NCBI RefSeq assembly: GCF_004349065.1
Contig: NZ_SMKZ01000001.1
Span: forward strand, 186,001-250,000
Direction of reading: 5' to 3'
DNA: 64,000 bases
Source of the DNA: Jiangella asiatica
GTDB lineage: Bacteria > Actinomycetota > Actinomycetes > Jiangellales > Jiangellaceae
In this document: positions 1-64,000 of the stretch, one piece after another
How positions within the stretch are numbered: the stretch's first letter is position 1
Layout of the letters: every line of letters begins with the position of its first letter
Translations under genes and position numbers: made by a program
The notes under the pieces: model-generated
The model's input: only the letters and a program-made list of their open reading frames with translations
The model's database searches: none
What the model was told of the DNA's origin: nothing

Positions 1-803
1 CGTTGGAGGACCTGACCGAGGACACGCGCGGGCAGCCGCACGTAGAACAGCGTGCACACCAGGGCGTAGCCGACGGCGATCGCGGCAGCCTCGGTCGGCG
101 TGAAGTACCCGAACCGGAGCCCGCCGATGATCACGATCGGCAGCAGCAGGATCGGCAGGGCCTTTCCGGTCGCTCTGGCGGCGAAGGACGCGGAGAAGGG
201 CTCCCGTGGCAGCGACCGGTCGCGGGATGTCGTCGCGAACACGACCAGCAGCAGTGCGCCGGCCATGAGGAAGGCCGGCAGGATCCCGGCCATGAACAGC
301 GCACCGATCGACACCTGCGCGATGAGGCCGTAGACGATGAGTGGGATCGACGGCGGCAGGATCGGGCTGATGAGCGAGGACGACGCCGTCACGGACGCGG
401 CGTAGCGCGGGCTGTAGCCGTTGCGGGTCATCTGCGGTATCAGCAGCCGTCCCGTTCCGGCGGCGTCGGCGACGGCCGCCCCGGAGATGCCGGCGAAGAC
501 CATGCTGGCGCCGACGTTGGCGTAGGCGAGCCCGCCGCGCAGGTTGCGCACCCAGCTCAGCACGGCGTCCATGAGGACGCGGGTGAGGCCCGCGGCGTTC
601 ATGATCTCGGCGGCGAGCAGGAACAGCGGGATGGCCAGCAGAGTGAACGAGTCCAGCGCCGCCACCGAGCGCTGCACGACGGCGGCGACGTTCGAGCCCT
701 GCAGGAGGGAGAAGGCGACCGCCGAGATGCCGATCGCGTAGGCGACGGGGACACGCGCGAAGATCAGCGCGATCATCGGGACGAGTAGCCAGATGATGTC
801 CAT
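1..803 (-). CDS. dctM: TRAP transporter large permease (DctM), 3' end outside window
   Basis: This is the large membrane subunit of a tripartite ATP-independent periplasmic (TRAP) transporter. It carries the ion-coupled translocation pathway for an organic acid or sugar acid. The reverse strand reads without a stop from an ATG at 803 to the window edge, giving 267 codons that begin M-D-I-I-W-L-L-V-P and contain several long hydrophobic stretches plus the family's glycine-rich segments (for example G-I-S-G-A-A-V-A-D around residue 105). The family is usually about 425 residues, so roughly the C-terminal third lies outside. It follows the DctQ gene by 16 bp and is the last visible gene of the operon. 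The substrate cannot be read from the sequence; the neighbouring TIM-barrel enzymes suggest a sugar or sugar acid (inference). Confidence 0.88.
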   Translation of the reverse strand, partial: MDIIWLLVPMIALIFARVPVAYAIGISAVAFSLLQGSNVAAVVQRSVAALDSFTLLAIPLFLLAAEIMNAAGLTRVLMDAVLSWVRNLRGGLAYANVGASMVFAGISGAAVADAAGTGRLLIPQMTRNGYSPRYAASVTASSSLISPILPPSIPLIVYGLIAQVSIGALFMAGILPAFLMAGALLLVVFATTSRDRSLPREPFSASFAARATGKALPILLLPIVIIGGLRFGYFTPTEAAAIAVGYALVCTLFYVRLPARVLGQVLQ

Positions 804-819
804 GGAGTCTCCTCGCGGC

Positions 820-1383
820 TCAGATGCCGCTGGTCTCGGTGGCGTCGTCGGTGGCGATCCGCCGGACCGGGTCCATGTCGAGGACCCGGCGCACGATCGA
901 CTCCAGGCAGTAGGCGGCGCCGATGCCGTAGCTGATGAACGCCGCCAGGGCCAGCGTCGTCCGCGGGATGCCGAGGCTGGGGGAGACCAGCACCGACGAC
1001 GACGCCCAGACCGCCGGGATCTGCAGGAGCAGGACGGTGAGCAACGCGAGGACCGCGGCGTCGACGGCGAGCCCGAACCAGCGGCGAAGCGGTGCCGGGA
1101 ACTTGTCCACGACGTACTCAACGGTCAGGTGGCGGTGTTCGCGCAGCAGTGCGGCCGCGCCCAGGAAGGTCATCCAGACCAGGGAGAGCCGCGCATACTC
1201 CTCGATCCAGTTCTGGCCCTGGCCGAGCACGAGACGGTCGAAGACCTGCCAGAGCAGCAGCAACGCCGAGGCAGACAGGATCACGACGATGCTCGTCACC
1301 AGTACGCGCTGGACCAGGTCGAGGAACCGCGAGACACGATCGACGGCGTGGCGCACGGTGCCGGGGCGTGTCGTCGTCGGCAT
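820..1383 (-). CDS. dctQ: TRAP transporter small permease (DctQ)
   Basis: This is the small membrane subunit that bridges the DctP receptor and DctM. The 187-residue protein has four predicted transmembrane helices, near residues 27-47, 62-80, 103-125 and 142-163. It also has the typical E-E-Y-A-R-L-S-L-V-W-M segment followed by a charged R-E-H-R-H loop at the start of the DctQ core (about 61-86). Length and topology are normal for the family. The ATG lies one base after the dctP stop codon, so translation is probably coupled. Confidence 0.9.
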   Translation of the reverse strand: MPTTTRPGTVRHAVDRVSRFLDLVQRVLVTSIVVILSASALLLLWQVFDRLVLGQGQNWIEEYARLSLVWMTFLGAAALLREHRHLTVEYVVDKFPAPLRRWFGLAVDAAVLALLTVLLLQIPAVWASSSVLVSPSLGIPRTTLALAAFISYGIGAAYCLESIVRRVLDMDPVRRIATDDATETSGI

Positions 1384-1384
1384 G

Positions 1385-2383
1385 TCAGAACTCCGACTGG
1401 ATCCGGTCGAGGACGCCGTCGCCCCAGATGTCGGCGGCGTACTGCTCGGTGACCGGGTACATCAGCTCACGGAAGGCGTCGACGTCCGGTTCGATGATCT
1501 CCAGTCCCTGGCTCTCCCACTCCTCCAGGATGTCGGTGTAGGCGGTGTCCAGCTCCGCGGACAGCCACTCTTCGGCCGCGCGCATCTCGTCGCGCAGGAT
1601 CTCCTGGAGGTCGTCCGGCAGCGATTCGAGGAATGCGACGCTGACCCCCACGAACTGCGGCATGTACGTGTGCTCGGTGAGCGTGACGTACTGCTGGACG
1701 TCACCGACGGCGTTGGCGTACGCGGTGTCAAGGGCGTTCTCCTGGGCGTCGACGACGCCGGTCTCCAGCGCCGAGTACACCTCCTGCGACGGGATGCCGA
1801 CCGGCGTGGCACCGACCGCCTCCCAGATGTCGATCTGGAATTCCGTGTTGGGCACGCGCACGTCGAGCCCGTCGGCGTCGCCCGGTTCCTCGACCCGCAC
1901 GTTGCTCGTCAAGGTGCGGGGCAGCCGTTCGAGGACCCCGACGATCTCGACGCCGGACTGCTCGACCCAGGCCTCGGACCAGGGCTCGGCGACGTCGCTG
2001 CGCATCACCTCGAGCATGTGGTCGGCGTCCCGGAAGATGTAGGCCGCGGCGAGGAAGTCCAGCTCCGGCACGCCGGTGACGCCGCCGGAGACGCCGTGGA
2101 CGTCGCCGTTGATGATCGCTTCCTGGGTCTCCAGCTCGCTGCCCAGCTGTCCGTCGGCGAGGATCGTGACGGTGAGGCGGTCGTCGCTGCGTTCGGCGAC
2201 GGCGTCGGCCCACCGCTGCAAAGCCTGGACCTCGAGCGATCCACCCGCTGAGGTGGCACCCAGGATGAGTTCGTGGCTCCCACCGGAGCCGGCGTCGCCC
2301 GACGTGCTCGTACACGCGGCGCTGAGCATCAGCACGCCGGCGGTCACGGCGCATGCGGTCCGCGAACGGGAGAAGGACGTCAT
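1385..2383 (-). CDS. dctP: TRAP transporter substrate-binding lipoprotein (DctP)
   Basis: This is the extracytoplasmic solute receptor of the TRAP system, 332 residues from the chosen ATG. The start at 2383 is preferred over a TTG five codons upstream because a GGAAG Shine-Dalgarno sits 8 nt before the ATG. A hydrophobic leader ends in the lipobox L-S-A-A-C (Cys24), so the receptor is probably lipid-anchored, as expected in a Gram-positive cell. The body is a DctP-type two-lobe binding domain (about 40-325) with the family pattern R-V-P-N-T near residue 175 and A-L-E-T-G-V-V-D-A-Q-E-N near 215. It lies 42 bp after the GntR regulator and one base before dctQ. The ligand is unknown. Confidence 0.9.
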   Translation of the reverse strand: MTSFSRSRTACAVTAGVLMLSAACTSTSGDAGSGGSHELILGATSAGGSLEVQALQRWADAVAERSDDRLTVTILADGQLGSELETQEAIINGDVHGVSGGVTGVPELDFLAAAYIFRDADHMLEVMRSDVAEPWSEAWVEQSGVEIVGVLERLPRTLTSNVRVEEPGDADGLDVRVPNTEFQIDIWEAVGATPVGIPSQEVYSALETGVVDAQENALDTAYANAVGDVQQYVTLTEHTYMPQFVGVSVAFLESLPDDLQEILRDEMRAAEEWLSAELDTAYTDILEEWESQGLEIIEPDVDAFRELMYPVTEQYAADIWGDGVLDRIQSEF

Positions 2384-2425
2384 CGTCTGCACTTCCAATC
2401 GTCGGTGATGTGGATCATGCGCGGG

Positions 2426-3166
2426 TCAGTCGGTGGCGGAGGCCTCGTCCCGGGGGCGTCGGGCCGGCGGCGTGGTCAAGAGGTAGCCCGCGCTCCCGCT
2501 GAACCCCTCGCGCAGGAAGCCGACGTTGGCCTGGCGTACCCGTTCCCAGTGGTCGTGGTGCTGCTGGCGGGCCCGCTCCGGCTCGCCGTCCCGGATCGCG
2601 TCGACCACGGCTCGGTGCTCGTGCGCCGAGGTGGCGGCGCCCTGCGGGTAGATGTGCAACGACATGAAGCGCAGCCGGCCGATGATGGTCTCCACGCGCT
2701 CCATGACCTGCCGGAGCAGCGGATTGCCGGTGAGCTCGGCCAGCAGCTGGTGGAACTGCTCGTCGGCCTCCACCCACGCGCCGCGGTCGCCGCGCTCTGC
2801 CGCCGTCTCCATCCGCGACACGACCCGCAGGAGGTCATCCTTCTGGGTGTCGTCGGCATGCTGGGCCAGCCGGTACACCGCCACGCCCTCCAGGCCCATG
2901 GCGACGTCGTAGGCCTGCTCGACCTCGTCGACGGTGAGCGGGCGGACGCGGGCCGAGCGGCCGCCTTCGCTGTCGACCAGCCCGTCGGCCTGGAGGCGAA
3001 CCAGCGCCGCCCGGATCGGCGTGCGGCTCACGCCGAGGCGCTCGGCCAGGCTCATCGTGGTGAGCCGTTCGCCGGGGGCGATGGCGCCCTCCAGAATCGC
3101 TCGGCGCAGTTCGCGATACACGCGTTCCGGCGCGGGCACGCGCTCGGTGTTCCTTGGCTCGCTCAT
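2426..3166 (-). CDS. GntR-family transcriptional regulator with FCD domain
   Basis: A 246-residue regulator. The N-terminal winged helix-turn-helix (about 14-78) contains the recognition region L-A-E-R-L-G-V-S-R-T-P-I-R-A-A-L and the wing E-G-G-R-S-A-R-V. An all-alpha FCD effector domain follows (about 85-220), with the histidine/aspartate positions that usually bind a metal (A-D-E-Q-F-H near 130 and H-E-H-R-A-V near 185). FCD regulators commonly control uptake and breakdown of sugar acids and other carboxylates. The start ATG overlaps the stop of the upstream TIM-barrel gene by 4 bp (ATGA). A palindrome at 5003-5034 before the first operon gene is a plausible autoregulatory operator. Confidence 0.9.
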   Translation of the reverse strand: MSEPRNTERVPAPERVYRELRRAILEGAIAPGERLTTMSLAERLGVSRTPIRAALVRLQADGLVDSEGGRSARVRPLTVDEVEQAYDVAMGLEGVAVYRLAQHADDTQKDDLLRVVSRMETAAERGDRGAWVEADEQFHQLLAELTGNPLLRQVMERVETIIGRLRFMSLHIYPQGAATSAHEHRAVVDAIRDGEPERARQQHHDHWERVRQANVGFLREGFSGSAGYLLTTPPARRPRDEASATD

Positions 3167-4011
3167 GGCGTCATCCTCGCCGGGTCGTTCTGCCGGAGGA
3201 TGCGCCGGGCGGCGTCGATGTTGGCCTCGCGGCCGGCGCGTTCGGCGTCCAACGTGGCCGTCTCGTCGCCCTGGAGCGGCAGCCACTGCTCGACGATCAC
3301 GCCCAGCCGGCCGTCCAGCCGCTGGTCCGCCGCGACGACCGCGGTCAGGAGGCCTGGGATGTCCAACCAGCCCTCGCCGAGGGTCCGGCCCACCACATGG
3401 CCACCGACGCCGTGCTGGTCGCTCACCACCGCGTAGTCCTTGAAGTGCAGGTTCACGCAGTGCGGAGCCAGCAGCGCGATGGTCTCGGCCGGCCACTCGC
3501 CGATCATGATCGAGTTGGCGGTGTCGAGGCAGACGCCGACCGCTCGGCTCCCGGACCCCTCCACGATCGACACGAGCTGGTCGCTCGGGGTGAGGAAGTG
3601 GTTCTCGATGGCGACGGTGACGCCGGCGGCCTCGTAGTCCGGGGCGACGGCACGCAGGATGGCGACGCATTCCGCCGGACTGGGATGGACGCCGTCGGCG
3701 TCCAGGACGACTCGCACGATGTCGGCGCCCAGCTCGGCCGCCACGGTGAGCTGACGCCGCAGCCGCGCCTCGGTCAGTCCCGACGTGCCGACCTGCAACC
3801 GCACGCCGCGCGCGTCGGCGTGATCGCGCAGGGCTCGCAACCGGTCGGGATCCATCGAATCGAGCTCGGCATTGTCCGCGATCTGCAACAGACCGCAACC
3901 CAGCGCGCCGGCCTCGTCGACCATGCCGGCCACGGTGAGCGGGACCCGTGGCCGGAAGGCCGGGTGCCCGACGGCCCAGCGGAACGCGTAGCTGCCGACG
4001 CCCAGTTCCAT
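3163..4011 (-). CDS. Sugar phosphate isomerase/epimerase-like TIM-barrel protein
   Basis: A 282-residue protein of the xylose-isomerase-like TIM-barrel superfamily (AP endonuclease 2 fold). Metal-ligand and active-site strands are visible in order: A-I-E-N-H near 148, V-C-L-D-T-A-N-S near 173, L-H-F-K-D-Y near 199 and a late glutamate in V-I-V-E-Q-W near 247. Family members isomerise or epimerise keto-sugars or dehydrate inositol derivatives, and the exact reaction cannot be assigned. The gene begins one base after the upstream paralogue ends and overlaps the GntR gene by 4 bp. Together with the TRAP genes it suggests import and conversion of a sugar or sugar acid. Confidence 0.85.
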   Translation of the reverse strand: MELGVGSYAFRWAVGHPAFRPRVPLTVAGMVDEAGALGCGLLQIADNAELDSMDPDRLRALRDHADARGVRLQVGTSGLTEARLRRQLTVAAELGADIVRVVLDADGVHPSPAECVAILRAVAPDYEAAGVTVAIENHFLTPSDQLVSIVEGSGSRAVGVCLDTANSIMIGEWPAETIALLAPHCVNLHFKDYAVVSDQHGVGGHVVGRTLGEGWLDIPGLLTAVVAADQRLDGRLGVIVEQWLPLQGDETATLDAERAGREANIDAARRILRQNDPARMTP

Positions 4012-4012
4012 G

Positions 4013-4981
4013 TCAGCGGGCCAGGGTCGTGAGCAGGTACTCGGTGGCGCGGGCCGGCGACTTCGTGTCGATGAGGTCCTGCAGCTCGGCGCGGCCGAGC
4101 TTGTCCAGCATCCGGCCCAGCGCGTCCATCGCGCGGATCGTCGCGTCGAAGGCCTCCACCGGGTCGCCGTGCTTGGTGAACACGTCGTAGGAGAACCAGC
4201 CGTCCCAGCCCAGGCGGTCGAGATAGAAGAGCGTCTCCAGCATGTCCCAGAGGTTGACCGCCCCGGGCACCATGTCCCAGTCCCAGGCCCGGTTGTTGTC
4301 GTTGAAATGGACGTAGAACAGTCGTCCCGCGTCGTGCGCCATAACGGCGCTCATGGCCGGGGTCTCGCCCGCGATGAGCGCGTGCCCGACGTCCATGGTG
4401 ACCCCGATGTTGTCCAGACCGATCCGGTCGCACAGGTGCAGCGTGGTCGCCATGTTCGGCACGATGATCGACTGGCGCGCTTCGAACGCCTTGTACTCGA
4501 TGCTCACTCGCACGTCGGACCGGTGGGAGGCGGCCTCACGGAGACCGTCGATCAACCACGCCCACTGCTTCTGGTAGTCGGCCTGGAAGTTGTAGTCCCA
4601 GCCGTCGATGAGCGGGCACACCGTGACCAGGCCGGCACCGAGATCTGCGGCAAGGTCCATGCTCACCCGCAGGTCGGACACCGCCCGGGCCCGAATCGCG
4701 GGGTCCGGGTTGGTGAACGACCCGTACCGCCACACCGGGTCGGTCTTGACGTTGAGGTTGACGGCGGCGACCTCGAGCCCGAACTCGCGCACCAGGGCGG
4801 CGGTCTCGGCCGGGTCCTCGAAGTCGGGCGGGTAGACCAGCTCGACGCCGCGGGCGCCGTCGATCCCCGAGGTCGCGGCGAGCCGGTCACGCAACGGGCG
4901 GGGCGGCTGGTACTCGGTGAACCGATCGGCGTACCGGCCGAGGATCCCCACCTGGACACAGTGCTTGAAGGCCATACTCAT
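4013..4981 (-). CDS. Xylose-isomerase-like TIM-barrel protein, first gene of the operon
   Basis: A 322-residue TIM-barrel protein. I chose the ATG at 4981 because a GGAG Shine-Dalgarno lies about 5 nt upstream and the reading frame further upstream runs through the operator palindrome. Metal-site strands include V-S-I-E-Y-K near 170, V-T-M-D-V-G-H-A near 207, Y-V-H-F-N-D-N-N-R near 242 and W-F-S-Y-D-V-F near 285. The W-D-W-D motif and this set of strands are typical of sugar isomerases in the L-rhamnose/xylose isomerase-like group. It is distinct from the downstream TIM-barrel protein, so the operon probably carries two successive isomerase or epimerase steps (inference). The substrate is unknown. 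Confidence 0.85.
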   Translation of the reverse strand: MSMAFKHCVQVGILGRYADRFTEYQPPRPLRDRLAATSGIDGARGVELVYPPDFEDPAETAALVREFGLEVAAVNLNVKTDPVWRYGSFTNPDPAIRARAVSDLRVSMDLAADLGAGLVTVCPLIDGWDYNFQADYQKQWAWLIDGLREAASHRSDVRVSIEYKAFEARQSIIVPNMATTLHLCDRIGLDNIGVTMDVGHALIAGETPAMSAVMAHDAGRLFYVHFNDNNRAWDWDMVPGAVNLWDMLETLFYLDRLGWDGWFSYDVFTKHGDPVEAFDATIRAMDALGRMLDKLGRAELQDLIDTKSPARATEYLLTTLAR

Positions 4982-5002
4982 CGCTCCGTCACCCGCCGGT
5001 AA

Positions 5003-5034
5003 TGGACCCGATTTTGGATCCATTTTGGGGTCCA
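5003..5034. promoter_or_regulatory. Candidate operator palindrome for the GntR/FCD regulator
   Basis: A 32-bp imperfect palindrome lies 22 bp upstream of the first operon start. The outer arms are TGGACCC and GGGTCCA, and an 8-bp palindrome TGGATCCA sits exactly at the centre, separated by AT-rich spacers in otherwise very GC-rich DNA. The symmetry, the TGG...CCA half-sites (which resemble operators of FadR/FCD-type GntR proteins) and the position suggest that the GntR protein at 2426-3166 represses its own operon here. This is inference from position and symmetry. Confidence 0.55.
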
Positions 5035-5219
5035 ACGTAGACCGCTGCGCCCCGGGCCGCAAGTGCGGCCGTGCGAGTAGCGCGACCCCGGCCGGACGTG
5101 AGACGGCCTGACCTGCGATCCGTCGCACATCACCCGACGCAGGACAAGCGTGGTTGGGGCGGTACGTCCCGGTAGGTGCTCGACACACTGTCGCTGGTGC
5201 GGCTTCTGGATCGAGGATG

Positions 5220-5431
5220 TTCCGCGGCCGGACCGACGGCATCAACGCGCTGCGGCATTTCTACCCCTCGACGTTGCTCGCCCCCGGGTTGTCGATCAAG
5301 GAACTGGCCGAGTACCTGGATCCAGGCCGATGCGGGCGCGGCAAGCCGTCGATGCCGTGTTCGGATCCGAAACTGACGGCCCAGAGACGGCCCGATCATG
5401 GAAACCGGCCCGATGCGCGCCCTCGGACTAG
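5220..5431 (+). pseudogene. Relic of a tyrosine recombinase (phage-type integrase) C-terminus
   Basis: One forward frame reads a segment typical of integrase box II: A-L-R-H-F-Y-P-S-T-L-L followed by G-L-S-I-K-E-L-A-E-Y-L. The Arg-His pair and the S-I-K-x-L-x-E-Y-L run match actinobacterial tyrosine recombinases. The normal continuation (L-G-H, then the tyrosine-bearing Y-T-H-L-M-P segment) is missing. Reading then resumes in another frame as R-A-R-Q-A-V-D-A-V-F-G, which is the usual integrase tail, and stops at 5429-5431. No start or N-terminal catalytic domain is present. It is therefore a deleted and frameshifted fragment, probably marking an old integration event. The stop overlaps the 3' end of the acyl-CoA dehydrogenase gene. 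The bases between the operator and this relic (5035-5219) hold nothing I recognise. Confidence 0.65.
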
Positions 5432-6597
5432 AAGCTCACAACCCCTTTGAGCAGCTGTCTTGCCATGACCATGCGCTGGATCTGGTTGGTGCCCTCGTAG
5501 ATCTGGGTGATCTTCGCGTCGCGCATCATGCGCTCGACGGGGTAGTCGCGCGTGTAGCCGTAACCGCCGAAGAGCTGCACCGCGTCCGTCGTCACCTGCA
5601 TGGCGGCGTCGGAGGCGAAGCACTTGGCGGCAGCGCCGAGGAATCCCAGCGAAGCCTCGTCGCGCTCCGATGCGGCCGCGGCGCGGTAGACCAGCTGGCG
5701 GGCGGCCTCGACCTTCATGGCCATGTCGGCGAGCATGAACTGGACGCCTTGGAAGTCGGCGATGGGGCGGCCGAACTGCTGACGCTCCTGGACGTACGCC
5801 GTCGCGGCCGCCACGGCGCCGGCGGCGATGCCGACCGCCTGTGCGCCGATGGTCACCCGGGTGTGGTCGAGTGTGCGTAGCGCGATCCTCAGGCCCTGCC
5901 CGAGCTCACCCACGAGCCGCGACTGCGGGATCCAGCACTTGTCGAACAGCAGCTCCCGGGTCGGTGACCCCTTGATGCCGAGCTTGCGTTCGAGCGCACC
6001 GTAGGAGAACCCGTCGTCACCGTCCTCGACGACGAACGCGCTGATGCCGCGCGAGCCGGCATCAGGGTCGGTGACCGCCATGACGGTGTAGTACTGCGAG
6101 ACGCCGGCGTTGGTGATCCACGACTTCTGGCCGGACAGCACCCACCCGTCGCCGTCCTTCACCGCGCGAGTCGTCATGGACGCGGTGTCGGAGCCGGCCT
6201 CGCGCTCGGAGAGGCCGTAGGAGAACATCGCCTCGCCGGCCGCCACCGGCGGCAGGTACCGCGCCCTCAGCTCGGGCGACCCGGCCAGCAGCAGCGGCAT
6301 GGTGCCGAGCTTGTTGACCGCCGGGATCAGCGACGTGGAGGCGCAGGCCCGGGCCACCTCCTCGATGACGATGCAGGTGGCCAGCGCGTCGGCGCCGGCC
6401 CCGCCGTACTCGGACGGGATGTGCGGCGCGTGGAAGTCGGCCGAGCGCAGCGCGTCGTACGACGCCTGGGGGAACCGCGCGGACTCGTCGACCTCGGCGG
6501 CGTGCGGCGCGACCTTGTCGGTGCAGATGTCGCGCACGGCGCCGCGGATGGCCTCGTGCTCCTCGGAGAGCCGGTACAGGTCGAATTCGGCGTCCAT
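5428..6597 (-). CDS. Acyl-CoA dehydrogenase (short-chain type)
   Basis: An FAD-dependent acyl-CoA dehydrogenase of 389 residues that performs the first oxidation of fatty- or branched-acyl-CoA beta-oxidation and passes electrons to ETF. The three family blocks are clear: an N-terminal helical domain (about 8-120), the beta-domain with the FAD/substrate signature [12 protein letters not shown] (about 125-140), and a C-terminal helical domain with R-Q-Q-F-G-R-P-I and Q-L-F-G-G-Y-G-Y. The catalytic base is the glutamate in I-Y-E-G-T-N-Q (Glu368), the position used by butyryl-CoA dehydrogenases. It is a stand-alone gene divergent from ugd across a gap of about 100 bp, and its 3' end abuts the integrase relic. 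Confidence 0.93.
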
Positions 6598-6699
6598 GAC
6601 CCGATGCTACTCGTCAGTAGGGTGCGGCTGGCAAGTTCTCGTCCGGGGCCGGATGTACCCTCGTCGGGTCTCAGCGATTCAGCGGCGAAGGGTCTGCTC

Positions 6700-8016
6700 G
6701 TGGCCATGCGCATCTCCGTCATCGGCACCGGCTATCTGGGTGCGGTCCACGCGGTCGGCATGGCCGAGCTCGGCTACTCCGTGGTCGGCGTCGACGTCGA
6801 CGCGGACAAGGTGGCGGCCCTGGCGCGCGGCGAGGCACCGTTCTACGAGCCCGGTCTGGACGACCTGCTGGCCACGCACGTCGCCGCCGGCCACGTCACG
6901 TTCACCACCGACTTCGCCGCCGCGGCCGACGCCGACGTGCACTTCGTCTGCGTCGGCACGCCGCAGCGGCGCGACGGGCTCGCCGCCGACATGAGCTACG
7001 TCGAGGGTGCCATCGACGCGCTGGCGCCCCACCTGTCCAAGCCGTGCCTCGTCGTCGGCAAGTCGACCGTGCCGGTCGGGACGGCGGCCGGGCTGGCCGA
7101 GCGGCTGCTCAAGACGGCGCCCGCCGGCGCCGACGCCGAGCTGGCGTGGAACCCCGAGTTCCTGCGGGAGGGCTTCGCCGTCCAGGACACCCTGAGTCCG
7201 GACCGGCTGGTCTTCGGCGTCACGTCCGCCGAGGCCGAGGCGACGCTCCGTGAGGTCTACTCGCGCACCATCGCCGCCGGCAGCCCCGTCGTCGTCACCG
7301 ACCTGCCGACGGCGGAGCTGGTCAAGGTGTCGGCCAACGCGTTCCTCGCCACCAAGATCTCGTTCATCAACGCGATGGCCGAGATCGCCGAGGTCGCCGA
7401 CGCCGACGTCACCAAGCTCGCCGACGCCATCGGCCACGACGCCCGCATCGGGCGCAAGTTCCTCAACGCCGGGATCGGCTTCGGCGGCGGCTGCCTGCCC
7501 AAGGACATCCGGGCGTTCATGGCCCGCGCCGGCGAGCTGGGCGCGTCGCACGCTCTGGCCTTCCTCGCCGAGGTCGACGCCATCAACCTGCGGCGCCGGC
7601 AGCGCGTCGTCGACCTGACGCGCGAGCTGGTCGGCGGCAGCGTCGCCAACAGGCGCATCGCGGTGCTCGGCGCGGCCTTCAAGCCCGACTCCGACGACGT
7701 CCGCGACTCGCCGGCGCTGAACGTCGCCGGCCAGCTGTACCTGCAGGGTGCCCGGGTCTCCGTCTACGACCCCAAGGCCATCCCGAACGCGCGCAGGATC
7801 TTCCCGACGCTGCCGTACGCCGAGTCCGCCGTCGAGGCCTGCCGGGGCGCGAACGTCGTCCTGCACCTCACCGAGTGGCAGGAGTTCCGCGCCCTCGACC
7901 CCGCGGCGCTGGCGGAGGTGGTCGAGACGCCGGTGGTGATCGACGGGCGCAACTGCCTCGACGCCGACGCGTGGCGCGCCGCGGGCTGGACCTACCGCGG
8001 TCTCGGCCGCCCCTGA
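6700..8016 (+). CDS. ugd: UDP-glucose 6-dehydrogenase
   Basis: Oxidises UDP-glucose to UDP-glucuronate with two NAD+, supplying uronic acid for wall or capsular polysaccharide. It is 438 residues from the GTG at 6700, chosen because GAAGGG lies 7 nt upstream; an ATG two codons later is the alternative. The N-terminal Rossmann motif is G-T-G-Y-L-G. The catalytic cysteine lies in G-F-G-G-G-C-L-P-K-D (about residue 265), and the C-terminal UDP-binding domain carries G-A-A-F-K-P-D-S-D-D-V-R. Length is normal. It is transcribed away from the acyl-CoA dehydrogenase and ends at an intergenic hairpin repeat shared with the convergent LCP gene. It is distinct from the two other nucleotide-sugar dehydrogenases in the window (31330 and 47685). 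Confidence 0.94.
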   Translation: MAMRISVIGTGYLGAVHAVGMAELGYSVVGVDVDADKVAALARGEAPFYEPGLDDLLATHVAAGHVTFTTDFAAAADADVHFVCVGTPQRRDGLAADMSYVEGAIDALAPHLSKPCLVVGKSTVPVGTAAGLAERLLKTAPAGADAELAWNPEFLREGFAVQDTLSPDRLVFGVTSAEAEATLREVYSRTIAAGSPVVVTDLPTAELVKVSANAFLATKISFINAMAEIAEVADADVTKLADAIGHDARIGRKFLNAGIGFGGGCLPKDIRAFMARAGELGASHALAFLAEVDAINLRRRQRVVDLTRELVGGSVANRRIAVLGAAFKPDSDDVRDSPALNVAGQLYLQGARVSVYDPKAIPNARRIFPTLPYAESAVEACRGANVVLHLTEWQEFRALDPAALAEVVETPVVIDGRNCLDADAWRAAGWTYRGLGRP

Positions 8017-8025
8017 CAGCTGGGC

Positions 8026-8103
8026 CATCACCAGGACTTCCCGCGCATCACGAGGCTTGCGATCATGGTGCGACACGGGATTACGTGCTGAACGTGATCA
8101 TTT
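8026..8103. repeat. Intergenic hairpin repeat, copy A (mosaic)
   Basis: This lies between convergent ugd and an LCP gene. The left half matches the left arm of copy D (shared CATCACCAGGA, then TTCCCGCGC). The right half matches the reverse complement of the left arm of copy F, including TGCTGAACGTGATCATT at 8086-8102 and an internal CATGGTGCGACACG. It therefore looks like a recombinant of two subfamilies, and it pairs less well than the other copies. Confidence 0.6.
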
Positions 8104-8168
8104 CGGGCCCCGGGGGAGGGTCCAGGTCAGCGGGCGGGCGTGGGGTGAGCGGAAGGATGCGCCGAAGC

Positions 8169-9437
8169 CTACTGCTCTTCCTCCAGGAGCTCGGAGGGGA
8201 TGTCGGTGCCGTCCTGCAGGGCCGTCCAGAGCTGCCCGGCCGCCTCCTCGTCCCAGGTCACGGTGTTGCCGACGTCGCCGAGGGGGACGGTGAGGGTGTC
8301 GCCGGAGCCGCCGGAGACCGAGCCGATGCCGCGGACGAACGCGAACATGTCCAGTGGTCCGGTGTCCTCGTCGAGAACCAGGGCGTCGCCGCCGGCCAGC
8401 GCCGTCCGCGCCAGCTCCAGCGGATTGAGCAGCGTGCCGGCGGACATGGCCTTGTCGGAGATCGCGGAGATGAGCTCGCGCTGCCGCTCGACCCGGCCGA
8501 GGTCGGAGCGGGGGTCGAAGTGCCGGGCGCGGGCGTAGCCGAGCGCGTCGGCGCCGTTCAGTTCCTGGCAGCCGGCCGGGAGGTCGATGTGGGCCTGCTC
8601 GTCCTGCACCGCCTCGTCCAGGCACATCTCGACGCCGCCGAGCGCATCGACGATCTCGGCGAACCCGCCGAAACCGATCTGGACGTAGTCGTCGATGGCG
8701 ACGCCGGTTTTGGCCTCGATGGTCTCGACCAGCAGGGGCGCCCCGCCGAACGCGAAGGCGGCGTTGATGCGGTTCTCGCCCTGGCCGGGGATGTCGACGA
8801 CGGAGTCGCGCGGAATGCTGACCAACGCGTTTCGGGCGCCGCCGCCGGGAACGTGCAGCAGCATGATGGTGTCGGTGCGCTGGCCCTCGACGCTGCCGGT
8901 GCCCAGCTCGCTCTGCTCCTCCTCGGACAGGTCCTCGCGGCTGTCGGAGCCGACCAGCAGGAACACCCGGCCGTCGGACGTGGCCGAGCCGTGGTCCTCG
9001 GGGATGGCGTCGACCTTCTCGATGCGCGACCAGACCCACCAGACCAGGACACCCAGCGCGATGGCGATCACCAGCAGGATGGCCAGGAACCAGCGCAGGA
9101 AGCGACCGAACCCGGATCGGCGCTTCTTCGGCCGGTCCGGCGGCTCGTCGCCCGGTCGACGCCGGGTGGCCGGTGGCGCCGGGGTCGGTGGCTCGCCGCC
9201 GGCCGGCTGCGCGGCCGGGTAGGCGGGCTCGGCGGCCGCGGGCATGACGCTCGTGCCGCGGGGGGCAGCTGGCGCCGGCTCGGGGCCCTCCTCGTCCTCC
9301 CGAGGGGAATGCGGCACGCCACCCCGGTAGGAGACACCTGGCACGTTGCCCGCCCGGTACGTCGTGACCTTGACCTCGGTACCTCTCGCTCCGCCGCCCT
9401 GCTCGGGCGGCGTGCCGGATTCGCCGTCGGGTCGCAT
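8169..9437 (-). CDS. LytR-CpsA-Psr (LCP) family cell-wall glycopolymer ligase
   Basis: LCP enzymes transfer undecaprenyl-linked glycopolymers onto peptidoglycan. The 422-residue protein has a long Pro/Ala-rich cytoplasmic tail (1-105), a basic cluster P-K-K-R-R, one transmembrane helix (about 110-135) and an extracellular LCP domain (about 150-320). Conserved features are L-L-V-G-S-D-S-R, R-T-D-T-I-M-L, V-S-I-P-R-D-S, R-I-N-A-A-F-A and the R-x-x-R-Q-R motif near 305. The start may be the ATG at 9437 or a GTG one codon earlier. It is convergent with ugd across hairpin copy A. A second, differently built LCP protein lies at 11314, so the locus carries two candidate ligases. Confidence 0.92.
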   Translation of the reverse strand: MRPDGESGTPPEQGGGARGTEVKVTTYRAGNVPGVSYRGGVPHSPREDEEGPEPAPAAPRGTSVMPAAAEPAYPAAQPAGGEPPTPAPPATRRRPGDEPPDRPKKRRSGFGRFLRWFLAILLVIAIALGVLVWWVWSRIEKVDAIPEDHGSATSDGRVFLLVGSDSREDLSEEEQSELGTGSVEGQRTDTIMLLHVPGGGARNALVSIPRDSVVDIPGQGENRINAAFAFGGAPLLVETIEAKTGVAIDDYVQIGFGGFAEIVDALGGVEMCLDEAVQDEQAHIDLPAGCQELNGADALGYARARHFDPRSDLGRVERQRELISAISDKAMSAGTLLNPLELARTALAGGDALVLDEDTGPLDMFAFVRGIGSVSGGSGDTLTVPLGDVGNTVTWDEEAAGQLWTALQDGTDIPSELLEEEQ

Positions 9438-9498
9438 CACTGCTCGACCATACCCACATCGGACGGCGCGGAGTAACCCGCCGACCCTCGCGCGGACC

Positions 9499-10332
9499 TC
9501 AGGGAAACTCGACGTCCGTGCCGTCGACGACGCCGAAGTGGTGGGCCGCGGAGCCGCAGCCGACCACCAGCTCGACGAAGCCGGAGCCCGAGCTGCCGAC
9601 CACCAGACCCGCCTCGCCGGCCGGCACCTCGGCGAGCCGCTCGTAGCAGCGCACCTTGTGCGACCCGAGGTCCTCGCCGGCCCGCGAGAAGCTCACGGCC
9701 AGGCGCGACCCCGGCTCGAAGCCGACAGCCTCCGCTGTCGCGGTCAGCTTGCAGTTGCCGAAGTTGTCGACCAGCCCGACCCGGACCTTGGTCGCCTCGG
9801 GCACGGCCGGCACCCGCGTCGTCGTCGCCGGCACCGGATGCCCGTCGAGCACCCATTTGGCCAGCAGCGGCAGGTACCACAGGCTGCGGAATTGAGTGGT
9901 GGCGACGGCGTCCGCCTCGGCCCGGGAGAGGTCGGCCCACGCTGTGGCCGCACCCAGCACCGTCCGCGCGTCGGTGACCTCGACCTGGGTGACGTCGAGG
10001 TGGGTGCGCACCATCGCCAGCAGCCGGGAGTCGTAGGTGCTGAACACCGTGTGCGGCCCGAGGCGGAACCAGCAGAACGGTGCGCCGTTCTCCCAGGTGC
10101 CGTCGCGCGGGGCGACGTTCACCAGCGTCACCGTCGGGAACCCGTCCTCCCCGAGCGACCGGGTGGCCAGCAGCACGTCGAGCAGGGTGAGCCCGGCTGT
10201 CTGCTCCGGCGCCGGGCCGTCGAGCGGGAGCAGTACCGGCGACCGGCCGAAGAGCGCGGCCATTCGCGTGCTCAGCCGGGCCTGTGCGTTGGTGTCCGTA
10301 CAGTCGCTGAGGTACGTGATCGGCGGGTACAT
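9499..10332 (-). CDS. SAM hydrolase-like protein (SAM hydroxide adenosyltransferase/fluorinase superfamily, DUF62)
   Basis: A 277-residue protein related to the SAM-dependent chlorinase/fluorinase and SAM hydroxide adenosyltransferase family. Characterised hydrolase members split S-adenosylmethionine into adenosine and methionine. The N-terminal part starts I-T-Y-L-S-D-C-T-D, aligning with the usual T-D-F-G-x-x-D motif, and V-N-V-A-P-R-D-G near 105 matches the second motif. The C-terminal barrel has V-D-N-F-G-N-C-K near 190 and G-S-S-G-S-G-F-V-E-L ... G-S-A-A near 250. It belongs to a divergent actinobacterial subgroup, so activity (hydrolase or halogenase-like) is not proven. The ATG has a GAGGGG Shine-Dalgarno. 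Upstream lie a strong promoter, a Met-rich leader peptide and a terminator hairpin (annotated separately), suggesting methionine-linked attenuation. Confidence 0.75.
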   Translation of the reverse strand: MYPPITYLSDCTDTNAQARLSTRMAALFGRSPVLLPLDGPAPEQTAGLTLLDVLLATRSLGEDGFPTVTLVNVAPRDGTWENGAPFCWFRLGPHTVFSTYDSRLLAMVRTHLDVTQVEVTDARTVLGAATAWADLSRAEADAVATTQFRSLWYLPLLAKWVLDGHPVPATTTRVPAVPEATKVRVGLVDNFGNCKLTATAEAVGFEPGSRLAVSFSRAGEDLGSHKVRCYERLAEVPAGEAGLVVGSSGSGFVELVVGCGSAAHHFGVVDGTDVEFP

Positions 10333-10368
10333 GGTCCCCTCGGGGTCAGCTGGTGGGAGATGGGCATG

Positions 10369-10398
10369 AAAAAGGGCCCCCGGCAGATGCGGGGGCCC
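10369..10398 (-). terminator. Intrinsic terminator in the leader of the SAM-hydrolase-like gene (attenuator candidate)
   Basis: On the minus strand a 9-bp GC stem (GGGCCCCCG with CGGGGGCCC), a 7-nt loop and a TTTTT run follow each other. The stem is 10374-10382 with 10390-10398 and the T run is 10369-10373. It sits between the promoter and the gene start at 10332, with no minus-strand gene upstream that it could end. A regulatory attenuator is therefore the simplest reading. On the plus strand no T run follows it. Confidence 0.75.
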
Positions 10399-10418
10399 TC
10401 GACGCTGGCGTGACGGAG

Positions 10419-10472
10419 CTAGGCCAGCAGCGAACCACCGCACGGGGAGTGCAGCATTCGCATCATCATCAT
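10419..10472 (-). CDS. Putative 17-residue leader peptide with Met run
   Basis: A short frame on the minus strand reads M-M-M-M-R-M-L-H-S-P-C-G-G-S-L-L-A then TAG. Five of the first six codons are ATG. It begins about 16 nt after the predicted transcription start and ends 20 nt before the terminator stem. No good Shine-Dalgarno is visible, so translation would have to start near the RNA 5' end. The layout of promoter, run of one amino acid, stop and terminator is that of ribosome-mediated attenuators, here for methionine. The leader segment TCCCCG could pair with the 3' arm of the terminator if a ribosome stalls on the Met codons (inference). Confidence 0.5.
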   Translation of the reverse strand: MMMMRMLHSPCGGSLLA

Positions 10473-10494
10473 CTGGCCACGCGTCACGCGTTGA

Positions 10495-10523
10495 ACCGTA
10501 TCCGGCGCCATCGGGCCGGTCAA
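10495..10523 (-). promoter_or_regulatory. Sigma-70-type promoter for the leader and SAM-hydrolase-like gene
   Basis: The minus strand shows TTGACC, exactly 17 nt, then TACGGT (-35 at 10523-10518, -10 at 10500-10495). This is close to consensus for a housekeeping actinobacterial promoter. The predicted start near 10488 gives a 5' leader of about 155 nt before the coding ATG at 10332. That is long enough to hold the leader peptide and terminator. Confidence 0.65.
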
Positions 10524-10549
10524 TCCGGTCGCTGCCCTACGCTGACGGC

Positions 10550-11062
10550 GTGAGTCCTGAAGGCAGGCCGACATCGGCGGCGCAGACGAGCCTGTCGCGC
10601 ATCATGACCGCGCTCGACACCAACCTCCTGGGCACCGTGCACGGTGGCGTGATCATGAAGCTGGTCGACGACGTCGCCGGCGCGGTCGCGCAGCGGCATT
10701 CCGGCGGCCCCGCGGTCACCGCGTCGATGGACGAGATGACGTTCCTCGAACCCGTGCACGTGGGCAACCTCGTGCACGCGCACGGCAAGGTGAACTGGAC
10801 CGGCCGAACCTCCATGGAGGTCGGCGTGCGGGTGGTCGCCGAGCCGTGGAACGAGGTCCGCCCGGCCACGGCGGTCGCCACGGCGTACCTCGTCTTCGTC
10901 GCTCTCGGCCCGGACGGCAAGCCGCGCGAGGTGCCGCCGGTGCTCCCCGAGACCGACGAGGATCGCCGCCGATTCGCCGAGGCCGAGATCCGCCGGACCC
11001 ACCGGCTGGCCCGCCGCGAGGCGATCCTGCGGTCGCGGCAGGGCGGCTCCGCCGACTTGTGA
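10550..11062 (+). CDS. Acyl-CoA thioesterase (hotdog fold)
   Basis: Hydrolyses acyl-CoA to free acid and CoA. The 170-residue single hotdog domain (about 8-130) has the family pattern N-L-L-G-T-V-H-G-G-V-I-M-K-L-V-D near 26-41, where the His-Gly-Gly and the following Asp are characteristic, and M-T-F-L-E-P-V-H-V-G near 65. The tail after 130 is charged and probably helical. The start is a GTG, and TACGCT at 10538-10543 places the likely transcription start on the GTG itself, so the mRNA is probably leaderless. It is divergent from the SAM-hydrolase-like gene and is followed by hairpin copy B. Confidence 0.88.
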   Translation: MSPEGRPTSAAQTSLSRIMTALDTNLLGTVHGGVIMKLVDDVAGAVAQRHSGGPAVTASMDEMTFLEPVHVGNLVHAHGKVNWTGRTSMEVGVRVVAEPWNEVRPATAVATAYLVFVALGPDGKPREVPPVLPETDEDRRRFAEAEIRRTHRLARREAILRSRQGGSADL

Positions 11063-11067
11063 TGGCG

Positions 11068-11137
11068 ACCTCACCAGGACTCCTGGTGCTCTACCAGGAA
11101 CGCAAGCCTGGTAGAGCACCAGAAGTCCTCGTGAGGT
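11068..11137. repeat. Intergenic hairpin repeat, copy B (near-perfect 31-bp arms)
   Basis: Arms at 11068-11098 and 11107-11137 are complementary over 31 bp with only two mismatches, around an 8-nt loop AACGCAAG. It starts 6 bp after the thioesterase stop codon. It shares the CACCAGGA, CTCGTGA and ACCAGG modules with the other copies. No T run follows, so it could act as a Rho-type or structural 3' end rather than a classical terminator. Confidence 0.75.
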
Positions 11138-11313
11138 GCCCGAATCGTTGCGTGTCACCCATGACGTGACGTGGCCATCGTGTGACGGGTGTGACGCAAG
11201 AGACCCCTGGGCTCGGCGCGCCGCCGACGATATCGGTGCTCCTCGTGGTGATACTGGCGCAGCGGGGTGCGCGACGGGGCCCCGTCGTGTGGTTTGCATG
11301 TTGGGGGATGTGC

Positions 11314-12942
11314 ATGGGTACAGCGGCACGACCGCCGGATCCGCGGCGGGATCGAGGCCGGCGGCAGGCGATGGCGGCGCTTCGGGCCCAGCGGGCCGAG
11401 GCGGCGCGGTTCCGCCGTTCCGTGACCCTGGTGGCGCTGTCGGTCATCGCGCCGGGCAGTGCCCAGATCATCGCCGGGCACCGCAAGGCCGGCAAGATCG
11501 TGTTGGGGGTGGCCGCCGGTCTGCTGGCCATCACGCTGCTCGTGCTCTGGCTGGTGCCGCTGCAGGACCTGGCCGGCCTCGCCGTGCGTCCGTGGCTGCT
11601 GTCCACGTTCAAGGTGTTCGTGTTCGGGGTGGCGCTGGCCTGGGTCGTCGTCATCATCGACGCCTGGCGGCTCGGCCACCCGCCGGGGCTGAACCAGAAG
11701 CACCGGCTCATCATGATCGGCGCGACGCTGGCGCTGGCGGCGATGGTGTCGACGCCGTTCGTCGTCGCCGCCCGCTACGCGACCGCCGCACATGACGCCG
11801 TCGTCGAGATGTTCCCGTCCGGCGAGGTCGCCGCCGCCAGCGACGGCCGGCTCAACATCCTGCTGCTCGGCGTCGACGCCGGCGACGGGCGCGTGGGCAT
11901 CCGGCCGGACAGCATCAACCTGGTCTCCGTCGACGTCCGCACCGGCGAACCGGCGATGATCAGCCTGCCGCGCAACCTGGAGAACACCCGTTTCCCCGAC
12001 GGCACGCCCGCCGACGACGAGTTCCCGCGGGGGTTCTCGGGCGAGGGCGACGAGTCCGACTACATGCTCAATGCCACGTGGACGTTCGGCGAGGAGAACC
12101 CGGAGCTGTTCGAGGGTCCGTCCGGGCCCGGGCCGACGGCGGTGAAGCAGGCGGTCGAGGGCACCCTGGGCGTCCCCGTCCACTACTACGTCGCCGTCGA
12201 CCTTCAGGGCTTCCGCGACATCATCGACGCCATCGGCGGCATCACCATCGACGTCCACGAGGAACTGCCGATCGGTGACAAAGGCCGGGTCCTCGAGCCC
12301 GGCGTGCAGGAGCTCGATGGGTATCACGCGCTCTGGTACGCCCGGTCGCGCGAGGGCTCGTCCGACTACGCCCGGATGGCCCGGCAGCGCTGCGTCATCG
12401 GCGCCCTGGTCAACGAGGCCGACCCGCGGACCGTTCTGGCGAACTTCCTCGACCTGGCCGACGCGTCGAAGTCCGTGGTGACCACCGACATCCCACAGCA
12501 GGACCTGACCAACCTGATCGACCTGGCGATGAAGGCCAAGGACCAGGAGATGACGTCGCTGCAGTTCGTGCCGCCGCTCATCGCGCCGGCCGACCCCAAC
12601 ATCGGCCTCATCCAGGATCAGACCGACGCGCTGCTCTCCGGCGACGCCGAGACCGGCGGATCCGAGCCGACCGAGTCGCCGACGGAAGAACCGACGGAGG
12701 AGCCGGACGAAGGGTCGGACGAGCCGACGGAGGAGCCGGACGAGGGGTCCGACGAGCCGACGGAGGTGCCGGACGAAGGGTCCGACGAGCCGACGGAGGA
12801 GCCGGACGAAGGGTCCGACGAGCCGACGGACGAGGACTCCGGGGACGCGGGCTCCGGGGATGAGGGCTCGGGCGGCGAGTCCGGCGATGAGGATGAGTCG
12901 TCCGGGCCGGTCGGCATGTCGTCGGTGTGCTCCTACGAGTGA
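11314..12942 (+). CDS. LytR-CpsA-Psr (LCP) family protein with extra membrane helices and acidic repeat tail
   Basis: A 542-residue LCP-type glycopolymer transferase. The ATG at 11314 has GGGGGA 5 nt upstream. Unlike the LCP protein at 8169, it has about four hydrophobic segments in the first 160 residues (near 30-50, 60-80, 90-110 and 130-150). The extracellular LCP domain (about 175-395) follows, with L-L-L-G-V-D-A, R-P-D-S-I-N-L, S-L-P-R-N, L-N-A-T-W-T-F, a Y-x-A-R-S-R segment and R-M-A-R-Q-R. The Arg-Asn in place of the usual Arg-Asp in S-L-P-R-N is a noticeable change. The C-terminus is a low-complexity acidic tail of Glu/Pro/Asp/Gly/Ser/Thr. It lies between hairpin copies B and C and upstream of glycosyltransferases. 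Confidence 0.9.
   Translation: MGTAARPPDPRRDRGRRQAMAALRAQRAEAARFRRSVTLVALSVIAPGSAQIIAGHRKAGKIVLGVAAGLLAITLLVLWLVPLQDLAGLAVRPWLLSTFKVFVFGVALAWVVVIIDAWRLGHPPGLNQKHRLIMIGATLALAAMVSTPFVVAARYATAAHDAVVEMFPSGEVAAASDGRLNILLLGVDAGDGRVGIRPDSINLVSVDVRTGEPAMISLPRNLENTRFPDGTPADDEFPRGFSGEGDESDYMLNATWTFGEENPELFEGPSGPGPTAVKQAVEGTLGVPVHYYVAVDLQGFRDIIDAIGGITIDVHEELPIGDKGRVLEPGVQELDGYHALWYARSREGSSDYARMARQRCVIGALVNEADPRTVLANFLDLADASKSVVTTDIPQQDLTNLIDLAMKAKDQEMTSLQFVPPLIAPADPNIGLIQDQTDALLSGDAETGGSEPTESPTEEPTEEPDEGSDEPTEEPDEGSDEPTEVPDEGSDEPTEEPDEGSDEPTDEDSGDAGSGDEGSGGESGDEDESSGPVGMSSVCSYE
12700..12831 (+). repeat. Tandem 33-bp repeat encoding an acidic wall-spanning tail
   Basis: Four consecutive 33-bp units encode E-P-D-E-G-S-D-E-P-T-E, with E to V at the third unit start and E to D at the last unit end. 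The units sit inside the 3' part of the LCP gene. Near-identity at DNA level suggests recent expansion and likely length variation between strains. Confidence 0.85.
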
Positions 12943-12963
12943 CACCGCACGCGACCACGCGAC

Positions 12964-13034
12964 GTCACGAGGATTTCTGGTGCTCTACCAGTGACGCAAG
13001 CGTGGTGACGCATCAGGAGTCCTCGTGATGTGCC
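12964..13034. repeat. Intergenic hairpin repeat, copy C
   Basis: An imperfect inverted repeat after the LCP stop. The left part has TCACGAGGA ... GGTGCTCTACCA and the right part has TGGTGACGCATCAGGAGTCC with TCGTGATG. The central GACGCAAGCG resembles the loop of copy B. The arms are more diverged than in copies B and F. Confidence 0.65.
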
Positions 13035-13154
13035 GCCTCGTCGCCTGCGCATGCGTGGTGAAGCGGTCGCATCCATACTTAATGTGATCAATCGTCGAGG
13101 TGGTTGGTGGGGGCGGGGCTATGGCCAGGTTGAGCGGGTAAGGTGCTCGCCGAC

Positions 13155-14324
13155 ATGAACGCCGCCTACCCCACCCCAACGCCGCCCGCGGACCACCGCG
13201 CCTGGCCGGCCGTCTCCGTGATCATGCCCGTGCTCGACGAGGAGCGTCACCTCGCCGAGGCCGTCGCGGGTGTGCTGGCGCAGGAATATCCGGGCGAGCT
13301 GGAGCTGGTGCTCGCGCTCGGCCCGTCTCGCGACCGCACCGACGAGATCGCGCGCGAGCTGGCCGCCGCGGACCCGAGGGTGCGGCTGGTCGCCAACCCC
13401 GTCGGCCGCACGCCGGCCGGGTTGAACGCCGCGCTCGGCGTCGCCCGGCACGGCGTCGTCGTGCGGGTCGACGGGCACGGCGTGCTGTCCGACTCCTACA
13501 TCCGCACCGCGGTCGAGACGTTGGAGCAGACCGGGGCGGCCAACGTCGGCGGCATCATGCACGCCGAAGGGCTGACCGACTTCGAGCGCGCCGTCGCGTG
13601 GGCGTACACCTCGCCGTTCGGCCTGGGCGGCGGCCGGTTCCACATCGGCGGCGCGGCCGGCCCGGCCGACACCGTCTATCTGGGCGTCTTCCGCCGCGAG
13701 GTCCTCGACCAGCTCGGCGGCTTCGACGAGCACTTCCGCCGGGCCCAGGACTGGGAGCTCAACTACCGCATCCGCGCCGCCGGGCACACCGTGTGGTTCA
13801 CACCCGAGCTGACGGTCAGCTACCGGCCGCGGCCGACCCTGCGCGCGCTGGCCAAGCAATTCCTCAAGACCGGGCAGTGGCGGCGCGAGGTCGTGCGCCG
13901 CTACCCGGACACCGCGAACCCGCGCTACCTCGCCGCGCCCGCGGTGACGGTCGCCGTCGCCGCCGGGACCTTGGCGGGCCTCGCCGGGCTCGTCGGCCCC
14001 GGCTGGCTGCTCCTCGGGTGGCTCGCGCCGGCCGGCTACGCCGTCGGCGTCGCGGGGGCGGCGCTGCTGGCCGGCCGCGGCCTGCCCGTCAAGGCACGCG
14101 CCTGGCTGCCCGCCGTCCTGGCCACCATGCACCTGACCTGGGGTGCCGGGTTCATCGTCGGCTCGCGCGACGCGGCCAGGTCACGGCGGGCGGTCGGCGA
14201 GACGGACGCCGTGGACGACGCCCGAGCGCGCGGCGGCCGAGACGACGGCAGCCGAGGCGACGGCGATCCGGCGGACGGAGGCGGTGCGCGGGATCGTGCC
14301 CAGGCGGAAGGCCCGACGACGTGA
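13155..14324 (+). CDS. Family 2 glycosyltransferase with C-terminal membrane helices (ExoA-like)
   Basis: A 389-residue inverting GT-A fold glycosyltransferase. The nucleotide-sugar domain (about 22-245) shows V-S-V-I-M-P-V-L-D-E-E-R, the metal-binding region V-R-V-D-G-H-G near 110, G-G-A-A-G-P-A and the acceptor/catalytic segment A-Q-D-W-E-L-N-Y-R-I near 200. Two to three hydrophobic segments (about 255-330) anchor it, as in succinoglycan ExoA-type enzymes. The last 50 residues are charged and low complexity. It overlaps the next glycosyltransferase by 4 bp (GTGA), so the two are probably translated together. The sugar donor cannot be assigned. Confidence 0.88.
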   Translation: MNAAYPTPTPPADHRAWPAVSVIMPVLDEERHLAEAVAGVLAQEYPGELELVLALGPSRDRTDEIARELAAADPRVRLVANPVGRTPAGLNAALGVARHGVVVRVDGHGVLSDSYIRTAVETLEQTGAANVGGIMHAEGLTDFERAVAWAYTSPFGLGGGRFHIGGAAGPADTVYLGVFRREVLDQLGGFDEHFRRAQDWELNYRIRAAGHTVWFTPELTVSYRPRPTLRALAKQFLKTGQWRREVVRRYPDTANPRYLAAPAVTVAVAAGTLAGLAGLVGPGWLLLGWLAPAGYAVGVAGAALLAGRGLPVKARAWLPAVLATMHLTWGAGFIVGSRDAARSRRAVGETDAVDDARARGGRDDGSRGDGDPADGGGARDRAQAEGPTT

Positions 14325-15484
14325 ACGTCCTGATGCTCGTGCAGTCCCCGGTCGCCGGCGACTCGCGAGTGCTGCGGGAGGCGGCGACGCTGGTCGAGGC
14401 TGGGCACGAGGTGCGCATCGTCGGCCGTGACGTCCCGGACGGCTTCGTCGCCGGCCCCGGTGTCACCGTCGAGTCGGTGAGCCGGTCTCGCGGCATGCGG
14501 CCGCCTGGCGCTCCGGCGGGGCTGGCCGCGGCGACGTCGGGACCGCAGGCCGCCGTCCGTCGCACCGGCCGGTGGCTGCTGTTACCCGAGCACCGCGAGC
14601 GAACCGAGCGGCACTGGCGGCGGGCGGCGGCCGCGCTGCTGGCCGACCGCCCGGCGTTCGACGTGGTGCACGCACACGACTACAACACGCTCGAGCTCGG
14701 CGCCGAGCTGGCCCGGCGGTGGTCGGCCCGGCTCATCTACGACAGCCACGAGCTGTGGTTCGACCGCGGCCTGCCCGGGCGGCCGACGCCGGTCTCCCGG
14801 CGGCGGGGCCGCCGGCACGAGGCGCGGCTGGCGGCCGAGGCGAAGGTGGTCCTGACCGTCAGTGAGGGCATCGCGCAGCGTCTGCGCGGCCGCCGGCTGG
14901 CCGACGTGCGGGTGGTGCGCAACACCTTCCCGCTCGGCGACCACGACGCGCCGTCGTTGCCCGACCGCCCGGCCGGGCTGGCCTACGCCGGGCGCATCGG
15001 GCCCGGGCGCGACCTGGAGGCCGTCGTGGGGGCGGCCGCCCTGCTCAAGCCTCTGCGCACAGTGCTGGCCGGTCCGGCGGACCCCGGCTACCGCTTCGAC
15101 CCCACCGGGGTCGAGGTGATGCCGCCGATGTCGCTGTCCGAGGTGGACAAGCTGTACCAGGAGCTCGGTGTGGCGGTCGTCACCCTCACCGACACCTGCG
15201 AGAACCACCGCCTGGCGCTGCCGAACAAGCTGTTCCACGCCGTCCGAGCCGGAGTGCCGGTGGTCGCGGCCAACCTGCCGGAGCTGCACTCCGTCGTCCT
15301 CCACCACGGCCTGGGCCGGCTCTACCAGCCGGGGAGCGCGTCGTCGCTGGCCACGGCTGTCCAAGCGGTCGCCGCGGATTATGCTGGCTATCTGGAAGCC
15401 GTCCGCAAGGCGAGGCCCGCCCTGGCATGGGAGCAGGACGCGCGGGTACTCGCCGACACGTACGCTGACCTGGAAGCGGCGTGA
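14321..15484 (+). CDS. Family 4-type glycosyltransferase
   Basis: A 387-residue GT-B fold enzyme. The start is the GTG overlapping the previous stop; the frame upstream is only the antisense context of the previous gene. The N-terminal acceptor domain has S-R-V-L-R-E-A-A-T-L near 14-23 and V-V-H-A-H-D-Y-N-T. The C-terminal donor domain has Y-A-G-R-I-G-P-G-R near 222 and E-N-H-R-L-A-L-P-N-K-L-F near 290, the usual place of the donor-binding E-x-x-x-x-x-x-E-like region in this subgroup. This N-terminus (D-S-R-V-L-R-E-A) is shared with the first half of the fused protein at 32628, suggesting a common subfamily. Confidence 0.87.
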   Translation: MNVLMLVQSPVAGDSRVLREAATLVEAGHEVRIVGRDVPDGFVAGPGVTVESVSRSRGMRPPGAPAGLAAATSGPQAAVRRTGRWLLLPEHRERTERHWRRAAAALLADRPAFDVVHAHDYNTLELGAELARRWSARLIYDSHELWFDRGLPGRPTPVSRRRGRRHEARLAAEAKVVLTVSEGIAQRLRGRRLADVRVVRNTFPLGDHDAPSLPDRPAGLAYAGRIGPGRDLEAVVGAAALLKPLRTVLAGPADPGYRFDPTGVEVMPPMSLSEVDKLYQELGVAVVTLTDTCENHRLALPNKLFHAVRAGVPVVAANLPELHSVVLHHGLGRLYQPGSASSLATAVQAVAADYAGYLEAVRKARPALAWEQDARVLADTYADLEAA

Positions 15485-15611
15485 GAGTCGTGACACTCTC
15501 CCGTCCGGCCGGTGGGTGCGAGATTTCGGCACCGTGTCGTCTACCCTTGACCCGATCCGGTGCGGATCCAGCCGATCCGGCACCCGGCCGCGGTAGAAAG
15601 GCAAGCCTTCG

Positions 15612-16475
15612 ATGAACGCCACTCGTGTCGACGAGGACTTCACCTCGTCGGTGCACGTGTACGAGCCGCACCGGGCCGGATTGCCCCGGCTCGGCCCGTA
15701 CATCCGTACGCTGTGGCAGCGCAGGCAGTTCGCCGCGGAGATGTCCCGGGCAAGCATCCGGGCGGCCAACACCAACACCTTCTTCGGCCAGATCTGGCTG
15801 GTGCTGAATCCGCTGCTGCTGGCCTGCGTGTACTACGTGCTGGTCACCATCCTGCGGGCCGGCAGCATGGAGGACCCGGCGGCCCGGTTCGTGCACCTGT
15901 GCGCGGGGCTGTTCGCGTTCTACTACTTCTCCGGCGCCATGCAGACCGGTGCCTCCAGCGTGGTGGCCGGGGGCAAGCTGCTGCTGAACATGTCGTTCCC
16001 GCGGCTGCTGCTGCCGCTGTCCGCGGTGCGCACGGCGTTCTTCCGATTCCTGCCGACGATGGTCGTCTACATCCCCATCCACCTCGGCTTCGGGCAGCCG
16101 CTCTCCTGGCAGATGTTGCTGTCCCCGTTGTTCCTGCTCATGCTGACGGTGTTCGGGGCCGGCATGGCCATGATCTTCGCGACGCTGCAGGTGTACTTCC
16201 GCGACACCGCGAGCTTCCTGCCCTACTTCGTGCGCATGTGGCTGTACCTGTCGCCAGTGCTGTGGTTCCCCGAGGACGCGCCGGAGCGCTTCGAGCCGTT
16301 CATGATCTTCAACCCGCTGTATTCGATGCTGGGCGGCTGGACCGACCTCCTGGTGCGGGGCCAGATCCCCGAGCTGTCCCTTTGGATCGCCGGTGCGGCA
16401 TGGTCGCTCGCCGCCGCGGTCATCGGCAGCCTGTTCTTCATGTCGAGGGAGCGCGAGTTTGTCGTCCGTCTCTGA
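15612..16475 (+). CDS. ABC-2 type polysaccharide/teichoic acid export permease
   Basis: This is the membrane component (Wzm/TagG type) of an ABC exporter that flips a lipid-linked glycopolymer. The 287 residues contain about six transmembrane helices (near 60-80, 90-110, 135-160, 170-195, 200-220 and 255-275). The ABC-2 signature region R-D-T-A-S-F-L-P-Y-F-V and the loop S-P-V-L-W-F-P typical of the family are present. An AAAGG Shine-Dalgarno lies 10 nt before the ATG. It is directly followed by its ATPase, one base after its stop codon. The 127-bp gap before it holds no further gene. Confidence 0.92.
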   Translation: MNATRVDEDFTSSVHVYEPHRAGLPRLGPYIRTLWQRRQFAAEMSRASIRAANTNTFFGQIWLVLNPLLLACVYYVLVTILRAGSMEDPAARFVHLCAGLFAFYYFSGAMQTGASSVVAGGKLLLNMSFPRLLLPLSAVRTAFFRFLPTMVVYIPIHLGFGQPLSWQMLLSPLFLLMLTVFGAGMAMIFATLQVYFRDTASFLPYFVRMWLYLSPVLWFPEDAPERFEPFMIFNPLYSMLGGWTDLLVRGQIPELSLWIAGAAWSLAAAVIGSLFFMSREREFVVRL

Positions 16476-16476
16476 A

Positions 16477-17268
16477 ATGAGCGCCGTGACCACGACCGGT
16501 CCCGCCAACGCCGTCCAGGTGGAGAACGTCTCGCTGACCTACCGGACGACATTCGAGCGCGTGCCGACGCTGAAGACCGCGCTGGTGCGTTTCGGCCGCG
16601 GCGAGCGCGCGGTCCGGGAGGTCCAGGCGGTCCAGAACGTCTCCTTCGACGTGCCGCACGGCAACGCCATCGGCATCATCGGCGCCAACGGCGCCGGCAA
16701 ATCCACGCTGATGCGCATGATCGCCGGCATCCTGCCGCCGACCGAGGGTCGCATCCAGGTCAACGGCCGCGTCAGCACGCTGCTGTCTCTCGGAGTCGGC
16801 TTCAACGCGGCGCTCTCCGGTCGCGAGAACGTCGTGCTCGGCGGGCTGGCCAGCGGGCTGACGCGCAAGGAGATCCAGGAACGATACGAGGAGATCGCCG
16901 ACTTCGCCGAGATCGGCGAGTTCATCGACATGCCCATGCGGACCTACTCCTCGGGCATGTTCCAGCGCCTGGCGTTCTCCGTGGCCGTGCACATGGAGCC
17001 CGACATCCTGCTCGTCGACGAAGCGCTCTCCGCCGGCGACGCCAAGTTCAAGCAGAAGGCCGCGGCCAAGATGAAGGAGCTGGTGACCAACGCGCGCACC
17101 ATGTTCCTGGTGAGCCACGCACTCAGTAGCGTCCGCGACCTGTGCAACGACGCGCTGTGGCTGCACAAGGGTCAGCTGATGATGCGCGGCAACCCCAACG
17201 AGGTCATCGCCGCGTACAACAAGTTCCTGAAGGTCGGCGAGGACGCCTTCAGCCTCGAGGACCTGTGA
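16477..17268 (+). CDS. Polysaccharide/teichoic acid export ABC transporter ATP-binding protein
   Basis: The Wzt/TagH-type ATPase partner of the preceding permease, 263 residues. Motifs: Walker A G-A-N-G-A-G-K-S-T (about 69-77), a Q-loop replaced by the short L-L-S-L-G-V-G-F segment common in this subfamily, ABC signature Y-S-S-G-M (about 157), Walker B I-L-L-V-D-E-A-L (about 180) and the switch histidine in V-S-H-A-L. It lacks the C-terminal carbohydrate-binding domain of some Wzt proteins, so export is probably independent of a terminal modification (inference). The ATG follows the permease stop by one base. Confidence 0.94.
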   Translation: MSAVTTTGPANAVQVENVSLTYRTTFERVPTLKTALVRFGRGERAVREVQAVQNVSFDVPHGNAIGIIGANGAGKSTLMRMIAGILPPTEGRIQVNGRVSTLLSLGVGFNAALSGRENVVLGGLASGLTRKEIQERYEEIADFAEIGEFIDMPMRTYSSGMFQRLAFSVAVHMEPDILLVDEALSAGDAKFKQKAAAKMKELVTNARTMFLVSHALSSVRDLCNDALWLHKGQLMMRGNPNEVIAAYNKFLKVGEDAFSLEDL

Positions 17269-17271
17269 GCT

Positions 17272-18357
17272 GTGGGGCCGGCGCGAGCTGACGTCGCCAT
17301 CATCTCGGCGGGGCACGACGTTGCCGACGCCAGGCTGCACAAGATCACCGCGGCGCTGGTCCGGCGCGGGCTGAGCGTCGAGATCGCCGGGCTGGGCGAC
17401 GCCGCCGCCGGACCTCGCGACGCCCGGGTCCGCGCGGTACAGCGCGGCGGGATGGCGGGGCGGGCGCTGCGCGCAGCCGCGCTCCCGTGGCGGGTCGGCG
17501 CTCGCGTCCTGATGACCATCGACCCCGACGTCATCCCGATGGCCCGCGCCGCCGGGATGGTGCGCCGCCGCAAGGTCGTCGTCGACGTCCACGAGGACTA
17601 CGCGCGGCTGCTGTCCGACCGCTCCTGGGCCAGCGGCCTGGTCGGGCTGGGAGCCCGGGTGGTCGTGCGGACGAGCACCTGGCTGGCCGCCCACGCCGAC
17701 CTGACCGTCGTCGCCGACGGCCACATCCCGCCACGCACGGCGCGGCGGCGGATCGTGGTCGAGAACCTCCCCGACATGGGACTGCTGGCACCCGGGCCGC
17801 CGGAGCCGGAGCCGCGCGCGGTGTACATCGGCGACCTGCGCTCCAGCCGCGGCCTGTTCGACATGGTCGAGACGGTGGCGCTGGCGCCGGAGTGGACGCT
17901 TGACCTCGTCGGCCCGGTCGCCGCGGCCGACCATGAGGCCCTGGAGGAGCGCGTCCAGCGGGCCGATGTGGCCGGCCGGGTGCGCCTGCACGGCCGGCAG
18001 CCACCGGAGCAGGCTTGGCAGATCGCCCGCGGCGCCTGGGCGGGGCTGGTTTTCCTGCACGAGACGCCGGCCTTCCGCGAGGCCATGCCGACGAAGCTGT
18101 ACGAGTACCTGGCCAGCGGCCTGCCAGTGCTGTCGACGCCGCTGCCGCGGCAGAGCGCGGTGGTGCAGGAGTCCGGCGGCGGACTGCTCGTCGACGGCGC
18201 CGTCGAGGCCGCCGAGGTGCTGCGCCGGTGGGCGCGCGACCCCGACGAGCTCGAGACCTACCGCAAGGCCGCACGCCGCTGGGCCGAGCGCAAGCTGACC
18301 GAGAACACGCCCTACGACGAGCTCGCGGACGCCGTCGCGGAGCTGATCAAGAGCTGA
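17272..18357 (+). CDS. GT-B glycosyltransferase (family 4-like)
   Basis: A 361-residue glycosyltransferase starting at GTG, 3 bp after the ABC ATPase. An N-terminal Rossmann-like half contains A-D-A-R-L-H-K-I near 20 and V-V-V-D-V-H-E-D-Y near 105, and a C-terminal donor half contains Y-I-G-D-L-R-S-S-R-G near 190. E-A-M-P-T-K-L-Y-E-Y-L-A-S-G-L-P-V near 275 is the classical GT4 donor-loop pattern. Coupling to the exporter genes indicates it acts on the exported glycopolymer. Confidence 0.88.
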   Translation: MGPARADVAIISAGHDVADARLHKITAALVRRGLSVEIAGLGDAAAGPRDARVRAVQRGGMAGRALRAAALPWRVGARVLMTIDPDVIPMARAAGMVRRRKVVVDVHEDYARLLSDRSWASGLVGLGARVVVRTSTWLAAHADLTVVADGHIPPRTARRRIVVENLPDMGLLAPGPPEPEPRAVYIGDLRSSRGLFDMVETVALAPEWTLDLVGPVAAADHEALEERVQRADVAGRVRLHGRQPPEQAWQIARGAWAGLVFLHETPAFREAMPTKLYEYLASGLPVLSTPLPRQSAVVQESGGGLLVDGAVEAAEVLRRWARDPDELETYRKAARRWAERKLTENTPYDELADAVAELIKS

Positions 18358-18360
18358 CCC

Positions 18361-18379
18361 AACCTGCGATCGGCAGGTT
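18361..18379. terminator. Short hairpin between convergent genes
   Basis: AACCTGC (18361-18367) and GCAGGTT (18373-18379) form a 7-bp stem with a 5-nt loop, directly after the plus-strand glycosyltransferase and before the convergent minus-strand gene. There is no T run, so it is only a weak bidirectional terminator candidate. Confidence 0.35.
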
Positions 18380-18499
18380 CGTCACCATTCCGACAATCGT
18401 GACTCGAGCCGCGGCCGATCTCGTCACGGCGAGCTCCGGTAGATGTCGCGGCGGTGGCCTACCGCGAGCAGGTGAGGTCGTGGCCCTCCAGCCGGACCG

Positions 18500-19102
18500 T
18501 CAGCGGCGCGCGGCGGCGACCGCGCGCTCGCGCACCGCGGCCTGGATGCCCAGGACCACCGTCGGTGCGCCGGGCCGCCGGGCGAGGTGCCAGCCGGCCT
18601 TGACCGACCGGGAGTCCAGCGCGATGACGATGTCGGCGGCTCCGATGACGGCCAACGCGTCCTGGCGGGTGCGGACGCGCGACCAGTACTCGCGGGCGAC
18701 CTCGTCGGTGCGCAGCTTGCGCAGAGTGGTCAGCGGCGGCGACTTCTTGAGGCGGCGCACGACGCCCTTACCGCGCCGCTTCAGCCCGCCGGCGATGCGC
18801 CGGGGCGAGTACGACGGTCGGGACGGCTTCGGCGGCGCGGGTGCGGGCGCCGTGGGCGCTGTGGGAGCCGGCGCCACTGGAGCGTCCGGCGCCACTGGAG
18901 CAGCCGCCGGAGGTGGCGGGTCGACCGGCATCCGGCCAGGGCCGAGCAGGACGTATTTGCGGACGACGTCGCCGAGCGGCTCGCGCGGCGGGGACCAGGC
19001 GATGACGTCCAGCTCGAGGTCGGGATCGTCGCCGAGGTCGGCCCGGACGGTGTCGAAGTAGGAGCGCGGCAGCCGGCCGGTGGCCAGCAGGACGACGTTC
19101 AC
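18500..19102 (-). CDS. Uncharacterised protein paired with a glycosyltransferase
   Basis: A 200-residue protein that I do not recognise. It begins at a GTG overlapping the stop of the upstream glycosyltransferase by 4 bp. The first 55 residues look like one Rossmann-type beta-alpha unit (V-N-V-V-L-L-A-T-G-R). A Pro/Ala linker (about 60-95) with short repeats follows, then a basic segment (about 98-125). A final unit has A-D-I-V-I-A-L-D-S-R near 160, similar to the end of the first domain of GT-B enzymes. It could be a stripped glycosyltransferase or a partner subunit of the gene at 19099. No catalytic motif is visible. Confidence 0.65.
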   Translation of the reverse strand: MNVVLLATGRLPRSYFDTVRADLGDDPDLELDVIAWSPPREPLGDVVRKYVLLGPGRMPVDPPPPAAAPVAPDAPVAPAPTAPTAPAPAPPKPSRPSYSPRRIAGGLKRRGKGVVRRLKKSPPLTTLRKLRTDEVAREYWSRVRTRQDALAVIGAADIVIALDSRSVKAGWHLARRPGAPTVVLGIQAAVRERAVAAARR

Positions 19103-20484
19103 GGTGCGGTGACCTCCGGTGCCGGTGCGCCGGCCGGCGCGATCGCCGAGCGCAGCGCGGCGATGCGCGGATCGAGCTGCAGGTCGCGGCGGAACCGGGC
19201 GCCGAACTCGCGCGCGGCCCGCCGGGTCTGCTCGTCGGCGGTATGTGCCGCGTGCGCGGCGTCGGCCAGCGCCCGGGCGACCGACTCCGGCTGGAGGTCG
19301 GTGACGGGGAACCACAGCGGGTGCCCGCGGAGGATGTCGGAGGCGGCGTTGATGGGGTCGTGCACCGACACCACGGGCAGCCCGGTCGCGAGGTACTCGA
19401 ACACCTTGCCGCTGGTGACGTACCGCCCGGCACCGAGGATGAGCAGCTGGACGTCGAGCCCGTCGTAGACCTTGCCGATGTCCGTCTTGCCGACCGGGCC
19501 CTGGTAGCTGAGGCCGTCGTCGGCCGCGGAGTTGATGGTGGCCAGCATGTCGACGCGTGGCTGGGCGTAGAAGCCGAGGTAGCCGTGGATGTGCGCCTCG
19601 GCGCCGTCGAGATCGGGGGACTGCGACCGGGCGAGCTGCCAGCCCTCGACGAACTCCTTGAGCGGCACCTTGGGGGAGACCGTGCCGATGTAGCCGAAGA
19701 CCAGCGGCCGGTCGCCAACGGGGCCGCGGTCGTGCACCGCCGGCGCCAGCTCGGCGTCGAAGCCGTTGGCGACGGTGTGCATCTTGCCGGCGTGCGCGGG
19801 GTAGAGGTCGCGGTGCCAGTCGCGGATGGGGTCGTTGACGAACCACACCTCGTGGGCGGCGTCGACCAGCTTGCGCTCCCACCTGGCGGCGCGGCTGCGC
19901 TCGTCGTGCAGGCGGTCGCCGCTGAACACATCGAGCAGCCAGGCGTCGCGGTAGTCCATGACATAGGGCACGGAGTGGTTGCGGTGCAGCTTCCAGGCGG
20001 CGGTGAACGCCACGTGCGGGTTGGCGGTGGCGACGACGAGGTCGACGGGGTCCGCGGCGTGGATGCGTTCGGCGGCGCCCTCGATGACCCCGCGCCACGG
20101 GCCGTAGCCGACCTCGGGGAACGGCAGTTGGTCGCGCCGGGAGCGTAGCTTCGCCCAGGCCTTCGGGCGGGTGGCGCGGAACCGCGACCAGTTGCGCAGG
20201 TTGGCCTCGTGGATGGGCCAGTCGAACGGGACCCGGACCACCTCGACCCGCGGGTCGACGCGGTCCTCCAAGGTCGGGTCGGCCCCGGTGAAACGGATGA
20301 AGGTGTCACGCTCGGCGGTGAGGACCGTCACCCGCCAGCCCTGCTCGGCGAAGCGGTTGGCGGTGGCCAGCGCACGGTAGACTCCCCCACCGCGACACGG
20401 TGGGAAACCCCAGGCCACGTAGAGGAGATGGGGCTGGCCCGCACGGCCCGAGCCGGGCTGCTGTGAGGTGTCGTGCGTCATCAT
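19099..20484 (-). CDS. GT-B glycosyltransferase (family 4-like)
   Basis: A 461-residue glycosyltransferase. ATG at 20484 and another ATG one codon later are both possible starts. The N-terminal domain has the family 4 nucleotide-fold start L-L-Y-V-A-W-G-F-P-P-C-R-G-G-G-V-Y-R near 21-38, then P-Y-V-M-D-Y-R-D-A-W near 173. The C-terminal domain has F-G-Y-I-G-T-V-S near 270 and S-G-K-V-F-E-Y-L-A-T-G-L-P-V near 365, the donor-binding loop. It is divergent from the gene at 20546 and translationally coupled to the small protein downstream. Confidence 0.88.
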   Translation of the reverse strand: MMTHDTSQQPGSGRAGQPHLLYVAWGFPPCRGGGVYRALATANRFAEQGWRVTVLTAERDTFIRFTGADPTLEDRVDPRVEVVRVPFDWPIHEANLRNWSRFRATRPKAWAKLRSRRDQLPFPEVGYGPWRGVIEGAAERIHAADPVDLVVATANPHVAFTAAWKLHRNHSVPYVMDYRDAWLLDVFSGDRLHDERSRAARWERKLVDAAHEVWFVNDPIRDWHRDLYPAHAGKMHTVANGFDAELAPAVHDRGPVGDRPLVFGYIGTVSPKVPLKEFVEGWQLARSQSPDLDGAEAHIHGYLGFYAQPRVDMLATINSAADDGLSYQGPVGKTDIGKVYDGLDVQLLILGAGRYVTSGKVFEYLATGLPVVSVHDPINAASDILRGHPLWFPVTDLQPESVARALADAAHAAHTADEQTRRAAREFGARFRRDLQLDPRIAALRSAIAPAGAPAPEVTAP

Positions 20485-20545
20485 GTCCCGCACAGGTTAC
20501 GACAGATCAGCGCGGCGGCGCAGACCGCCGCGGAGGGTTCGGCAG

Positions 20546-21727
20546 ATGCAGGTGAGCTCGGTCGGGCGGGTCGCACGGCGACGGCTGCCCGCGCCGGTGG
20601 TCGGCGCGGTCGCCACGGCGCGGCGGCAGCTGCGGTGGCTGCGGCCGGTCGGCCCCGCGCCCGGCTTTCCGCCGGTGCCGACCGCGCCGGTGCGGCTGCT
20701 CGTCGGTCCCACCAACTCCGCCGGCCAGGGCTGGGCGTGGGCGCGCAGCGCCGAGCGGGCCGGGGCCGGCGCCACCTGCTTCGCCGTGCGCCGCAACAGC
20801 TTCGGGTTCGCCGACGACTACGGCGCGCCGATACCGGTCTACGCTCACCCGCGCTGGCAGCGGGCGCAGGAGCGGTACGTCCTCGGCGGTTACACCCACA
20901 TGCTCGTGGAGTCCATGCGTCCCCTGTTCGGCGGCCGCCACGGCCGCGACGCGCGCGGCGACCTCGACGTGATCGTCCGGGCCGGTCTCGCCGCCGGCCT
21001 GGCGTTCCACGGCTCCGACGTCCGGCTGCCCAGCGCGCACGCCGCGGCCGAGCGGTGGTCGCCGTTCCACGTCCGGGACGAGCTCACCGAGCGGCTGGAG
21101 GCGCAGGCGCGGCTGGCAGCCGATGTCGTCGCCGATTTCGACGGTCCGGTGTTCGTGTCCACGCCCGACCTGCTGACGTACCTTCCGGGCGCCACCTGGC
21201 TGCCGGTCGTCGTCGACGTGGACCGCTGGGCCACCGCCGCGCCGGTGCTGCAACGGGAGCGGCCGCTCGTCGTGCACGCGCCGTCCAACCCGCGGTTCAA
21301 GGGGACCGAGGCGGTCGAGGCGGCCATGGCGCTGCTGGTGGCCGACGGGTTGATCGAGTACCGCCGGCTCGAGGGCGTGCCCAACGACCGCATGCCGGCC
21401 GCGCTGGCCGACGCGGACGTCGTCGTCGACCAGCTGGTCATGGGGCTGTACGGGGTCGGTGCCTGCGAGGCCATGGCCGCCGGCCGGGTGGTCGTGTCCT
21501 ATGTCGGCGACGACGTGCGCGCGCGGGTGCGCTCGGCCACCGGTCTCGAACTGCCGGTCGCCGAAGCCGGCCCGCAGACGCTTGCCGACGTCGTGGCGGG
21601 TATCGTCGCCGGTCGCGACGGAGCCCGCGAACTGGCCGCCGGGGGACCACGGTTCGTCCGCTCCGTGCACGACGGGTCGCGCTCGGCCGCCGCGCTGGCC
21701 GGCTGGCTGTTCCCGCCGCCGGACTGA
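20546..21727 (+). CDS. Glycosyltransferase-like protein with the 'NSAGQ' domain
   Basis: A 393-residue protein. ATG at 20546 with GGAGGG 8 nt upstream decides the start. After a basic N-terminus it reads V-G-P-T-N-S-A-G-Q-G-W-A-W-A near 55, then L-A-F-H-G-S-D-V-R near 155 and V-V-H-A-P-S-N-P-R-F-K-G-T near 250. D-A-D-V-V-V-D-Q-L followed by A-C-E-A-M-A-A-G-R-V lies near 305. The last parts are GT-B donor-domain patterns. The same domain order forms the C-terminal half of the 886-residue protein at 32628, so the two are paralogues, one free and one fused. The acceptor and donor are unknown. Confidence 0.82.
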   Translation: MQVSSVGRVARRRLPAPVVGAVATARRQLRWLRPVGPAPGFPPVPTAPVRLLVGPTNSAGQGWAWARSAERAGAGATCFAVRRNSFGFADDYGAPIPVYAHPRWQRAQERYVLGGYTHMLVESMRPLFGGRHGRDARGDLDVIVRAGLAAGLAFHGSDVRLPSAHAAAERWSPFHVRDELTERLEAQARLAADVVADFDGPVFVSTPDLLTYLPGATWLPVVVDVDRWATAAPVLQRERPLVVHAPSNPRFKGTEAVEAAMALLVADGLIEYRRLEGVPNDRMPAALADADVVVDQLVMGLYGVGACEAMAAGRVVVSYVGDDVRARVRSATGLELPVAEAGPQTLADVVAGIVAGRDGARELAAGGPRFVRSVHDGSRSAAALAGWLFPPPD

Positions 21728-21815
21728 CCGGAGCGGCCGAGGGTGGCCACGGGCCGCGAGGGTGTAACAATCGTGCATCGTCGAGACATCAGAGACGCAA
21801 CCGAGGAGAGTTGGT

Positions 21816-22430
21816 TTGGCCACCCGCATCGCCGAGTCGGCCGACGTCGACCCCAGCGCCGAGATCGGCGACGGGTCGTCGGTCTGGCATCTGGCCCAGG
21901 TCCGTGAGAAGGCCGCGCTCGGTCGCGGCTGCGTCGTGGGCCGAGGCGCCTACGTCGGCACCGGCGTCCGCGTCGGCGACAACTGCAAGATCCAGAACTA
22001 CGCCCTCGTCTACGAGCCCGCGGTGCTCGAGGACGGGGTCTTCGTCGGCCCGGCTGCGGTGCTGACGAACGACACCTTCCCGCGCGCGGTCAACCCGGAC
22101 GGCTCGGCCAAGAGCGCAGCCGACTGGGACGCCGTCGGCGTGACGCTGCGCGAGGGATGCTCCGTCGGAGCCCGCGCCGTGTGCGTGGCGCCGGTGACGG
22201 TGGGTCGATGGGCTACCGTAGCCGCCGGAGCGGTCGTCACTCGGGATGTTCCGGACTTCGCGCTGGTCGTGGGGGTTCCGGCGCGGCGGATCGCCTGGGT
22301 GGGGCGCGCCGGAGTCCCGCTGCACGACGTCGGCGAGGGCCGCTGGCGCTGCCCGCGCACCGGTGAGCAGTACGTCGAGGAGGACGGGCACCTGCGGGAG
22401 ACCGTTCAGAGCACGGAGGACAACTCATGA
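21816..22430 (+). CDS. wlbB: Left-handed beta-helix N-acetyltransferase, WbpD/WlbB type
   Basis: A probable UDP-2-acetamido-3-amino-2,3-dideoxyglucuronate N-acetyltransferase, 204 residues. The start is TTG at 21816, supported by GAGGAGAG 5 nt upstream. Hexapeptide repeats typical of the LbH fold run through about residues 10-170, with the family pattern S-V-W-H-L-A-Q-V-R near 22, K-I-Q-N-Y-A-L-V-Y-E near 65 and F-V-G-P-A-A-V-L-T-N-D near 80. The next two genes encode the aminotransferase and oxidoreductase of the same pathway with ATGA overlaps, which supports the assignment. The symbol follows the wlb/wbp nomenclature by similarity. Confidence 0.85.
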   Translation: MATRIAESADVDPSAEIGDGSSVWHLAQVREKAALGRGCVVGRGAYVGTGVRVGDNCKIQNYALVYEPAVLEDGVFVGPAAVLTNDTFPRAVNPDGSAKSAADWDAVGVTLREGCSVGARAVCVAPVTVGRWATVAAGAVVTRDVPDFALVVGVPARRIAWVGRAGVPLHDVGEGRWRCPRTGEQYVEEDGHLRETVQSTEDNS

Positions 22431-23518
22431 GCACCAGCCCGATCCCGGCCGCGAAGCCGATCATCGGCGACGAGGAGCGAGCGGCGGTCGATCGCGTGCT
22501 GCGCAGCGGCATGGTGGCGCAGGGCCCCGAGGTGGCCGCCTTCGAGGCCGAGTTCGGTCAGGGTCTGGTCGGCGGCCGGGCCTGTGTCGCGGTCAACTCC
22601 GGCACGTCCGGGCTGCACCTCGGCCTGCTGGCTGCCGGCGTCGGCCCCGGTGACGAGGTCATCGTCCCGTCGTTCACGTTCGCGGCCACCGCCAACTCCG
22701 TCGCGCTGACCGGCGCCACCCCGGTGTTCGCCGACATCGAGCCGCGGTACTTCTGCCTCGACCCGGCCGCCGTCGAGTCCGCCGTCACCGAGCGGACCGT
22801 CGGCATCATGCCGGTGCACCTCTACGGCCACCCCGCCGACATGACGGCGCTCGGCGAGGTCGCCCAGCGGCACGGCCTGAAGGTATTCGAGGACGCCGCC
22901 CAGGCGCATGCGGCCACCTGGAAGGGCTCGCCCGTCGGCACCTTCGGCACGTTCGCCATGTTCAGCCTCTACCCCACCAAGAACATGACCTCGGGCGAGG
23001 GCGGCATGGTCAGCACCGACGACCCCGAGATCGAGCGGCGGCTGCGGCTGCTGCGCAACCAGGGCATGCTGCGCCAGTACGAGAACGAGCTGGTCGGCCT
23101 CAACAACCGGATGACCGACATCCACGCCGCCATCGGCCGGGTGCAGCTGACCAAGCTGTCCGGCTGGACCAAGCAGCGGCAGGAGAACGCGGCCTTCCTC
23201 GACGCCAACCTGGACGGCGTCGTCGTGCCGCCGGTGTCCGAGCACGCCACGCACGTCTACCACCAGTACACGATCCGGGTCACCGCCGACCGCGACGGCT
23301 TCGTCACCGCGCTGCGCGAGGAGCACGGCGTCGGCTGCGGCGTCTACTACCCGATCCCCAACCACCGGCTGCCCTCGTTCGGCCGCGACCTCGACCTGCC
23401 CGAGACGGAAAAAGCGGCGGCCGAGGTCATCTCGCTGCCGGTGCACCCGTCGCTCAGCGGCGAGGACCTCGAGCGGATCGTCACGGCGGTCAACACCCTG
23501 ACGAAGGCGGGAGCGTGA
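22427..23518 (+). CDS. wlbC: DegT/DnrJ/EryC1 aminotransferase, WbpE/WlbC type
   Basis: A PLP-dependent sugar aminotransferase of 363 residues. In the WbpE/WlbC pathway it converts the 3-keto intermediate to UDP-GlcNAc(3NH2)A using glutamate. Visible sites are N-S-G-T-S-G-L-H (58-65) for phosphate binding, D-A-A-Q-A-H near 157 for the pyridine ring, and the Schiff-base lysine in Y-P-T-K-N-M-T (Lys185). Late N-H-R-L-P-S-F is also typical. The ATG overlaps the acetyltransferase stop and its own stop overlaps the next start, so the three genes are one translational unit. Confidence 0.9.
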   Translation: MSTSPIPAAKPIIGDEERAAVDRVLRSGMVAQGPEVAAFEAEFGQGLVGGRACVAVNSGTSGLHLGLLAAGVGPGDEVIVPSFTFAATANSVALTGATPVFADIEPRYFCLDPAAVESAVTERTVGIMPVHLYGHPADMTALGEVAQRHGLKVFEDAAQAHAATWKGSPVGTFGTFAMFSLYPTKNMTSGEGGMVSTDDPEIERRLRLLRNQGMLRQYENELVGLNNRMTDIHAAIGRVQLTKLSGWTKQRQENAAFLDANLDGVVVPPVSEHATHVYHQYTIRVTADRDGFVTALREEHGVGCGVYYPIPNHRLPSFGRDLDLPETEKAAAEVISLPVHPSLSGEDLERIVTAVNTLTKAGA

Positions 23519-24519
23519 TGACGAACCTGCGAGCGGGCCTCATCGGCCTGGGCATGATGGGCCGGCACCACGCCCGCGTGCTGCGCTCCCTCGACGGCGT
23601 CGACCTCGTCGGCGTCGCCGACCCGGCCGGCGACCCGCATGGAGTCGCGGGCGGGCTGGACGTGATGGCCGACATCGAGTCGCTCATCGGTGTCGGGCTC
23701 GACTACTGCGTCGTCGCCACGCCCACCGCCTACCACGAGGAGCTGGGGCTGGCGCTGGCCGCGGCCGGCGTCCACGCGCTCATCGAGAAGCCGCTGGCCA
23801 AGGACGCCGCCGGCGCCGCGAAGCTGACCGACGCGTTTGAGGCGGTCGGCCTGGTCGGCGCCGTCGGGCACATCGAACGGTTCAACCCGGCCCTGCAGAA
23901 CCTACGTTCGCGGCTGGCCGCCGGCGAGCTCGGCGAGATCTACCAGATCATCACCCGCCGGCAGGGCCCGTTCCCGGCCCGCATCGCCGACGTCGGCGTC
24001 GTGAAGGACCTCGGCACGCACGACATCGACCTGACCGCGTGGGTGGTCGGCTCCCCGTACGCGTCGGTGTCCGCCCGCACCGCCTACAAGAGCGGCCGCG
24101 AGCACGAGGACCTGGTCGCCGTCACCGGCCAGCTCGCCGACGGCACCGTCACCAGCCACCTGGTCAACTGGCTGTCGCCGATGAAGGAACGCGTCACCAT
24201 CGTCACCGGCGACCGTGGCGCGTACATCGCCGACACCCTCCACGCCGACCTCACCTTCCACGCCAACGGCTCGATCCCGACCGCCTGGAGCGACCTCGCC
24301 CAGTTCCGCGGTGTCAGCGAGGGTGACGTCGTGCGCTACGCGATCTCCAAGCCCGAGCCGCTGCGCACCGAGCACGAGGTCTTCCGCGACGCCGTCCTGG
24401 GCAAGGACACCGAGGTCGTCACCATGCGCCAGGGCCTGGCGACGGTGGCCGTGGCCGAGGCCGTCCTCTCGTCGGCGCGCGAGGGCCGCACCATCGCCTT
24501 GGACGCCCTCGGCATCTGA
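23515..24519 (+). CDS. wlbA: Gfo/Idh/MocA oxidoreductase, WbpB/WlbA type
   Basis: An NAD-dependent oxidoreductase of 334 residues, expected to oxidise C3 of UDP-GlcNAcA. The N-terminal Rossmann fold has G-L-I-G-L-G-M-M-G-R-H-H (8-19). The catalytic region has E-K-P-L-A near 88, where the lysine is conserved in the superfamily, and G-H-I-E-R-F-N-P near 117. D-L-G-T-H-D-I-D near 165 carries the conserved His/Asp. It starts within the ATGA overlap with the aminotransferase gene and ends just before hairpin copy D. Confidence 0.88.
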   Translation: MMTNLRAGLIGLGMMGRHHARVLRSLDGVDLVGVADPAGDPHGVAGGLDVMADIESLIGVGLDYCVVATPTAYHEELGLALAAAGVHALIEKPLAKDAAGAAKLTDAFEAVGLVGAVGHIERFNPALQNLRSRLAAGELGEIYQIITRRQGPFPARIADVGVVKDLGTHDIDLTAWVVGSPYASVSARTAYKSGREHEDLVAVTGQLADGTVTSHLVNWLSPMKERVTIVTGDRGAYIADTLHADLTFHANGSIPTAWSDLAQFRGVSEGDVVRYAISKPEPLRTEHEVFRDAVLGKDTEVVTMRQGLATVAVAEAVLSSAREGRTIALDALGI

Positions 24520-24531
24520 GCCGTCCCTTCC

Positions 24532-24629
24532 GATCATCAACGATCCGCGACATCACCAGGAGTTCCCGCGCTCCACCAGGGTTACAAGCATGGTGAAGCA
24601 CACACCATCCTCGTGATGTCGGCGATCGT
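24532..24629. repeat. Intergenic hairpin repeat, copy D
   Basis: An imperfect inverted repeat of about 98 bp starting 13 bp after the wlbA stop. Arms share CGATC, CGACATCAC, AGGA and CACCA around a loop with GTTACAAG. Over its first 40 bp it is nearly identical to the reverse complement of copy E (38 of 40 positions by eye), showing the two are copies of one dispersed element in opposite orientation. Confidence 0.7.
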
Positions 24630-24713
24630 GCGGGGATCGTGGCGATGCAACCATATCGGCGGGGTCGTGCGTCTAATCAGTACAGCGGTGAGACGACGAC
24701 CACGGAGGTCAGC

Positions 24714-24776
24714 GTGCCGTTCTTCGGAACCTCTATCTGCGGCAGGGACGGGCCGCCCGGCTCCCGCGCGCACTGA
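24714..24776 (+). CDS. Possible 20-residue upstream peptide
   Basis: A GTG with GGAGGT 5 nt upstream opens a 20-codon frame reading V-P-F-F-G-T-S-I-C-G-R-D-G-P-P-G-S-R-A-H then TGA. The strong ribosome site is the only support. It could be a leader peptide controlling the lipoprotein gene that starts 184 bp downstream, because a hairpin (24801-24817) follows it. I recognise no family. Confidence 0.35.
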   Translation: MPFFGTSICGRDGPPGSRAH

Positions 24777-24800
24777 CACCGGCCGCTGACGCTGCCGTCC

Positions 24801-24817
24801 GGCGAGGATGCCTCGCC
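24801..24817 (+). promoter_or_regulatory. Hairpin in the leader of the SGNH lipoprotein gene
   Basis: GGCGAGG and CCTCGCC form a 7-bp stem with a 3-nt loop, followed after three bases by a pyrimidine-rich tract TTCATCTTCTTCC. It lies between the possible upstream peptide and the lipoprotein start. It could be a weak attenuator or just local structure. The remaining bases up to 24960 hold no further feature I recognise. Confidence 0.3.
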
Positions 24818-24960
24818 GCCTTCATCTTCTTCCGCTCCGCGGGGCGGTCGCGCCTGCCCAGGCGGCGATGCCCGCGCGAGCGACCCTCTTTCGACGCCTG
24901 CTGAGCCCTGAGCGCGCTCACCGCTGCCTTCGCAGCCGTCCGAGCGTCCAGGAGTTCACC

Positions 24961-25782
24961 ATGCCCTCGTTCACCCTGCCCAGCTTCGGCCTGCCCGCGT
25001 TCGCCCTGCTCGCCGCCGTCGTCGTCAGCAGCTCCGGGTGCGCGCAGGACACCGAGGAACTGCGGGCCATCGCGGCCAGACCGGCGGACGCCGTCGCCGC
25101 ACCCCTCGGCGCGAAGTACGGGCCAGCCGGGCCGCCGCTGGGCCTGCCGCCGGTAGCGGACCCCGAACTGGCGCCGTACGGCTCCGGCCGGCTCGGCCCG
25201 TGGGAGGACTACGAGCTCACCCTCAGCACGCCGGAGCAGTTCGCGGACGTCCTCGCAGCGAACGGGCTGCTCGTGGTCGGCGACTCGATCGGGTCGGCGG
25301 TGTCGCGCGAGTGCGCGGCCGTCGTCGGCACCCGCCACGGCCTGCCGATCGCCGTGAACACCTGGCCGAGCCGGCCGACGGCACCGGCGGCGGACTGGAT
25401 CGTCGAGAACGCCGAGCTGATCCCGGACCGGGGGATCGTCGTCGTGTCCGGCGCCAACGACATCTTCGACCCGGACGGCTGGTGGCGCCAGGTCGAGCGG
25501 GTGGTCGATGCCGCCGACGGTAAGCCGGTCTACTGGCTCACCGTCCACGTCGACCGGTGGGCTCTGCCGGACGAGGTGCGGGCGGCGGACCGGCGCAACT
25601 CTGCCTGGGTCAACGACCAGCTCCGCTGGCTGGCCGAGCGGCATCCCGGGCTCGTGCTGGTGGAGTGGGACGCCGCGCTGACCCCCGACGCCGCGGCGAC
25701 CCTGCTCGACGACGGCGTCCATCCCTCGCCAGCCGGCATCGACACCTGGTGTGGCCAGGTCACGTCGGCGATGGGGCTCTGA
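24961..25782 (+). CDS. Secreted SGNH-hydrolase-like protein, probably a lipoprotein
   Basis: A 273-residue exported protein. A hydrophobic signal (about 8-22) ends at S-S-S-G-C (Cys27), a weak lipobox because the -3 position is Ser. The SGNH blocks are visible: block I V-V-G-D-S-I-G near 104, block III S-G-A-N-D near 162 and block V D-D-G-V-H-P-S near 255, giving the Ser, Gly/Asn and Asp-His catalytic elements. Such enzymes deacylate or transfer O-acyl groups on polysaccharide. Position after the sugar genes and before a PP-loop enzyme suggests it edits the glycopolymer outside the cell (inference). I chose the ATG at 24961 because the signal peptide starts there. Confidence 0.75.
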   Translation: MPSFTLPSFGLPAFALLAAVVVSSSGCAQDTEELRAIAARPADAVAAPLGAKYGPAGPPLGLPPVADPELAPYGSGRLGPWEDYELTLSTPEQFADVLAANGLLVVGDSIGSAVSRECAAVVGTRHGLPIAVNTWPSRPTAPAADWIVENAELIPDRGIVVVSGANDIFDPDGWWRQVERVVDAADGKPVYWLTVHVDRWALPDEVRAADRRNSAWVNDQLRWLAERHPGLVLVEWDAALTPDAAATLLDDGVHPSPAGIDTWCGQVTSAMGL

Positions 25783-25783
25783 C

Positions 25784-25909
25784 GTGGACCACCGGTGGCG
25801 CCGTGGCGACTGGCTGGTGCTCGCCGTTTTGTTGATCCTGCTGATGGCGGTCGTGGCGGCGGGATGGGACGAACCACCGACCTCGTGGCTCGACCGCGAC
25901 TTCCGGTGA
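25784..25909 (+). CDS. Small single-span membrane protein (41 aa)
   Basis: GTG one base after the lipoprotein stop opens a 41-codon frame. It has a basic N-terminus (V-D-H-R-W-R-R-G-D-W), one hydrophobic helix (about 11-27: L-V-L-A-V-L-L-I-L-L-M-A-V-V-A-A-G) and a short polar tail ending D-R-D-F-R. The tight spacing and clean membrane-segment composition favour a real small protein. No family is recognised. Confidence 0.5.
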   Translation: MDHRWRRGDWLVLAVLLILLMAVVAAGWDEPPTSWLDRDFR

Positions 25910-26013
25910 ATGACGCGATCATCTAGCGCCGACTCTCGATTTGGTGCAACCTAATCGGCACCCCGCGAGTGTTCACGGGTGATGACAACGCAACGGTGCG
26001 TTGGAGGGGGCTG

Positions 26014-27963
26014 ATGATCTTCTTTTCTTGGTTCGCGGTGCGGCGCCCGCTGCCCGACTGTCGCGAGCTGTTGCTCAGCCGGATCGAGCGGTTCGCCGCC
26101 GCCCGGACCAACCCGGAGTGGACGCGAGTTCTGCGGTACGGCCCGGGCTGGGGCGTGTTCGCGGCCGCGCCCGCGGCGGGCGGCTGGCAGTGGGAGCTGC
26201 TCGCCGACGACGACGAGCTCACGGTGGTCTCGACGGCACCGCCGGTCGGGCTGGAGCCGGACGTCGTCACGGCGGGCCCCGCGGCGTTGGGCCGGGCGGC
26301 ACTGCGCGGTGGCGGCATCGGGGCCGGCGTCGGCGGCAGCGGCGTCGTGCCGCCGTTCGGCCTGCTCGCCCTCGACCAGGCGGCCGGCCGGTTCAGCCTC
26401 ACCCAGGACTGGCTGGGCATGGCCCGTATGTTCGAGTACTCCTCCCAAGGGCTGGTGACCTTCTCCAGCAGCCCTGTCATGCCGCCCTACGTGCTCGGCG
26501 ACCGCCTGGTCCCGGACGAGGACGGCTGGTCGCGGTACCTGGGCGGCGGCATCTTCGGCGGCTCCAGCACCCCCGTCCGCGGCGTACGCGGGCTTCCGGC
26601 CGGTGCGGTGCGCGCCGGCCGGCGACTGGACGACGGGACTTGGCGGACCGGCCTGACGCACGGCGAGCGGATCGACGACCTCCTCACCGGCCCGGCGACG
26701 TCTGCGGCGCAGTCACTGGCGGCGACGGCGTCGGGCCTGCGCCGCGCGGGCGCCGGCCTGGCCGCGCTGTGGCCCGGCGAGGTCCGCCTGGGCCTGTCCG
26801 GTGGCAAGGACTCCCGGCTGGTCGCCGCCGCGCTGGTGTCGGCCGGTCTGCGCCCGCGGCTGTTCACTCGCGACGACAACCCGGCCGAGACGACGACGGC
26901 GACGGAGCTCGTCGGGCGGGTCCGCGACGCCCGCGGCCTCGAGCTGCCCCACGACATCGTCCCGACGGTCACGAAGGCCCAGGTCAGCGTCGAGAGCTTG
27001 GCCGCGCGGGCGCGCCAGCTGCTGCAGCGTTACGAGTTCGGCTACGGCAGCAGCTACCTGCTCCGCCCGGCCGTCGGCCTGGCGTGGCCGGCCGCCCTGG
27101 CCGCGCCCACCGTCGGAGGCGCCATGGGCGAGATCGCGACCGCGAGATGGATACCGCACTCCTGGCCGGGCCAGGACGGCAAGGTCGACGGCGCCGCGCT
27201 GCGCTCGGTCCTGAACCACGTGCTGGCCTCGGAGATCCAGCCGGAATGGCAGACCGGCGACACCCGCCGCCGGCTGGCCATCGCCGTCGAGGAGGTCGTC
27301 GAACGCGGCGCCCGGCTCGGCCTCGACGCCGTCGGCACCGTGCACCTGACATACCTGGCCGAGCGGATGCGGGTGTGGAGCTCGGCCGGATTCCACGTCA
27401 ACCAGGTGGCGCCGCTGCTGACGGCGGAGTTTGTACGGTCGGCGTTTGCGATGACGCTGGAGGAGAAACGGGCGCGGGCCATCCACACCGGGCTGATCGA
27501 CTCGCTGGTGCCGGAGTGGGCCGGCGTGCCGTTCATCCCGAACACCGCAGGGCTGGCCCCGTCGGCGATCCCGCGGATCTGGGACGGCGACGGCGTCGAG
27601 GTGCTGGCCGAGATGGTCGCCAGGCCGCCGGGTCCGCTGCTCGACCTCTTCGACCGCGTCAGCATCGAGGACGCCTTCGACCGGGTACGAGCGGGCGACG
27701 GCACCGGCAAGGACGACGCGGCGCTGCGCAACGTCGTCGTGCTGGCCACGGCCGAGGACCTGTTCGACGAGCTCAACGCCGAGGTGCGGGCGCTCGTGCA
27801 GGTGCCGCGGCCGCTGCCGGTACCGTCGCGCAGCCGCTACCGGCAGGCCCGCCGCCGGGCTGCCCAGGTGCTGCCGCAGCCGATCCTGGGCGCGGCGCTG
27901 CAGGCGCGCGACCTGGCACGCGGGCGGCGCACGCCCGCGGACGGCGGCTCAGTCGCCGGCTGA
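26014..27963 (+). CDS. Asparagine-synthetase-like PP-loop protein without glutaminase cysteine
   Basis: A 649-residue protein related to AsnB. GGAGGGGG 3-4 nt before the ATG fixes the start, which reads M-I-F-F-S-W-F. True glutamine-hydrolysing AsnB starts Met-Cys, so the N-terminal nucleophile is absent and the first about 200 residues are a degenerate Ntn-like domain. The synthetase domain (about 230-520) has the ATP pyrophosphatase loop L-S-G-G-K-D-S-R near 267. Relatives in polysaccharide clusters (for example WbpS in Pseudomonas O6) amidate uronic acid carboxyls. The window makes several UDP-uronates, so amidation or aminoacylation of a uronate with free amine donor is plausible (inference). 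It is convergent with the acyltransferase gene, with 15 bp overlap. Confidence 0.75.
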   Translation: MIFFSWFAVRRPLPDCRELLLSRIERFAAARTNPEWTRVLRYGPGWGVFAAAPAAGGWQWELLADDDELTVVSTAPPVGLEPDVVTAGPAALGRAALRGGGIGAGVGGSGVVPPFGLLALDQAAGRFSLTQDWLGMARMFEYSSQGLVTFSSSPVMPPYVLGDRLVPDEDGWSRYLGGGIFGGSSTPVRGVRGLPAGAVRAGRRLDDGTWRTGLTHGERIDDLLTGPATSAAQSLAATASGLRRAGAGLAALWPGEVRLGLSGGKDSRLVAAALVSAGLRPRLFTRDDNPAETTTATELVGRVRDARGLELPHDIVPTVTKAQVSVESLAARARQLLQRYEFGYGSSYLLRPAVGLAWPAALAAPTVGGAMGEIATARWIPHSWPGQDGKVDGAALRSVLNHVLASEIQPEWQTGDTRRRLAIAVEEVVERGARLGLDAVGTVHLTYLAERMRVWSSAGFHVNQVAPLLTAEFVRSAFAMTLEEKRARAIHTGLIDSLVPEWAGVPFIPNTAGLAPSAIPRIWDGDGVEVLAEMVARPPGPLLDLFDRVSIEDAFDRVRAGDGTGKDDAALRNVVVLATAEDLFDELNAEVRALVQVPRPLPVPSRSRYRQARRRAAQVLPQPILGAALQARDLARGRRTPADGGSVAG

Positions 27964-30108
27964 CTCCGCCGCGTCGACCTGCTGGGCGAGGTAGGGCGCC
28001 AGCGCCCGGGCGTACTCGTCGGTGAGATGGCTGGTGTCGCGGTAGACGACCAGGTCGCCGACGACCGCATAGCACGTGGAGTCGTCGCAGAACCGGTCGG
28101 TGAGGTCGACGAGGTGCACGCGGGGATCCGCCACCTCGTCGACGGCGGCCGTCTGCGGGTCGTCCGGCAGGTCCTCGGCCGCGGTGGCGCAATCATTGCG
28201 GTCCGGATGCGACAGCAGGCAGTCGGGCACGCTGTCGTCGCCGCGGGTGGGCGGGACGTCCCTGATGACGTAGACCTGTTTGCCGGCCGCGCTCCAGGAC
28301 TGCCACACCGAGCCGAAGCCGTCGGCGGCCGGGTCGTCCAAGGGGGTGTCCGCATCGGCGAACTCGTAGGCGCTGGAGAACGCCGACGTGAACACCGCCG
28401 AGATGCGCTCGTCGGCGGCGATCGTCGCCTCGACCTCACGGCCCCATGCCAGGCAGCTGTCGCCGGCTTCGTCGGTCTGCTCGTTGTCAAGGAGGCGCCG
28501 GGCGTGGGTGACCGGGCAGGACGCCTTCGTGTACGTGATCACCTGCCAGTTCCGCTCGCGGCCGAGTGCGTCGAAGGTGGCGAACCAGTGGGTGGTGTGA
28601 GAGTCGCCGACCAGCGCGACCACCCGGTCCGGTGTCTCGGACTCCGACCCGATGGTGCAGGTCTTGACGTCCGGGGTGGTGATGCCCTGCTGGCAACCGG
28701 GATAGGTGGCCGCGTGGTTCTGCTCGACCACGACCTCCGGCGGGACGACCAGCTCGTCCGAACCCTCGGGAGCTCCGCAGCCGTCCTCCATCGCCGCGGG
28801 GCCGACGCAGTCGTCGCCGGCGGTGGTGAACACGTCATCGCCGAGGACCGACTCGGCCGACGCCTCCGCGGCGTCCGCCCGGCGGTCGAGCTCGGTGGTG
28901 ATGCCGACGGTGCCGGCGACGACGACGGCCATGCCGGCGCCGGCGAAGGCGAAGCTGCGCCACGGCACGGCGGACAGCGTGCGCTGCCGGCGCATCGGGT
29001 CCTCGACGTAGGCCTTGCTCAGCCAGGCCAGCACCAGGGTGGCGGCGAAGATGCCGAGCTTGTCGACGGTGCGCAGGTCGACGCCGGTGACGTACGGGAC
29101 GCAGATGATGAGCGGCCAGTGCCACAGGTACACGGAGTAGGAGATGTCGCCGACGAACGTCATGGGGCGGCGGGAGAGCAGCCAGCCGGGCGTCAGCGGC
29201 GTGCCGGAGTAGCCCGCGGCGATGACCGCGGCCGTGCCCAGCACCGGCAGCAGCGCGATCCAGCCGGGGAATAGGCTCTCGCCGTCGAAGATCATGCCGG
29301 CGGTGATGACGGCGATCAGGCCGGCGCCGCCCAGCAGCACGTGAGCGACACGGCCGCGCACGGTTCCGACGACGCCCAGGCCCAGCAGCGCGCCGACCGC
29401 GAACTCCCAGACCCGCGTCGGCGTGACGAAGTACGCGGTGGACGCCTCCCGGGCGGTCGCGATGATGGACCACACCAGCGAGATCGCGCCCAGCGCCCCG
29501 ATGCCGACCGCCAGCACTGCGCGGACACCGTTCGCCCGGCGGGCGGCGTACCGGCCGGTCAGCGCCACGAGCGTCAGCACCAGGATCGGCCAGACCAGGT
29601 AGAACTGCTCCTCGACCGACAGCGACCAGTAGTGCTGTGCCACCGTCGGCACGTTGTCCTGCGCCATGTAGTCGACGGCGTCGCCGGCCAGCGCCCAGTT
29701 CTGGACGTAGAGCGCGCTCGCCGCGATCTGGCGGGCGGTGTCGCTCCACACCGTCGGCGGCAGGAACAGCACCGTCGCCGCCGCGCTCAGCGCCAGCACC
29801 AGCAGCGACGCCGGGAGCAGCCGGCGGATGCGCCGCGCCCAGAACCGGCGCAACGAGATGGTGCCGGTGCGCTGGACCTCACGGAAGATGTGCGCGGTGA
29901 TGAGGTAGCCGGAGATGACGAAGAAGACGTCGACGCCGACGAAGCCGCCGGTCAGCTGGGTGGGCCAGAGATGGAAGACGACGACCAGGAGCACTGCGAC
30001 GGCACGCAGGCCCTGGATCTCCGGCTGGAAGCCGCCGTGCCCGGTGGCGGCCGGGCGTGCCGGTGCCGCCGTAGCCGGCGCAGCGGAGGTGGTGACGGGC
30101 GCTGTCAC
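27949..30108 (-). CDS. Acyltransferase-3/SGNH two-domain O-acetyltransferase (OafA-like)
   Basis: A 719-residue membrane enzyme. The N-terminal acyltransferase-3 domain (about 28-400, some 10-11 transmembrane helices) has the start E-I-Q-G-L-R-A-V-A-V and the conserved histidine in V-V-F-H-L-W-P near 47, R-R-I-R-R-L-L-P near 95 and S-L-S-V-E-E-Q-F-Y near 160. The C-terminal extracellular SGNH domain (about 470-719) has V-G-D-S-H-T-T-H-W near 500 and D-T-S-H-L-T near 695. This combination O-acetylates surface polysaccharides, with AT3 moving the acetyl group across the membrane and SGNH transferring it. It lies 7 bp after the 2-epimerase gene in the same direction, so the two probably share a transcript. 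Confidence 0.92.
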   Translation of the reverse strand: MTAPVTTSAAPATAAPARPAATGHGGFQPEIQGLRAVAVLLVVVFHLWPTQLTGGFVGVDVFFVISGYLITAHIFREVQRTGTISLRRFWARRIRRLLPASLLVLALSAAATVLFLPPTVWSDTARQIAASALYVQNWALAGDAVDYMAQDNVPTVAQHYWSLSVEEQFYLVWPILVLTLVALTGRYAARRANGVRAVLAVGIGALGAISLVWSIIATAREASTAYFVTPTRVWEFAVGALLGLGVVGTVRGRVAHVLLGGAGLIAVITAGMIFDGESLFPGWIALLPVLGTAAVIAAGYSGTPLTPGWLLSRRPMTFVGDISYSVYLWHWPLIICVPYVTGVDLRTVDKLGIFAATLVLAWLSKAYVEDPMRRQRTLSAVPWRSFAFAGAGMAVVVAGTVGITTELDRRADAAEASAESVLGDDVFTTAGDDCVGPAAMEDGCGAPEGSDELVVPPEVVVEQNHAATYPGCQQGITTPDVKTCTIGSESETPDRVVALVGDSHTTHWFATFDALGRERNWQVITYTKASCPVTHARRLLDNEQTDEAGDSCLAWGREVEATIAADERISAVFTSAFSSAYEFADADTPLDDPAADGFGSVWQSWSAAGKQVYVIRDVPPTRGDDSVPDCLLSHPDRNDCATAAEDLPDDPQTAAVDEVADPRVHLVDLTDRFCDDSTCYAVVGDLVVYRDTSHLTDEYARALAPYLAQQVDAAESAGD

Positions 30109-30115
30109 GGCACGC

Positions 30116-31186
30116 TCACCGGGAATGGGTGGCAGCCAGCTCCGACACGACGGCGTGGGCAGCCTTGCCGTCGCCGTAGACGGGGCGCTGAACGGCAGCC
30201 GGCGCGGGGCGCGCGGCCAGGTCGGCGAGGCCGGTCAGGTCGTCGGCCAGGACGTTCCAGCCGTCCTCGAGCGTCTCGACCCACTCGGTCTCGCTGCGCA
30301 GGGTGGTGCACGGGCGGCCCAGCAGGTAGGCCTCCTTCTGCAGGCCGCCGGAGTCGGTGACGACGCCGGCGGCGTGCAGTACCGCGGCGACCATGCCGGG
30401 ATAGGGCAGTGGCTCCGCGGTGCGCAGCGAGCTGCCCGGCCGGGCGAGGTCGATGCCGAACTCGTGGCAGCGGGCGACCAGGCGCGGGTGCGCCAACAGC
30501 AACACCGGGACGTCCAGCCCGGCCATCGACTCGGTGATCGCGCGCAGGCGCTCGGGCCGGTCGGTGTTCTCCGCCCGGTGGATGGTGGCGACGACGTAGG
30601 AGCCGGGTTCCAATCCGGCGGGCAGGGCCGGTGGCGTGTCGCGGACGGCGTCGCGGACCCGGAAGCACACGTCGGTCATGACGTCGCCGACCAGTACCGA
30701 GCGGGCGGCCAGGCCCTCGTCGCGCAGGTGGTCCATCGCGACCTGGGTGGGCGCCAGCAGCAGGTCGGCGGCGTGGTCGGTGAGCACGCGGTTGTGCTCC
30801 TCGGGCATGGCCCGGTTGAACGAGCGCAGCCCGGCCTCCAGGTGCGCGACCGGCAGATGCATCTTCACCGCGGACAGAGCACCGGCCAGCGTGGAGTTCG
30901 TGTCGCCATAGACGAGCACCCAGTCGGGCCGGTGCTCGTCCAGGACGGCGTCGAGGACGGAGAGCATCGACCCGGTCTGTACCCCGTGGCTACCGGAACC
31001 AACGCCCAGGTGGACGTCGGGGTCGGGGATCCTCAGGTCGGCGAAGAAGACGTCGGACATGTTGGAGTCGTAGTGCTGCCCGGTGTGCACGATGACGTGG
31101 GTGTGCGCGGAGTCGGCGAACGCCTCGGCCACGGGCGCGAGCTTGACGAACTGCGGGCGCGCTCCAACGATGCTGAGCACCTTCAT
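30116..31186 (-). CDS. wecB: UDP-N-acetylglucosamine 2-epimerase (non-hydrolysing)
   Basis: Interconverts UDP-GlcNAc and UDP-ManNAc, or the equivalent uronate in WbpI-type enzymes. The 356-residue GT-B-like protein starts I-V-G-A-R-P-Q-F-V-K near residue 5. It carries the active-site regions V-H-T-G-Q-H-Y-D near 40, V-Y-G-D-T-N-S-T near 90, H-L-E-A-G-L-R-S near 110, P-E-E-H-N-R near 122, and T-D-S-G-G-L-Q-K-E near 275. Either role fits: UDP-ManNAc for the divergent dehydrogenase at 31330, or UDP-ManNAc3NAcA after WlbA/C/B. I chose the ATG at 31186 because the conserved N-terminus begins there. Confidence 0.92.
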   Translation of the reverse strand: MKVLSIVGARPQFVKLAPVAEAFADSAHTHVIVHTGQHYDSNMSDVFFADLRIPDPDVHLGVGSGSHGVQTGSMLSVLDAVLDEHRPDWVLVYGDTNSTLAGALSAVKMHLPVAHLEAGLRSFNRAMPEEHNRVLTDHAADLLLAPTQVAMDHLRDEGLAARSVLVGDVMTDVCFRVRDAVRDTPPALPAGLEPGSYVVATIHRAENTDRPERLRAITESMAGLDVPVLLLAHPRLVARCHEFGIDLARPGSSLRTAEPLPYPGMVAAVLHAAGVVTDSGGLQKEAYLLGRPCTTLRSETEWVETLEDGWNVLADDLTGLADLAARPAPAAVQRPVYGDGKAAHAVVSELAATHSR

Positions 31187-31329
31187 GTGGATCCGGCCGT
31201 CCTCGTTGCTGATCGTGGGGTCTCTTGGGCTCTCGGTGTCACTCAGTGTCAATGGCGTGCACGGGCACACGCTGACCCGGGGTAGCCTATACGGCGCCCA
31301 TCTCATCATCGTCACCCCGAGGTCAAGCA

Positions 31330-32625
31330 GTGAGAATCGCCGTTGTCGCACTCGGCAAGATCGGGCTCCCGCTTGCCGTCCAGTTCGCCGGCAAGGGTCA
31401 CGGGGTCGTCGGCGTCGACGTCAACCAGACCGTCGTCGATCTCGTCAACCAGGGCCGTGAGCCGTTCCCCGGCGAGGCCGAGCTGGACATTCGCCTGGCC
31501 GAGGTGGTCGGCGACGGCCGGCTGCGCGCCACGTCGGACTACGCCGACGCCATCCCCGCCGCCGAAGCCGTCGTCGTGGTGGTGCCGCTGTTCGTCGACG
31601 ACGAGACGTGGCAGCCGGACTTCGGCTGGATGGAGGCCGCGACCCGCTCGCTGGCCGCCCATCTCAGGCCGGGCACTCTGGTGTCGTACGAGACGACGCT
31701 GCCGGTCGGCACCACCCGTACCCGGTGGAAGCCGCTGATCGAGAAGGTCTCCGGTCTCAGCGAGGGCGACGACTTCCACCTGGTCTTCTCACCGGAGCGG
31801 GTGCTCACCGGACGGGTCTTCGCCGACCTGCGCAAGTACCCGAAGCTCATCGGCGGGCTGTCCACCGACGGCGCCAAGCACGCGCGGGCGTTCTACGAGG
31901 CCGTCCTCGACTTCGACGACCGGCCCGACCTCGAGCGGGGCAACGGCGTCTGGGACCTCGGCAGCGCCGAGGCAGCGGAGATGGCGAAGCTGGCCGAGAC
32001 TACATATCGAGACGTGAACATCGGCCTGGCCAACCAGTTCGGCCGGTTCGCCGCGGCGCACGGCATCGACGTCTACCAGGTGATCGAGGCGTCCAACTCC
32101 CAGCCCTACAGCCACATCCACCGGCCGGGCATCGCCGTCGGCGGCCACTGCATCCCGGTGTACCCGCGGCTGTACCTGTGGACCGACCCGGAGGCCACGG
32201 TCGTGCGCGCGGCACGCGAGGCCAACGCCGGCATGCCGGCCTACACCGTCGGGCTGGTCGAGGCCGCTTACGGCGACCTCACCGGCGCCCGGGTGGTCGT
32301 GCTCGGCGCCTCCTACCGGGGCAAGGTGAAGGAGACCGCGTTCTCCGGGGTCTTCCCCGCGGTCCAGGCACTGCGCGACAAGGGCGCGCAGGTCCTGGTC
32401 CACGACCCCATGTACAGCGACGACGAGCTCTCCTCGTTCGGGTTCACGCCGTACACGCTGGGCGAGCCGGTCGACGCGGCTGTGGTCCAGGCCGATCATC
32501 CCGAGTACGCCGAGCTCGGCTCCGAGGACCTCCCCGGTGTCCGGGTCCTGGTCGACGGCCGCGACGTCACCGAGGCGGCGCGCTGGAGTGGCGTCACCCG
32601 CGTCGTGGTGGGACGGGCGGCTTAG
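31330..32625 (+). CDS. wecC: Nucleotide-sugar dehydrogenase, probably UDP-N-acetylmannosamine dehydrogenase
   Basis: A 431-residue four-electron UDP-sugar 6-dehydrogenase with a GTG start. The N-terminal Rossmann motif is A-L-G-K-I-G-L-P (8-15). The catalytic cysteine is in A-V-G-G-H-C-I-P-V near 274, and the C-terminal domain has L-G-A-S-Y-R-G-K-V-K-E near 336. It is divergent from the 2-epimerase gene, the usual wecB/wecC pairing, which favours UDP-ManNAc to UDP-ManNAcA. It is clearly different from the ugd product and from the dehydrogenase at 47685. The gene that follows begins 2 bp later. The 143-bp divergent gap has a TTGACA on the minus strand but no convincing -10. Confidence 0.82.
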   Translation: MRIAVVALGKIGLPLAVQFAGKGHGVVGVDVNQTVVDLVNQGREPFPGEAELDIRLAEVVGDGRLRATSDYADAIPAAEAVVVVVPLFVDDETWQPDFGWMEAATRSLAAHLRPGTLVSYETTLPVGTTRTRWKPLIEKVSGLSEGDDFHLVFSPERVLTGRVFADLRKYPKLIGGLSTDGAKHARAFYEAVLDFDDRPDLERGNGVWDLGSAEAAEMAKLAETTYRDVNIGLANQFGRFAAAHGIDVYQVIEASNSQPYSHIHRPGIAVGGHCIPVYPRLYLWTDPEATVVRAAREANAGMPAYTVGLVEAAYGDLTGARVVVLGASYRGKVKETAFSGVFPAVQALRDKGAQVLVHDPMYSDDELSSFGFTPYTLGEPVDAAVVQADHPEYAELGSEDLPGVRVLVDGRDVTEAARWSGVTRVVVGRAA

Positions 32626-32627
32626 AA

Positions 32628-35288
32628 GTGAGCACTTCGGACGCCCAGCCGGACCACCGCGTCCACGTCGTCATGATGGTCGGGAACGACGTCTCGGCCG
32701 ACAGCAGGGTGAAGAAGGAGGCGCTCGCGCTCGTCGACGGCGGCGCTCGGGTCACGGTGCTCGGCGTCGCCTTCGACGGAGTCCGATCCTTCGAGCGGCT
32801 CGGTGACGCGCTGATCGTCCGCCTGCCCGTCAACTTCCTGATGCGTGACGAGCGCAACCGGCGGCGGCGCATGCGGCGAGCCTGGCGCCCGCCCCTTGTC
32901 GGCTACCGCACCCGCGCCGAGCACCTGTCCCGCGCCGCTCGCGTCCGGGCCCGGCTCGGCGAGGTCAAGGCCGACTCCGGCTGGGCCATCGCGCACCGCG
33001 GCGGCGGTGCGGGAGACGTGACCTACCGCTTCGGCGTGGTCGCGCGCAAGGTGCGCTACCTGTTGTGGAAGGCCGTCGGTCGCGGCGTCCGGGTGCGCGC
33101 GGGCGTCGGTCACCGCGTCGGCGACGGGCTCAAGCTCGGGTGGAAGGGCTGGGACTTCGTCGGCAATCGCATCACCTGGCCCGCGCGCTGGCGTACCTAT
33201 CTGCCGGAGGCCGACGACTACGAGGCCACTTTCGGCAAGGTCCTCGACCACCTCGCGCCCGACGCCGTGCACGCCCACGACATGCACCTCATCGGTGTCG
33301 CGGTCCGCGCCGCGGGCCGGGCCAGCCTGCGCGGACGCAGCATGCGCGTGGTCTACGACGCGCACGAGTTCGTCGCCGGCATGGCCCGCTACGGCCCGCG
33401 GACGCCGCGCTTCGTCAAGGCGTGGAGCAACCACGAGCGCGAGTACATCCGCCGCGCCGACCGAGTCGTCACTGTCAGCCCGGCGCTGGCGGCGGCGCTG
33501 ACCGAGCGGTACCGGCTCGACCGCGAACCAACCGTCATCCTGAACACCCCGATGATCGAGGTGCAGGCCGACGAGCCGGCATCGCTGCGAGCCCGCGCCG
33601 GCCTCAGCGACGACACCCCGCTCGTGGTCTACTCCGGCGGCCTCACGCCCGCGCGCGGCATCGGCCTGGTCATCGACGCCATGCGGTACCTGCCCGGCGT
33701 GCACCTCGCGGTCGTCTGCGTGCCCAGCACCACCGGCGCCTACGTCGACACCCTGCGCGAGCAGGCCGAGCAGGCCGGCGTCAACAACCAGGTCCACTTC
33801 GTCAACCCAGTGCACACGTCACAGGTCGTGCCGTTCCTCGGGTCGGCCGACGTCGGCGTGCACCCGCTGACGGCCGGTCCCCGCAACCACGACGTCGCGC
33901 TGCCGAACAAGCTGTTCGAGTACATCCACGCCGGCATCCCCATGGTCGTCACAGACCTGCCGAGCCTGGGCGGCTTCGTGCGGCAGTGGAAGGTGGGCGA
34001 GCCGTTCCGCGCCGGCGACGCCGCCGACCTGGCCCGGCAGGTCCAGGCCGTCCTCGCCGACAAGGCGCGCTACCGCGCCGCCACGCACGAGCCCGCCCTG
34101 CTCGAGGCCATCTCGTGGGACCGGCAGGCCGACGCGCTGCGTGACCTCTACGGCGAGCTGCTCGACGCGACGCTGGAGCTGCCCGCCGGCCGGTCCGAGA
34201 CGGTGGCCGCGGCGGCCGAGACACCGGCCGCACCGAGCCCCGGGGCGCAGCGGCCGTACCTTGTCATCGGGCCGGCCAACAGCGCCGGTCAGGCCTGGCA
34301 GTGGGCCAGCGCTGTGGAGCGGTCGCTGCCGTCGGTGCACGCGGAGTCGCTGATGGCCGACACCGGCGACTTCATATTCCGGGCACACCGGGTGGTGCCG
34401 TCCGAGCAGTTCCGCACCGACCTCGCCTGGATGGTCGAGTTCGCCGACTACGTGCTGCACCACGTCACGCACGTGCTGTTCGAGGCTGGCCGGCCCATCC
34501 TCGGACAGGCCCGCGGCCAGCTGTTCGACACCGATCTGCCGGCTTTCGAGCTGGCCGGCATCCGCACCGGCCTGGTCTTCCACGGCTCCGAGGTGCGCGA
34601 CCCGCGGCTGCACCGCGAGTGGTACCGCTACTCGCCGTTCTCCGACCCGAACGAGGAGCTGACCGGGCGGCTGCAGCGGGCCACGCAGATGGTGCAGGAC
34701 GCCATCCACGACTTCGCGGGGCCCCGCTTCGTCACCACGCCCGACCTGCTCGACTTCGTCGAGAACAGCACGTGGCTGCCGGTGGTGGTGGCCGTCGACG
34801 AGCTGCGGACCGACCGGCCGGTGCTCGAGCGGGAGCGCCCGATCGTGGTGCACGCCCCGTCGCACAGCGCGCTGAAAGGGTCGGCCTTCGTCGACGCCGC
34901 TGTGCAGGAGCTGCACGACCGGGGTGTCGTGGAGTACCGGCGGGTGCAGGGCGTGCCGCACGGCGAGCTGATGGCCATCATCCAGGACGCCGACATCGTC
35001 GTCGACCAACTGCTGCTCGGCTCGTACGGCGTGGCGGCGTGCGAGGCCATGGCGGCCGGCCGGGTCACCGTCGGCCATGTCGCGGACCAGGTCAGGGCGC
35101 GTATCCCGGTCGATCTGCCGCTGCTCGAGGCCACCCCGGACAACCTCGGCGACGTCATCGAGCGGCTGGTCGCCGAGCGCGACGAGGCCATCAAGGCCGG
35201 TGCCGCGGGCGTCGACTATGTCCAGCGCTTCCACGACGGTCGCGAGTCCGCGCGGGTGCTGGGTGGCTTCCTGGGCGTCGACGCCTGA
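32628..35288 (+). CDS. Fused bifunctional glycosyltransferase (GT4 domain + 'NSAGQ' domain)
   Basis: An 886-residue protein from the GTG at 32628. The first half (about 10-520) is a GT4 enzyme: N-D-V-S-A-D-S-R-V-K-K-E-A near 21, V-H-A-H-D-M-H-L near 213, Y-D-A-H-E-F near 243, Y-S-G-G-L-T-P-A-R-G near 340 and V-A-L-P-N-K-L-F-E-Y near 423. An Ala/Pro/Thr linker (about 520-545) leads to a second half (about 546-886) starting I-G-P-A-N-S-A-G-Q-A-W-Q-W. The second half is paralogous over its length to the free-standing protein at 20546 (shared F-H-G-S-x-V-R, H-A-P-S, A-C-E-A-M-A-A-G-R). The fusion suggests the two activities act in sequence on one acceptor. It probably forms an operon with the dehydrogenase 2 bp upstream. 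Confidence 0.88.
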   Translation: MSTSDAQPDHRVHVVMMVGNDVSADSRVKKEALALVDGGARVTVLGVAFDGVRSFERLGDALIVRLPVNFLMRDERNRRRRMRRAWRPPLVGYRTRAEHLSRAARVRARLGEVKADSGWAIAHRGGGAGDVTYRFGVVARKVRYLLWKAVGRGVRVRAGVGHRVGDGLKLGWKGWDFVGNRITWPARWRTYLPEADDYEATFGKVLDHLAPDAVHAHDMHLIGVAVRAAGRASLRGRSMRVVYDAHEFVAGMARYGPRTPRFVKAWSNHEREYIRRADRVVTVSPALAAALTERYRLDREPTVILNTPMIEVQADEPASLRARAGLSDDTPLVVYSGGLTPARGIGLVIDAMRYLPGVHLAVVCVPSTTGAYVDTLREQAEQAGVNNQVHFVNPVHTSQVVPFLGSADVGVHPLTAGPRNHDVALPNKLFEYIHAGIPMVVTDLPSLGGFVRQWKVGEPFRAGDAADLARQVQAVLADKARYRAATHEPALLEAISWDRQADALRDLYGELLDATLELPAGRSETVAAAAETPAAPSPGAQRPYLVIGPANSAGQAWQWASAVERSLPSVHAESLMADTGDFIFRAHRVVPSEQFRTDLAWMVEFADYVLHHVTHVLFEAGRPILGQARGQLFDTDLPAFELAGIRTGLVFHGSEVRDPRLHREWYRYSPFSDPNEELTGRLQRATQMVQDAIHDFAGPRFVTTPDLLDFVENSTWLPVVVAVDELRTDRPVLERERPIVVHAPSHSALKGSAFVDAAVQELHDRGVVEYRRVQGVPHGELMAIIQDADIVVDQLLLGSYGVAACEAMAAGRVTVGHVADQVRARIPVDLPLLEATPDNLGDVIERLVAERDEAIKAGAAGVDYVQRFHDGRESARVLGGFLGVDA

Positions 35289-35393
35289 TCCGTCCCGCCT
35301 GCAGATTTCGGCCGATTGTGCTTGCGGTGTCAATTGTGACCAGTGAGACTGTTGTTACTACTGGGATACCTGGCACCACCACGGGGGTCGGCG

Positions 35394-37313
35394 ATGACGA
35401 CGATGCGCGCGGTACTGGCGGGCGCTCTCGTCGCGCTCGGCCTCACCCTGCCCGCGCAGCCCGGTGCGGCCGCGGGCCCCACCACGACTGCGGATGCGGC
35501 GGTTGATCGGCAGGAGCTGCAGACCGTCCGGCTACCGGCGATGAGCAGCGCGTTCGGCGGCATCGGCACCCTGCCGCCGACGCCCGAGGGGCAGGCGAAC
35601 GACCCGAGCCTGGGCACCGTCCCGGTCGTCTACACACCGGAGTACGACGTCAGCCCGTTCCAGCTGGCCGCCGTCACCTGGACCGGCACCGCGCCGGTGT
35701 CCGCGTGGGCGCGGGTGCGCACCGACGGCACGTGGTCGCAGTGGTACGAGCTGCCCGCCGACTCCGACCACCAGCCCGACCCCGGCTCCGCCGAGGCCGC
35801 CGCCACCCGCAACGGCACCGACCCGCTGCTGGTGCCGGAGTCCGACGGCATCCAGGTGCGGGTGGACTCTTCCGTGCGTCCGGGGACCCGGCAGCTCGGC
35901 GACCTGCGCCTGGACCTCGTCGACCCGTCGGCGACGCCGACCGCGGCCTCGGCGGAACCCCAGGCTGAGCGGGCACCGGCGCAGGACGAGCGGGTCGCGA
36001 CGCCGCAGCCCTCGGTCTACCGGCGCTCGCAGTGGGGCGCCGACGAGTCGATGCGGGCGGACCCGCCGACATTCGGGCAGGTCAACGGGGCTTTCGTGCA
36101 TCACACGGTGAGCGCCACGCAGTACTCGGCCGCGGACGTGCCGAGCATGATCCGCTCGATCTACGTCTACCACGTGCGTTCCCGGGGCTGGAACGACATC
36201 GGCTACAACTTCATCATCGACCGGTTCGGCCGCATCTGGGAAGGCCGCTACGGCGGCATCAACCGGGCGGTGACCGGCGCGCACACGGCCGGCTACAACG
36301 ACGACGCGTTCGCGGCCTCGGCGTTGGGCACCTACACCGACTCGCCGCCGACGGCGCAGATGCTGCGTGCCTACGAGGAGCTGTTCGGCTGGAAGTTCGG
36401 CATCCACGGCGTCAACCCGCGGCACGCGGTGAACTACGACGGCGAGAGCTGGCCGGCCATCGCCGGGCACCGCGACGCGGCCGCGACGGCCTGCCCCGGC
36501 GACGCCCTCTACGCCCGGCTGGGCACGATCCGGGCCGGCACCGTCACGACGATGAGCCTGTCGCCCAGCCGCGACACCAACCGCAACGCCAGGGCCGACC
36601 TGATGGCCACCCGCTCCGACGGCTCACTCGTCGCCGCCGATGTGGTCGGAGGCGCCCTCGTCGGGATGCGCTCGGTGGGCACCGGCTGGAACGCGATGGT
36701 CTCGATCGCGCTGCCCGGGGACTGGAACGGCGACCGCCGCGACGACATGATCGCCCGGCGGCGCGACGGCACCCTCCTGCTGTATCCCGGCGCCGGGAAC
36801 GGCACGTTCGCCCGGCCGGTCCGCATCGGCTCGGGCTGGCAGATCATGAGCCTGGTCACCGCGCCCGGCGACTGGGACCGCGACGGCAACCCGGACCTGA
36901 TCGCGCGGCGCACCTCCGACGGCACGCTGTGGCTGTACCGCGGCAACGGCCGCGGCGGCTTCGTCGAGCAGCGCCGGATCGGCAGCGGCTGGCAGTCGTT
37001 CACCACGCTCGTCGGGGTGGGCGACTGGGACGGCGACAACGTCGGTGACCTGGTCGGCCGCCGATCCGACGGGTCACTCTGGCTCTATCCGGGCGGGGGC
37101 GCGGGCACGTTCGGGACGCCGCGGCGCATCGGCGTCGGCTGGAACGGCTACCAGATCGCCGGGGTCGGCGACGCCAGCGGCGACGGGCGGGCCGACATCG
37201 TCGCTCGCAGCACGGTCGGCACGCTGGTGCTCTACCCGGGCAACGGCACCGGTGGCTTCGGCCGGGCCAGAACGGTGGGCACCGGCTGGGGCGGCTACAA
37301 CCGGTTGTTCTGA
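35394..37313 (+). CDS. Secreted PGRP-type N-acetylmuramoyl-L-alanine amidase with FG-GAP repeats
   Basis: A 639-residue exported protein. The ATG at 35394 has GGGGGT 6 nt upstream and opens a signal peptide ending A-Q-P-G-A-A-A near 27. A linker domain (about 50-190) precedes the amidase/PGRP domain (about 205-385). That domain has R-S-Q-W-G-A-D, the zinc-ligand region A-F-V-H-H-T-V near 235, N-F-I-I-D-R-F-G-R-I near 275 and the second ligand region I-A-G-H-R-D-A-A ... A-C-P-G-D near 365. Four to five FG-GAP/VCBS repeats follow (about 395-639), recognisable by G-D-W-N-G-D-R-R-D-D and G-D-W-D-G-D-N-V-G-D. It cleaves or binds peptidoglycan outside the cell, and the propeller probably binds wall carbohydrate. 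Confidence 0.9.
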   Translation: MTTMRAVLAGALVALGLTLPAQPGAAAGPTTTADAAVDRQELQTVRLPAMSSAFGGIGTLPPTPEGQANDPSLGTVPVVYTPEYDVSPFQLAAVTWTGTAPVSAWARVRTDGTWSQWYELPADSDHQPDPGSAEAAATRNGTDPLLVPESDGIQVRVDSSVRPGTRQLGDLRLDLVDPSATPTAASAEPQAERAPAQDERVATPQPSVYRRSQWGADESMRADPPTFGQVNGAFVHHTVSATQYSAADVPSMIRSIYVYHVRSRGWNDIGYNFIIDRFGRIWEGRYGGINRAVTGAHTAGYNDDAFAASALGTYTDSPPTAQMLRAYEELFGWKFGIHGVNPRHAVNYDGESWPAIAGHRDAAATACPGDALYARLGTIRAGTVTTMSLSPSRDTNRNARADLMATRSDGSLVAADVVGGALVGMRSVGTGWNAMVSIALPGDWNGDRRDDMIARRRDGTLLLYPGAGNGTFARPVRIGSGWQIMSLVTAPGDWDRDGNPDLIARRTSDGTLWLYRGNGRGGFVEQRRIGSGWQSFTTLVGVGDWDGDNVGDLVGRRSDGSLWLYPGGGAGTFGTPRRIGVGWNGYQIAGVGDASGDGRADIVARSTVGTLVLYPGNGTGGFGRARTVGTGWGGYNRLF

Positions 37314-37319
37314 GCGCCG

Positions 37320-37717
37320 ATGCGCCGGGGGCGAGGTAGGACGGTCGTCGCGGCGGCGGCCCTGGCCGTGGCGTCGGCCATGACCCTGACCGGCACACCG
37401 GCATCGGCCGTCGACAACGGGGGCGCGGAGGTCGCGACCCTCACGGCGGACGGCGACCTGATGCTGGAGGGCCGCAGGCGACTACATCACCGGCGGTGAC
37501 TTGATCGCAGCTACGATTACTGTGCCGCAGACGACGGCGGTCGCCGCTATTTCCGGCCGCATCCTCACGCACGGCGCACCCGCGTTCACTCAATTCACCT
37601 CGACCAACGGCGCCTGGACGGTGCGCGGGCTGGCAGTACCTGCAGGCGTTCGCCGACCCGTACGACGCTGCGGTCACCGGCTCGCCGCACCGATTGAGCA
37701 CCGCGGCCGGCGGCTAG
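37320..37717 (+). pseudogene. Frameshifted relic of a small secreted protein
   Basis: The ATG at 37320 opens a clear signal peptide (A-A-A-A-L-A-V-A-S-A ... T-P-A-S-A) and continues A-T-L-T-A-D-G-D-L-M-L-E-G before running into a stop at 37497-37499. A second frame picks up at once with D-Y-I-T-G-G-D-L-I-A-A-T and W-T-V-R. A third frame finishes with G-W-Q-Y-L-Q-A-F-A-D-P-Y-D-A-A-V-T and a stop at 37715-37717. Joined, they give a secreted protein of about 130 residues with two frameshifts. I do not recognise the family. Decay or sequencing error cannot be told apart here. The following 280 bp hold only a terminator hairpin. Confidence 0.55.
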
Positions 37718-37996
37718 CCGGTGGGCGTTCGGGGCGGTAGCGGAGGAGCATATGGTCCCCTCGAAGATGGATTCGGCTCGCCATCGAACTGAGTTCCAGC
37801 TACGGGCCGGCCATCGCGAGGCGAGCAGCTGCGCCGGCAGGTGACCGTCATGCCGTGGCGTGATGGCGATATCGTCAGGTCGGGTGAACCTGAGAGTGGT
37901 CGATTCCGCAACGCTGGTCGTAATGCGAGCCGGCGCCGCCTGGGCGATATGTGTCCTCATCGCCGAATTCTTCGATATTCGTAAGTTCATCGCAAT

Positions 37997-38037
37997 GAGG
38001 AGGCCATGCGAATGCACTTGATTCGGATGGCCTCCTC
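37997..38037 (-). terminator. Strong hairpin downstream of the small secreted protein gene
   Basis: GAGGAGGCCAT (37997-38007) and ATGGCCTCCTC (38027-38037) form a perfect 11-bp stem with a 19-nt loop. It begins 10 bp after the stop codon of the minus-strand gene at 38048. No T run follows, so this is a structural terminator candidate. Confidence 0.55.
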
Positions 38038-38047
38038 GGGACGTTGC

Positions 38048-38542
38048 TTAAGGATCCACGGTGCATGCGCTCGTGGTGAAGCCAGCCCAGGGTGCCCCTG
38101 TGACAAGGTCGGGAAGCAGGATCCAACCATTGCCGTTGGTGACACCACAAGCGTCATAACGGCCGCCCAGTGTGAGATCGCGACACGGCCACGTGGATCC
38201 GGCTTCGAGAAAGTACTTGATAGTGGAGTCGGCGCGGGCGTGGGAGAAGAAGCCGATTCGAGCTGTAGTCGTGATCCAGGTTCCGACACACTGACCAGGG
38301 GAAGCTGCCGCCGCAGCAGCTTCCTGAGCGCTCGGCGCTGAGCTGTCGCTGAACTGAGTGGTATAAACATCCTTACCGTTGAAGGTGTCCGTCATCTCGA
38401 CCCGCAGTCCAGGCTGACTGCTCGATACTTGGCCCGTGAAGGACGCCTCCGTAGATGGCGTTACGATGGCCCCTGTTGTCAATGCTGATGCGGTCGCAAA
38501 GGCTGCCGTCAAAGCAAGATTTCGCCAATTATTGAATCGCAT
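38048..38542 (-). CDS. Small secreted protein, unknown function
   Basis: A 164-residue protein starting M-R-F-N-N-W-R with a signal peptide (hydrophobic about 8-28, cleavage likely near T-E-A-S). The mature part is rich in Ser/Thr/Ala and holds four cysteines (in P-G-Q-C-V, W-P-C-R-D, D-A-C-G-V and S-A-C-T-V), enough for two disulphides. No family is recognised. Codon use is less GC-biased than in neighbours, consistent with the lower-GC stretch it sits in, so horizontal origin is possible. A strong hairpin follows the stop. Confidence 0.7.
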   Translation of the reverse strand: MRFNNWRNLALTAAFATASALTTGAIVTPSTEASFTGQVSSSQPGLRVEMTDTFNGKDVYTTQFSDSSAPSAQEAAAAAASPGQCVGTWITTTARIGFFSHARADSTIKYFLEAGSTWPCRDLTLGGRYDACGVTNGNGWILLPDLVTGAPWAGFTTSACTVDP

Positions 38543-38737
38543 GTTCCACCAATCAGTTAGATTCGAGGCCCTTCGACCCGCTGTCCGCGCGCGGATTGGA
38601 CCTCTTGGCGAATGAAACCAGATTCTTGGCTGACTGATCTCTCGGCCGAGAGCAAAGTAATGACATGCTAGACTGCAGCCGATCTTGTCGTCAATCCCTT
38701 AGCCCGAGGCGCCGGCTGGGCAGTTTACGACCCCACA

Positions 38738-38821
38738 GCGTCGAGGGAGCCGTCGTGGTCGCTCCATGACCAGACCTTCTCTACGATCCACGCGCGCAGC
38801 ATCGCCGGCGAGCCGACCAGG
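38738..38821 (-). pseudogene. 84-bp fragment duplicated from the epoxide hydrolase gene
   Basis: Positions 38738-38821 match 43827-43910 in the same orientation with 78 of 84 bases identical by eye. On the minus strand the fragment reads the epoxide-hydrolase segment S-P-A-M-L-R-A-W-I-V-E-K-V-W-S-W-S-D-H-D, against S-P-A-M-L-C-A-W-I-V-E-K-F-W-S-W-T-D-H-D in the longer copy. No flanking hydrolase sequence is present, so it is debris of a second copy. The rest of 38543-39281 has no intact gene. One forward frame ending at 39150 (A-D-I-A-G-G-A-V-M-G-A-Y) may be another unrecognised remnant. Confidence 0.7.
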
Positions 38822-39163
38822 ACTGACCGCGACATTGTCGCTGTGCCGTTCTGACCGCCGGACCGCGCGGCGAAGACGCTGCCTGCCAACCTAGATTAGG
38901 GATTCGTGCGTGGTTCTCGCCTGCGCGATGCACACTCGAAAAGGCGCGGGAGTCCAAGGGCGATGCCCGTGACGTGTACTGCTGCTGGGCCTGCGCAATC
39001 AGAAGCTGATCGCCGAACCATGTGCGAGGACCGGGCACGTCGCTGCCGGGCGTCGCCGACATCGCCGGTGGAGCCGTGATGGGCGCGTACGCCGGCGACG
39101 ACACCTCCCGGCGGATCCTCGATGGAAAGATCACTGAAATTGTGATCTGACCCAAACAGCGCG

Positions 39164-39202
39164 AAAACCCGGAACCCCTCCGAGCGGGACCTTCCCGGGT
39201 TC
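39164..39202 (-). terminator. Terminator candidate downstream of the gtrA-like gene
   Basis: On the minus strand an AACCCGG/CCGGGTT stem with a long GC-rich internal loop is followed by TTTTC. It lies about 80 bp after the gtrA-like stop codon, in the right orientation to end the gtrB-gtrA transcript. Confidence 0.4.
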
Positions 39203-39281
39203 ACTTCCGAGCCCACCGCGATGGACCGCCGTACTCGACACCACCCAAACGCCTATGCAACGTCCGGGGCTGGCGGAAGGG

Positions 39282-39716
39282 TCACTGTGGTCGCGACCGA
39301 CGCTCGAACACTGTGATCATCTGGTCCTCACCTCGGCGCAGCCCCTCGCCTCTCGCTCGTCCGACGAGAAGACGCCGTGCCACGACAAAGGTGACCGGTA
39401 TGGCCATGACAGCCGCGAATAGCGGGGCCACCCGTTCGCCCAACCCGACATACTCGACCAGCACGACGACGCCGACGGTCGTCACCACGAAGTTGACCAC
39501 GGTGGACAGCGGGAAGAGCAGGAACCGCCGCAGCGTCGGTCTGACTCTGTAGGTGAAGAGCGTATTGAGGAAGAACGACCCGATCGTGGAGAGAACGAAG
39601 GCGACGACGTGCCCCGGCAAGTACCCGATCCACTCACGCATCGAGAGATAGAACCCGTAGTAGGTCGCCGTATTGACACCGCCTACGACGACGAATCTCA
39701 GAGCCTGACCGATCAT
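39282..39716 (-). CDS. GtrA-family membrane protein (lipid-linked sugar flippase component)
   Basis: A 144-residue protein with four predicted transmembrane helices (about 8-28, 36-56, 70-92 and 98-118) and the GtrA signature start F-V-V-V-G-G-V-N-T-A-T-Y-Y-G. Further along it has S-F-F-L-N-T-L-F-T-Y near 48. GtrA/GtcA proteins are proposed to move undecaprenyl-phosphate-linked monosaccharides across the membrane. The ATG overlaps the stop of the GtrB-like gene by 4 bp, so they are translated together. GC content here is visibly lower than in the surrounding locus. Confidence 0.88.
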   Translation of the reverse strand: MIGQALRFVVVGGVNTATYYGFYLSMREWIGYLPGHVVAFVLSTIGSFFLNTLFTYRVRPTLRRFLLFPLSTVVNFVVTTVGVVVLVEYVGLGERVAPLFAAVMAIPVTFVVARRLLVGRARGEGLRRGEDQMITVFERRSRPQ

Positions 39717-40651
39717 CGCGGTAGACGCGGGGTGTCGAGGTTCGATTCCTTGACGATGAAGTGTGGTCGGCGCTTGGTCTCCAGGAAGATCCGACCGACA
39801 TATTCCCCGATTATGCCGAGCACGATCATCTGGGCTCCGCCCAGGCCGATGATCGCCGCGATCAACGTCAAGTACCCGGGGGTGTCCACGCCGACCATGA
39901 GGGCATTGATGATTTGCCAGGCGAGATACACAGCCGATCCGATCACGAGCAGAATCCCGGCGTGGATCGCCGACCGTAGGGGCTTAATGTTGAACGACAG
40001 GACTCCGTCGACGCCGTAGTTCACAAGGCTCCCGAGCGACCACGACGAGCTGCCGTGCTCGCGTATTCCGCTCTTGAACGGTACGACGGTTACGGGAAAC
40101 CCGATCCATGCGAACAATCCCTTGGAGAACCGGTTGTGCTCGGTCAGGCTGAGCAGGGCGTCCAGTGCACGGCGGCTGAGCAACCTGAAGTCGCCTTCTC
40201 CGTCGGCCAGGCGCACGTCGACGACGGAGTTGACCGCTCGGAAGTAGAGGCGGCTGAGATTTCGCCGAAATAGCGGATCGTTGGTTCTGTCTCGCCGCGC
40301 CACCACCTGGTCGGCGCCGGCCAGGTGTTCTTCGAGAAGCTTGGGAATCAGTTCGGGCGGGTGCTGCAAGTCTGCATCCATGATCACGACGGCGTCGCCA
40401 CGAGCCGCACGCAGGCCGGCGAGCATGGCTGCCTCTTTGCCGAAGTTCCGGCTCAGCGCGATGTACTTCACGCGGGAGTCGGATTCCGCGAGCTTGCGGA
40501 GGACCGCGGGCGTGTCGTCGGTGCTGCCGTCGTCGACGAAGACGAACTCCATGTCGGTCTCTGCCATCTCCGACGTTGCGGCCAGCCGGGCATAGAGTAT
40601 CGGCAACCCGTCCGCCTCGCCGTAGCACGGCACGACGATCGAGGTGATCAT
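39713..40651 (-). CDS. GtrB/CsbB-like polyprenyl-phosphate glycosyltransferase
   Basis: A 312-residue family 2 glycosyltransferase that charges undecaprenyl phosphate with a sugar. The GT-A domain (about 3-215) shows I-V-V-P-C-Y-G-E near 6, F-V-F-V-D-D-G-S-T-D-D near 37, I-M-D-A-D-L-Q-H-P-P near 91 (DxD) and G-D-F-R-L-L-S-R-R near 152. Two C-terminal helices (about 225-247 and 260-285) anchor it. ATG 40651 is preferred because a G-rich Shine-Dalgarno lies 6 nt upstream; an in-frame upstream extension is not needed. With GtrA and the divergent YfhO-like protein it forms a recognisable three-part glycosylation set. Confidence 0.9.
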   Translation of the reverse strand: MITSIVVPCYGEADGLPILYARLAATSEMAETDMEFVFVDDGSTDDTPAVLRKLAESDSRVKYIALSRNFGKEAAMLAGLRAARGDAVVIMDADLQHPPELIPKLLEEHLAGADQVVARRDRTNDPLFRRNLSRLYFRAVNSVVDVRLADGEGDFRLLSRRALDALLSLTEHNRFSKGLFAWIGFPVTVVPFKSGIREHGSSSWSLGSLVNYGVDGVLSFNIKPLRSAIHAGILLVIGSAVYLAWQIINALMVGVDTPGYLTLIAAIIGLGGAQMIVLGIIGEYVGRIFLETKRRPHFIVKESNLDTPRLPR

Positions 40652-40926
40652 GCGGTTCCCCCCTGCTATCTGATCAGTGCCGATCGACCCACACAGCACG
40701 TCCTGCGGTCGTCATTGAATTGTTGTCCTACCCATAGGCGGCAGCCATGGGTATAGAAGCTCGGATCTCGGACTCCGCGGTGGCGATGGCAACGGCGTCA
40801 TTGTGGCACGGAACGAGTGCAATATCCCTCCCTGCAAGGGCACCATTTAATGCCGTGCTACGGTCAGCGCTATTGTGCGGCCCGGGTCGGGACGCTTTCG
40901 CGAGCCGATGGATCGGTGCAACTACT

Positions 40927-43542
40927 GTGTATACGCACGAGGCGCCTGCGAGGTTGCATTGCGGCGCGGAGGTCTACGGACCACCGCCGCGCCGGACGGC
41001 CCTGCTGTCCGCCGTCACGGCCGCGGTGCTGGCGGCCGGCGCGTTCATGGCGAGCGGTGCCATCCGCGGGACGTTCCCGTTCGGCGACGCGTCGCGCAAC
41101 ATCAACGACCTCGGCCAGCAGCTGATCCCCATGCACGCGCACCTGCGCGACGTCCTGACCGGCGACGCGGCTGGCGACATCACCTTCAACTGGTCCAGCG
41201 GGTTCGGCGTCCCGTTCCTCGGCGACTACATGTCCTATCTCGGCAGCACCCTGTCCTGGCTGGTGCTGCTGTTCCCGCGTGACGGCATGGACCTTGCGCT
41301 GTTCGTCATCGCGGTCGTGGCGCTGGCGCTGGCGGCGGCCGCTATGACGGCCTACCTGCGGCTGGTCCGGCCCGCCGGGCCGGCCTGGCTCGCTGTCGCC
41401 GCCGGGGTTTCCTACGCGCTGTGCGGCTGGGCGCTCGACGACGGCGCCTACATGACCGTCTGGCTGCACGGGCTGGTGGCGTTCCCGGTGCTGTGCCTGC
41501 TGTGCGAGTGGATCCTGCAGCGGCGGTCGTGGCTGCCGGTGTGCGTGGCGCCGTTCGTGGTGGCGCTGCTGTGGACGTCGCAGTTCTACACCGTCTACAT
41601 GGCCACCATGGGCACGGCGATCGTCGTGCTGGTGCGGGTGCTGTCGTGGGAGTCGTCCGTGTCGTGGCGGACGCGGCTCGGCGGAGTGCTGCGCTGCGCG
41701 CTCGCCGTCTCCGCCGGCATCGGCCTGGCGGCGCCGCTGCTGGTGCCGACGTTCTGGGCGGTGCGGTACTCGCGGCCCAGCCCGGAAGGCGAGTTCCACG
41801 CGATGGACTGGCTCGACTTCCTGTCGCGCCTGCTGGCCGGCAGCGAGGGGGTCGGCTCCAGTCCCGGGCTCGCGGTCGGAACGGTGCTGCTGCTCCTGGC
41901 CGTGAGCCTGCCGTTCAACCCGGCGGTGCCGTGGCGCGAGCGGCTGATGTGGACGGTCGTGATCGGGCTGACGGTGCTGAGCATGCAGATCGCGCTGACG
42001 CACGCCGTGTGGCACGGGTTCGACACCCCCAACGGCAGCCCGTTCCGGCAGGCGTTCGTCGTCGCCGGGCTGCTGGTGATCGCCGGCTGGATCTCCGGCT
42101 CGGCCGGGCTGCGCGGCGTCGTGCCGGTGGTGGCGCCGCTGGTGCTGGTCGGCGGCCTCTACCTCGCCGTACGGTCCGGCTCGTTCGTCACGCCGACCAC
42201 CCGCGTCGCCGTCCCGGTGGTCGCCGCGATCGCGCTGATCGCCTGGCTGGTCGCGGGGCGCGGCCGATCCCGCCCGCCGTCGTGGGTCGCCGCGATGGCA
42301 GCAGGCGTGGTCGGCGCCGCCGTCGTCGTCGAGGCGACCGCCGGTGCGGTGGCGATCGACCAGGCGCGGGCGGAGTTCCTGTCGGCCCGCCCGGTCTGGG
42401 GCGAGACGAACGACCAGGTCCGCGCGCTCGTGCAAGCGGCGGACGCCTGGCCGGCGACGCGGGTGTCGCCGGGTGCGCACGTCACACAGAACGACCCCAT
42501 GCTGCTGGGCGGGCAGGGGTCGCAGTACTACTCGAGCACCATCCCCGACGACGTCTCCGTGGCGCTGGCCGGGCTGGGCTTCGGGTACAGCGGCTACGTG
42601 CGGGCCAACACCGACCCCGCCAACCCGGTGGTCGACGCCATCTTCGCCATCGGCGCCCGGGTGGTGGCCGACGAGGCAGGATCGCTCCGGCTGGCGGAGA
42701 ACCCCGAGGTGGCGCCGCTGGTCACCGTCCGCCCAGCCGACACCTGGGCGTCGCCCGACCCAGCGCCGTTCGGAAACCAGGAGACCGCGCTCGGCGCCGA
42801 CGTGTACACGGTGCCGCAGGTGCGGCTGATGCCCGACCCGGCGTTGTCGGTGACCGGAGGACGGCGCCACTTCCTGCTGGAGCCCGCGGCCGGCGCGGCC
42901 CTGCCGCAGGAGGTGCGGGTTACGGCGTCTTGCCCGGCCGGCTCCGAGGTGTACCTCGCTGCGCCGGCGTTCGTCGGCGAGGTGCTCGATGACGCCACCG
43001 GCTGGCGGGCCGTCCTCTGGCAGTCGAGCCGGTTGCCGGGCGTATACACCGGCGCGCCCGTGCTGCGGGCCGGCGCCGCGGGTGCTGACGGCGCCGTCGA
43101 GGTGACGCTGCGGGTCTACGGCCCGGCCCGGCTGCCGGCCAACCCTCTCGGCTGCCTCGACCGGGCGGCGCTGTCGGCCGCCGTTGCGTCGCTGCGGGCC
43201 GGCGCGCCGTCGTCGGTGGACGTCAGCGGGCACGGGATCACGGCCACGCTGCCACCGTCCTCGCCTGCGTCGACCGTGGTGTTCGGTGTGGTGCGCACGC
43301 CGGGCTGGCACTGCTCGACCGGCGGCGACGACGCTACGCCTGAGACGGTCGGCGGCCTGATCGCGGTGCCCGTCGAGGCCGGCGACACCGACGTGGCATG
43401 CTCGTACCGGCCGCGTGGCCTGCGCATGGGCCTCGCCGTCGGCGCCGCCTCCCTCGCCGTCGTCGCCGCCGTGGGCGTCGCCGCCGGTGTCCGCCGTCGC
43501 CTCAGCGGACGAGGCGGAAGAACGCGCGGACCTCGTCGATGA
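40927..43542 (+). CDS. YfhO-like polytopic membrane protein (GT-C glycosyltransferase candidate)
   Basis: About 871 residues from the GTG at 40927. The frame is open back to an ATG at 40747, but that stretch has low third-position GC and does not look coding, so the start is uncertain. The N-terminal half has about 11-13 hydrophobic helices. The first loop begins F-P-F-G-D-A-S-R-N-I-N-D-L-G-Q-Q, equivalent to the acidic first-loop motif of YfhO/GT-C enzymes. Next comes the W-S-S-G-F-G-V-P-F segment typical of YfhO. The C-terminal half (about 480-840) is extracellular, with one last helix. YfhO proteins transfer sugar from undecaprenyl phosphate to wall polymers, and the divergent gtrB-gtrA genes supply that donor. 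The 3' end overlaps the hydrolase by 41 bp. Confidence 0.8.
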   Translation: MYTHEAPARLHCGAEVYGPPPRRTALLSAVTAAVLAAGAFMASGAIRGTFPFGDASRNINDLGQQLIPMHAHLRDVLTGDAAGDITFNWSSGFGVPFLGDYMSYLGSTLSWLVLLFPRDGMDLALFVIAVVALALAAAAMTAYLRLVRPAGPAWLAVAAGVSYALCGWALDDGAYMTVWLHGLVAFPVLCLLCEWILQRRSWLPVCVAPFVVALLWTSQFYTVYMATMGTAIVVLVRVLSWESSVSWRTRLGGVLRCALAVSAGIGLAAPLLVPTFWAVRYSRPSPEGEFHAMDWLDFLSRLLAGSEGVGSSPGLAVGTVLLLLAVSLPFNPAVPWRERLMWTVVIGLTVLSMQIALTHAVWHGFDTPNGSPFRQAFVVAGLLVIAGWISGSAGLRGVVPVVAPLVLVGGLYLAVRSGSFVTPTTRVAVPVVAAIALIAWLVAGRGRSRPPSWVAAMAAGVVGAAVVVEATAGAVAIDQARAEFLSARPVWGETNDQVRALVQAADAWPATRVSPGAHVTQNDPMLLGGQGSQYYSSTIPDDVSVALAGLGFGYSGYVRANTDPANPVVDAIFAIGARVVADEAGSLRLAENPEVAPLVTVRPADTWASPDPAPFGNQETALGADVYTVPQVRLMPDPALSVTGGRRHFLLEPAAGAALPQEVRVTASCPAGSEVYLAAPAFVGEVLDDATGWRAVLWQSSRLPGVYTGAPVLRAGAAGADGAVEVTLRVYGPARLPANPLGCLDRAALSAAVASLRAGAPSSVDVSGHGITATLPPSSPASTVVFGVVRTPGWHCSTGGDDATPETVGGLIAVPVEAGDTDVACSYRPRGLRMGLAVGAASLAVVAAVGVAAGVRRRLSGRGGRTRGPRR

Positions 43543-44572
43543 ACAGGTCCGGCTGTTCGAGGGCGGCGAAGTGGCCGCCGCGGGGCGGCTCGTTCCAGTA
43601 CCGGATGTCGGTGAAGCGGCGCTGCGCCCATCGCCGCGACGGGCGCTGCAGCTCCTTCGGGAACACCGAGCAGCCGGCCGGGACGTCCACCGTCTGGCCC
43701 GCGGAGCCGGAGATCCACTCGTTGACCTGCCGGATGCTCTCCCAGTACAGCCGGGCGGCGGAGGCACCGGTGGCGGGCAGCCAGTAGAGCATGAGGTTGT
43801 CGAGGAGCTCGTCGCGGGTGACCGCCGCGTCGAGGGAGCCGTCGTGGTCGGTCCACGACCAGAACTTCTCCACGATCCACGCGCACAGCATCGCCGGCGA
43901 GTCGACCAGGCCGTAGCCGACGGTCTGCGGGCGGGTGGACTGCTGCCCGGAGTAGCCCGAGCCCCACTCGTCAGCATCGCGCAGGCTGTTCAGGGCCGAC
44001 CGCTCGGCGTCGGTGAGGGAGTCGAACGTGGCGGGGTCGGGCGGGGCGAGCGGCGGCATCAGGTGGATGCCGACGACGCGGTCCGGCTCGCGCTGTCCGA
44101 GCAGCGTCGTGACCGTGGTGCCCCAGTCGCTGCCCTGGGCGCCGTAGCGGTCATAGCCGAGCCGGTCCATCAGCGCCGCCCAGGCACCGGCGATGCGCTC
44201 GACGCCCCAGCCGGTGCGGGCCGGCCGGTCGCTGAACCCGTAGCCGGGCAGCGACGGCACGACGACGTGGAAGGCGTCCGCGGCGTCACCGCCGTGTGCG
44301 GTCGGGTCGGTGAGCGGACCGACGACTTTGCGGAACTCCAGCACCGAGCCGGGCCAGCCGTGCGTCATGACCAGCGGAAGCGCGTCGTCGTGCCGCGACC
44401 GCACGTGCAGCAGGTGGATGCCCAGACCGTCGATCTCGGTGCGGAACTGCGGCGCGCTGTTCAGCCAGGCCTCGGTGGGCCGCCAGTCGTACTCCGTCGC
44501 CCAGTAGTCGCACAGCTCGCGCAGGTAGGGCAGCGGCACGCCCTGCGACCAGTCGTCGACGGTGGCCGGCGC
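43502..44572 (-). pseudogene. Epoxide hydrolase (EHN-type alpha/beta hydrolase), apparently 5'-truncated
   Basis: Homology begins abruptly at D-D-W-S-Q-G-V-P and continues through W-L-N-S-A-P-Q-F-R-T-E-I-D-G-L. The oxyanion segment is T-H-G-W-P-G-S, the nucleophile region G-S-D-W-G-T-T and the end P-P-R-G-G-H-F-A-A-L-E-Q-P with the catalytic histidine. This is the microsomal-type epoxide hydrolase pattern, with about 354 of the usual 380-390 residues. The first 30 or so residues and any start codon are missing. Upstream the frame runs antisense into the metallophosphatase gene. Catalytic parts are intact, but expression is doubtful. The last codons overlap the 3' end of the YfhO-like gene. 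Confidence 0.65.
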
Positions 44573-45653
44573 GACGCCCGCCGCGGCCGACGACGATGAC
44601 GACCGTCCGCTGCGGTTCCGTGTCGACGGGAGCTTCAAGATCGTCCAGTTCAACGACACCCAGGACGACGAGCGCATCGACCGGCGCACGATCGAGCTGA
44701 TGGAGAAGGTCCTCGACGCCGAGCGGCCCGACCTGGTGATCCACAACGGCGACAACATCACCGGCGGCTGCGCGAACGCCGAGGAGATGAAGCAGGCGAT
44801 GAACAACATCGTCCAGCCGATCGAGGAGCGCGAGATCCCGTGGGCCATCACCTACGGCAACCACGACGAGGACTCTACCCCGGACAGCGGGATGGACGAG
44901 GAGGACATGCTCGCCTTCTACCGGTCCTACGGCTACAACCTGAACCAGCCGAGCCCGCGCGGCGTCACCGGCAGCGGTAATATGAACCTGCTGATCAGCG
45001 ATTCGCGCGGCCAGCGGCCGGTGTTCAACCTGTTCCTGCTCGACAGCGGCCGCTACGCGCCGGAGACGATCGCCGGGCAGGACTTCGCCGGGTACCCCAC
45101 CTGGGACTGGCTGCGCATGAACCAGGTGCACTGGTACACCGAGACCTCCGAGCACGTCGAACGGCGCGCCGGCCGGCCCGTTCCGGCGCTGATGTTCATC
45201 CACATCCCGCTCTGGGAGTACCGGTTCATGTGGTTCGCGAGCGTGGACGGCCGCACCGACGCGGACCACGAGCGCGCCGTGACCAGGCACGGCATCGTCG
45301 GGGAGCGCAACGAGGACGAGTGCCCGGGACCGTTCAACAGCGGTATGTTCTCCGCGATCCTGGACCGCGGCGACGTCAAGGGCGTCTTCTGCGGTCACGA
45401 CCACGTGAACACCTATGTCGGCAACTACTACGGCGTGTTGCTGGGCTACGCGGGCAACACCGGCTTCGGCACCTACGGCCTCAGCGGCGCGGAGCGCAAC
45501 CGGCTGCGCGGTGCGCGGGTGTTCAACCTGACCGAGAAGGACGACGGCGACGTCGACATCGAGACCCACATGGTGTTCGCCGGCGACCTCGGCATCGACC
45601 TGACCGCGGACGACCAGAGCATCGACCCGCTCCCGCTGCCCAGCGGGACGTGA
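44562..45653 (+). CDS. Calcineurin-like metallophosphoesterase, probably missing its signal peptide
   Basis: A 363-residue dinuclear-metal phosphoesterase domain. Motifs are Q-F-N-D-T-Q-D near 29, H-N-G-D-N-I near 61, Y-G-N-H-D-E-D near 97, I-H-I-P near 207 and G-H-D-H-V-N near 283. These are the purple-acid-phosphatase-like set with the Asp-Thr-Gln variant of the first motif. Relatives normally carry a Tat or Sec signal ending just before an acidic D-D-D-R-P stretch. Here the frame opens at a GTG without a ribosome site only 10 codons before that stretch. The gene therefore seems to have lost its 5' end at the same junction that truncates the convergent-reading hydrolase. Confidence 0.75.
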   Translation: MAGATPAAADDDDDRPLRFRVDGSFKIVQFNDTQDDERIDRRTIELMEKVLDAERPDLVIHNGDNITGGCANAEEMKQAMNNIVQPIEEREIPWAITYGNHDEDSTPDSGMDEEDMLAFYRSYGYNLNQPSPRGVTGSGNMNLLISDSRGQRPVFNLFLLDSGRYAPETIAGQDFAGYPTWDWLRMNQVHWYTETSEHVERRAGRPVPALMFIHIPLWEYRFMWFASVDGRTDADHERAVTRHGIVGERNEDECPGPFNSGMFSAILDRGDVKGVFCGHDHVNTYVGNYYGVLLGYAGNTGFGTYGLSGAERNRLRGARVFNLTEKDDGDVDIETHMVFAGDLGIDLTADDQSIDPLPLPSGT

Positions 45654-45660
45654 CGCGTCC

Positions 45661-47631
45661 TCACCGAGACGGCGCCGCAAGGGCGACGAACGGGTCGAGC
45701 GCGGCCGGGTTGCGCAGTGCCTCGCGGCTGACGGCGCGCTCCGGCGCGACTCCCGCCAGGATCTTCTTCACCGGCACCTCGCACTTCTTGCCGGTGAGCG
45801 TGCGCGGGACGTCGTCGACGACGACGAAGCGGTCGGGCACGTGCCGGGGCGACAGCTCGGCGCGCAGCGCGGCGCGCAGCTCCGGCTCGACGTCGGTGAG
45901 GGCGGCGCCGTCGGCCAGCACGACGAAGCACAGCAGCTCGCCGCCGTCGCCTGGGCTCGAGCCGCCGGAGGTGTCGATGACCAGCGAGTCCACGACGGCG
46001 GAATGGGCCTCGACGACGCGGTAGAACTCCGCCGTCCCCATGCGCACGCCGCCGCGGTTGAGGGTGGAGTCGCTGCGGCCGTGGATGACGGCTGAGCCGC
46101 GGGAGGTGACGGTGATCCAGTCGCCGTGCCGCCACACGCCGGGGAAGTCCTCGAAGTACGCCGCCCGCAGCCGGGACCCGTCGGGGTCGTTCCAGAACGC
46201 GACCGGCATCGACGGCATCGGCCGGGTCAGCACGAGCTCGCCGACCCGGTCCACGACCGGCGCACCGGACTCGTCGTAGGCCGCCACCGCCGCGCCGAGC
46301 GCCGGCCGGGACAGCTCGCCCAACCAGACCGGGACGTCCGGGGCCGGCCCGACGAACCCGGTGCACAGGTCTGTGCCGCCGGAGAAGCTCGCGACCTGCA
46401 CCGACGGCGGGAGGTTGCGGCCGAGCCAGCGGAACCCGTCGACCGACAGCGGCGCACCGGTGGAGCCCACGACGCGCAGCGACCCCAGCGACGACGGGTC
46501 CAGCTCCAGCCCGTCCTTGAGGCAGGCCTGCACGAACGGCGCGGACGTGCCGAACACCGCCAGCCGCTCCTGCGCGGCCAGCTCCCAGAGCGACCCCAGC
46601 GACGGGTGCGCCGGGCTGCCGTCGTACAGGACGACCGTCGAGCCGGTGAGCAGCCCGCCGACGAGGAAGTTCCACATCATCCAGCCGGTCGTGGTGAACC
46701 AGAACAACCGGTCGCCGGGGCCGGCGTCGAAGTGCAGCGCCAGCGCCTTCAGGTGCTCGAGCACGATGCCGCCGTGCCCGTGCACGATGCCCTTCGGCAG
46801 GCCGGTGGTGCCGGAGGAGTAGAGCACCCACAGCGGGTGGTCGAACGCCACCGGCTCGAACGCGAGCGGGGCGCCGTCGTGCTCGGCCAGCAGGGTGTCC
46901 AAGCCGACGGCGTCGGGAAGGCCGGCGCCGGTGAAGGGAATGCCGACGGTGGCCCGCAGCGTCGGCAGCTGCTCGCGCAGGGCCGCGACGTTGGGCCGCA
47001 CGTCGATGGTGCGGCCGTTGTAGACGTACCCGTCGCAGGCGACCAGCACGGTCGGCTCCACCTGGGCGAAGCGATCCACGGCGGCGCGGACGCCGAAGTC
47101 GGGGGAGCACGACGACCAGACCGCGCCCAGGCTCGCCGCGGCGAGGAAGGCGACCAGCGTCTGCGGCGCGTTGGGCACCAGCGCGACCACCCGGTCGCCG
47201 CGGCCGACGCCCAGCGACGCCAGCCCGGCCCGGACCGCGGCAACCTGGCGGCGTAGCTCGCCGTAGGACAGCTCCTGGCGCAGCCCGTCCTCGCGGCGGA
47301 ACACCACGGCGACGTCGTCATCGGCCCTGCCCTCGCCGGGACGCAGCGCGTGCTCGGCGTAGTTGAGCGTGCCGCCGGGGAACCAGCGTGCGCCGGGCAT
47401 GACAGCGTCGGGCAAGGTGTCGGCGGGCCGGTCGTGGAAGGCGACGCCGAAGAACCCGGCAACGGCGCCCCAGAACGCGGCCGGCCGCTCGACCGACCAG
47501 CGCCACAGCTCGTCGTAGTCGGCGGTGTCGGCCAGCCCGTGCTCGCGCAGCCACGAGCGGAACGCGGCGACCCGGCTGGCGGCCACCCGGCCGGGGTCCG
47601 GTCGCCACACGACTTCGGCGTCGTCGGTCAT
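45661..47631 (-). CDS. Acetoacetyl-CoA synthetase
   Basis: An ATP-dependent acid-CoA ligase of the acetoacetate-CoA ligase subgroup, 656 residues from the ATG at 47631. It activates acetoacetate for ketone or leucine-type metabolism. An N-terminal ACAS_N-like helix region (about 30-90) contains W-R-W-S-V-E-R-P-A-A-F-W. The adenylation core has Y-S-S-G-T-T-G-L-P-K-G-I near 275 (P-loop), W-M-M-W-N near 335, and F-S-G-G-T-D-L near 415. The C-terminal lysine lies in T-L-T-G-K-K-C-E-V-P near 615, where acetyl-CoA synthetases have their catalytic Lys. Its stop lies 5 bp from the convergent metallophosphatase stop. It is unrelated to the surrounding sugar genes. Confidence 0.92.
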   Translation of the reverse strand: MTDDAEVVWRPDPGRVAASRVAAFRSWLREHGLADTADYDELWRWSVERPAAFWGAVAGFFGVAFHDRPADTLPDAVMPGARWFPGGTLNYAEHALRPGEGRADDDVAVVFRREDGLRQELSYGELRRQVAAVRAGLASLGVGRGDRVVALVPNAPQTLVAFLAAASLGAVWSSCSPDFGVRAAVDRFAQVEPTVLVACDGYVYNGRTIDVRPNVAALREQLPTLRATVGIPFTGAGLPDAVGLDTLLAEHDGAPLAFEPVAFDHPLWVLYSSGTTGLPKGIVHGHGGIVLEHLKALALHFDAGPGDRLFWFTTTGWMMWNFLVGGLLTGSTVVLYDGSPAHPSLGSLWELAAQERLAVFGTSAPFVQACLKDGLELDPSSLGSLRVVGSTGAPLSVDGFRWLGRNLPPSVQVASFSGGTDLCTGFVGPAPDVPVWLGELSRPALGAAVAAYDESGAPVVDRVGELVLTRPMPSMPVAFWNDPDGSRLRAAYFEDFPGVWRHGDWITVTSRGSAVIHGRSDSTLNRGGVRMGTAEFYRVVEAHSAVVDSLVIDTSGGSSPGDGGELLCFVVLADGAALTDVEPELRAALRAELSPRHVPDRFVVVDDVPRTLTGKKCEVPVKKILAGVAPERAVSREALRNPAALDPFVALAAPSR

Positions 47632-47684
47632 GCCGCACAACCTAACGCGGGCGCTCAGCCGCCGCGACGGCACCGCCGATCAGG

Positions 47685-48950
47685 TCACATGTGCTCGACG
47701 GTGTCACCCGCCGGCGTGATGCCGCGGGTGTCGAAGACGCGCTTGGCCGTCTTGGCGATCAGCGTGCCGTCGTACTCGCTGTGCGGCTGCAGGACGACGG
47801 TGAGGTCGGCGCTGGCCAGCGAGGCGTCGAGGTCGGGCACGGACTCCAGGGTGGCGCCGTCGACCCTCCACGTCGGCACCTTGGGGTCGTGGAACACGAC
47901 GTTCGCGCCGAGCGACGCCAGCCGCTTGGCCAGCGGGACCGCTGGCGACTCGCGCTGGTCGGCGATGTCGGGCTTGTAGGTGACGCCGAGCAGCAGGATG
48001 GTCGAGCCGTTCACGGCCTTGCCGTCGGTGTTCAGGATGTTCTGGATGCGCTGGACCACGTACGCCGGCATCGTGGCGTTGATCTCCTGCGCCAGCTCGA
48101 CGAAGCGGAACGGGTAGCCCAACCGCACGCGGACGTTGTGGCTCAGGTAGTTCGGGTCGATCGGGATGCAGTGCCCGCCGACACCCGGGCCGGGGTAGAA
48201 CGCCTGGAAGCCGAACGGCTTGGTCTTGGCCAGGCGGATGACGTCCCACAGGTCGATGCCGAGCTCGTGGCAGAACCGCGCCATCTCGTTGACCAGCGCG
48301 ATGTTGACGTGCCGGTACGTGTTCTCCAGCAGCTTCGCGGTCTCGGCCTCGCGGGTGCCCTTGGCCTCGACGACGATGTCGACGAAGCGGCGGTAGAACG
48401 TGGCGGCCCGCTCGGTGCAGGCCGGGGTCTGGCCGCCGACCACCTTGGGGGTGTTGCGCATGCCGAACTTCGGGTTGCCAGGGTCGATGCGCTCGGGGGA
48501 GAAGGCGAGGTGGAAGTCGCGCCCGGCGGTGAGCCCGGACGCCTCCTCCAGCATCGGCCGCACCACCTCGTCGGTGGTGCCGGGGTAGGTGGTGGACTCC
48601 AGGATCACCAGCGTGCCCGCGCGCACGTGCCGCGCGACCGTCGCCACGGCCGCCTTCACCGCGGTCAGGTCGGGGCCGCCGTCGTCGGACAGCGGCGTCG
48701 GGACGCAGATGACGATGGTGTCCGCGCCGTCGAGGTCGGTCTCGTCGGTCGTGGCCCGGAACCCGGCGCCCAGCATGGTGTCGATGTCGGCGTCGGAGAG
48801 ATCGTCGACGTGCGAGCGGCCGGCGTTGAGGCCGTCGACCACCGCGGTGCTGACGTCGAAGCCCAGCACCCCCAGCCCTGACCGGCTGGCCTCCTGGGCC
48901 AGCGGCAGACCTACATATCCCAGCCCAACCACCGCGACATCTGTCGACAC
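47685..48950 (-). CDS. wbpA: UDP-N-acetylglucosamine 6-dehydrogenase (WbpA/WlbA-pathway entry)
   Basis: A 421-residue UDP-HexNAc 6-dehydrogenase with a GTG start. The Rossmann motif is G-L-G-Y-V-G-L-P (9-16). P-T-P-L-S-D-D-G-G-P-D near 86, S-T-T-Y-P-G-T-T near 119 and F-S-P-E-R-I-D-P-G near 150 are hallmarks of the WbpA subgroup. The catalytic cysteine is in G-V-G-G-H-C-I-P-I near 263. It would make UDP-GlcNAcA, the substrate for the WlbA/C/B-type genes at 21816-24519, although it lies 23 kb away. A CATAAT box about 20 bp upstream of the start is a possible -10. The remaining 48951-49300 holds no gene. Confidence 0.86.
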   Translation of the reverse strand: MSTDVAVVGLGYVGLPLAQEASRSGLGVLGFDVSTAVVDGLNAGRSHVDDLSDADIDTMLGAGFRATTDETDLDGADTIVICVPTPLSDDGGPDLTAVKAAVATVARHVRAGTLVILESTTYPGTTDEVVRPMLEEASGLTAGRDFHLAFSPERIDPGNPKFGMRNTPKVVGGQTPACTERAATFYRRFVDIVVEAKGTREAETAKLLENTYRHVNIALVNEMARFCHELGIDLWDVIRLAKTKPFGFQAFYPGPGVGGHCIPIDPNYLSHNVRVRLGYPFRFVELAQEINATMPAYVVQRIQNILNTDGKAVNGSTILLLGVTYKPDIADQRESPAVPLAKRLASLGANVVFHDPKVPTWRVDGATLESVPDLDASLASADLTVVLQPHSEYDGTLIAKTAKRVFDTRGITPAGDTVEHM

Positions 48951-49300
48951 TGCTTCGTCCCGTCCCGTTGATTATGTTGTCGCCTGGGGCGGTCGCCTCT
49001 GCGCGACCCGCCGCGTCGGTGCGGAAGCCGCGCCCACGACTCCGATGACAGCACCTGGCCGCACGATGTTACAGCAGGTGGCGCCTGGCCGTGAGTCGCC
49101 ACCCTGCCGGGGCGGTGTGCAGCCGTTCGCGTGCCTGCCCCGGTTCGGCTCGTCGCGACGATGATGAGAAGACTCTCATCGAGATCGGGTCTCAATACCG
49201 GTGAACGGTGCGGGAACGCTGGTTAACATGCCGAATGCCGCTCGCCGCCGCCTCCGCCGGGTCCTCCGGAGCCGTACGGTCCGTTGGGGTCGGTGCGCCC

Positions 49301-50401
49301 ATGTCCGACGCGGTGCGATCGCTGGCGTGGACGACCCTGATCGAGCGGGCCAGCGACGCCTTGCCCCGTCCCCGCGGGGTGGCCCGGTATCGCCGTCGCG
49401 ACTTCCTGCACGACAACCGCGTCGCCGTCGCCGCGTCCCTGGACGTCAACGCGGCCTTCCCCGGGAGCGGCCTGTTCGTCGATCCGGTGACCGGCGCGTC
49501 CCTGCTGGTGACGGCCGGTGTGCGGCCTCAGGCGCGCTCGGGCGCCGCCGCCGACGTCGTCGTGGCCGGTGCGATGCGCACCGTCGAGCAGCTGCGGTTC
49601 CGGTCGTTCTACCTGGCCGATGGGCGGTCGCGGTCGCTCGTCGTCCACCAGCGCTCCGCGCCGGCTGTTGCCACCCCGCTGGTGGCCGGCGCGCGGCTGC
49701 AGTCGACTCTGTTCGACACGACCCCGTTCGTGGTGCCGCGCGTTCTCGAGACCGGCTACGCCGACCGGGTGAGCGCGGACTGGGTCGTGGAGGAGACGCT
49801 CGACGGTGCCCCGGTCGCGGCCGCGGACGCCGAGGCCACCGTCGGCGCGATGATCGGGCTGCTCGCCCAGTGGTGGGAGAGCCTCGGCACCGAGCAGGCA
49901 CCCCTCGGTGCCGCCCAGCGCACCCGCGCGCTCACCGCCTTCGCCGACCTCACCGACGACCCGCCGGACGGCGTCTGGGCCGCCGATCTCGACCGCGAGC
50001 TCACCTCCCGGCGGGTCCGCGAGCTGCTGACCGACGAACGGCCGCTGACCATCGGGCTCAGCCACGGCGACCCCGGCATCGGCAACGTCCTGCGCCTCCG
50101 CGACGGCCGTCTCGCCCTGGTCGACTGGGAGGACGCCGGCCACCGCCCCGTGGCACACGACGTCGTCAAGGCGCTGATGTCCGCGCCGGACCCCGTCGCC
50201 CTGGCCGCCGCCCTCGAGGAGCCGGCGCTCGTCGCGGGCGGCGCCATGCCGTGGCGGTCACAGGTCGCGGTCGCCCTGCTGCTGTTCATGAGCGGCTGGC
50301 GCAACCGCTACTTCCGCGCCGTCAAGCGCAAGAGCATCGTCGCCGGAACCCGGCGCCTCCGGACCCAGCTGCACGTCGTCGCCACCCTCCTCGACCCCTG
50401 A
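49301..50401 (+). CDS. Aminoglycoside-phosphotransferase-fold kinase
   Basis: A 366-residue protein kinase-like enzyme of the APH superfamily. The catalytic loop is L-S-H-G-D-P-G-I-G-N-V-L near 245 and the metal-binding segment is A-L-V-D-W-E-D-A-G near 268, the usual H-G-D-x-x-x-x-N and D-W-E/D pair. The N-terminal lobe is less conserved. In a polysaccharide locus it could phosphorylate a sugar, aminoalcohol or lipid carrier, and resistance function is only one option. The start is uncertain: ATG 49301 is chosen because the upstream in-frame codons look non-coding, but an ATG at 49235 is possible. It is convergent with the beta-helix gene across hairpin copy E. Confidence 0.78.
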   Translation: MSDAVRSLAWTTLIERASDALPRPRGVARYRRRDFLHDNRVAVAASLDVNAAFPGSGLFVDPVTGASLLVTAGVRPQARSGAAADVVVAGAMRTVEQLRFRSFYLADGRSRSLVVHQRSAPAVATPLVAGARLQSTLFDTTPFVVPRVLETGYADRVSADWVVEETLDGAPVAAADAEATVGAMIGLLAQWWESLGTEQAPLGAAQRTRALTAFADLTDDPPDGVWAADLDRELTSRRVRELLTDERPLTIGLSHGDPGIGNVLRLRDGRLALVDWEDAGHRPVAHDVVKALMSAPDPVALAAALEEPALVAGGAMPWRSQVAVALLLFMSGWRNRYFRAVKRKSIVAGTRRLRTQLHVVATLLDP

Positions 50402-50429
50402 CACAACGCGGATGGGTCGCAGGGTTCCC

Positions 50430-50519
50430 GAGCAGCACGAGGATCGTGTGTGCTCCACCATGCTTACAGGCCTGGTGAGGCGCGAGAACTCCTGGTGATG
50501 TCGCGGATCGTCGATGATC
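50430..50519. repeat. Intergenic hairpin repeat, copy E
   Basis: It lies between convergent genes (stops at 50401 and 50613). Its reverse complement matches copy D: GATCATC, then ACGATCCGCGACATCACC and AGGAGTTC, the AAGCATGGTG centre and GCACACA with ATCCTCGTG. It is therefore the same element inserted in the opposite orientation. Confidence 0.7.
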
Positions 50520-50612
50520 ACGGGGGCCCGCGGCCGGACAGTGAGCAGCGAGGGGGACCGGCGGAACCGCCCGCGACCCGACTCCGGCCCCCCGAACGCC
50601 TCTGCGGCGGCC

Positions 50613-52763
50613 TCAGAGGGAGGTGGCGTAGCGGGAACAGCGCACCGCGAAGCTGTCGCCGGTGCTGAGGTGGTGGCGCCACATGAGGTCGCTGTTGTTG
50701 CCGCAGCGGCCGAGGTAGCTGATGTCGTCGTTGCCGTCTGCGTCGACGTCGCCCACGCGCAGGCCGAAGTGGGCGGTCGTGCCGTCGGGTGCGGGCCAGG
50801 CCTCGTCGCCGAAGGAGCGGACCGTGAGGCCGCTCGGGCCGCCGAGGTGGACGCGGAAGCAGGGCGTCGCGTCGTTGCCGCAGACGCCACGATAGGCGAC
50901 GTCGTCGGTGCCGTCGCCGTCGTAGTCGCCGATGGCCAGGCCGAACCGGGCGGAGTCGGCGCTCCAGGCGGTGTCGTCACCGGCCGAGCGGGCCTCGAAG
51001 GACTCGCCGTCGCTGGCCAGCAGCCGCCAACAGGTGTTGTCGTTGGAGCAGGAGCCGCGGGCGAGGAGGTCGTCGCGGCCGTCGCCGTCGAAGTCGCCGA
51101 CGTGGTAGCCGAACGAGGTCGTCTCCGGCGTCATCGTGCCCAGGATCGCCCAGTCGCGCGGCTCGGCGAGCCCGTCTCCGGTCGAGCGGCTGACCAGCCA
51201 GCGTGGCGTGCCGTCGGTGTGCAGGCCGACGAAGGCGAGGTCGTCGCGGCCGTCGCCGTCAAAGTCGCCGACGTGGACGCCGAACCGCGCGGCCACTGGG
51301 CTCGCCGCGTCGTCGTCGGCTCCCCCGAGGCGGGCCTGCCACTCCTCGATGCGCACGCCGGAGCCGGTGTCGAGGTTGACGCGCCAGTAGGGGTCTTCGC
51401 CCTCCTCGCGGACCAGGTGGGCGAAGTCCTCGTCGCCGTCGCCGTCGAAGTCGCCGCGGTGGACGCCGGCGAACGGGTCCTCCCACGCCGGCGCCGCTCC
51501 GCAGGCCGAGGTACGGACGGGGCCCAGGTGTGCGGTGAGTGAGACCTGGCCGTTGCCCTGGACGCAGAACGCCGGGCCGTACGCCGTCGAGACGCTGATC
51601 GAGCCGCCGTCGACGAACGCGTTGCCGCCGATGAACACGTCCTGCTCCGGGATGCCCTGCGCGCCGGGAATCGAGGCGTCTCGCCAGTACGTCACGCCGC
51701 AGTAGTGCCGGCAGTCGGTGGAGCCGCCCATGTCGATCGCGTTGTCGCGGATGGAGACCCGCTGGAACACCTCCGGCATGACCTCGCTGGCGTAAACGTA
51801 GGCGTAGATGCCCGACGAGCGCAGGTTGTTGCCGGCCACCACGGTGTCGTGCTGGTTGCGCAGCTTCATCGTGCCGCCCAGTGGCGTGGCGTCCCACCCG
51901 TCGGCGTAGTTGCCCACGACGGCCAGCCGCCGGCTGCCCCAGGCGTACAGCCCGTGGTCCTGGCAGAACAGGCAGCCCTTCGGCGCCCCGATGCCCGGCG
52001 TGCGCCGCCACACGTTGCCGTCGATCACCACCTCGTCGTTGCCGATCCCGGTGTCCAGGTCGTGGCCCCACACGTTGACCGCGGTGCGGAAGTAGCCGTT
52101 CGGAACGTCGGCCTCGAGGTTCGGAGTGGTGCCGAAGAACGAGTCCTTGACGACGGTGAGGCGGGTCATGTCCGCGACGACGCCGCGCCCCGGGTTCTGC
52201 GGGCCGCGCAGGAACTGGCAGCCGTCGATGGTGACGCCGCTGGTGCGGCGCAGCGTGACGTAGGGGACGCCCCAGTCGCGGGAGGGCCGGCCGTTGCGGA
52301 ACACGCAGTCGCGCAGCGTGACGTCGACGATCGAGGAGTACTTGTCGTCGCCCTCCAGCGCGATGCGGAGGTTGTCGAAGGTCAGCCCGCCGATGGTGAC
52401 GTCGCGCAGCGGGCGGTCGGCGTCGGCCGCGATGGTGAGTCCGCCCGGCTCGGCGCTGCGCAGCACGACCGGCCCGCCCGGCGTCGCGACGTAGTCGACC
52501 CGCGACGCGAGCCGGATGGGCCGGTCCAGCTCGTAGATGCCCGGCGGGAACGTGACGGTCTGGCCGGGCCTGGCGGCGTCGATGGCGGCCTGGATGGCGT
52601 CGGTGTCGGAGCGGCCGTCACCGCGGTGGTCGCCGACGTCGACGACCTTGGGCTCCGGCCGGCGCTGGTCCTTGGCCTCGGGGCGCGATGGCTCGTTCGT
52701 CCAGCCGATGAGGAACGCCGCTGCCAACACCGTCGCCAGGACCATCAGCACGGCGCGTCTCAC
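50613..52763 (-). CDS. Secreted right-handed beta-helix protein with FG-GAP repeats
   Basis: A 716-residue exported protein. The GTG at 52763 is chosen because GGGAGGAA lies 9 nt upstream; the alternative GTG at 52772 touches that site. The N-terminus is a signal or anchor (V-R-R-A-V-L-M-V-L-A-T-V-L-A-A-A). A pectate-lyase-like helix (about 40-430) begins V-G-D-H-R-G-D-G-R-S-D-T-D-A-I-Q near 44, the standard start of phage-tailspike and pectin-lyase folds. Five FG-GAP repeats follow (about 445-716) with G-D-F-D-G-D-G-D-E-D and similar calcium-loop patterns. Cysteines pair in the helix loops. It may bind or cleave the local polysaccharide; substrate unknown. Confidence 0.85.
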   Translation of the reverse strand: MRRAVLMVLATVLAAAFLIGWTNEPSRPEAKDQRRPEPKVVDVGDHRGDGRSDTDAIQAAIDAARPGQTVTFPPGIYELDRPIRLASRVDYVATPGGPVVLRSAEPGGLTIAADADRPLRDVTIGGLTFDNLRIALEGDDKYSSIVDVTLRDCVFRNGRPSRDWGVPYVTLRRTSGVTIDGCQFLRGPQNPGRGVVADMTRLTVVKDSFFGTTPNLEADVPNGYFRTAVNVWGHDLDTGIGNDEVVIDGNVWRRTPGIGAPKGCLFCQDHGLYAWGSRRLAVVGNYADGWDATPLGGTMKLRNQHDTVVAGNNLRSSGIYAYVYASEVMPEVFQRVSIRDNAIDMGGSTDCRHYCGVTYWRDASIPGAQGIPEQDVFIGGNAFVDGGSISVSTAYGPAFCVQGNGQVSLTAHLGPVRTSACGAAPAWEDPFAGVHRGDFDGDGDEDFAHLVREEGEDPYWRVNLDTGSGVRIEEWQARLGGADDDAASPVAARFGVHVGDFDGDGRDDLAFVGLHTDGTPRWLVSRSTGDGLAEPRDWAILGTMTPETTSFGYHVGDFDGDGRDDLLARGSCSNDNTCWRLLASDGESFEARSAGDDTAWSADSARFGLAIGDYDGDGTDDVAYRGVCGNDATPCFRVHLGGPSGLTVRSFGDEAWPAPDGTTAHFGLRVGDVDADGNDDISYLGRCGNNSDLMWRHHLSTGDSFAVRCSRYATSL

Positions 52764-52862
52764 CGTCAGCACTTCCTCCCGCCACACAGGGTGCAAAGTG
52801 GGAGAAAGTATGCCCACGCGGCCGGATTTTCAACCCTCCGTGGCCCGCGTGTCGGCCGATCT

Positions 52863-53837
52863 TCAGCGGTTCTTGAGCGGCTCCCACCACGTGCGACCGT
52901 CGCGGTACCAGGCGACCGTCGCGACCAGGCCGTCCTCGAACGCCTGCCGGGGAACGTACCCCAGCTCGGTGCGGATCTTGGTGTCGTCGACAGAGTAGCG
53001 CCGGTCGTGGGCGAGGCGGTCCTCGACGTGGTCGACGCGGTCCCAGCCGGCGCCGCAGGCCTCCAGCAGCAGCCCGGTGAGCTCGCGGTTGGTCAGCTCG
53101 CGACCGCCGCCGATGTTGTAGACCTGGCCGGCCCGGCCGGCCGATCGCACCAGCTCGATGCCCTGGCAGTGGTCGTCGACGTGCAGCCAGTCGCGCACAT
53201 TGAGCCCGTCGCCGTAGAGCGGGACGTTGAGCCCGTCGAGCAGGTTGGTGACGAACAGCGGGATGACTTTCTCGGGGTATTGGTACGGCCCGTAGTTGTT
53301 GGAGCACCGGGTGACCGACACCGGCACGCCGTGGGTTCGGTGGTAGGCGAGGGCGACGAGGTCGCTGCCGGCCTTGCTGGCGCTGTACGGCGAGTTGGGC
53401 TCGAGCAGGTGGTCCTCGGTCCACGAGCCGGACTCGATGGAGCCGTACACCTCGTCGGTGGAGACGTGCACGAACCGCTCGACGCCGTGCCGGCGGGCCG
53501 CGTCGAGCAGCGTCTGCGTGCCCACGACGTTGGTCTGGACGAACGCGGCGGCGCCCTGGATGGACCGGTCGACGTGGCTCTCGGCGGCGAAGTGGACCAC
53601 CTGATCGCACGAGGCCAGCAGCTCGTCGACGACGGCGGAGTCGAGGATGTCGCCCTTGACGAACGAGAAGCGCGGGTGGTTTGCGACCGGGTCGAGGTTG
53701 GCCGGGTTGCCGGCGTAGGTGAGCTTGTCCAGGACGACGATCTCGGCGTCGACAAGGCCGGGGTAGGCGCCGGACAGTGCCCGGCGGACGTAGTTCGAGC
53801 CGATGAAGCCGGCCCCGCCAGTGATCAACAGCCGCAT
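52863..53837 (-). CDS. rfbB: dTDP-glucose 4,6-dehydratase
   Basis: Second step of dTDP-L-rhamnose synthesis: converts dTDP-glucose to dTDP-4-keto-6-deoxyglucose. A 324-residue extended SDR protein with NAD motif G-G-A-G-F-I-G-S (7-14), the A-A-E-S-H-V-D-R-S segment near 84, catalytic S-T-D-E-V-Y-G near 124 and Y-S-A-S-K-A-G near 150 (Tyr and Lys). Late R-C-S-N-N-Y-G-P-Y-Q is diagnostic. Length is normal. It is divergent from rfbA across 48 bp. Confidence 0.96.
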   Translation of the reverse strand: MRLLITGGAGFIGSNYVRRALSGAYPGLVDAEIVVLDKLTYAGNPANLDPVANHPRFSFVKGDILDSAVVDELLASCDQVVHFAAESHVDRSIQGAAAFVQTNVVGTQTLLDAARRHGVERFVHVSTDEVYGSIESGSWTEDHLLEPNSPYSASKAGSDLVALAYHRTHGVPVSVTRCSNNYGPYQYPEKVIPLFVTNLLDGLNVPLYGDGLNVRDWLHVDDHCQGIELVRSAGRAGQVYNIGGGRELTNRELTGLLLEACGAGWDRVDHVEDRLAHDRRYSVDDTKIRTELGYVPRQAFEDGLVATVAWYRDGRTWWEPLKNR

Positions 53838-53885
53838 CTCGTCCCCTCCGGAGGCTGTTACGTGTGCGGGCTATCGTAAGCGCCC

Positions 53886-54758
53886 ATGCGAGGAATCATC
53901 TTGGCGGGCGGCTCGGGCACCCGGCTCCATCCGCTGACGGTCGCGGTCAGCAAGCAGATGTTGCCGGTCTACGACAAGCCAATGATCTACTACCCGCTGA
54001 CGACGTTGATGCTGGCCGGCATCCGCGACATCCTCGTCATCACCACCCCGCGCGACGCCGAGCAGTTCACCACGCTGCTGGGCGACGGCTCCGACCTGGG
54101 CATCTCCATCTCCTACGCCCAGCAGCCCAGCCCCGACGGCCTGGCCCAGGCGTTCATCATCGGCGCGGACTTCGTCGGCTCGGACTCGGTCGCCCTGGTG
54201 CTGGGCGACAACGTCTTCTACGGCGCGGGCCTGGGGACCCAGCTGCGCAAGTACGCCGAGATCGACGGGGGGCTCGTCTTCGCCCACCACGTCGCGGACC
54301 CCTCCGCGTACGGCGTCGTCGAGTTCGACGACGCCGGCCGGGCCATCAGCCTGGAGGAGAAGCCGGCCACGCCGCGGAGCAACTACGCCGTCCCGGGCCT
54401 GTACTTCTACGACAGCGACGTCGTCGCGATCGCCCGCGGCCTGCGTCCGTCACCGCGCGGCGAGCTGGAGATCACCGACGTCAACCGCACATACCTGGAC
54501 CGGGGGAAGCTCAGCGTCGAGGTGCTGCCGCGCGGCACCGCATGGCTCGACACCGGCACGTTCGACAACCTCATGGCCGCCGGTGAGTACGTCCGGGTCA
54601 TCGAGGCCCGGCAGGGCCAGAAGATCGGCTGCCCGGAGGAGGTGGCCTGGCGCATGGGCTTCATCGACGACGACCACCTGCGGATCCGTGCTGAGAAGCT
54701 GGCCAAGTCCGGCTACGGCGCTTACCTGCTCGACCTGCTCGACGGCGACGACGCGTGA
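53886..54758 (+). CDS. rfbA: Glucose-1-phosphate thymidylyltransferase
   Basis: First step of the dTDP-rhamnose pathway: dTTP plus glucose-1-phosphate to dTDP-glucose. A 290-residue nucleotidyltransferase with [11 protein letters not shown] (8-18), [10 protein letters not shown] near 31, L-G-D-N-V-F-Y-G near 107 (metal Asp) and F-D-N-L near 225. TATCGT at 53872-53877 puts the transcription start within one or two bases of the ATG, so the mRNA is probably leaderless. It overlaps rfbC by 4 bp. Confidence 0.96.
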
Positions 54759-55387
54759 GCGGGGCGGACATCGAGTCCCTCGGCGGTATCGAGGGGGCGT
54801 GGCAGGTCACGCCGCGGCAGTTCGGCGACGACCGAGGCGTGTTCCTCGAGTCCTTCCGCGGCGACCTGCTCGCGGCCCACGTGGGGCATCGGCTCGACGT
54901 CGTGCAGACCAACCTGTCGGTGTCGGCCGCCGGGGTGCTGCGCGGCCTGCACTACGCCGACATCCCGCCCAGCCAGGCCAAGTACGTCACGTGCGTGTCC
55001 GGCGCCGTGCTCGACGTGGTGGTCGACATCAGGGTCGGGTCGCCGACGTTCGGCCGGACCGCGTCGGTGCTGCTGGACGACGTCACGCGCCGGGCCGTCT
55101 ACGTGGCCGAGGGCCTCGGGCACGCGTTCATGTCGCTGGCCGACGGGTCGGTCGTCATGTACCTGTGCTCGGCGCCGTACGCACCCGGTCGCGAGCACGG
55201 CGTCGACCCGCTGGACCCGGAGCTGGGCATCGAGTGGCCCTCCGCCGATCGTGCGGGACGCCCGATCTCGCCGATCCTGTCCGACAAGGACCGCGCCGCG
55301 CCAACCCTCGCCGAAGCCCGCGCCTCCGGCCTGCTGCCCGACTACCGGTCCGCCCTGGAGTTCTACCGCTCCCTGTCCTCGGAATGA
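54755..55387 (+). CDS. rfbC: dTDP-4-dehydrorhamnose 3,5-epimerase
   Basis: Third step of the pathway. A 210-residue cupin-fold epimerase starting at the GTG in the GTGA overlap with rfbA. It has [11 protein letters not shown] near 21, G-L-H-Y-A-D near 65 (the catalytic His region), K-Y-V-T-C-V-S-G-A near 74 and G-L-G-H-A-F-M near 118 with the conserved His. The last codons and stop lie inside the left arm of hairpin copy F, so part of its C-terminus is encoded by the repeat. Confidence 0.94.
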
Positions 55388-55470
55388 TCACGTTCAGCAC
55401 GAGATCGCGTGTCGCACCATGCTCGCAATCATGGTGAGGCTCGGGGGATCCTGCTGAACGTGATCATTCC
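55381..55470. repeat. Intergenic hairpin repeat, copy F (perfect 19-bp ends)
   Basis: The ends GGAATGATCACGTTCAGCA (55381-55399) and its exact reverse complement (55452-55470) enclose a diverged centre with CACCATG and CATGGTG. The rfbC stop codon lies inside the left arm. The right end of copy A carries 17 identical bases. The next 300 bp to the rfbD stop show no gene I recognise. Confidence 0.75.
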
Positions 55471-55769
55471 GGGGTCACGGTGTGCGACTGCTGCGGCTGA
55501 CCTGGCGGCGGGGGGACGCCACGCGCCGTCGAACCCGCTGCGACGGCGACCCGCTGCCACGCCTCGTCGGGTCGGGGCAACGCCCATCCAGGAATGCTCG
55601 CCTGCTGACGCGAGAGTCGACCTGGTGCCGTGCTTGCGGCGCCAGCCTCGTGGCGGCGCACGATCTGCCCCTTGTGCGTGCAACCGGATGCTGAGGACAC
55701 CGGGCGCCGGAGCCGGTACCCGTCACCTAGCGGAACGATGATCGCAGTGTCCGGCGAAACGACCTCGGG

Positions 55770-56630
55770 TCAGGCGGCGTCGCCTTGGTGGAGGACGACG
55801 GGGGCGGCTGCTGCAAGGGCGTCCTCCCAGGGACGCATCGGGCCCAGCCCGGCGCGGGCCCAGCCGTCGTGGCCGAGCACGGAGTACGCCGGCCGGGGCG
55901 CCGGGCGCGGGAAGGCCTCCGTCGTCGTCGGACGCACCCGCGACGGATCGAGGCCGAGGTGCGTGAACACCGCCCTGGCCAGGCCGAACCACGTCGTCGA
56001 GCCGCTGTTCGTCGCGTGGTAGGCGCCGCCGGGCGCGCCGGCGTCGATCAGCTCGACGACGCGCTGGGCCAGGTCGTGCGACCAGGTCGGCTGGCCGCGC
56101 TGGTCGTCGACGACGTCGACATGGTCGCGCGAGGCGGCGAGCCGGGCCATGGTGGCGACGAAGTTGCGTCCGTGCTGGCCGTAGAGCCAGGCGGTGCGGA
56201 CGACGACGGCGTCCGGTAGCCCGGAGAGCACTGCCCGCTCGCCGGCGAGCTTGGTGCGTCCGTACGCCGAACGGGGCGCGGTCGGCGCGTCCTCCGGGTA
56301 CGGCTCGGACGCCTGCCCGTCGAAGACGTAGTCGGTGGAGACGTGGACCAGCCGGGCGCCGTGCCGGGCGCAGGCCGCGGCGAGCAGCCCGGGTGCGGTG
56401 CCGTTGACCGCGAAAGCGGCGGTCTCGTCGGACTCGGCGGCGTCGACGTCGGTCCAGGCGGCGGCGTTGACGACGACGTCGTGGCCGCTCACCGCGTCGT
56501 CGACGGCCGCGGCGTCGGTGACGTCGAGCTGGTCGCGGCGTGCCGCCGTGACCTTCATGTCACGCTCGGTCAGCAGCGTCACGAGATCGTGCCCGAGCAT
56601 CCCGGCCGCGCCGGTGACAAGCCACCGCAC
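55770..56630 (-). CDS. rfbD: dTDP-4-dehydrorhamnose reductase
   Basis: Last step: NADPH-dependent reduction to dTDP-L-rhamnose. A 286-residue SDR-extended protein with T-G-A-A-G-M-L-G-H-D (6-15), N-A-A-A-W-T-D-V-D near 54, S-T-D-Y-V-F-D-G near 97 and catalytic Y-G-R-T-K-L-A-G-E near 121. R-T-A-W-L-Y-G near 144 is typical. It faces rfbC rather than sharing its direction, so the four genes form three transcription units. Confidence 0.94.
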   Translation of the reverse strand: MRWLVTGAAGMLGHDLVTLLTERDMKVTAARRDQLDVTDAAAVDDAVSGHDVVVNAAAWTDVDAAESDETAAFAVNGTAPGLLAAACARHGARLVHVSTDYVFDGQASEPYPEDAPTAPRSAYGRTKLAGERAVLSGLPDAVVVRTAWLYGQHGRNFVATMARLAASRDHVDVVDDQRGQPTWSHDLAQRVVELIDAGAPGGAYHATNSGSTTWFGLARAVFTHLGLDPSRVRPTTTEAFPRPAPRPAYSVLGHDGWARAGLGPMRPWEDALAAAAPVVLHQGDAA

Positions 56631-56753
56631 AGCGGCACCTCCAACCCACGGAAGCGTCTAAGATATCGAGGGCGCGCAACACGCGGTCGATGCACTTGGG
56701 TCCGATGGCCTGGGGCACGAGGGGGTCAGGGTCGTTCCCGAGGAGTTCTTCGC

Positions 56754-59700
56754 ATGAGACTGCCGGTCGGCAGGGTTCGTCGTCTTGTCAAGAAGGTGCT
56801 GCCACAGGCGTACGTCGACGATGTCGCCAGGCGCCGCCGCATCGCCACCTCCATCAGGTCCAGCGGCCTGTTCGACGCGGACTGGTACCGCGAACAGCTC
56901 GAGGAGCCCATCCGCGACGACGTCGACCCGGTCGACCACTACGTCACCGTCGGCAGCGCCACCGACATCTCGCCCAACCCGTGCTTCGTCACCGAGTGGT
57001 ACCGCGACCACCCGGACAGCCCGAAGAACCTCGACGTCGCGCCGTTCATCCACTACGTGAACAGGGGCATCGCTCGCGGGCTCTCGCCGCACCCGCTGTT
57101 CGACCCCGCGTTCTACGCCGAGGCGCACCCGGAGGCGGCCAAGCACCGCGGCGGGCCGCTGGGCCACTACCTCGAGGTCGGCTGGAAGGACGGCGTCCAG
57201 CCCAGCGCCGCGTTCGACGTCGCCGGGTACCGCCAGTCCTTCGGCGACGTGCACGGCCCGCCGCTGGCCGACTTCGCCCGCCGGACCCGCCGGCTCATGC
57301 TCGAATCCCGCGGCTGGGAGCACCTGCCGCGCACCGCACCCAGCTTCGACCACGACGCCGCGGACGCGTTCAAGCAGGCGGTCCTGGCCGAGTACGCTCA
57401 GCGCGCCGAGGAGCCGCCGCTGGTCAGCGTCGTCATCCCGACGAAGGACCGCCGGCAGGGCGTGCTGAGCGCCATCGAGTCCGTGCTGGGGCAGTCGTAC
57501 CGCAACTGGCAGCTGATCGTCGTCGACGACGGCAGCACCGACGGCACCGCCGAAGCGATCGAGCCGCTGCTCACCGACCCGCGCATCGAGCTGGTCCGGC
57601 GCGAGCAGGCCGGCGGCGTGTCGGTGGCGCGCAACGCCGGGCTCGCGCACGCCCGCGGCGAGTACGTCGCCTACCTCGACTCCGACAACACCTGGGTGCC
57701 GGAGTTCCTGGCGGTCATGGTCGCCTTCGTGCGTACCCGGTCGCTGCGGTTCGGCTACGCCGTGTCGGAGCTGTGGGAGGACAAGGAGGACGGCCGCCGC
57801 GGCTACCGGTCGCTGCCGTTCCACCGCGAGGCGCTGCTGGAGCGCAACTTCATCGACTGCATCGTGGTCATGCACGAGCGGTCGCTGCTGGACGAGGTCG
57901 GTGCGTTCGACGAGGACCTTCGGCGCAACGTCGACTGGGACCTGTTCATCCGGATGTCCCGGGTCACCGACTTCGAGCAGGCGCCGTTCGTCGCGACCCG
58001 TTACGACGCCTGGGAGCAGCGCAGCGACCGCATCACCATCAACGAGCTCTTCGGCTACCGCTTCGTCATCCGGGCCAAGCACCTGGTCGACTGGGACGCC
58101 GTCGAAGCCGGCCTCACCCGGCGCGGGCCGGGCACGGTCTCCGTCGTCATCCACGCCGGCGAGCACGCACAGACCGTCACGGCCACCGTCGAGCGGCTGC
58201 TGGAGGTCACCGACCACGATCTCGAAGTGGTGGTCGTCGACGCCAAGACCTCCGAGGCCGAGGGGATGCGACTGCAGTTCCTGCCGGTCCGGTTCCCCAA
58301 CGTGCGGATCCTGCGGCAGACGCAGCGGCTGTCGACAGAGCTGTCGCGGAGCATCGGCGCCGCCCAGGCCAGCGGCGAGACCATCGTCTTCATGACCCCG
58401 GACACCTGGGTCGAGCCGGGGTGGCTGGAGCCGCTGACCGGCGCGTTGGCCGACGGTGCCGCCGCCGCCCAGCCGCTGGTGCTGCTGCCCGACGGAACGG
58501 TGTGGGCCGCCGGCGTGGCGTTCGCGCGCGGCGCACACCCGCACAACCTGTTCCGGCGCTTCCCGGGCGACGCACCGGAGGTCGTGCGGCCGTCGTCGCC
58601 GGCGGGACTGTCACCGGCGGTGCTGGCGGTGCGTGCCGCCGACTTCGCCGCGGTTCGCGGCTTCGACCCGCTGTTCGTCAACGACACCGACAACCCTGAC
58701 CTCAGCCTGCGACTGGCGCGCGAGACCCAGCGCCCGCTGCGCTACGTCCCGGCCAGCCTGGTGTCGTTCTCCACCACCCCGGAGCGAAGCCTCACCGCGT
58801 CGGCCACTACGACGGCCACTGACAACCAGGAGCTGTTCACCGGGCGGTGGCAAGACACCGTCGGCCAGGACGACGTCGCCACCTGGCGGTCCGGCGGGTA
58901 CTCCATCGTCGGGTACGACGGCGAGGCGCCGACCCACTGGGGCTTCGACCCCATCGTCGTGCACGACCGCCCGCAGCGGCCGCTGCGCTGGGCCATCAAG
59001 ATCGGCGCACCCAACGTCGAGCGCCGCACCAACTGGGGGGACTGGCACTTCGCGATCGGGCTCAAGCAGGCTCTGGAGCGGCTCGGCCACGAGGCCGTCA
59101 TCGACGCGAAGCGGGCCTGGTACCGGCCGACGTCCCGGTTCGACGACGTCGCGCTCGTGCTGCGCGGGGTCAGCGTCTACACGGTCAACCCGCAGCAGAT
59201 CAACCTGTCGTGGGTCATCAGCCACCCCGAGCGGGTCACCCGCCGTGAGCTGGCCGCCTACGACGCCGTCTTCGCCGCGTCCGCGCCGCTGGCCCGCCGG
59301 ATGTCCACCGACCTGGGCGCCCCGATCCAGCCGTTGCTGCAGTGCACCGACAAGCACCGGTTCCGGCCGGTCCCGGGCGACCCGCGCCGGCACCACGACG
59401 TTCTGTTCGTCGGCAACGCCCGTGGCATGCGGGCCTCGGTCGGTGCCGCGCTGCGGGCCGGCATCGTCCCCTCGGTCTACGGCGTGCGCTGGCGCGGCCT
59501 GCTCCCGCAGGGCGCCTGGCAGGGCGAGTACGTCCCCAACGACGAGCTGCCGGCGCTCTACGCCGGGGCCGGTGTGGTGCTCAACGACCACTGGGACGAC
59601 ATGAAGACCGAGGGTCTCATGTCCAACCGGCTCTTCGACCTGGCCGCTTGCGGTGCCCGCGTGGTCAGCGACGAGGTCCACGGCATGTCCGACGTCTTCG

Positions 59701-59903
59701 GCGACATCGTGCTGACCTACAGCACGCCCGAGGAGCTGGCCGCGGCCGTCGCCACCCACCTGGCCGAGACTCCGGACCGGGCCGCCGCCCGGGAGAAGCT
59801 TTCGGAGCTCGTGCGGCGCGAGCACTCGTTCGACGCCCGCGCGGAGGAGCTGGTCGAGGCGGTCCGCAAGCTGCAGGCCGAGCGCCAGATCGTGCACCCG
59901 TAG
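56754..59903 (+). CDS. Large multi-domain glycosyltransferase
   Basis: A 1049-residue protein; the ATG at 56754 has GAGGAG 9 nt upstream. The N-terminal part (about 35-190) has three degenerate repeats of the form D-x-x-W-Y-x-x ... D-P-x-x-H-Y-x-x-x-G. A GT2 domain (about 225-470) carries S-V-V-I-P-T-K-D-R near 224, V-V-D-D-G-S-T-D-G and A-Y-L-D-S-D-N near 300. A second GT2-like region (about 470-700) lacks a clear DxD. The C-terminal 280 residues resemble CgeB-like GT-B enzymes, with L-F-V-G-N-A-R-G near 885 and L-M-S-N-R-L-F-D-L-A-A-C-G-A near 960. It probably adds several sugars in sequence. No signal or membrane segment is seen. Confidence 0.87.
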   Translation: MRLPVGRVRRLVKKVLPQAYVDDVARRRRIATSIRSSGLFDADWYREQLEEPIRDDVDPVDHYVTVGSATDISPNPCFVTEWYRDHPDSPKNLDVAPFIHYVNRGIARGLSPHPLFDPAFYAEAHPEAAKHRGGPLGHYLEVGWKDGVQPSAAFDVAGYRQSFGDVHGPPLADFARRTRRLMLESRGWEHLPRTAPSFDHDAADAFKQAVLAEYAQRAEEPPLVSVVIPTKDRRQGVLSAIESVLGQSYRNWQLIVVDDGSTDGTAEAIEPLLTDPRIELVRREQAGGVSVARNAGLAHARGEYVAYLDSDNTWVPEFLAVMVAFVRTRSLRFGYAVSELWEDKEDGRRGYRSLPFHREALLERNFIDCIVVMHERSLLDEVGAFDEDLRRNVDWDLFIRMSRVTDFEQAPFVATRYDAWEQRSDRITINELFGYRFVIRAKHLVDWDAVEAGLTRRGPGTVSVVIHAGEHAQTVTATVERLLEVTDHDLEVVVVDAKTSEAEGMRLQFLPVRFPNVRILRQTQRLSTELSRSIGAAQASGETIVFMTPDTWVEPGWLEPLTGALADGAAAAQPLVLLPDGTVWAAGVAFARGAHPHNLFRRFPGDAPEVVRPSSPAGLSPAVLAVRAADFAAVRGFDPLFVNDTDNPDLSLRLARETQRPLRYVPASLVSFSTTPERSLTASATTTATDNQELFTGRWQDTVGQDDVATWRSGGYSIVGYDGEAPTHWGFDPIVVHDRPQRPLRWAIKIGAPNVERRTNWGDWHFAIGLKQALERLGHEAVIDAKRAWYRPTSRFDDVALVLRGVSVYTVNPQQINLSWVISHPERVTRRELAAYDAVFAASAPLARRMSTDLGAPIQPLLQCTDKHRFRPVPGDPRRHHDVLFVGNARGMRASVGAALRAGIVPSVYGVRWRGLLPQGAWQGEYVPNDELPALYAGAGVVLNDHWDDMKTEGLMSNRLFDLAACGARVVSDEVHGMSDVFGDIVLTYSTPEELAAAVATHLAETPDRAAAREKLSELVRREHSFDARAEELVEAVRKLQAERQIVHP

Positions 59904-59912
59904 GGCAGCGCG

Positions 59913-61235
59913 TCAGCGCGCCGACGCGGCACCGGCGGCGTCGATGCGGGCGAAGTAGGAGAGGTAGGCCGGATCGACGCGGTCATGGTGCGCGCGTGTT
60001 GTGGCGCTCGGCGCGCGGCGTGACTCGGCGGCCAGCCAGCCGATGCGGCCGGTCTCGCCGGGCACCTGCAGGCCGCCGGCGTGCAGGGCCGCGTCCAGGC
60101 CCGGGCGACCTCGCCGGACCGTCCGATGCACGTTGCGGTCGTGGATGGCGTAGCCGTCGTCGCCGACGGTGACCAGGTCGCCGTCGCCGTCCGTCAGCAG
60201 TTCCAGGAGCGTCGACGCAGCGGCCAGCAGCGTCCTCGCGGAGAGCCGGTCGGTGGGCGCCTCGGTCGGCTCGCCCGGCGCGCACGCCGTCAGGTCCAGC
60301 GGCTCCAGGTAGGTCCGCCGCACCACCGTGCCGGCAACCGGGCGCTGGCCGTACCGGTAGCCGAGCACGAGGTCGCGCACGTGCTCCGGCCCGTACGACA
60401 GCTCCGGAGTCACGACGGTGGCCAACTCGCCGCCACCGTCGCGAACGGCCGCCCGCACGGCGTCGGCGCGGGTCGCGGCGCGGACCACCTCGATCCCGGC
60501 GGGCAGCCGGGCCGGCACGGTGTCGTCGTCGCCGGCCGCCACCACGACAGCCAAGTTCGGCCAGGTCTGGGCGCGCAGGTCACGCAGGACGGCGGTGAGC
60601 CCGCTGCCGGCCTCGACGACGGCCGTGACCGCCGACGGCGACGACGGCACGCCAGCGGCGCTGGTCGCGGTGAGCAGCGCCAGCCGCCGGGCGTCGACCG
60701 ACCAGTGCTCGCGCCGGTCCACGTCGGCGACGGCGGCCGGCGTCAACGCGGCGACCAGGTCGCCCAGGTCGCGCCCGAGCAGCCGGCGCACCGACAGCGG
60801 AAGGTCCGGGGCGAGCACCGGGACGCCCGCCACGAGCAGCTGGCGCAGCAGCGCGGCCAGCTCGACCGGCCCGGCGCCGGCACCGAAGGGCACCCGGACC
60901 GCGGCGTAGTCGCGCAGCGCGGCAAGCTCCGCCGGGGTGATCACGCCGCTCGGCGGGTAGGTGCCGACGCGGGTCCGGCCATGGGCGATGCGCAAACTGC
61001 GGTGCGGCGTGGTGCGCACCTCGGCGACCGGTCGGAGGACCCGGGAGCCGTCCCCCTCGAACGTGTCGAAACCCGCTGGTGAGAGTAGCGCGCTGTTGAC
61101 CGCGGGCAGCGGCGTCTCGGCGAGCGTGCCGGCGGCCGCGCGCAGGCTGGCGGGGTCCAAAGCGGCCAATCTGTCCCAGGTCGGGACAGACTGCCCAGGC
61201 GTTCGCGCTGGTGGGAGGTCGGTCTTGGTCGGCAT
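59913..61235 (-). CDS. Uncharacterised protein with a degenerate GT2-like domain
   Basis: A 440-residue protein from the ATG at 61235 (a GTG one codon upstream is possible). I do not recognise the family. The first 180 residues resemble half of a GT-B surface without motifs. Around 205-330, T-A-V-V-E-A-G-S-G-L, then A-V-V-V-A-A-G-D-D-D and A-T-V-V-T-P-E-L-S-Y follow the order of GT2 strands. However, the DxD and catalytic residues are not convincing. Composition is Ala/Val/Leu-rich with few lysines, typical of the host. It lies between two active-looking glycosyltransferases and is divergent from the next one. Confidence 0.7.
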   Translation of the reverse strand: MPTKTDLPPARTPGQSVPTWDRLAALDPASLRAAAGTLAETPLPAVNSALLSPAGFDTFEGDGSRVLRPVAEVRTTPHRSLRIAHGRTRVGTYPPSGVITPAELAALRDYAAVRVPFGAGAGPVELAALLRQLLVAGVPVLAPDLPLSVRRLLGRDLGDLVAALTPAAVADVDRREHWSVDARRLALLTATSAAGVPSSPSAVTAVVEAGSGLTAVLRDLRAQTWPNLAVVVAAGDDDTVPARLPAGIEVVRAATRADAVRAAVRDGGGELATVVTPELSYGPEHVRDLVLGYRYGQRPVAGTVVRRTYLEPLDLTACAPGEPTEAPTDRLSARTLLAAASTLLELLTDGDGDLVTVGDDGYAIHDRNVHRTVRRGRPGLDAALHAGGLQVPGETGRIGWLAAESRRAPSATTRAHHDRVDPAYLSYFARIDAAGAASAR

Positions 61236-61318
61236 CACGAGGCCCGGTAGGTTCTCCGTTTGGCGTCGTCGGCAGTGAACGGCGACCCACACAGTACCTG
61301 GCACCATCCGGAGGAACG

Positions 61319-62779
61319 ATGTCGACCACGGTCCGAACGCCTGCAGCAGTGCCCAAGCAGGAGTGGACGACCGTCACGCCGCCCGAGCTCGGCACCTGGA
61401 CGCCCGAGCTGAGCGTCACCGTCGTGCTCCCGGCCAAGGACTGCCAGGACGAGCTGAACCTCACCCTGGCCGCGCTGGCCGAGCAGACCTATCCGGCGGA
61501 GCTGCTGGACGTGATCGTCGTCGACGACGCGTCCGCCGAACCACTGCGGCTGCCCGCGGTGGCTCCGGAGCGGTCGCGGGTGCTGCGCCTGCCGCCCGGC
61601 GAGGGCCACGGCTCCGGCCGGGCCCGGCACGCCGGCGCCGAGGCCGCCACCGGTGACGTGGTGCTGTTCCTCGACGCCGACATCGTCGCCACCCGGACGC
61701 ACGTCGAGGCGCACCTGCGCTGGCACCACGCCGTCGCCGACGCCGTCGTCCTGGGCAGCAAGCTCTTCGTCGACTTCGACGACATCACCGTGGCCGACGT
61801 CCAGGCCGCCACGCGTGACGACCAGTTCGACCAACTGCTCGAAGGGCGCAAGCAGAAGCGGCACACCTGGTTCGAGGACTTCATCCGCGACGCCGACAAG
61901 CTCACGCGGTACGCGGAGGACACGTTCATCGCCGTCGTCGGTGCCAGCGTGTCCGCGCCGCGGGCGCTGTACGCCGAGAGCGGCGGGTTCTCCGCGTTCG
62001 GCCTGCGCGGCATCGTCGACACCGAGTTCGGCTACCGCATCTTCACCGCCGGCGCGGTGATCATCCCGGAGCCGCGAGCGCGCAGCTACCACCAGGGCGC
62101 CCGCAACTTCGCCGTCCGCGGCGACGAGATCAAGCGCGAGCGGTCCGGGCTGGCCGCCAACCACCTGCCGATCCCGCTGTTCCGCCCGGCCGACGTGGGG
62201 CGGATGTGGACGGTGCCGCGGGTGCACGCCATCGTGGACGCCACGGGTGGGTCTGCGGAGCAGGTGCAGCTCACCGTCGACAGCATCCTCGCCTCCGCGT
62301 TCACCGACCTGGTCGTGACGGTGTCGCCGTCGGCCGGACTGCCCCGGTGGGTCCAGGACTACTTCACCGCCGACGCGCGGGTCCGCTTCTCCGCCGAGCC
62401 GGTGCGCACGGGGTTCCCGGCGCCGTTCTCGCTGGTCGTGCCGGCAGGGGTGGCGATCGGCAGGGACGCCGTCGACGCGTTGCTGCGTGCCTCCGCCGAT
62501 GCGGGCGCCGGGCTGGTGCGGTCGACGGTGGTCGATGCCGCCGGGGCTGGGTCGGGGGAGGCCGCGGGCCCGCCCGTCGAGCTGTGGGCCACCCGGGCGC
62601 TGCACCGGTCGCGCCGGCAGGTCGCGTCGGGCGGGTCGCTGGACGAGACCGCCCGCCGGCTGTTCGGCGAGCACTGGCTCAGCGGCGAGGACCTCGGCGT
62701 GCGCCGCGCCGTCGTCGGCCTCACTCGTCAGGGCATGCTCGTCGACGCCTCAGCGGCAGTCGACCCACAGGCCTTCTGA
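61319..62779 (+). CDS. Family 2 glycosyltransferase
   Basis: A 486-residue GT-A glycosyltransferase. The ATG at 61319 is preceded by GGAGGAA. Motifs are V-V-L-P-A-K-D-C near 36, V-I-V-V-D-D-A-S near 65, V-L-F-L-D-A-D-I-V near 115 (DxD) and an E-F-G-Y-R-I-F-type segment near 240 replacing the usual acceptor-binding E/Q-D. The last 200 residues form a second, degenerate GT2-like unit similar in layout to the protein at 59913. It is soluble by sequence. The donor is unknown. Confidence 0.85.
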   Translation: MSTTVRTPAAVPKQEWTTVTPPELGTWTPELSVTVVLPAKDCQDELNLTLAALAEQTYPAELLDVIVVDDASAEPLRLPAVAPERSRVLRLPPGEGHGSGRARHAGAEAATGDVVLFLDADIVATRTHVEAHLRWHHAVADAVVLGSKLFVDFDDITVADVQAATRDDQFDQLLEGRKQKRHTWFEDFIRDADKLTRYAEDTFIAVVGASVSAPRALYAESGGFSAFGLRGIVDTEFGYRIFTAGAVIIPEPRARSYHQGARNFAVRGDEIKRERSGLAANHLPIPLFRPADVGRMWTVPRVHAIVDATGGSAEQVQLTVDSILASAFTDLVVTVSPSAGLPRWVQDYFTADARVRFSAEPVRTGFPAPFSLVVPAGVAIGRDAVDALLRASADAGAGLVRSTVVDAAGAGSGEAAGPPVELWATRALHRSRRQVASGGSLDETARRLFGEHWLSGEDLGVRRAVVGLTRQGMLVDASAAVDPQAF

Positions 62780-62837
62780 CGACGCCGCCCGCATCGCGCG
62801 CCGCTCCGTCCCTCGCGCACGTGGAGCGCGAGAACGC

Positions 62838-63893
62838 CTAGTTGTCCTGCCCACGGCTGGCGGTGAAGAACCGCGTGCGGCCGATCGTCCCGGCGTCGCG
62901 GAGGGTGACCCCGTCGGCCGGCTCGGCCAGCCAGTCGCCGGCGATGTCGGCCTCGTCCTCGCGGTTCACGTCGTCGAGCGCGACGACGGCGCCGTCGTTC
63001 AGGGCCCGGGCGAGCAGGGGGAACGCGGGGTAGCGCGACCGCGGCCCGGTGCTACGGGGTGGCCCGTCGACGAACAGCAGGTCGATGCCGCCGAGGTCGG
63101 CCCAGTTCTTGCCTTCGTACCAGTCCTGCGTCTGGTCGCCGACGGTGACCGGCTCCAGCGGCGCGACGCGGACCTGCGCGACAGACTCCAGGCCCTGCCG
63201 CGCCAGGGCGGTGCGGGTCAGCTCGGCGTAGCGCTCGTGGTGCTCCAGGGCGATGACGCGGCCCCGTCCGGCTCGCCGGCAGGCCAGCGCCAGCCACACC
63301 GTCGAGCTGCCGCTGCCGCACTCGACGACGAGGGCGTCGCCGGGCAGCCGCCGGACCAGTGAGGCCAGCCGGAGCACCGTGGTCGGGCGGGCCGCGTAGC
63401 CGCCGAACACCGGGACCTCGTCGTCCGGGCCGAGCATCGCGTACAGGTTGGTCAGGGCCGACAGCTCGGACAGCTGGTCCTCGGTGAGCGCCGTGACGAC
63501 CTCACCGCGCAGCTGGTCGTGGCGGGCGAGCAGCTCGTCGTGGCGGACGGCGGCGTCCAGGCGCTGGGCGCCGATGGCGGCCGCGAGCGCCCCGCCGCCG
63601 GGGTCGTCCTGCTTGGACTCGATGGCCTTCAGCGTGGTCGAGATGGCGTCGGTCGCCGAGGCCAGGTGCTTCAGCTGTGCGTCGAGCTTACGAGCGCGCT
63701 GCTCGGCCTCCCGGGCGCTGGCGCCGACGATCACCAGGCCGACCAGCGCGAGACCCAGCAGGGCCGAGATCGCCGCCTCGACGACACTGCCGTCGATCAG
63801 CGCGCCGACGGCGACCGCCACTGCCACCAGGGCGCCGAGCATGCCCAGGATCGGCCAGCGCGAGCCGAGAAGCGAACGTAGCGCCCGTAGCAT
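62838..63893 (-). CDS. Membrane-anchored class I methyltransferase-like protein with coiled coil
   Basis: A 351-residue protein. Two N-terminal hydrophobic helices (about 14-33 and 38-58) are followed by a charged heptad region (about 60-105), which is probably a coiled coil. The C-terminal domain (about 165-345) is Rossmann-like with motif I V-E-C-G-S-G-S-S-T near 189, an acidic motif II in I-A-L-E-H-H-E-R near 212 and L-L-F-V-D-G-P-P near 271. These are class I SAM-methyltransferase patterns seen in polysaccharide clusters. It would methylate a sugar at the inner membrane face (inference). The substrate is unknown. Confidence 0.8.
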   Translation of the reverse strand: MLRALRSLLGSRWPILGMLGALVAVAVAVGALIDGSVVEAAISALLGLALVGLVIVGASAREAEQRARKLDAQLKHLASATDAISTTLKAIESKQDDPGGGALAAAIGAQRLDAAVRHDELLARHDQLRGEVVTALTEDQLSELSALTNLYAMLGPDDEVPVFGGYAARPTTVLRLASLVRRLPGDALVVECGSGSSTVWLALACRRAGRGRVIALEHHERYAELTRTALARQGLESVAQVRVAPLEPVTVGDQTQDWYEGKNWADLGGIDLLFVDGPPRSTGPRSRYPAFPLLARALNDGAVVALDDVNREDEADIAGDWLAEPADGVTLRDAGTIGRTRFFTASRGQDN

Positions 63894-63941
63894 CGAATCT
63901 CCGTCGTCCGTTGATCGGATGAAGCACTCTACCGGCCGGAA

Positions 63942-64000
63942 TCAGCGCGCCGTCGCGTGCGCCATCCGCTCCAGGGAATGAACGAACAAGTCCGCGTCGG
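63942..64000 (-). CDS. 3' end of a gene running out of the window
   Basis: On the minus strand the last 19 codons of a gene are visible, reading D-A-D-L-F-V-H-S-L-E-R-M-A-H-A-T-A-R then TGA. The stop is 48 bp upstream of the methyltransferase-like start, so the two are probably co-transcribed. Too little is visible to assign a function. Confidence 0.45.
   Translation of the reverse strand, partial: DADLFVHSLERMAHATAR

Follow-up and report, generated by a model that had tools for sequence, protein, structure and literature searches.

Attenuation of transcription through a run of one codon in a leader peptide is textbook knowledge for tryptophan, histidine, leucine and other amino acids. Methionine is rarely described for classic leader-peptide attenuation and is an awkward choice for it, because methionine starvation also affects initiation. 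Among the open-licence papers searched, a single actinobacterial Met leader has been proposed, metL (MSTTSDRTPATEATTTPGARCMCRRMCAF, followed by a stop codon), and it comes without a clear terminator. Predicted from RNA-seq in S. lividans, metL is a leaderless Met/Cys leader placed upstream of metNIQ, a methionine-related operon; its Cys and Met codons are mixed and it lacks a typical Rho-independent terminator (PMC8079986). In a 2005 survey of actinobacteria, the regions ahead of methionine operons were reported to show no conserved RNA structure (PMC1262725). The candidate leaders of mycobacterial cys operons carry their Cys codons close to the stop, and a terminator hairpin is not conserved in them (PMC1262725).

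The leader described here precedes, in Jiangella and again in Streptomycetaceae, a gene for a protein with the SAM-hydrolase fold. Like metL, it is a leaderless short ORF with Met codons in an actinomycete, for which methionine-dependent attenuation is proposed; unlike metL, it combines an M-M-R-M cluster with a strong terminator and an alternative pairing that is conserved, and it lies ahead of a different gene. Since metL is a predicted precedent, the Met-leader kind is already known, and the Jiangella/Streptomycetaceae leader is a variant of it. With the trp, his, leu and ilv attenuators it shares a short ORF carrying control codons, the 1:2, 2:3 and 3:4 pairings and an intrinsic terminator, whereas methionine would be the amino acid sensed and the target is neither a biosynthetic enzyme nor a tRNA synthetase. 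The actinobacterial trp, leuS and ilvB leaders are of the same class, and a leaderless start is common in actinomycetes (PMC1262725, PMC8079986). What it has in common with the mycobacterial cys-operon leaders is a short peptide, again actinobacterial, that would report on a sulphur amino acid. Finally, the SAM-I and SAM-IV riboswitches and the Streptomyces-metH and metK RNAs also regulate Met/SAM genes in cis, but sensing would here go through translation and not through an aptamer. No Rfam family matched at its gathering score at six loci, on which ground a riboswitch, including the SAM riboswitches and Streptomyces-metH/metK, was rejected.

The window, i.e. the whole stretch of 64,000 nucleotides of Jiangella asiatica DNA that was analysed, carries the leader on its minus strand. 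A -35-like hexamer, TTGACC (10518–10523, kept in 10 of 11 Jiangella loci), is separated by 17 nt from the -10 hexamer TACGGT (10495–10500), itself 7 nt ahead of the start of the uORF. The initial annotation had listed this promoter, the ATG run, the stop, the hairpin with its T5 and the gene start, and all of them were found on the minus strand where it had placed them. It had also given the leader frame 17 codons: a Met-rich frame ending in a stop is real, but the frame is open for five more codons 5′ of the ATG run, up to a GTG at 10487, and conservation concerns the GTG-type start and its spacing to the -10 hexamer, not a start in the ATG run. The uORF thus runs from GTG to TAG (10419–10487, the stop being at 10421–10419) and has 22 codons, five of them internal Met codons, for a 22-aa peptide (VTRGQMMMMRMLHSPCGGSLLA, the initiator being read as Met). 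The distance of 7 nt from the -10 hexamer to the GTG makes a leaderless start very probable; likewise, each of the 35 intact leaders of the two families shows RTG 6–7 nt past a -10-like hexamer.

The control codons ATG ATG ATG ATG CGA ATG occupy positions 10455–10472, within which ATGCGAATG is invariant in the alignments of all intact leaders, the 11 from Jiangella included. Next comes segment 1, CUGCAC (10449–10454), which according to folding pairs with segment 2 in the hairpin of the ribosome-free leader and over which a ribosome stalled at the Met cluster would sit. Segment 2, GUGCGG (10438–10443), is invariant in 11/11 Jiangella loci and can pair either with segment 1 or, in the folds with a stalled ribosome, with segment 3 to form the antiterminator. 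Segment 3, complementary to it and located within the 5′ arm of the terminator, is CCGCAU in the window (10387–10392); CCGCAC is found at nine Jiangella loci and CCGCAU at two, and both pair with segment 2. The intrinsic terminator (10369–10398; stem GGGCCCCC(GC)/(GC)CGGGGGCCC and U5 tract) begins 20 nt past the TAG: its arms, GGGCCCCC at 10398–10391 and GGGGGCCC at 10381–10374, flank the loop and TTTTT follows at 10373–10369. This GC-rich stem, previously counted as 9 bp, has eight contiguous pairs plus two more past a mismatch. An SD-like GAGGGG (10341–10336) and the ATG coding start at 10332 complete the region. The consensus scan of our tool missed both the promoter, whose hexamers are below threshold, and the terminator, whose loop is over the limit.

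A leader is present at all 36 orthologous loci examined, 11 from Jiangella and 25 (not counting L117, a partial match) from four genera of a second family, which we infer to be Streptomycetaceae. It is intact and equipped with an intrinsic terminator in 35 cases, the remaining one (L060), from a 55%-complete assembly, being frameshifted. The orthologue occurs in 11 of 12 Jiangella genomes, the window's own counted (the family/order group of the window comprises 22 genomes). It is missing from nearly all other genomes sampled in the class, one genome outside the genus having it, and recurs in 12 of 393 genomes of a Streptomyces-like genus and in 14 genomes of three further genera of the same family. 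The gene itself is split into two frames in two genomes (L060 in G748, L058/L059 in G602), with completeness of 55% and 88%; because of this reduced completeness, sequencing error is a likely cause of these splits and of the frameshift in the L060 leader.

All 11 Jiangella loci have the leaderless uORF with an MRMLHxxCG core, the terminator and the SD. Upstream of the gene at 25/25 Streptomycetaceae loci there is a leaderless uORF with the core L/S-A-M-M-R-M-M-P, and the 24 intact ones end with P-x3-E-(A/V)-L-R and a stop, possess a terminator and contain an invariant ATGATGCGAATG in the alignment. The peptide consensus is MTHGQAMMRMLHxxCGRSMLA in Jiangella as against MQHTxxLAMMRMMPxxxEALR in Streptomycetaceae (both followed by the stop), with little in common except (A)MMRM, encoded by ATG ATG CGA ATG. 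Likewise, the terminators are unrelated in sequence (GGGCUCCCGC../..GCGGGGGCCC versus GGACCCUCCG../..CGGAGGGUCC), while the gene products of the two families are about 53% identical. The idea of a Met-codon attenuator, already put forward in the initial annotation together with a comparison of orthologues as its test, passes this test, since the Met cluster, the stop and the terminator are retained although the leader peptide has changed over most of its length. Its emphasis on a run of Met codons holds in part only. The conserved unit is M-R-M, accompanied in 34 of 35 leaders by at least one further Met, and the length of the run is not conserved: the window has four ATG and then one more, most Jiangella range from TMRM to AMMRM, and Streptomycetaceae show AMMRMM. 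Longer runs occur in the window and in G010, L003 and the window have one or two extra ATGs, and L007 differs by an ATG to ACG change. The CGA codon is invariant across all 35 intact leaders.

The terminators of Jiangella fold at -19.7 to -24.5 kcal/mol. In Streptomycetaceae, CCUCCG in the 5′ arm and CGGAGG in the leader are invariant in 24/24 sequences and the 3′ arm tolerates A to G changes (giving G-U pairs), which is what one expects of a 5′ arm with two partners; where four sequences have lost one base from the 5′ arm, the 3′ arm shows a matching deletion. Within either family the key pairs do not vary, and those pairs that do vary adjoin indels. Sequences being similar within each family, the independent evidence is nearer to two lineages than to 35.

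Folding of the ribosome-free Jiangella leader yields a long hairpin (CGAAUGCUGCAC:GUGCGGCCGUUCG inside GGCCAG:CUGGCC), then the terminator. The alternative complementarity is that of GUGCGG with CCGCAY (CCGCAC/U) of the terminator 5′ arm in Jiangella; in Streptomycetaceae, CGGAGG can pair with CCUCCG in the 5′ arm and, in part, with the GCCCC.. that directly follows the Mets. Each family thus has, shortly after the Met cluster, a segment with two possible partners, the leader and the terminator 5′ arm. The pairing suggested earlier, of a leader TCCCCG with the 3′ arm of the terminator, is found in the window but not in its relatives, which have TCCTTG, TCCATG, TTCAAG or CCCCGG at this place, and it has to be abandoned; the conserved pairing involves the 5′ arm.

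The effect of ribosome position was computed by masking 28 nt round each A-site codon, ending the transcript before the 3′ arm and calculating the energy needed to open the 5′ arm. With these equilibrium, non-kinetic folds (30 °C, 28-nt footprint, assumed geometry), the median opening energy in the 11 Jiangella leaders is 13.4, 10.1 and 8.5 kcal/mol at M, R and M, as compared to about 4–6 kcal/mol off the cluster and 5.6 without ribosome. The 24 Streptomycetaceae leaders give 7.7 and 8.9 kcal/mol at R and M, 4.5–6.4 elsewhere and 4.7 without ribosome. A ribosome at the stop codon does not leave the 5′ arm held above background. Similar contrasts were obtained with two other footprints, L051 excepted. 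Dinucleotide shuffles matched the contrast in 0–2 of 150 cases for L002, L005, L007, L009, L012 and L059, in 4–5 of 150 for L047 and L049, and more often for the weak L056 (16/150), L003 (30/150) and L051 (36/150), all these counts being exploratory, as the statistic was switched from pairing probability to opening energy after it had first been seen. In Jiangella, the pairing probability of the 5′ arm is saturated by weak local pairing and therefore measures the switch poorly. Ribosome-free Jiangella leaders already pair part of this arm (mean pairing 0.1–0.7), so that the switch is not clean absent a kinetic model.

The anatomy is thus conserved, the alternative complementarity is built from different sequences in the two families, and the folding response is centred on MRM. 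The leader has every defining feature of amino-acid attenuators that sequence can reveal, with an antiterminator predicted in silico that is weak for L003, L051 and L056. Our preferred reading, with a probability of roughly 0.78, is a trp/his-type, ribosome-mediated transcription attenuator sensing methionine upstream of the SAM-hydrolase-fold gene. Transcription would start at or beside the GTG/ATG of the leaderless uORF, and a ribosome would trail RNA polymerase. With ample charged elongator Met-tRNA, the ribosome would clear the Met cluster and reach the stop, the alternative pairing would not form, and the terminator would halt transcription ahead of the gene. When it is scarce, the ribosome would stall with the M-M-R-M codons in its A site and cover segment 1 (CGAAUGCUGCAC in Jiangella, the GCCCC.. 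after the Mets in Streptomycetaceae); the freed segment 2 would then capture segment 3, i.e. the terminator 5′ arm, no terminator would form and the gene would be read. We infer that the leader acts in vivo in this way, with uncharged Met-tRNA as the signal and low methionine turning the gene on. A complete attenuator found in two actinobacterial families, with different sequences around the same M-M-R-M core, would offer a testable case of elongation-based Met sensing on a leaderless mRNA.

What the folding mechanics need is just a stall at the MRM codons, whatever its cause, and one may think of another trigger: a small molecule (SAM or a macrolide-like drug) that would arrest the nascent chain at AMMRM, or slow decoding of CGA. 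Short MRL-type motifs of Erm leaders stall ribosomes in the presence of macrolides, the CGA never varies and, as a point against Met sensing, methionine starvation would also lower initiation, that of the leader included. We nevertheless consider such a trigger unlikely, given that the residues preceding the cluster differ by family (GQA, GHA or VQA versus xLA) and those that follow are unrelated, that no resistance gene lies downstream and that the longer ATG run in the clade of the window fits codon counting. Base pairing explains part of the constancy of CGA, the partner being UUCG in Jiangella and UCGC in Streptomycetaceae. The leader hairpin also explains in part the conservation of CGA AUG CUG CAC in Jiangella, but the first Jiangella ATGs stay unpaired when no ribosome is present, so that the hairpin by itself leaves these Met codons unexplained. 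Rather improbable, in our opinion, is a more elaborate version in which the leader would be a dedicated stalling peptide, its AMMRM and CGA responding to SAM, a SAM epimer or a related sulphonium, and the protein a new, non-hydrolase enzyme handling this compound.

Promoter, ORF and terminator do form a complete short unit, which could be an independent small gene, for a leaderless small protein or an sRNA, with its own terminator and no regulatory role toward the SAM-fold gene; against Rfam, the window gives just sub-threshold matches, to unrelated sRNA families. We give this little credence: the unit is directly upstream of, and co-oriented with, one same gene in 36/36 loci, such a gene would have no use for a second pairing of the terminator 5′ arm, and the consensus scan, insensitive in this genome, detected no promoter between terminator and gene. 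The leader is, furthermore, absent at canonical paralogue loci, as the regions upstream of 14/14 canonical SAM-hydrolase genes are devoid of a Met-cluster uORF, of ATGATGCG and of T5. It would be most surprising if another amino acid were sensed, e.g. cysteine, which has a UGC codon in the Jiangella leader, is invariant in the 11 Jiangella leaders and would suit the sulphur-related neighbours in Streptomycetaceae, or arginine. Leaders of Streptomycetaceae have no Cys, save one at a variable position (L116), and a ribosome that has its A site at the Cys codon no longer gives capture of the 5′ arm above background; as to arginine, there is just one Arg codon inside the cluster.

The specificity of the leader was examined by pattern searches. 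The strict leader core has only six matches in 257 Gb, five of which are in Jiangella (J. rhizosphaerae, endophytica, aurantiaca, muralis and ureilytica); the sixth, in a Candidatus Aminicenantes contig (L043), is taken as chance. The loose pattern ATGATGnnnATG..T5 recovered from 394 genomes of the class this leader family and many other matches, mostly from smaller and AT-richer genomes, and in GC-rich genomes the ATGATGCGnATG matches are confined to this leader family plus two others (L067 and L070). When opened, these two showed no such leader and were read as chance. No plasmid copies were found.

The gene under this putative control (9499–10332, minus strand) encodes a 277-aa protein of SAM hydrolase/fluorinase fold with a divergent N-terminal domain. 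Pfam SAM_HAT_C matches it at 1.9e-8, its AlphaFold model has a pLDDT of 86.9, and all 35 Foldseek matches with E ≤ 0.001 belong to the superfamily (SAM hydrolases, SalL, ClA chlorinases and fluorinases). The C-terminal DNFGN, which has the D-x-FGN form, is invariant and GSSGxGxxELVVxxGSAA nearly so. SAM_HAT_N has no match in the product, and the NCBIfam (R)-SAM hydrolase equivalog scores 16.9 bits, below its cut-off of 350. The canonical catalytic residues of SAM_HAT_N we take to be the Asp of VVDPGVG, the Arg of GTxRR and the His of FAPAAAH. In a hand alignment guided by motifs and predicted strand order, computed alignments being unreliable in the N-terminal half, the Asp seems to be replaced by Ala74 (NVAP) and the His by Lys159 or Arg (LPLLAK/R). 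The product thus appears to be without the catalytic Asp and His of the hydrolase, and this apparent loss, added to the N-terminal half without SAM_HAT_N match, means that the name SAM hydrolase is not justified. An enzyme returning Met from SAM, as first envisaged for this gene, is therefore doubtful, even though the superfamily fold stands; SAM-like ligands may be bound or converted by the protein in some other way. For one DUF62-type protein, SAM hydrolysis has been doubted as the physiological role (PMC12120602). By tying a SAM-hydrolase-fold protein to methionine supply, the leader would bear on the function of DUF62-type proteins. Many Jiangella genomes (L024–L039) have in addition a canonical SAM hydrolase (LTDYG, VVDPxVGTxRR, FDGRDVFAPAAAH) without Met leader; the search for it detected none in the window's own genome. 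This genome has one SAM-I riboswitch (RF00162, 85.1 bits, G000:C31:81370-81482, L118) and no SAM-IV match.

In Streptomycetaceae the SAM-fold gene precedes an amino-acid ABC transporter, the gene for the substrate-binding protein coming next in most loci read. At L091, the permease and the ATPase score best, below cut-off, against L-cystine transporters, which would be a sulphur context. Between the SAM-fold gene and the transporter, 7 of the 9 Streptomycetaceae neighbourhoods read have a second short ORF (M...LPLVRRRHVDNVRCAADLCR, then stop), about 80 nt past the SAM-fold stop and with Cys codons near its own stop (L091, about 5350–5430 on the minus strand; L094–L099 too), possibly a separate Cys-type leader for the transporter. 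The Jiangella neighbours are a divergent thioesterase gene and a LytR-CpsA-Psr gene, which in the window (8169–9440, minus strand) starts on the same strand 58 nt past the SAM-fold stop, so that one transcript may cover it and the SAM-fold gene; the other Jiangella loci read have a gene at this position too. Elsewhere in the window, positions 11182–12942 of the plus strand encode a predicted protein with a long acidic repeat tail made of TEEPDEGSDEP units.
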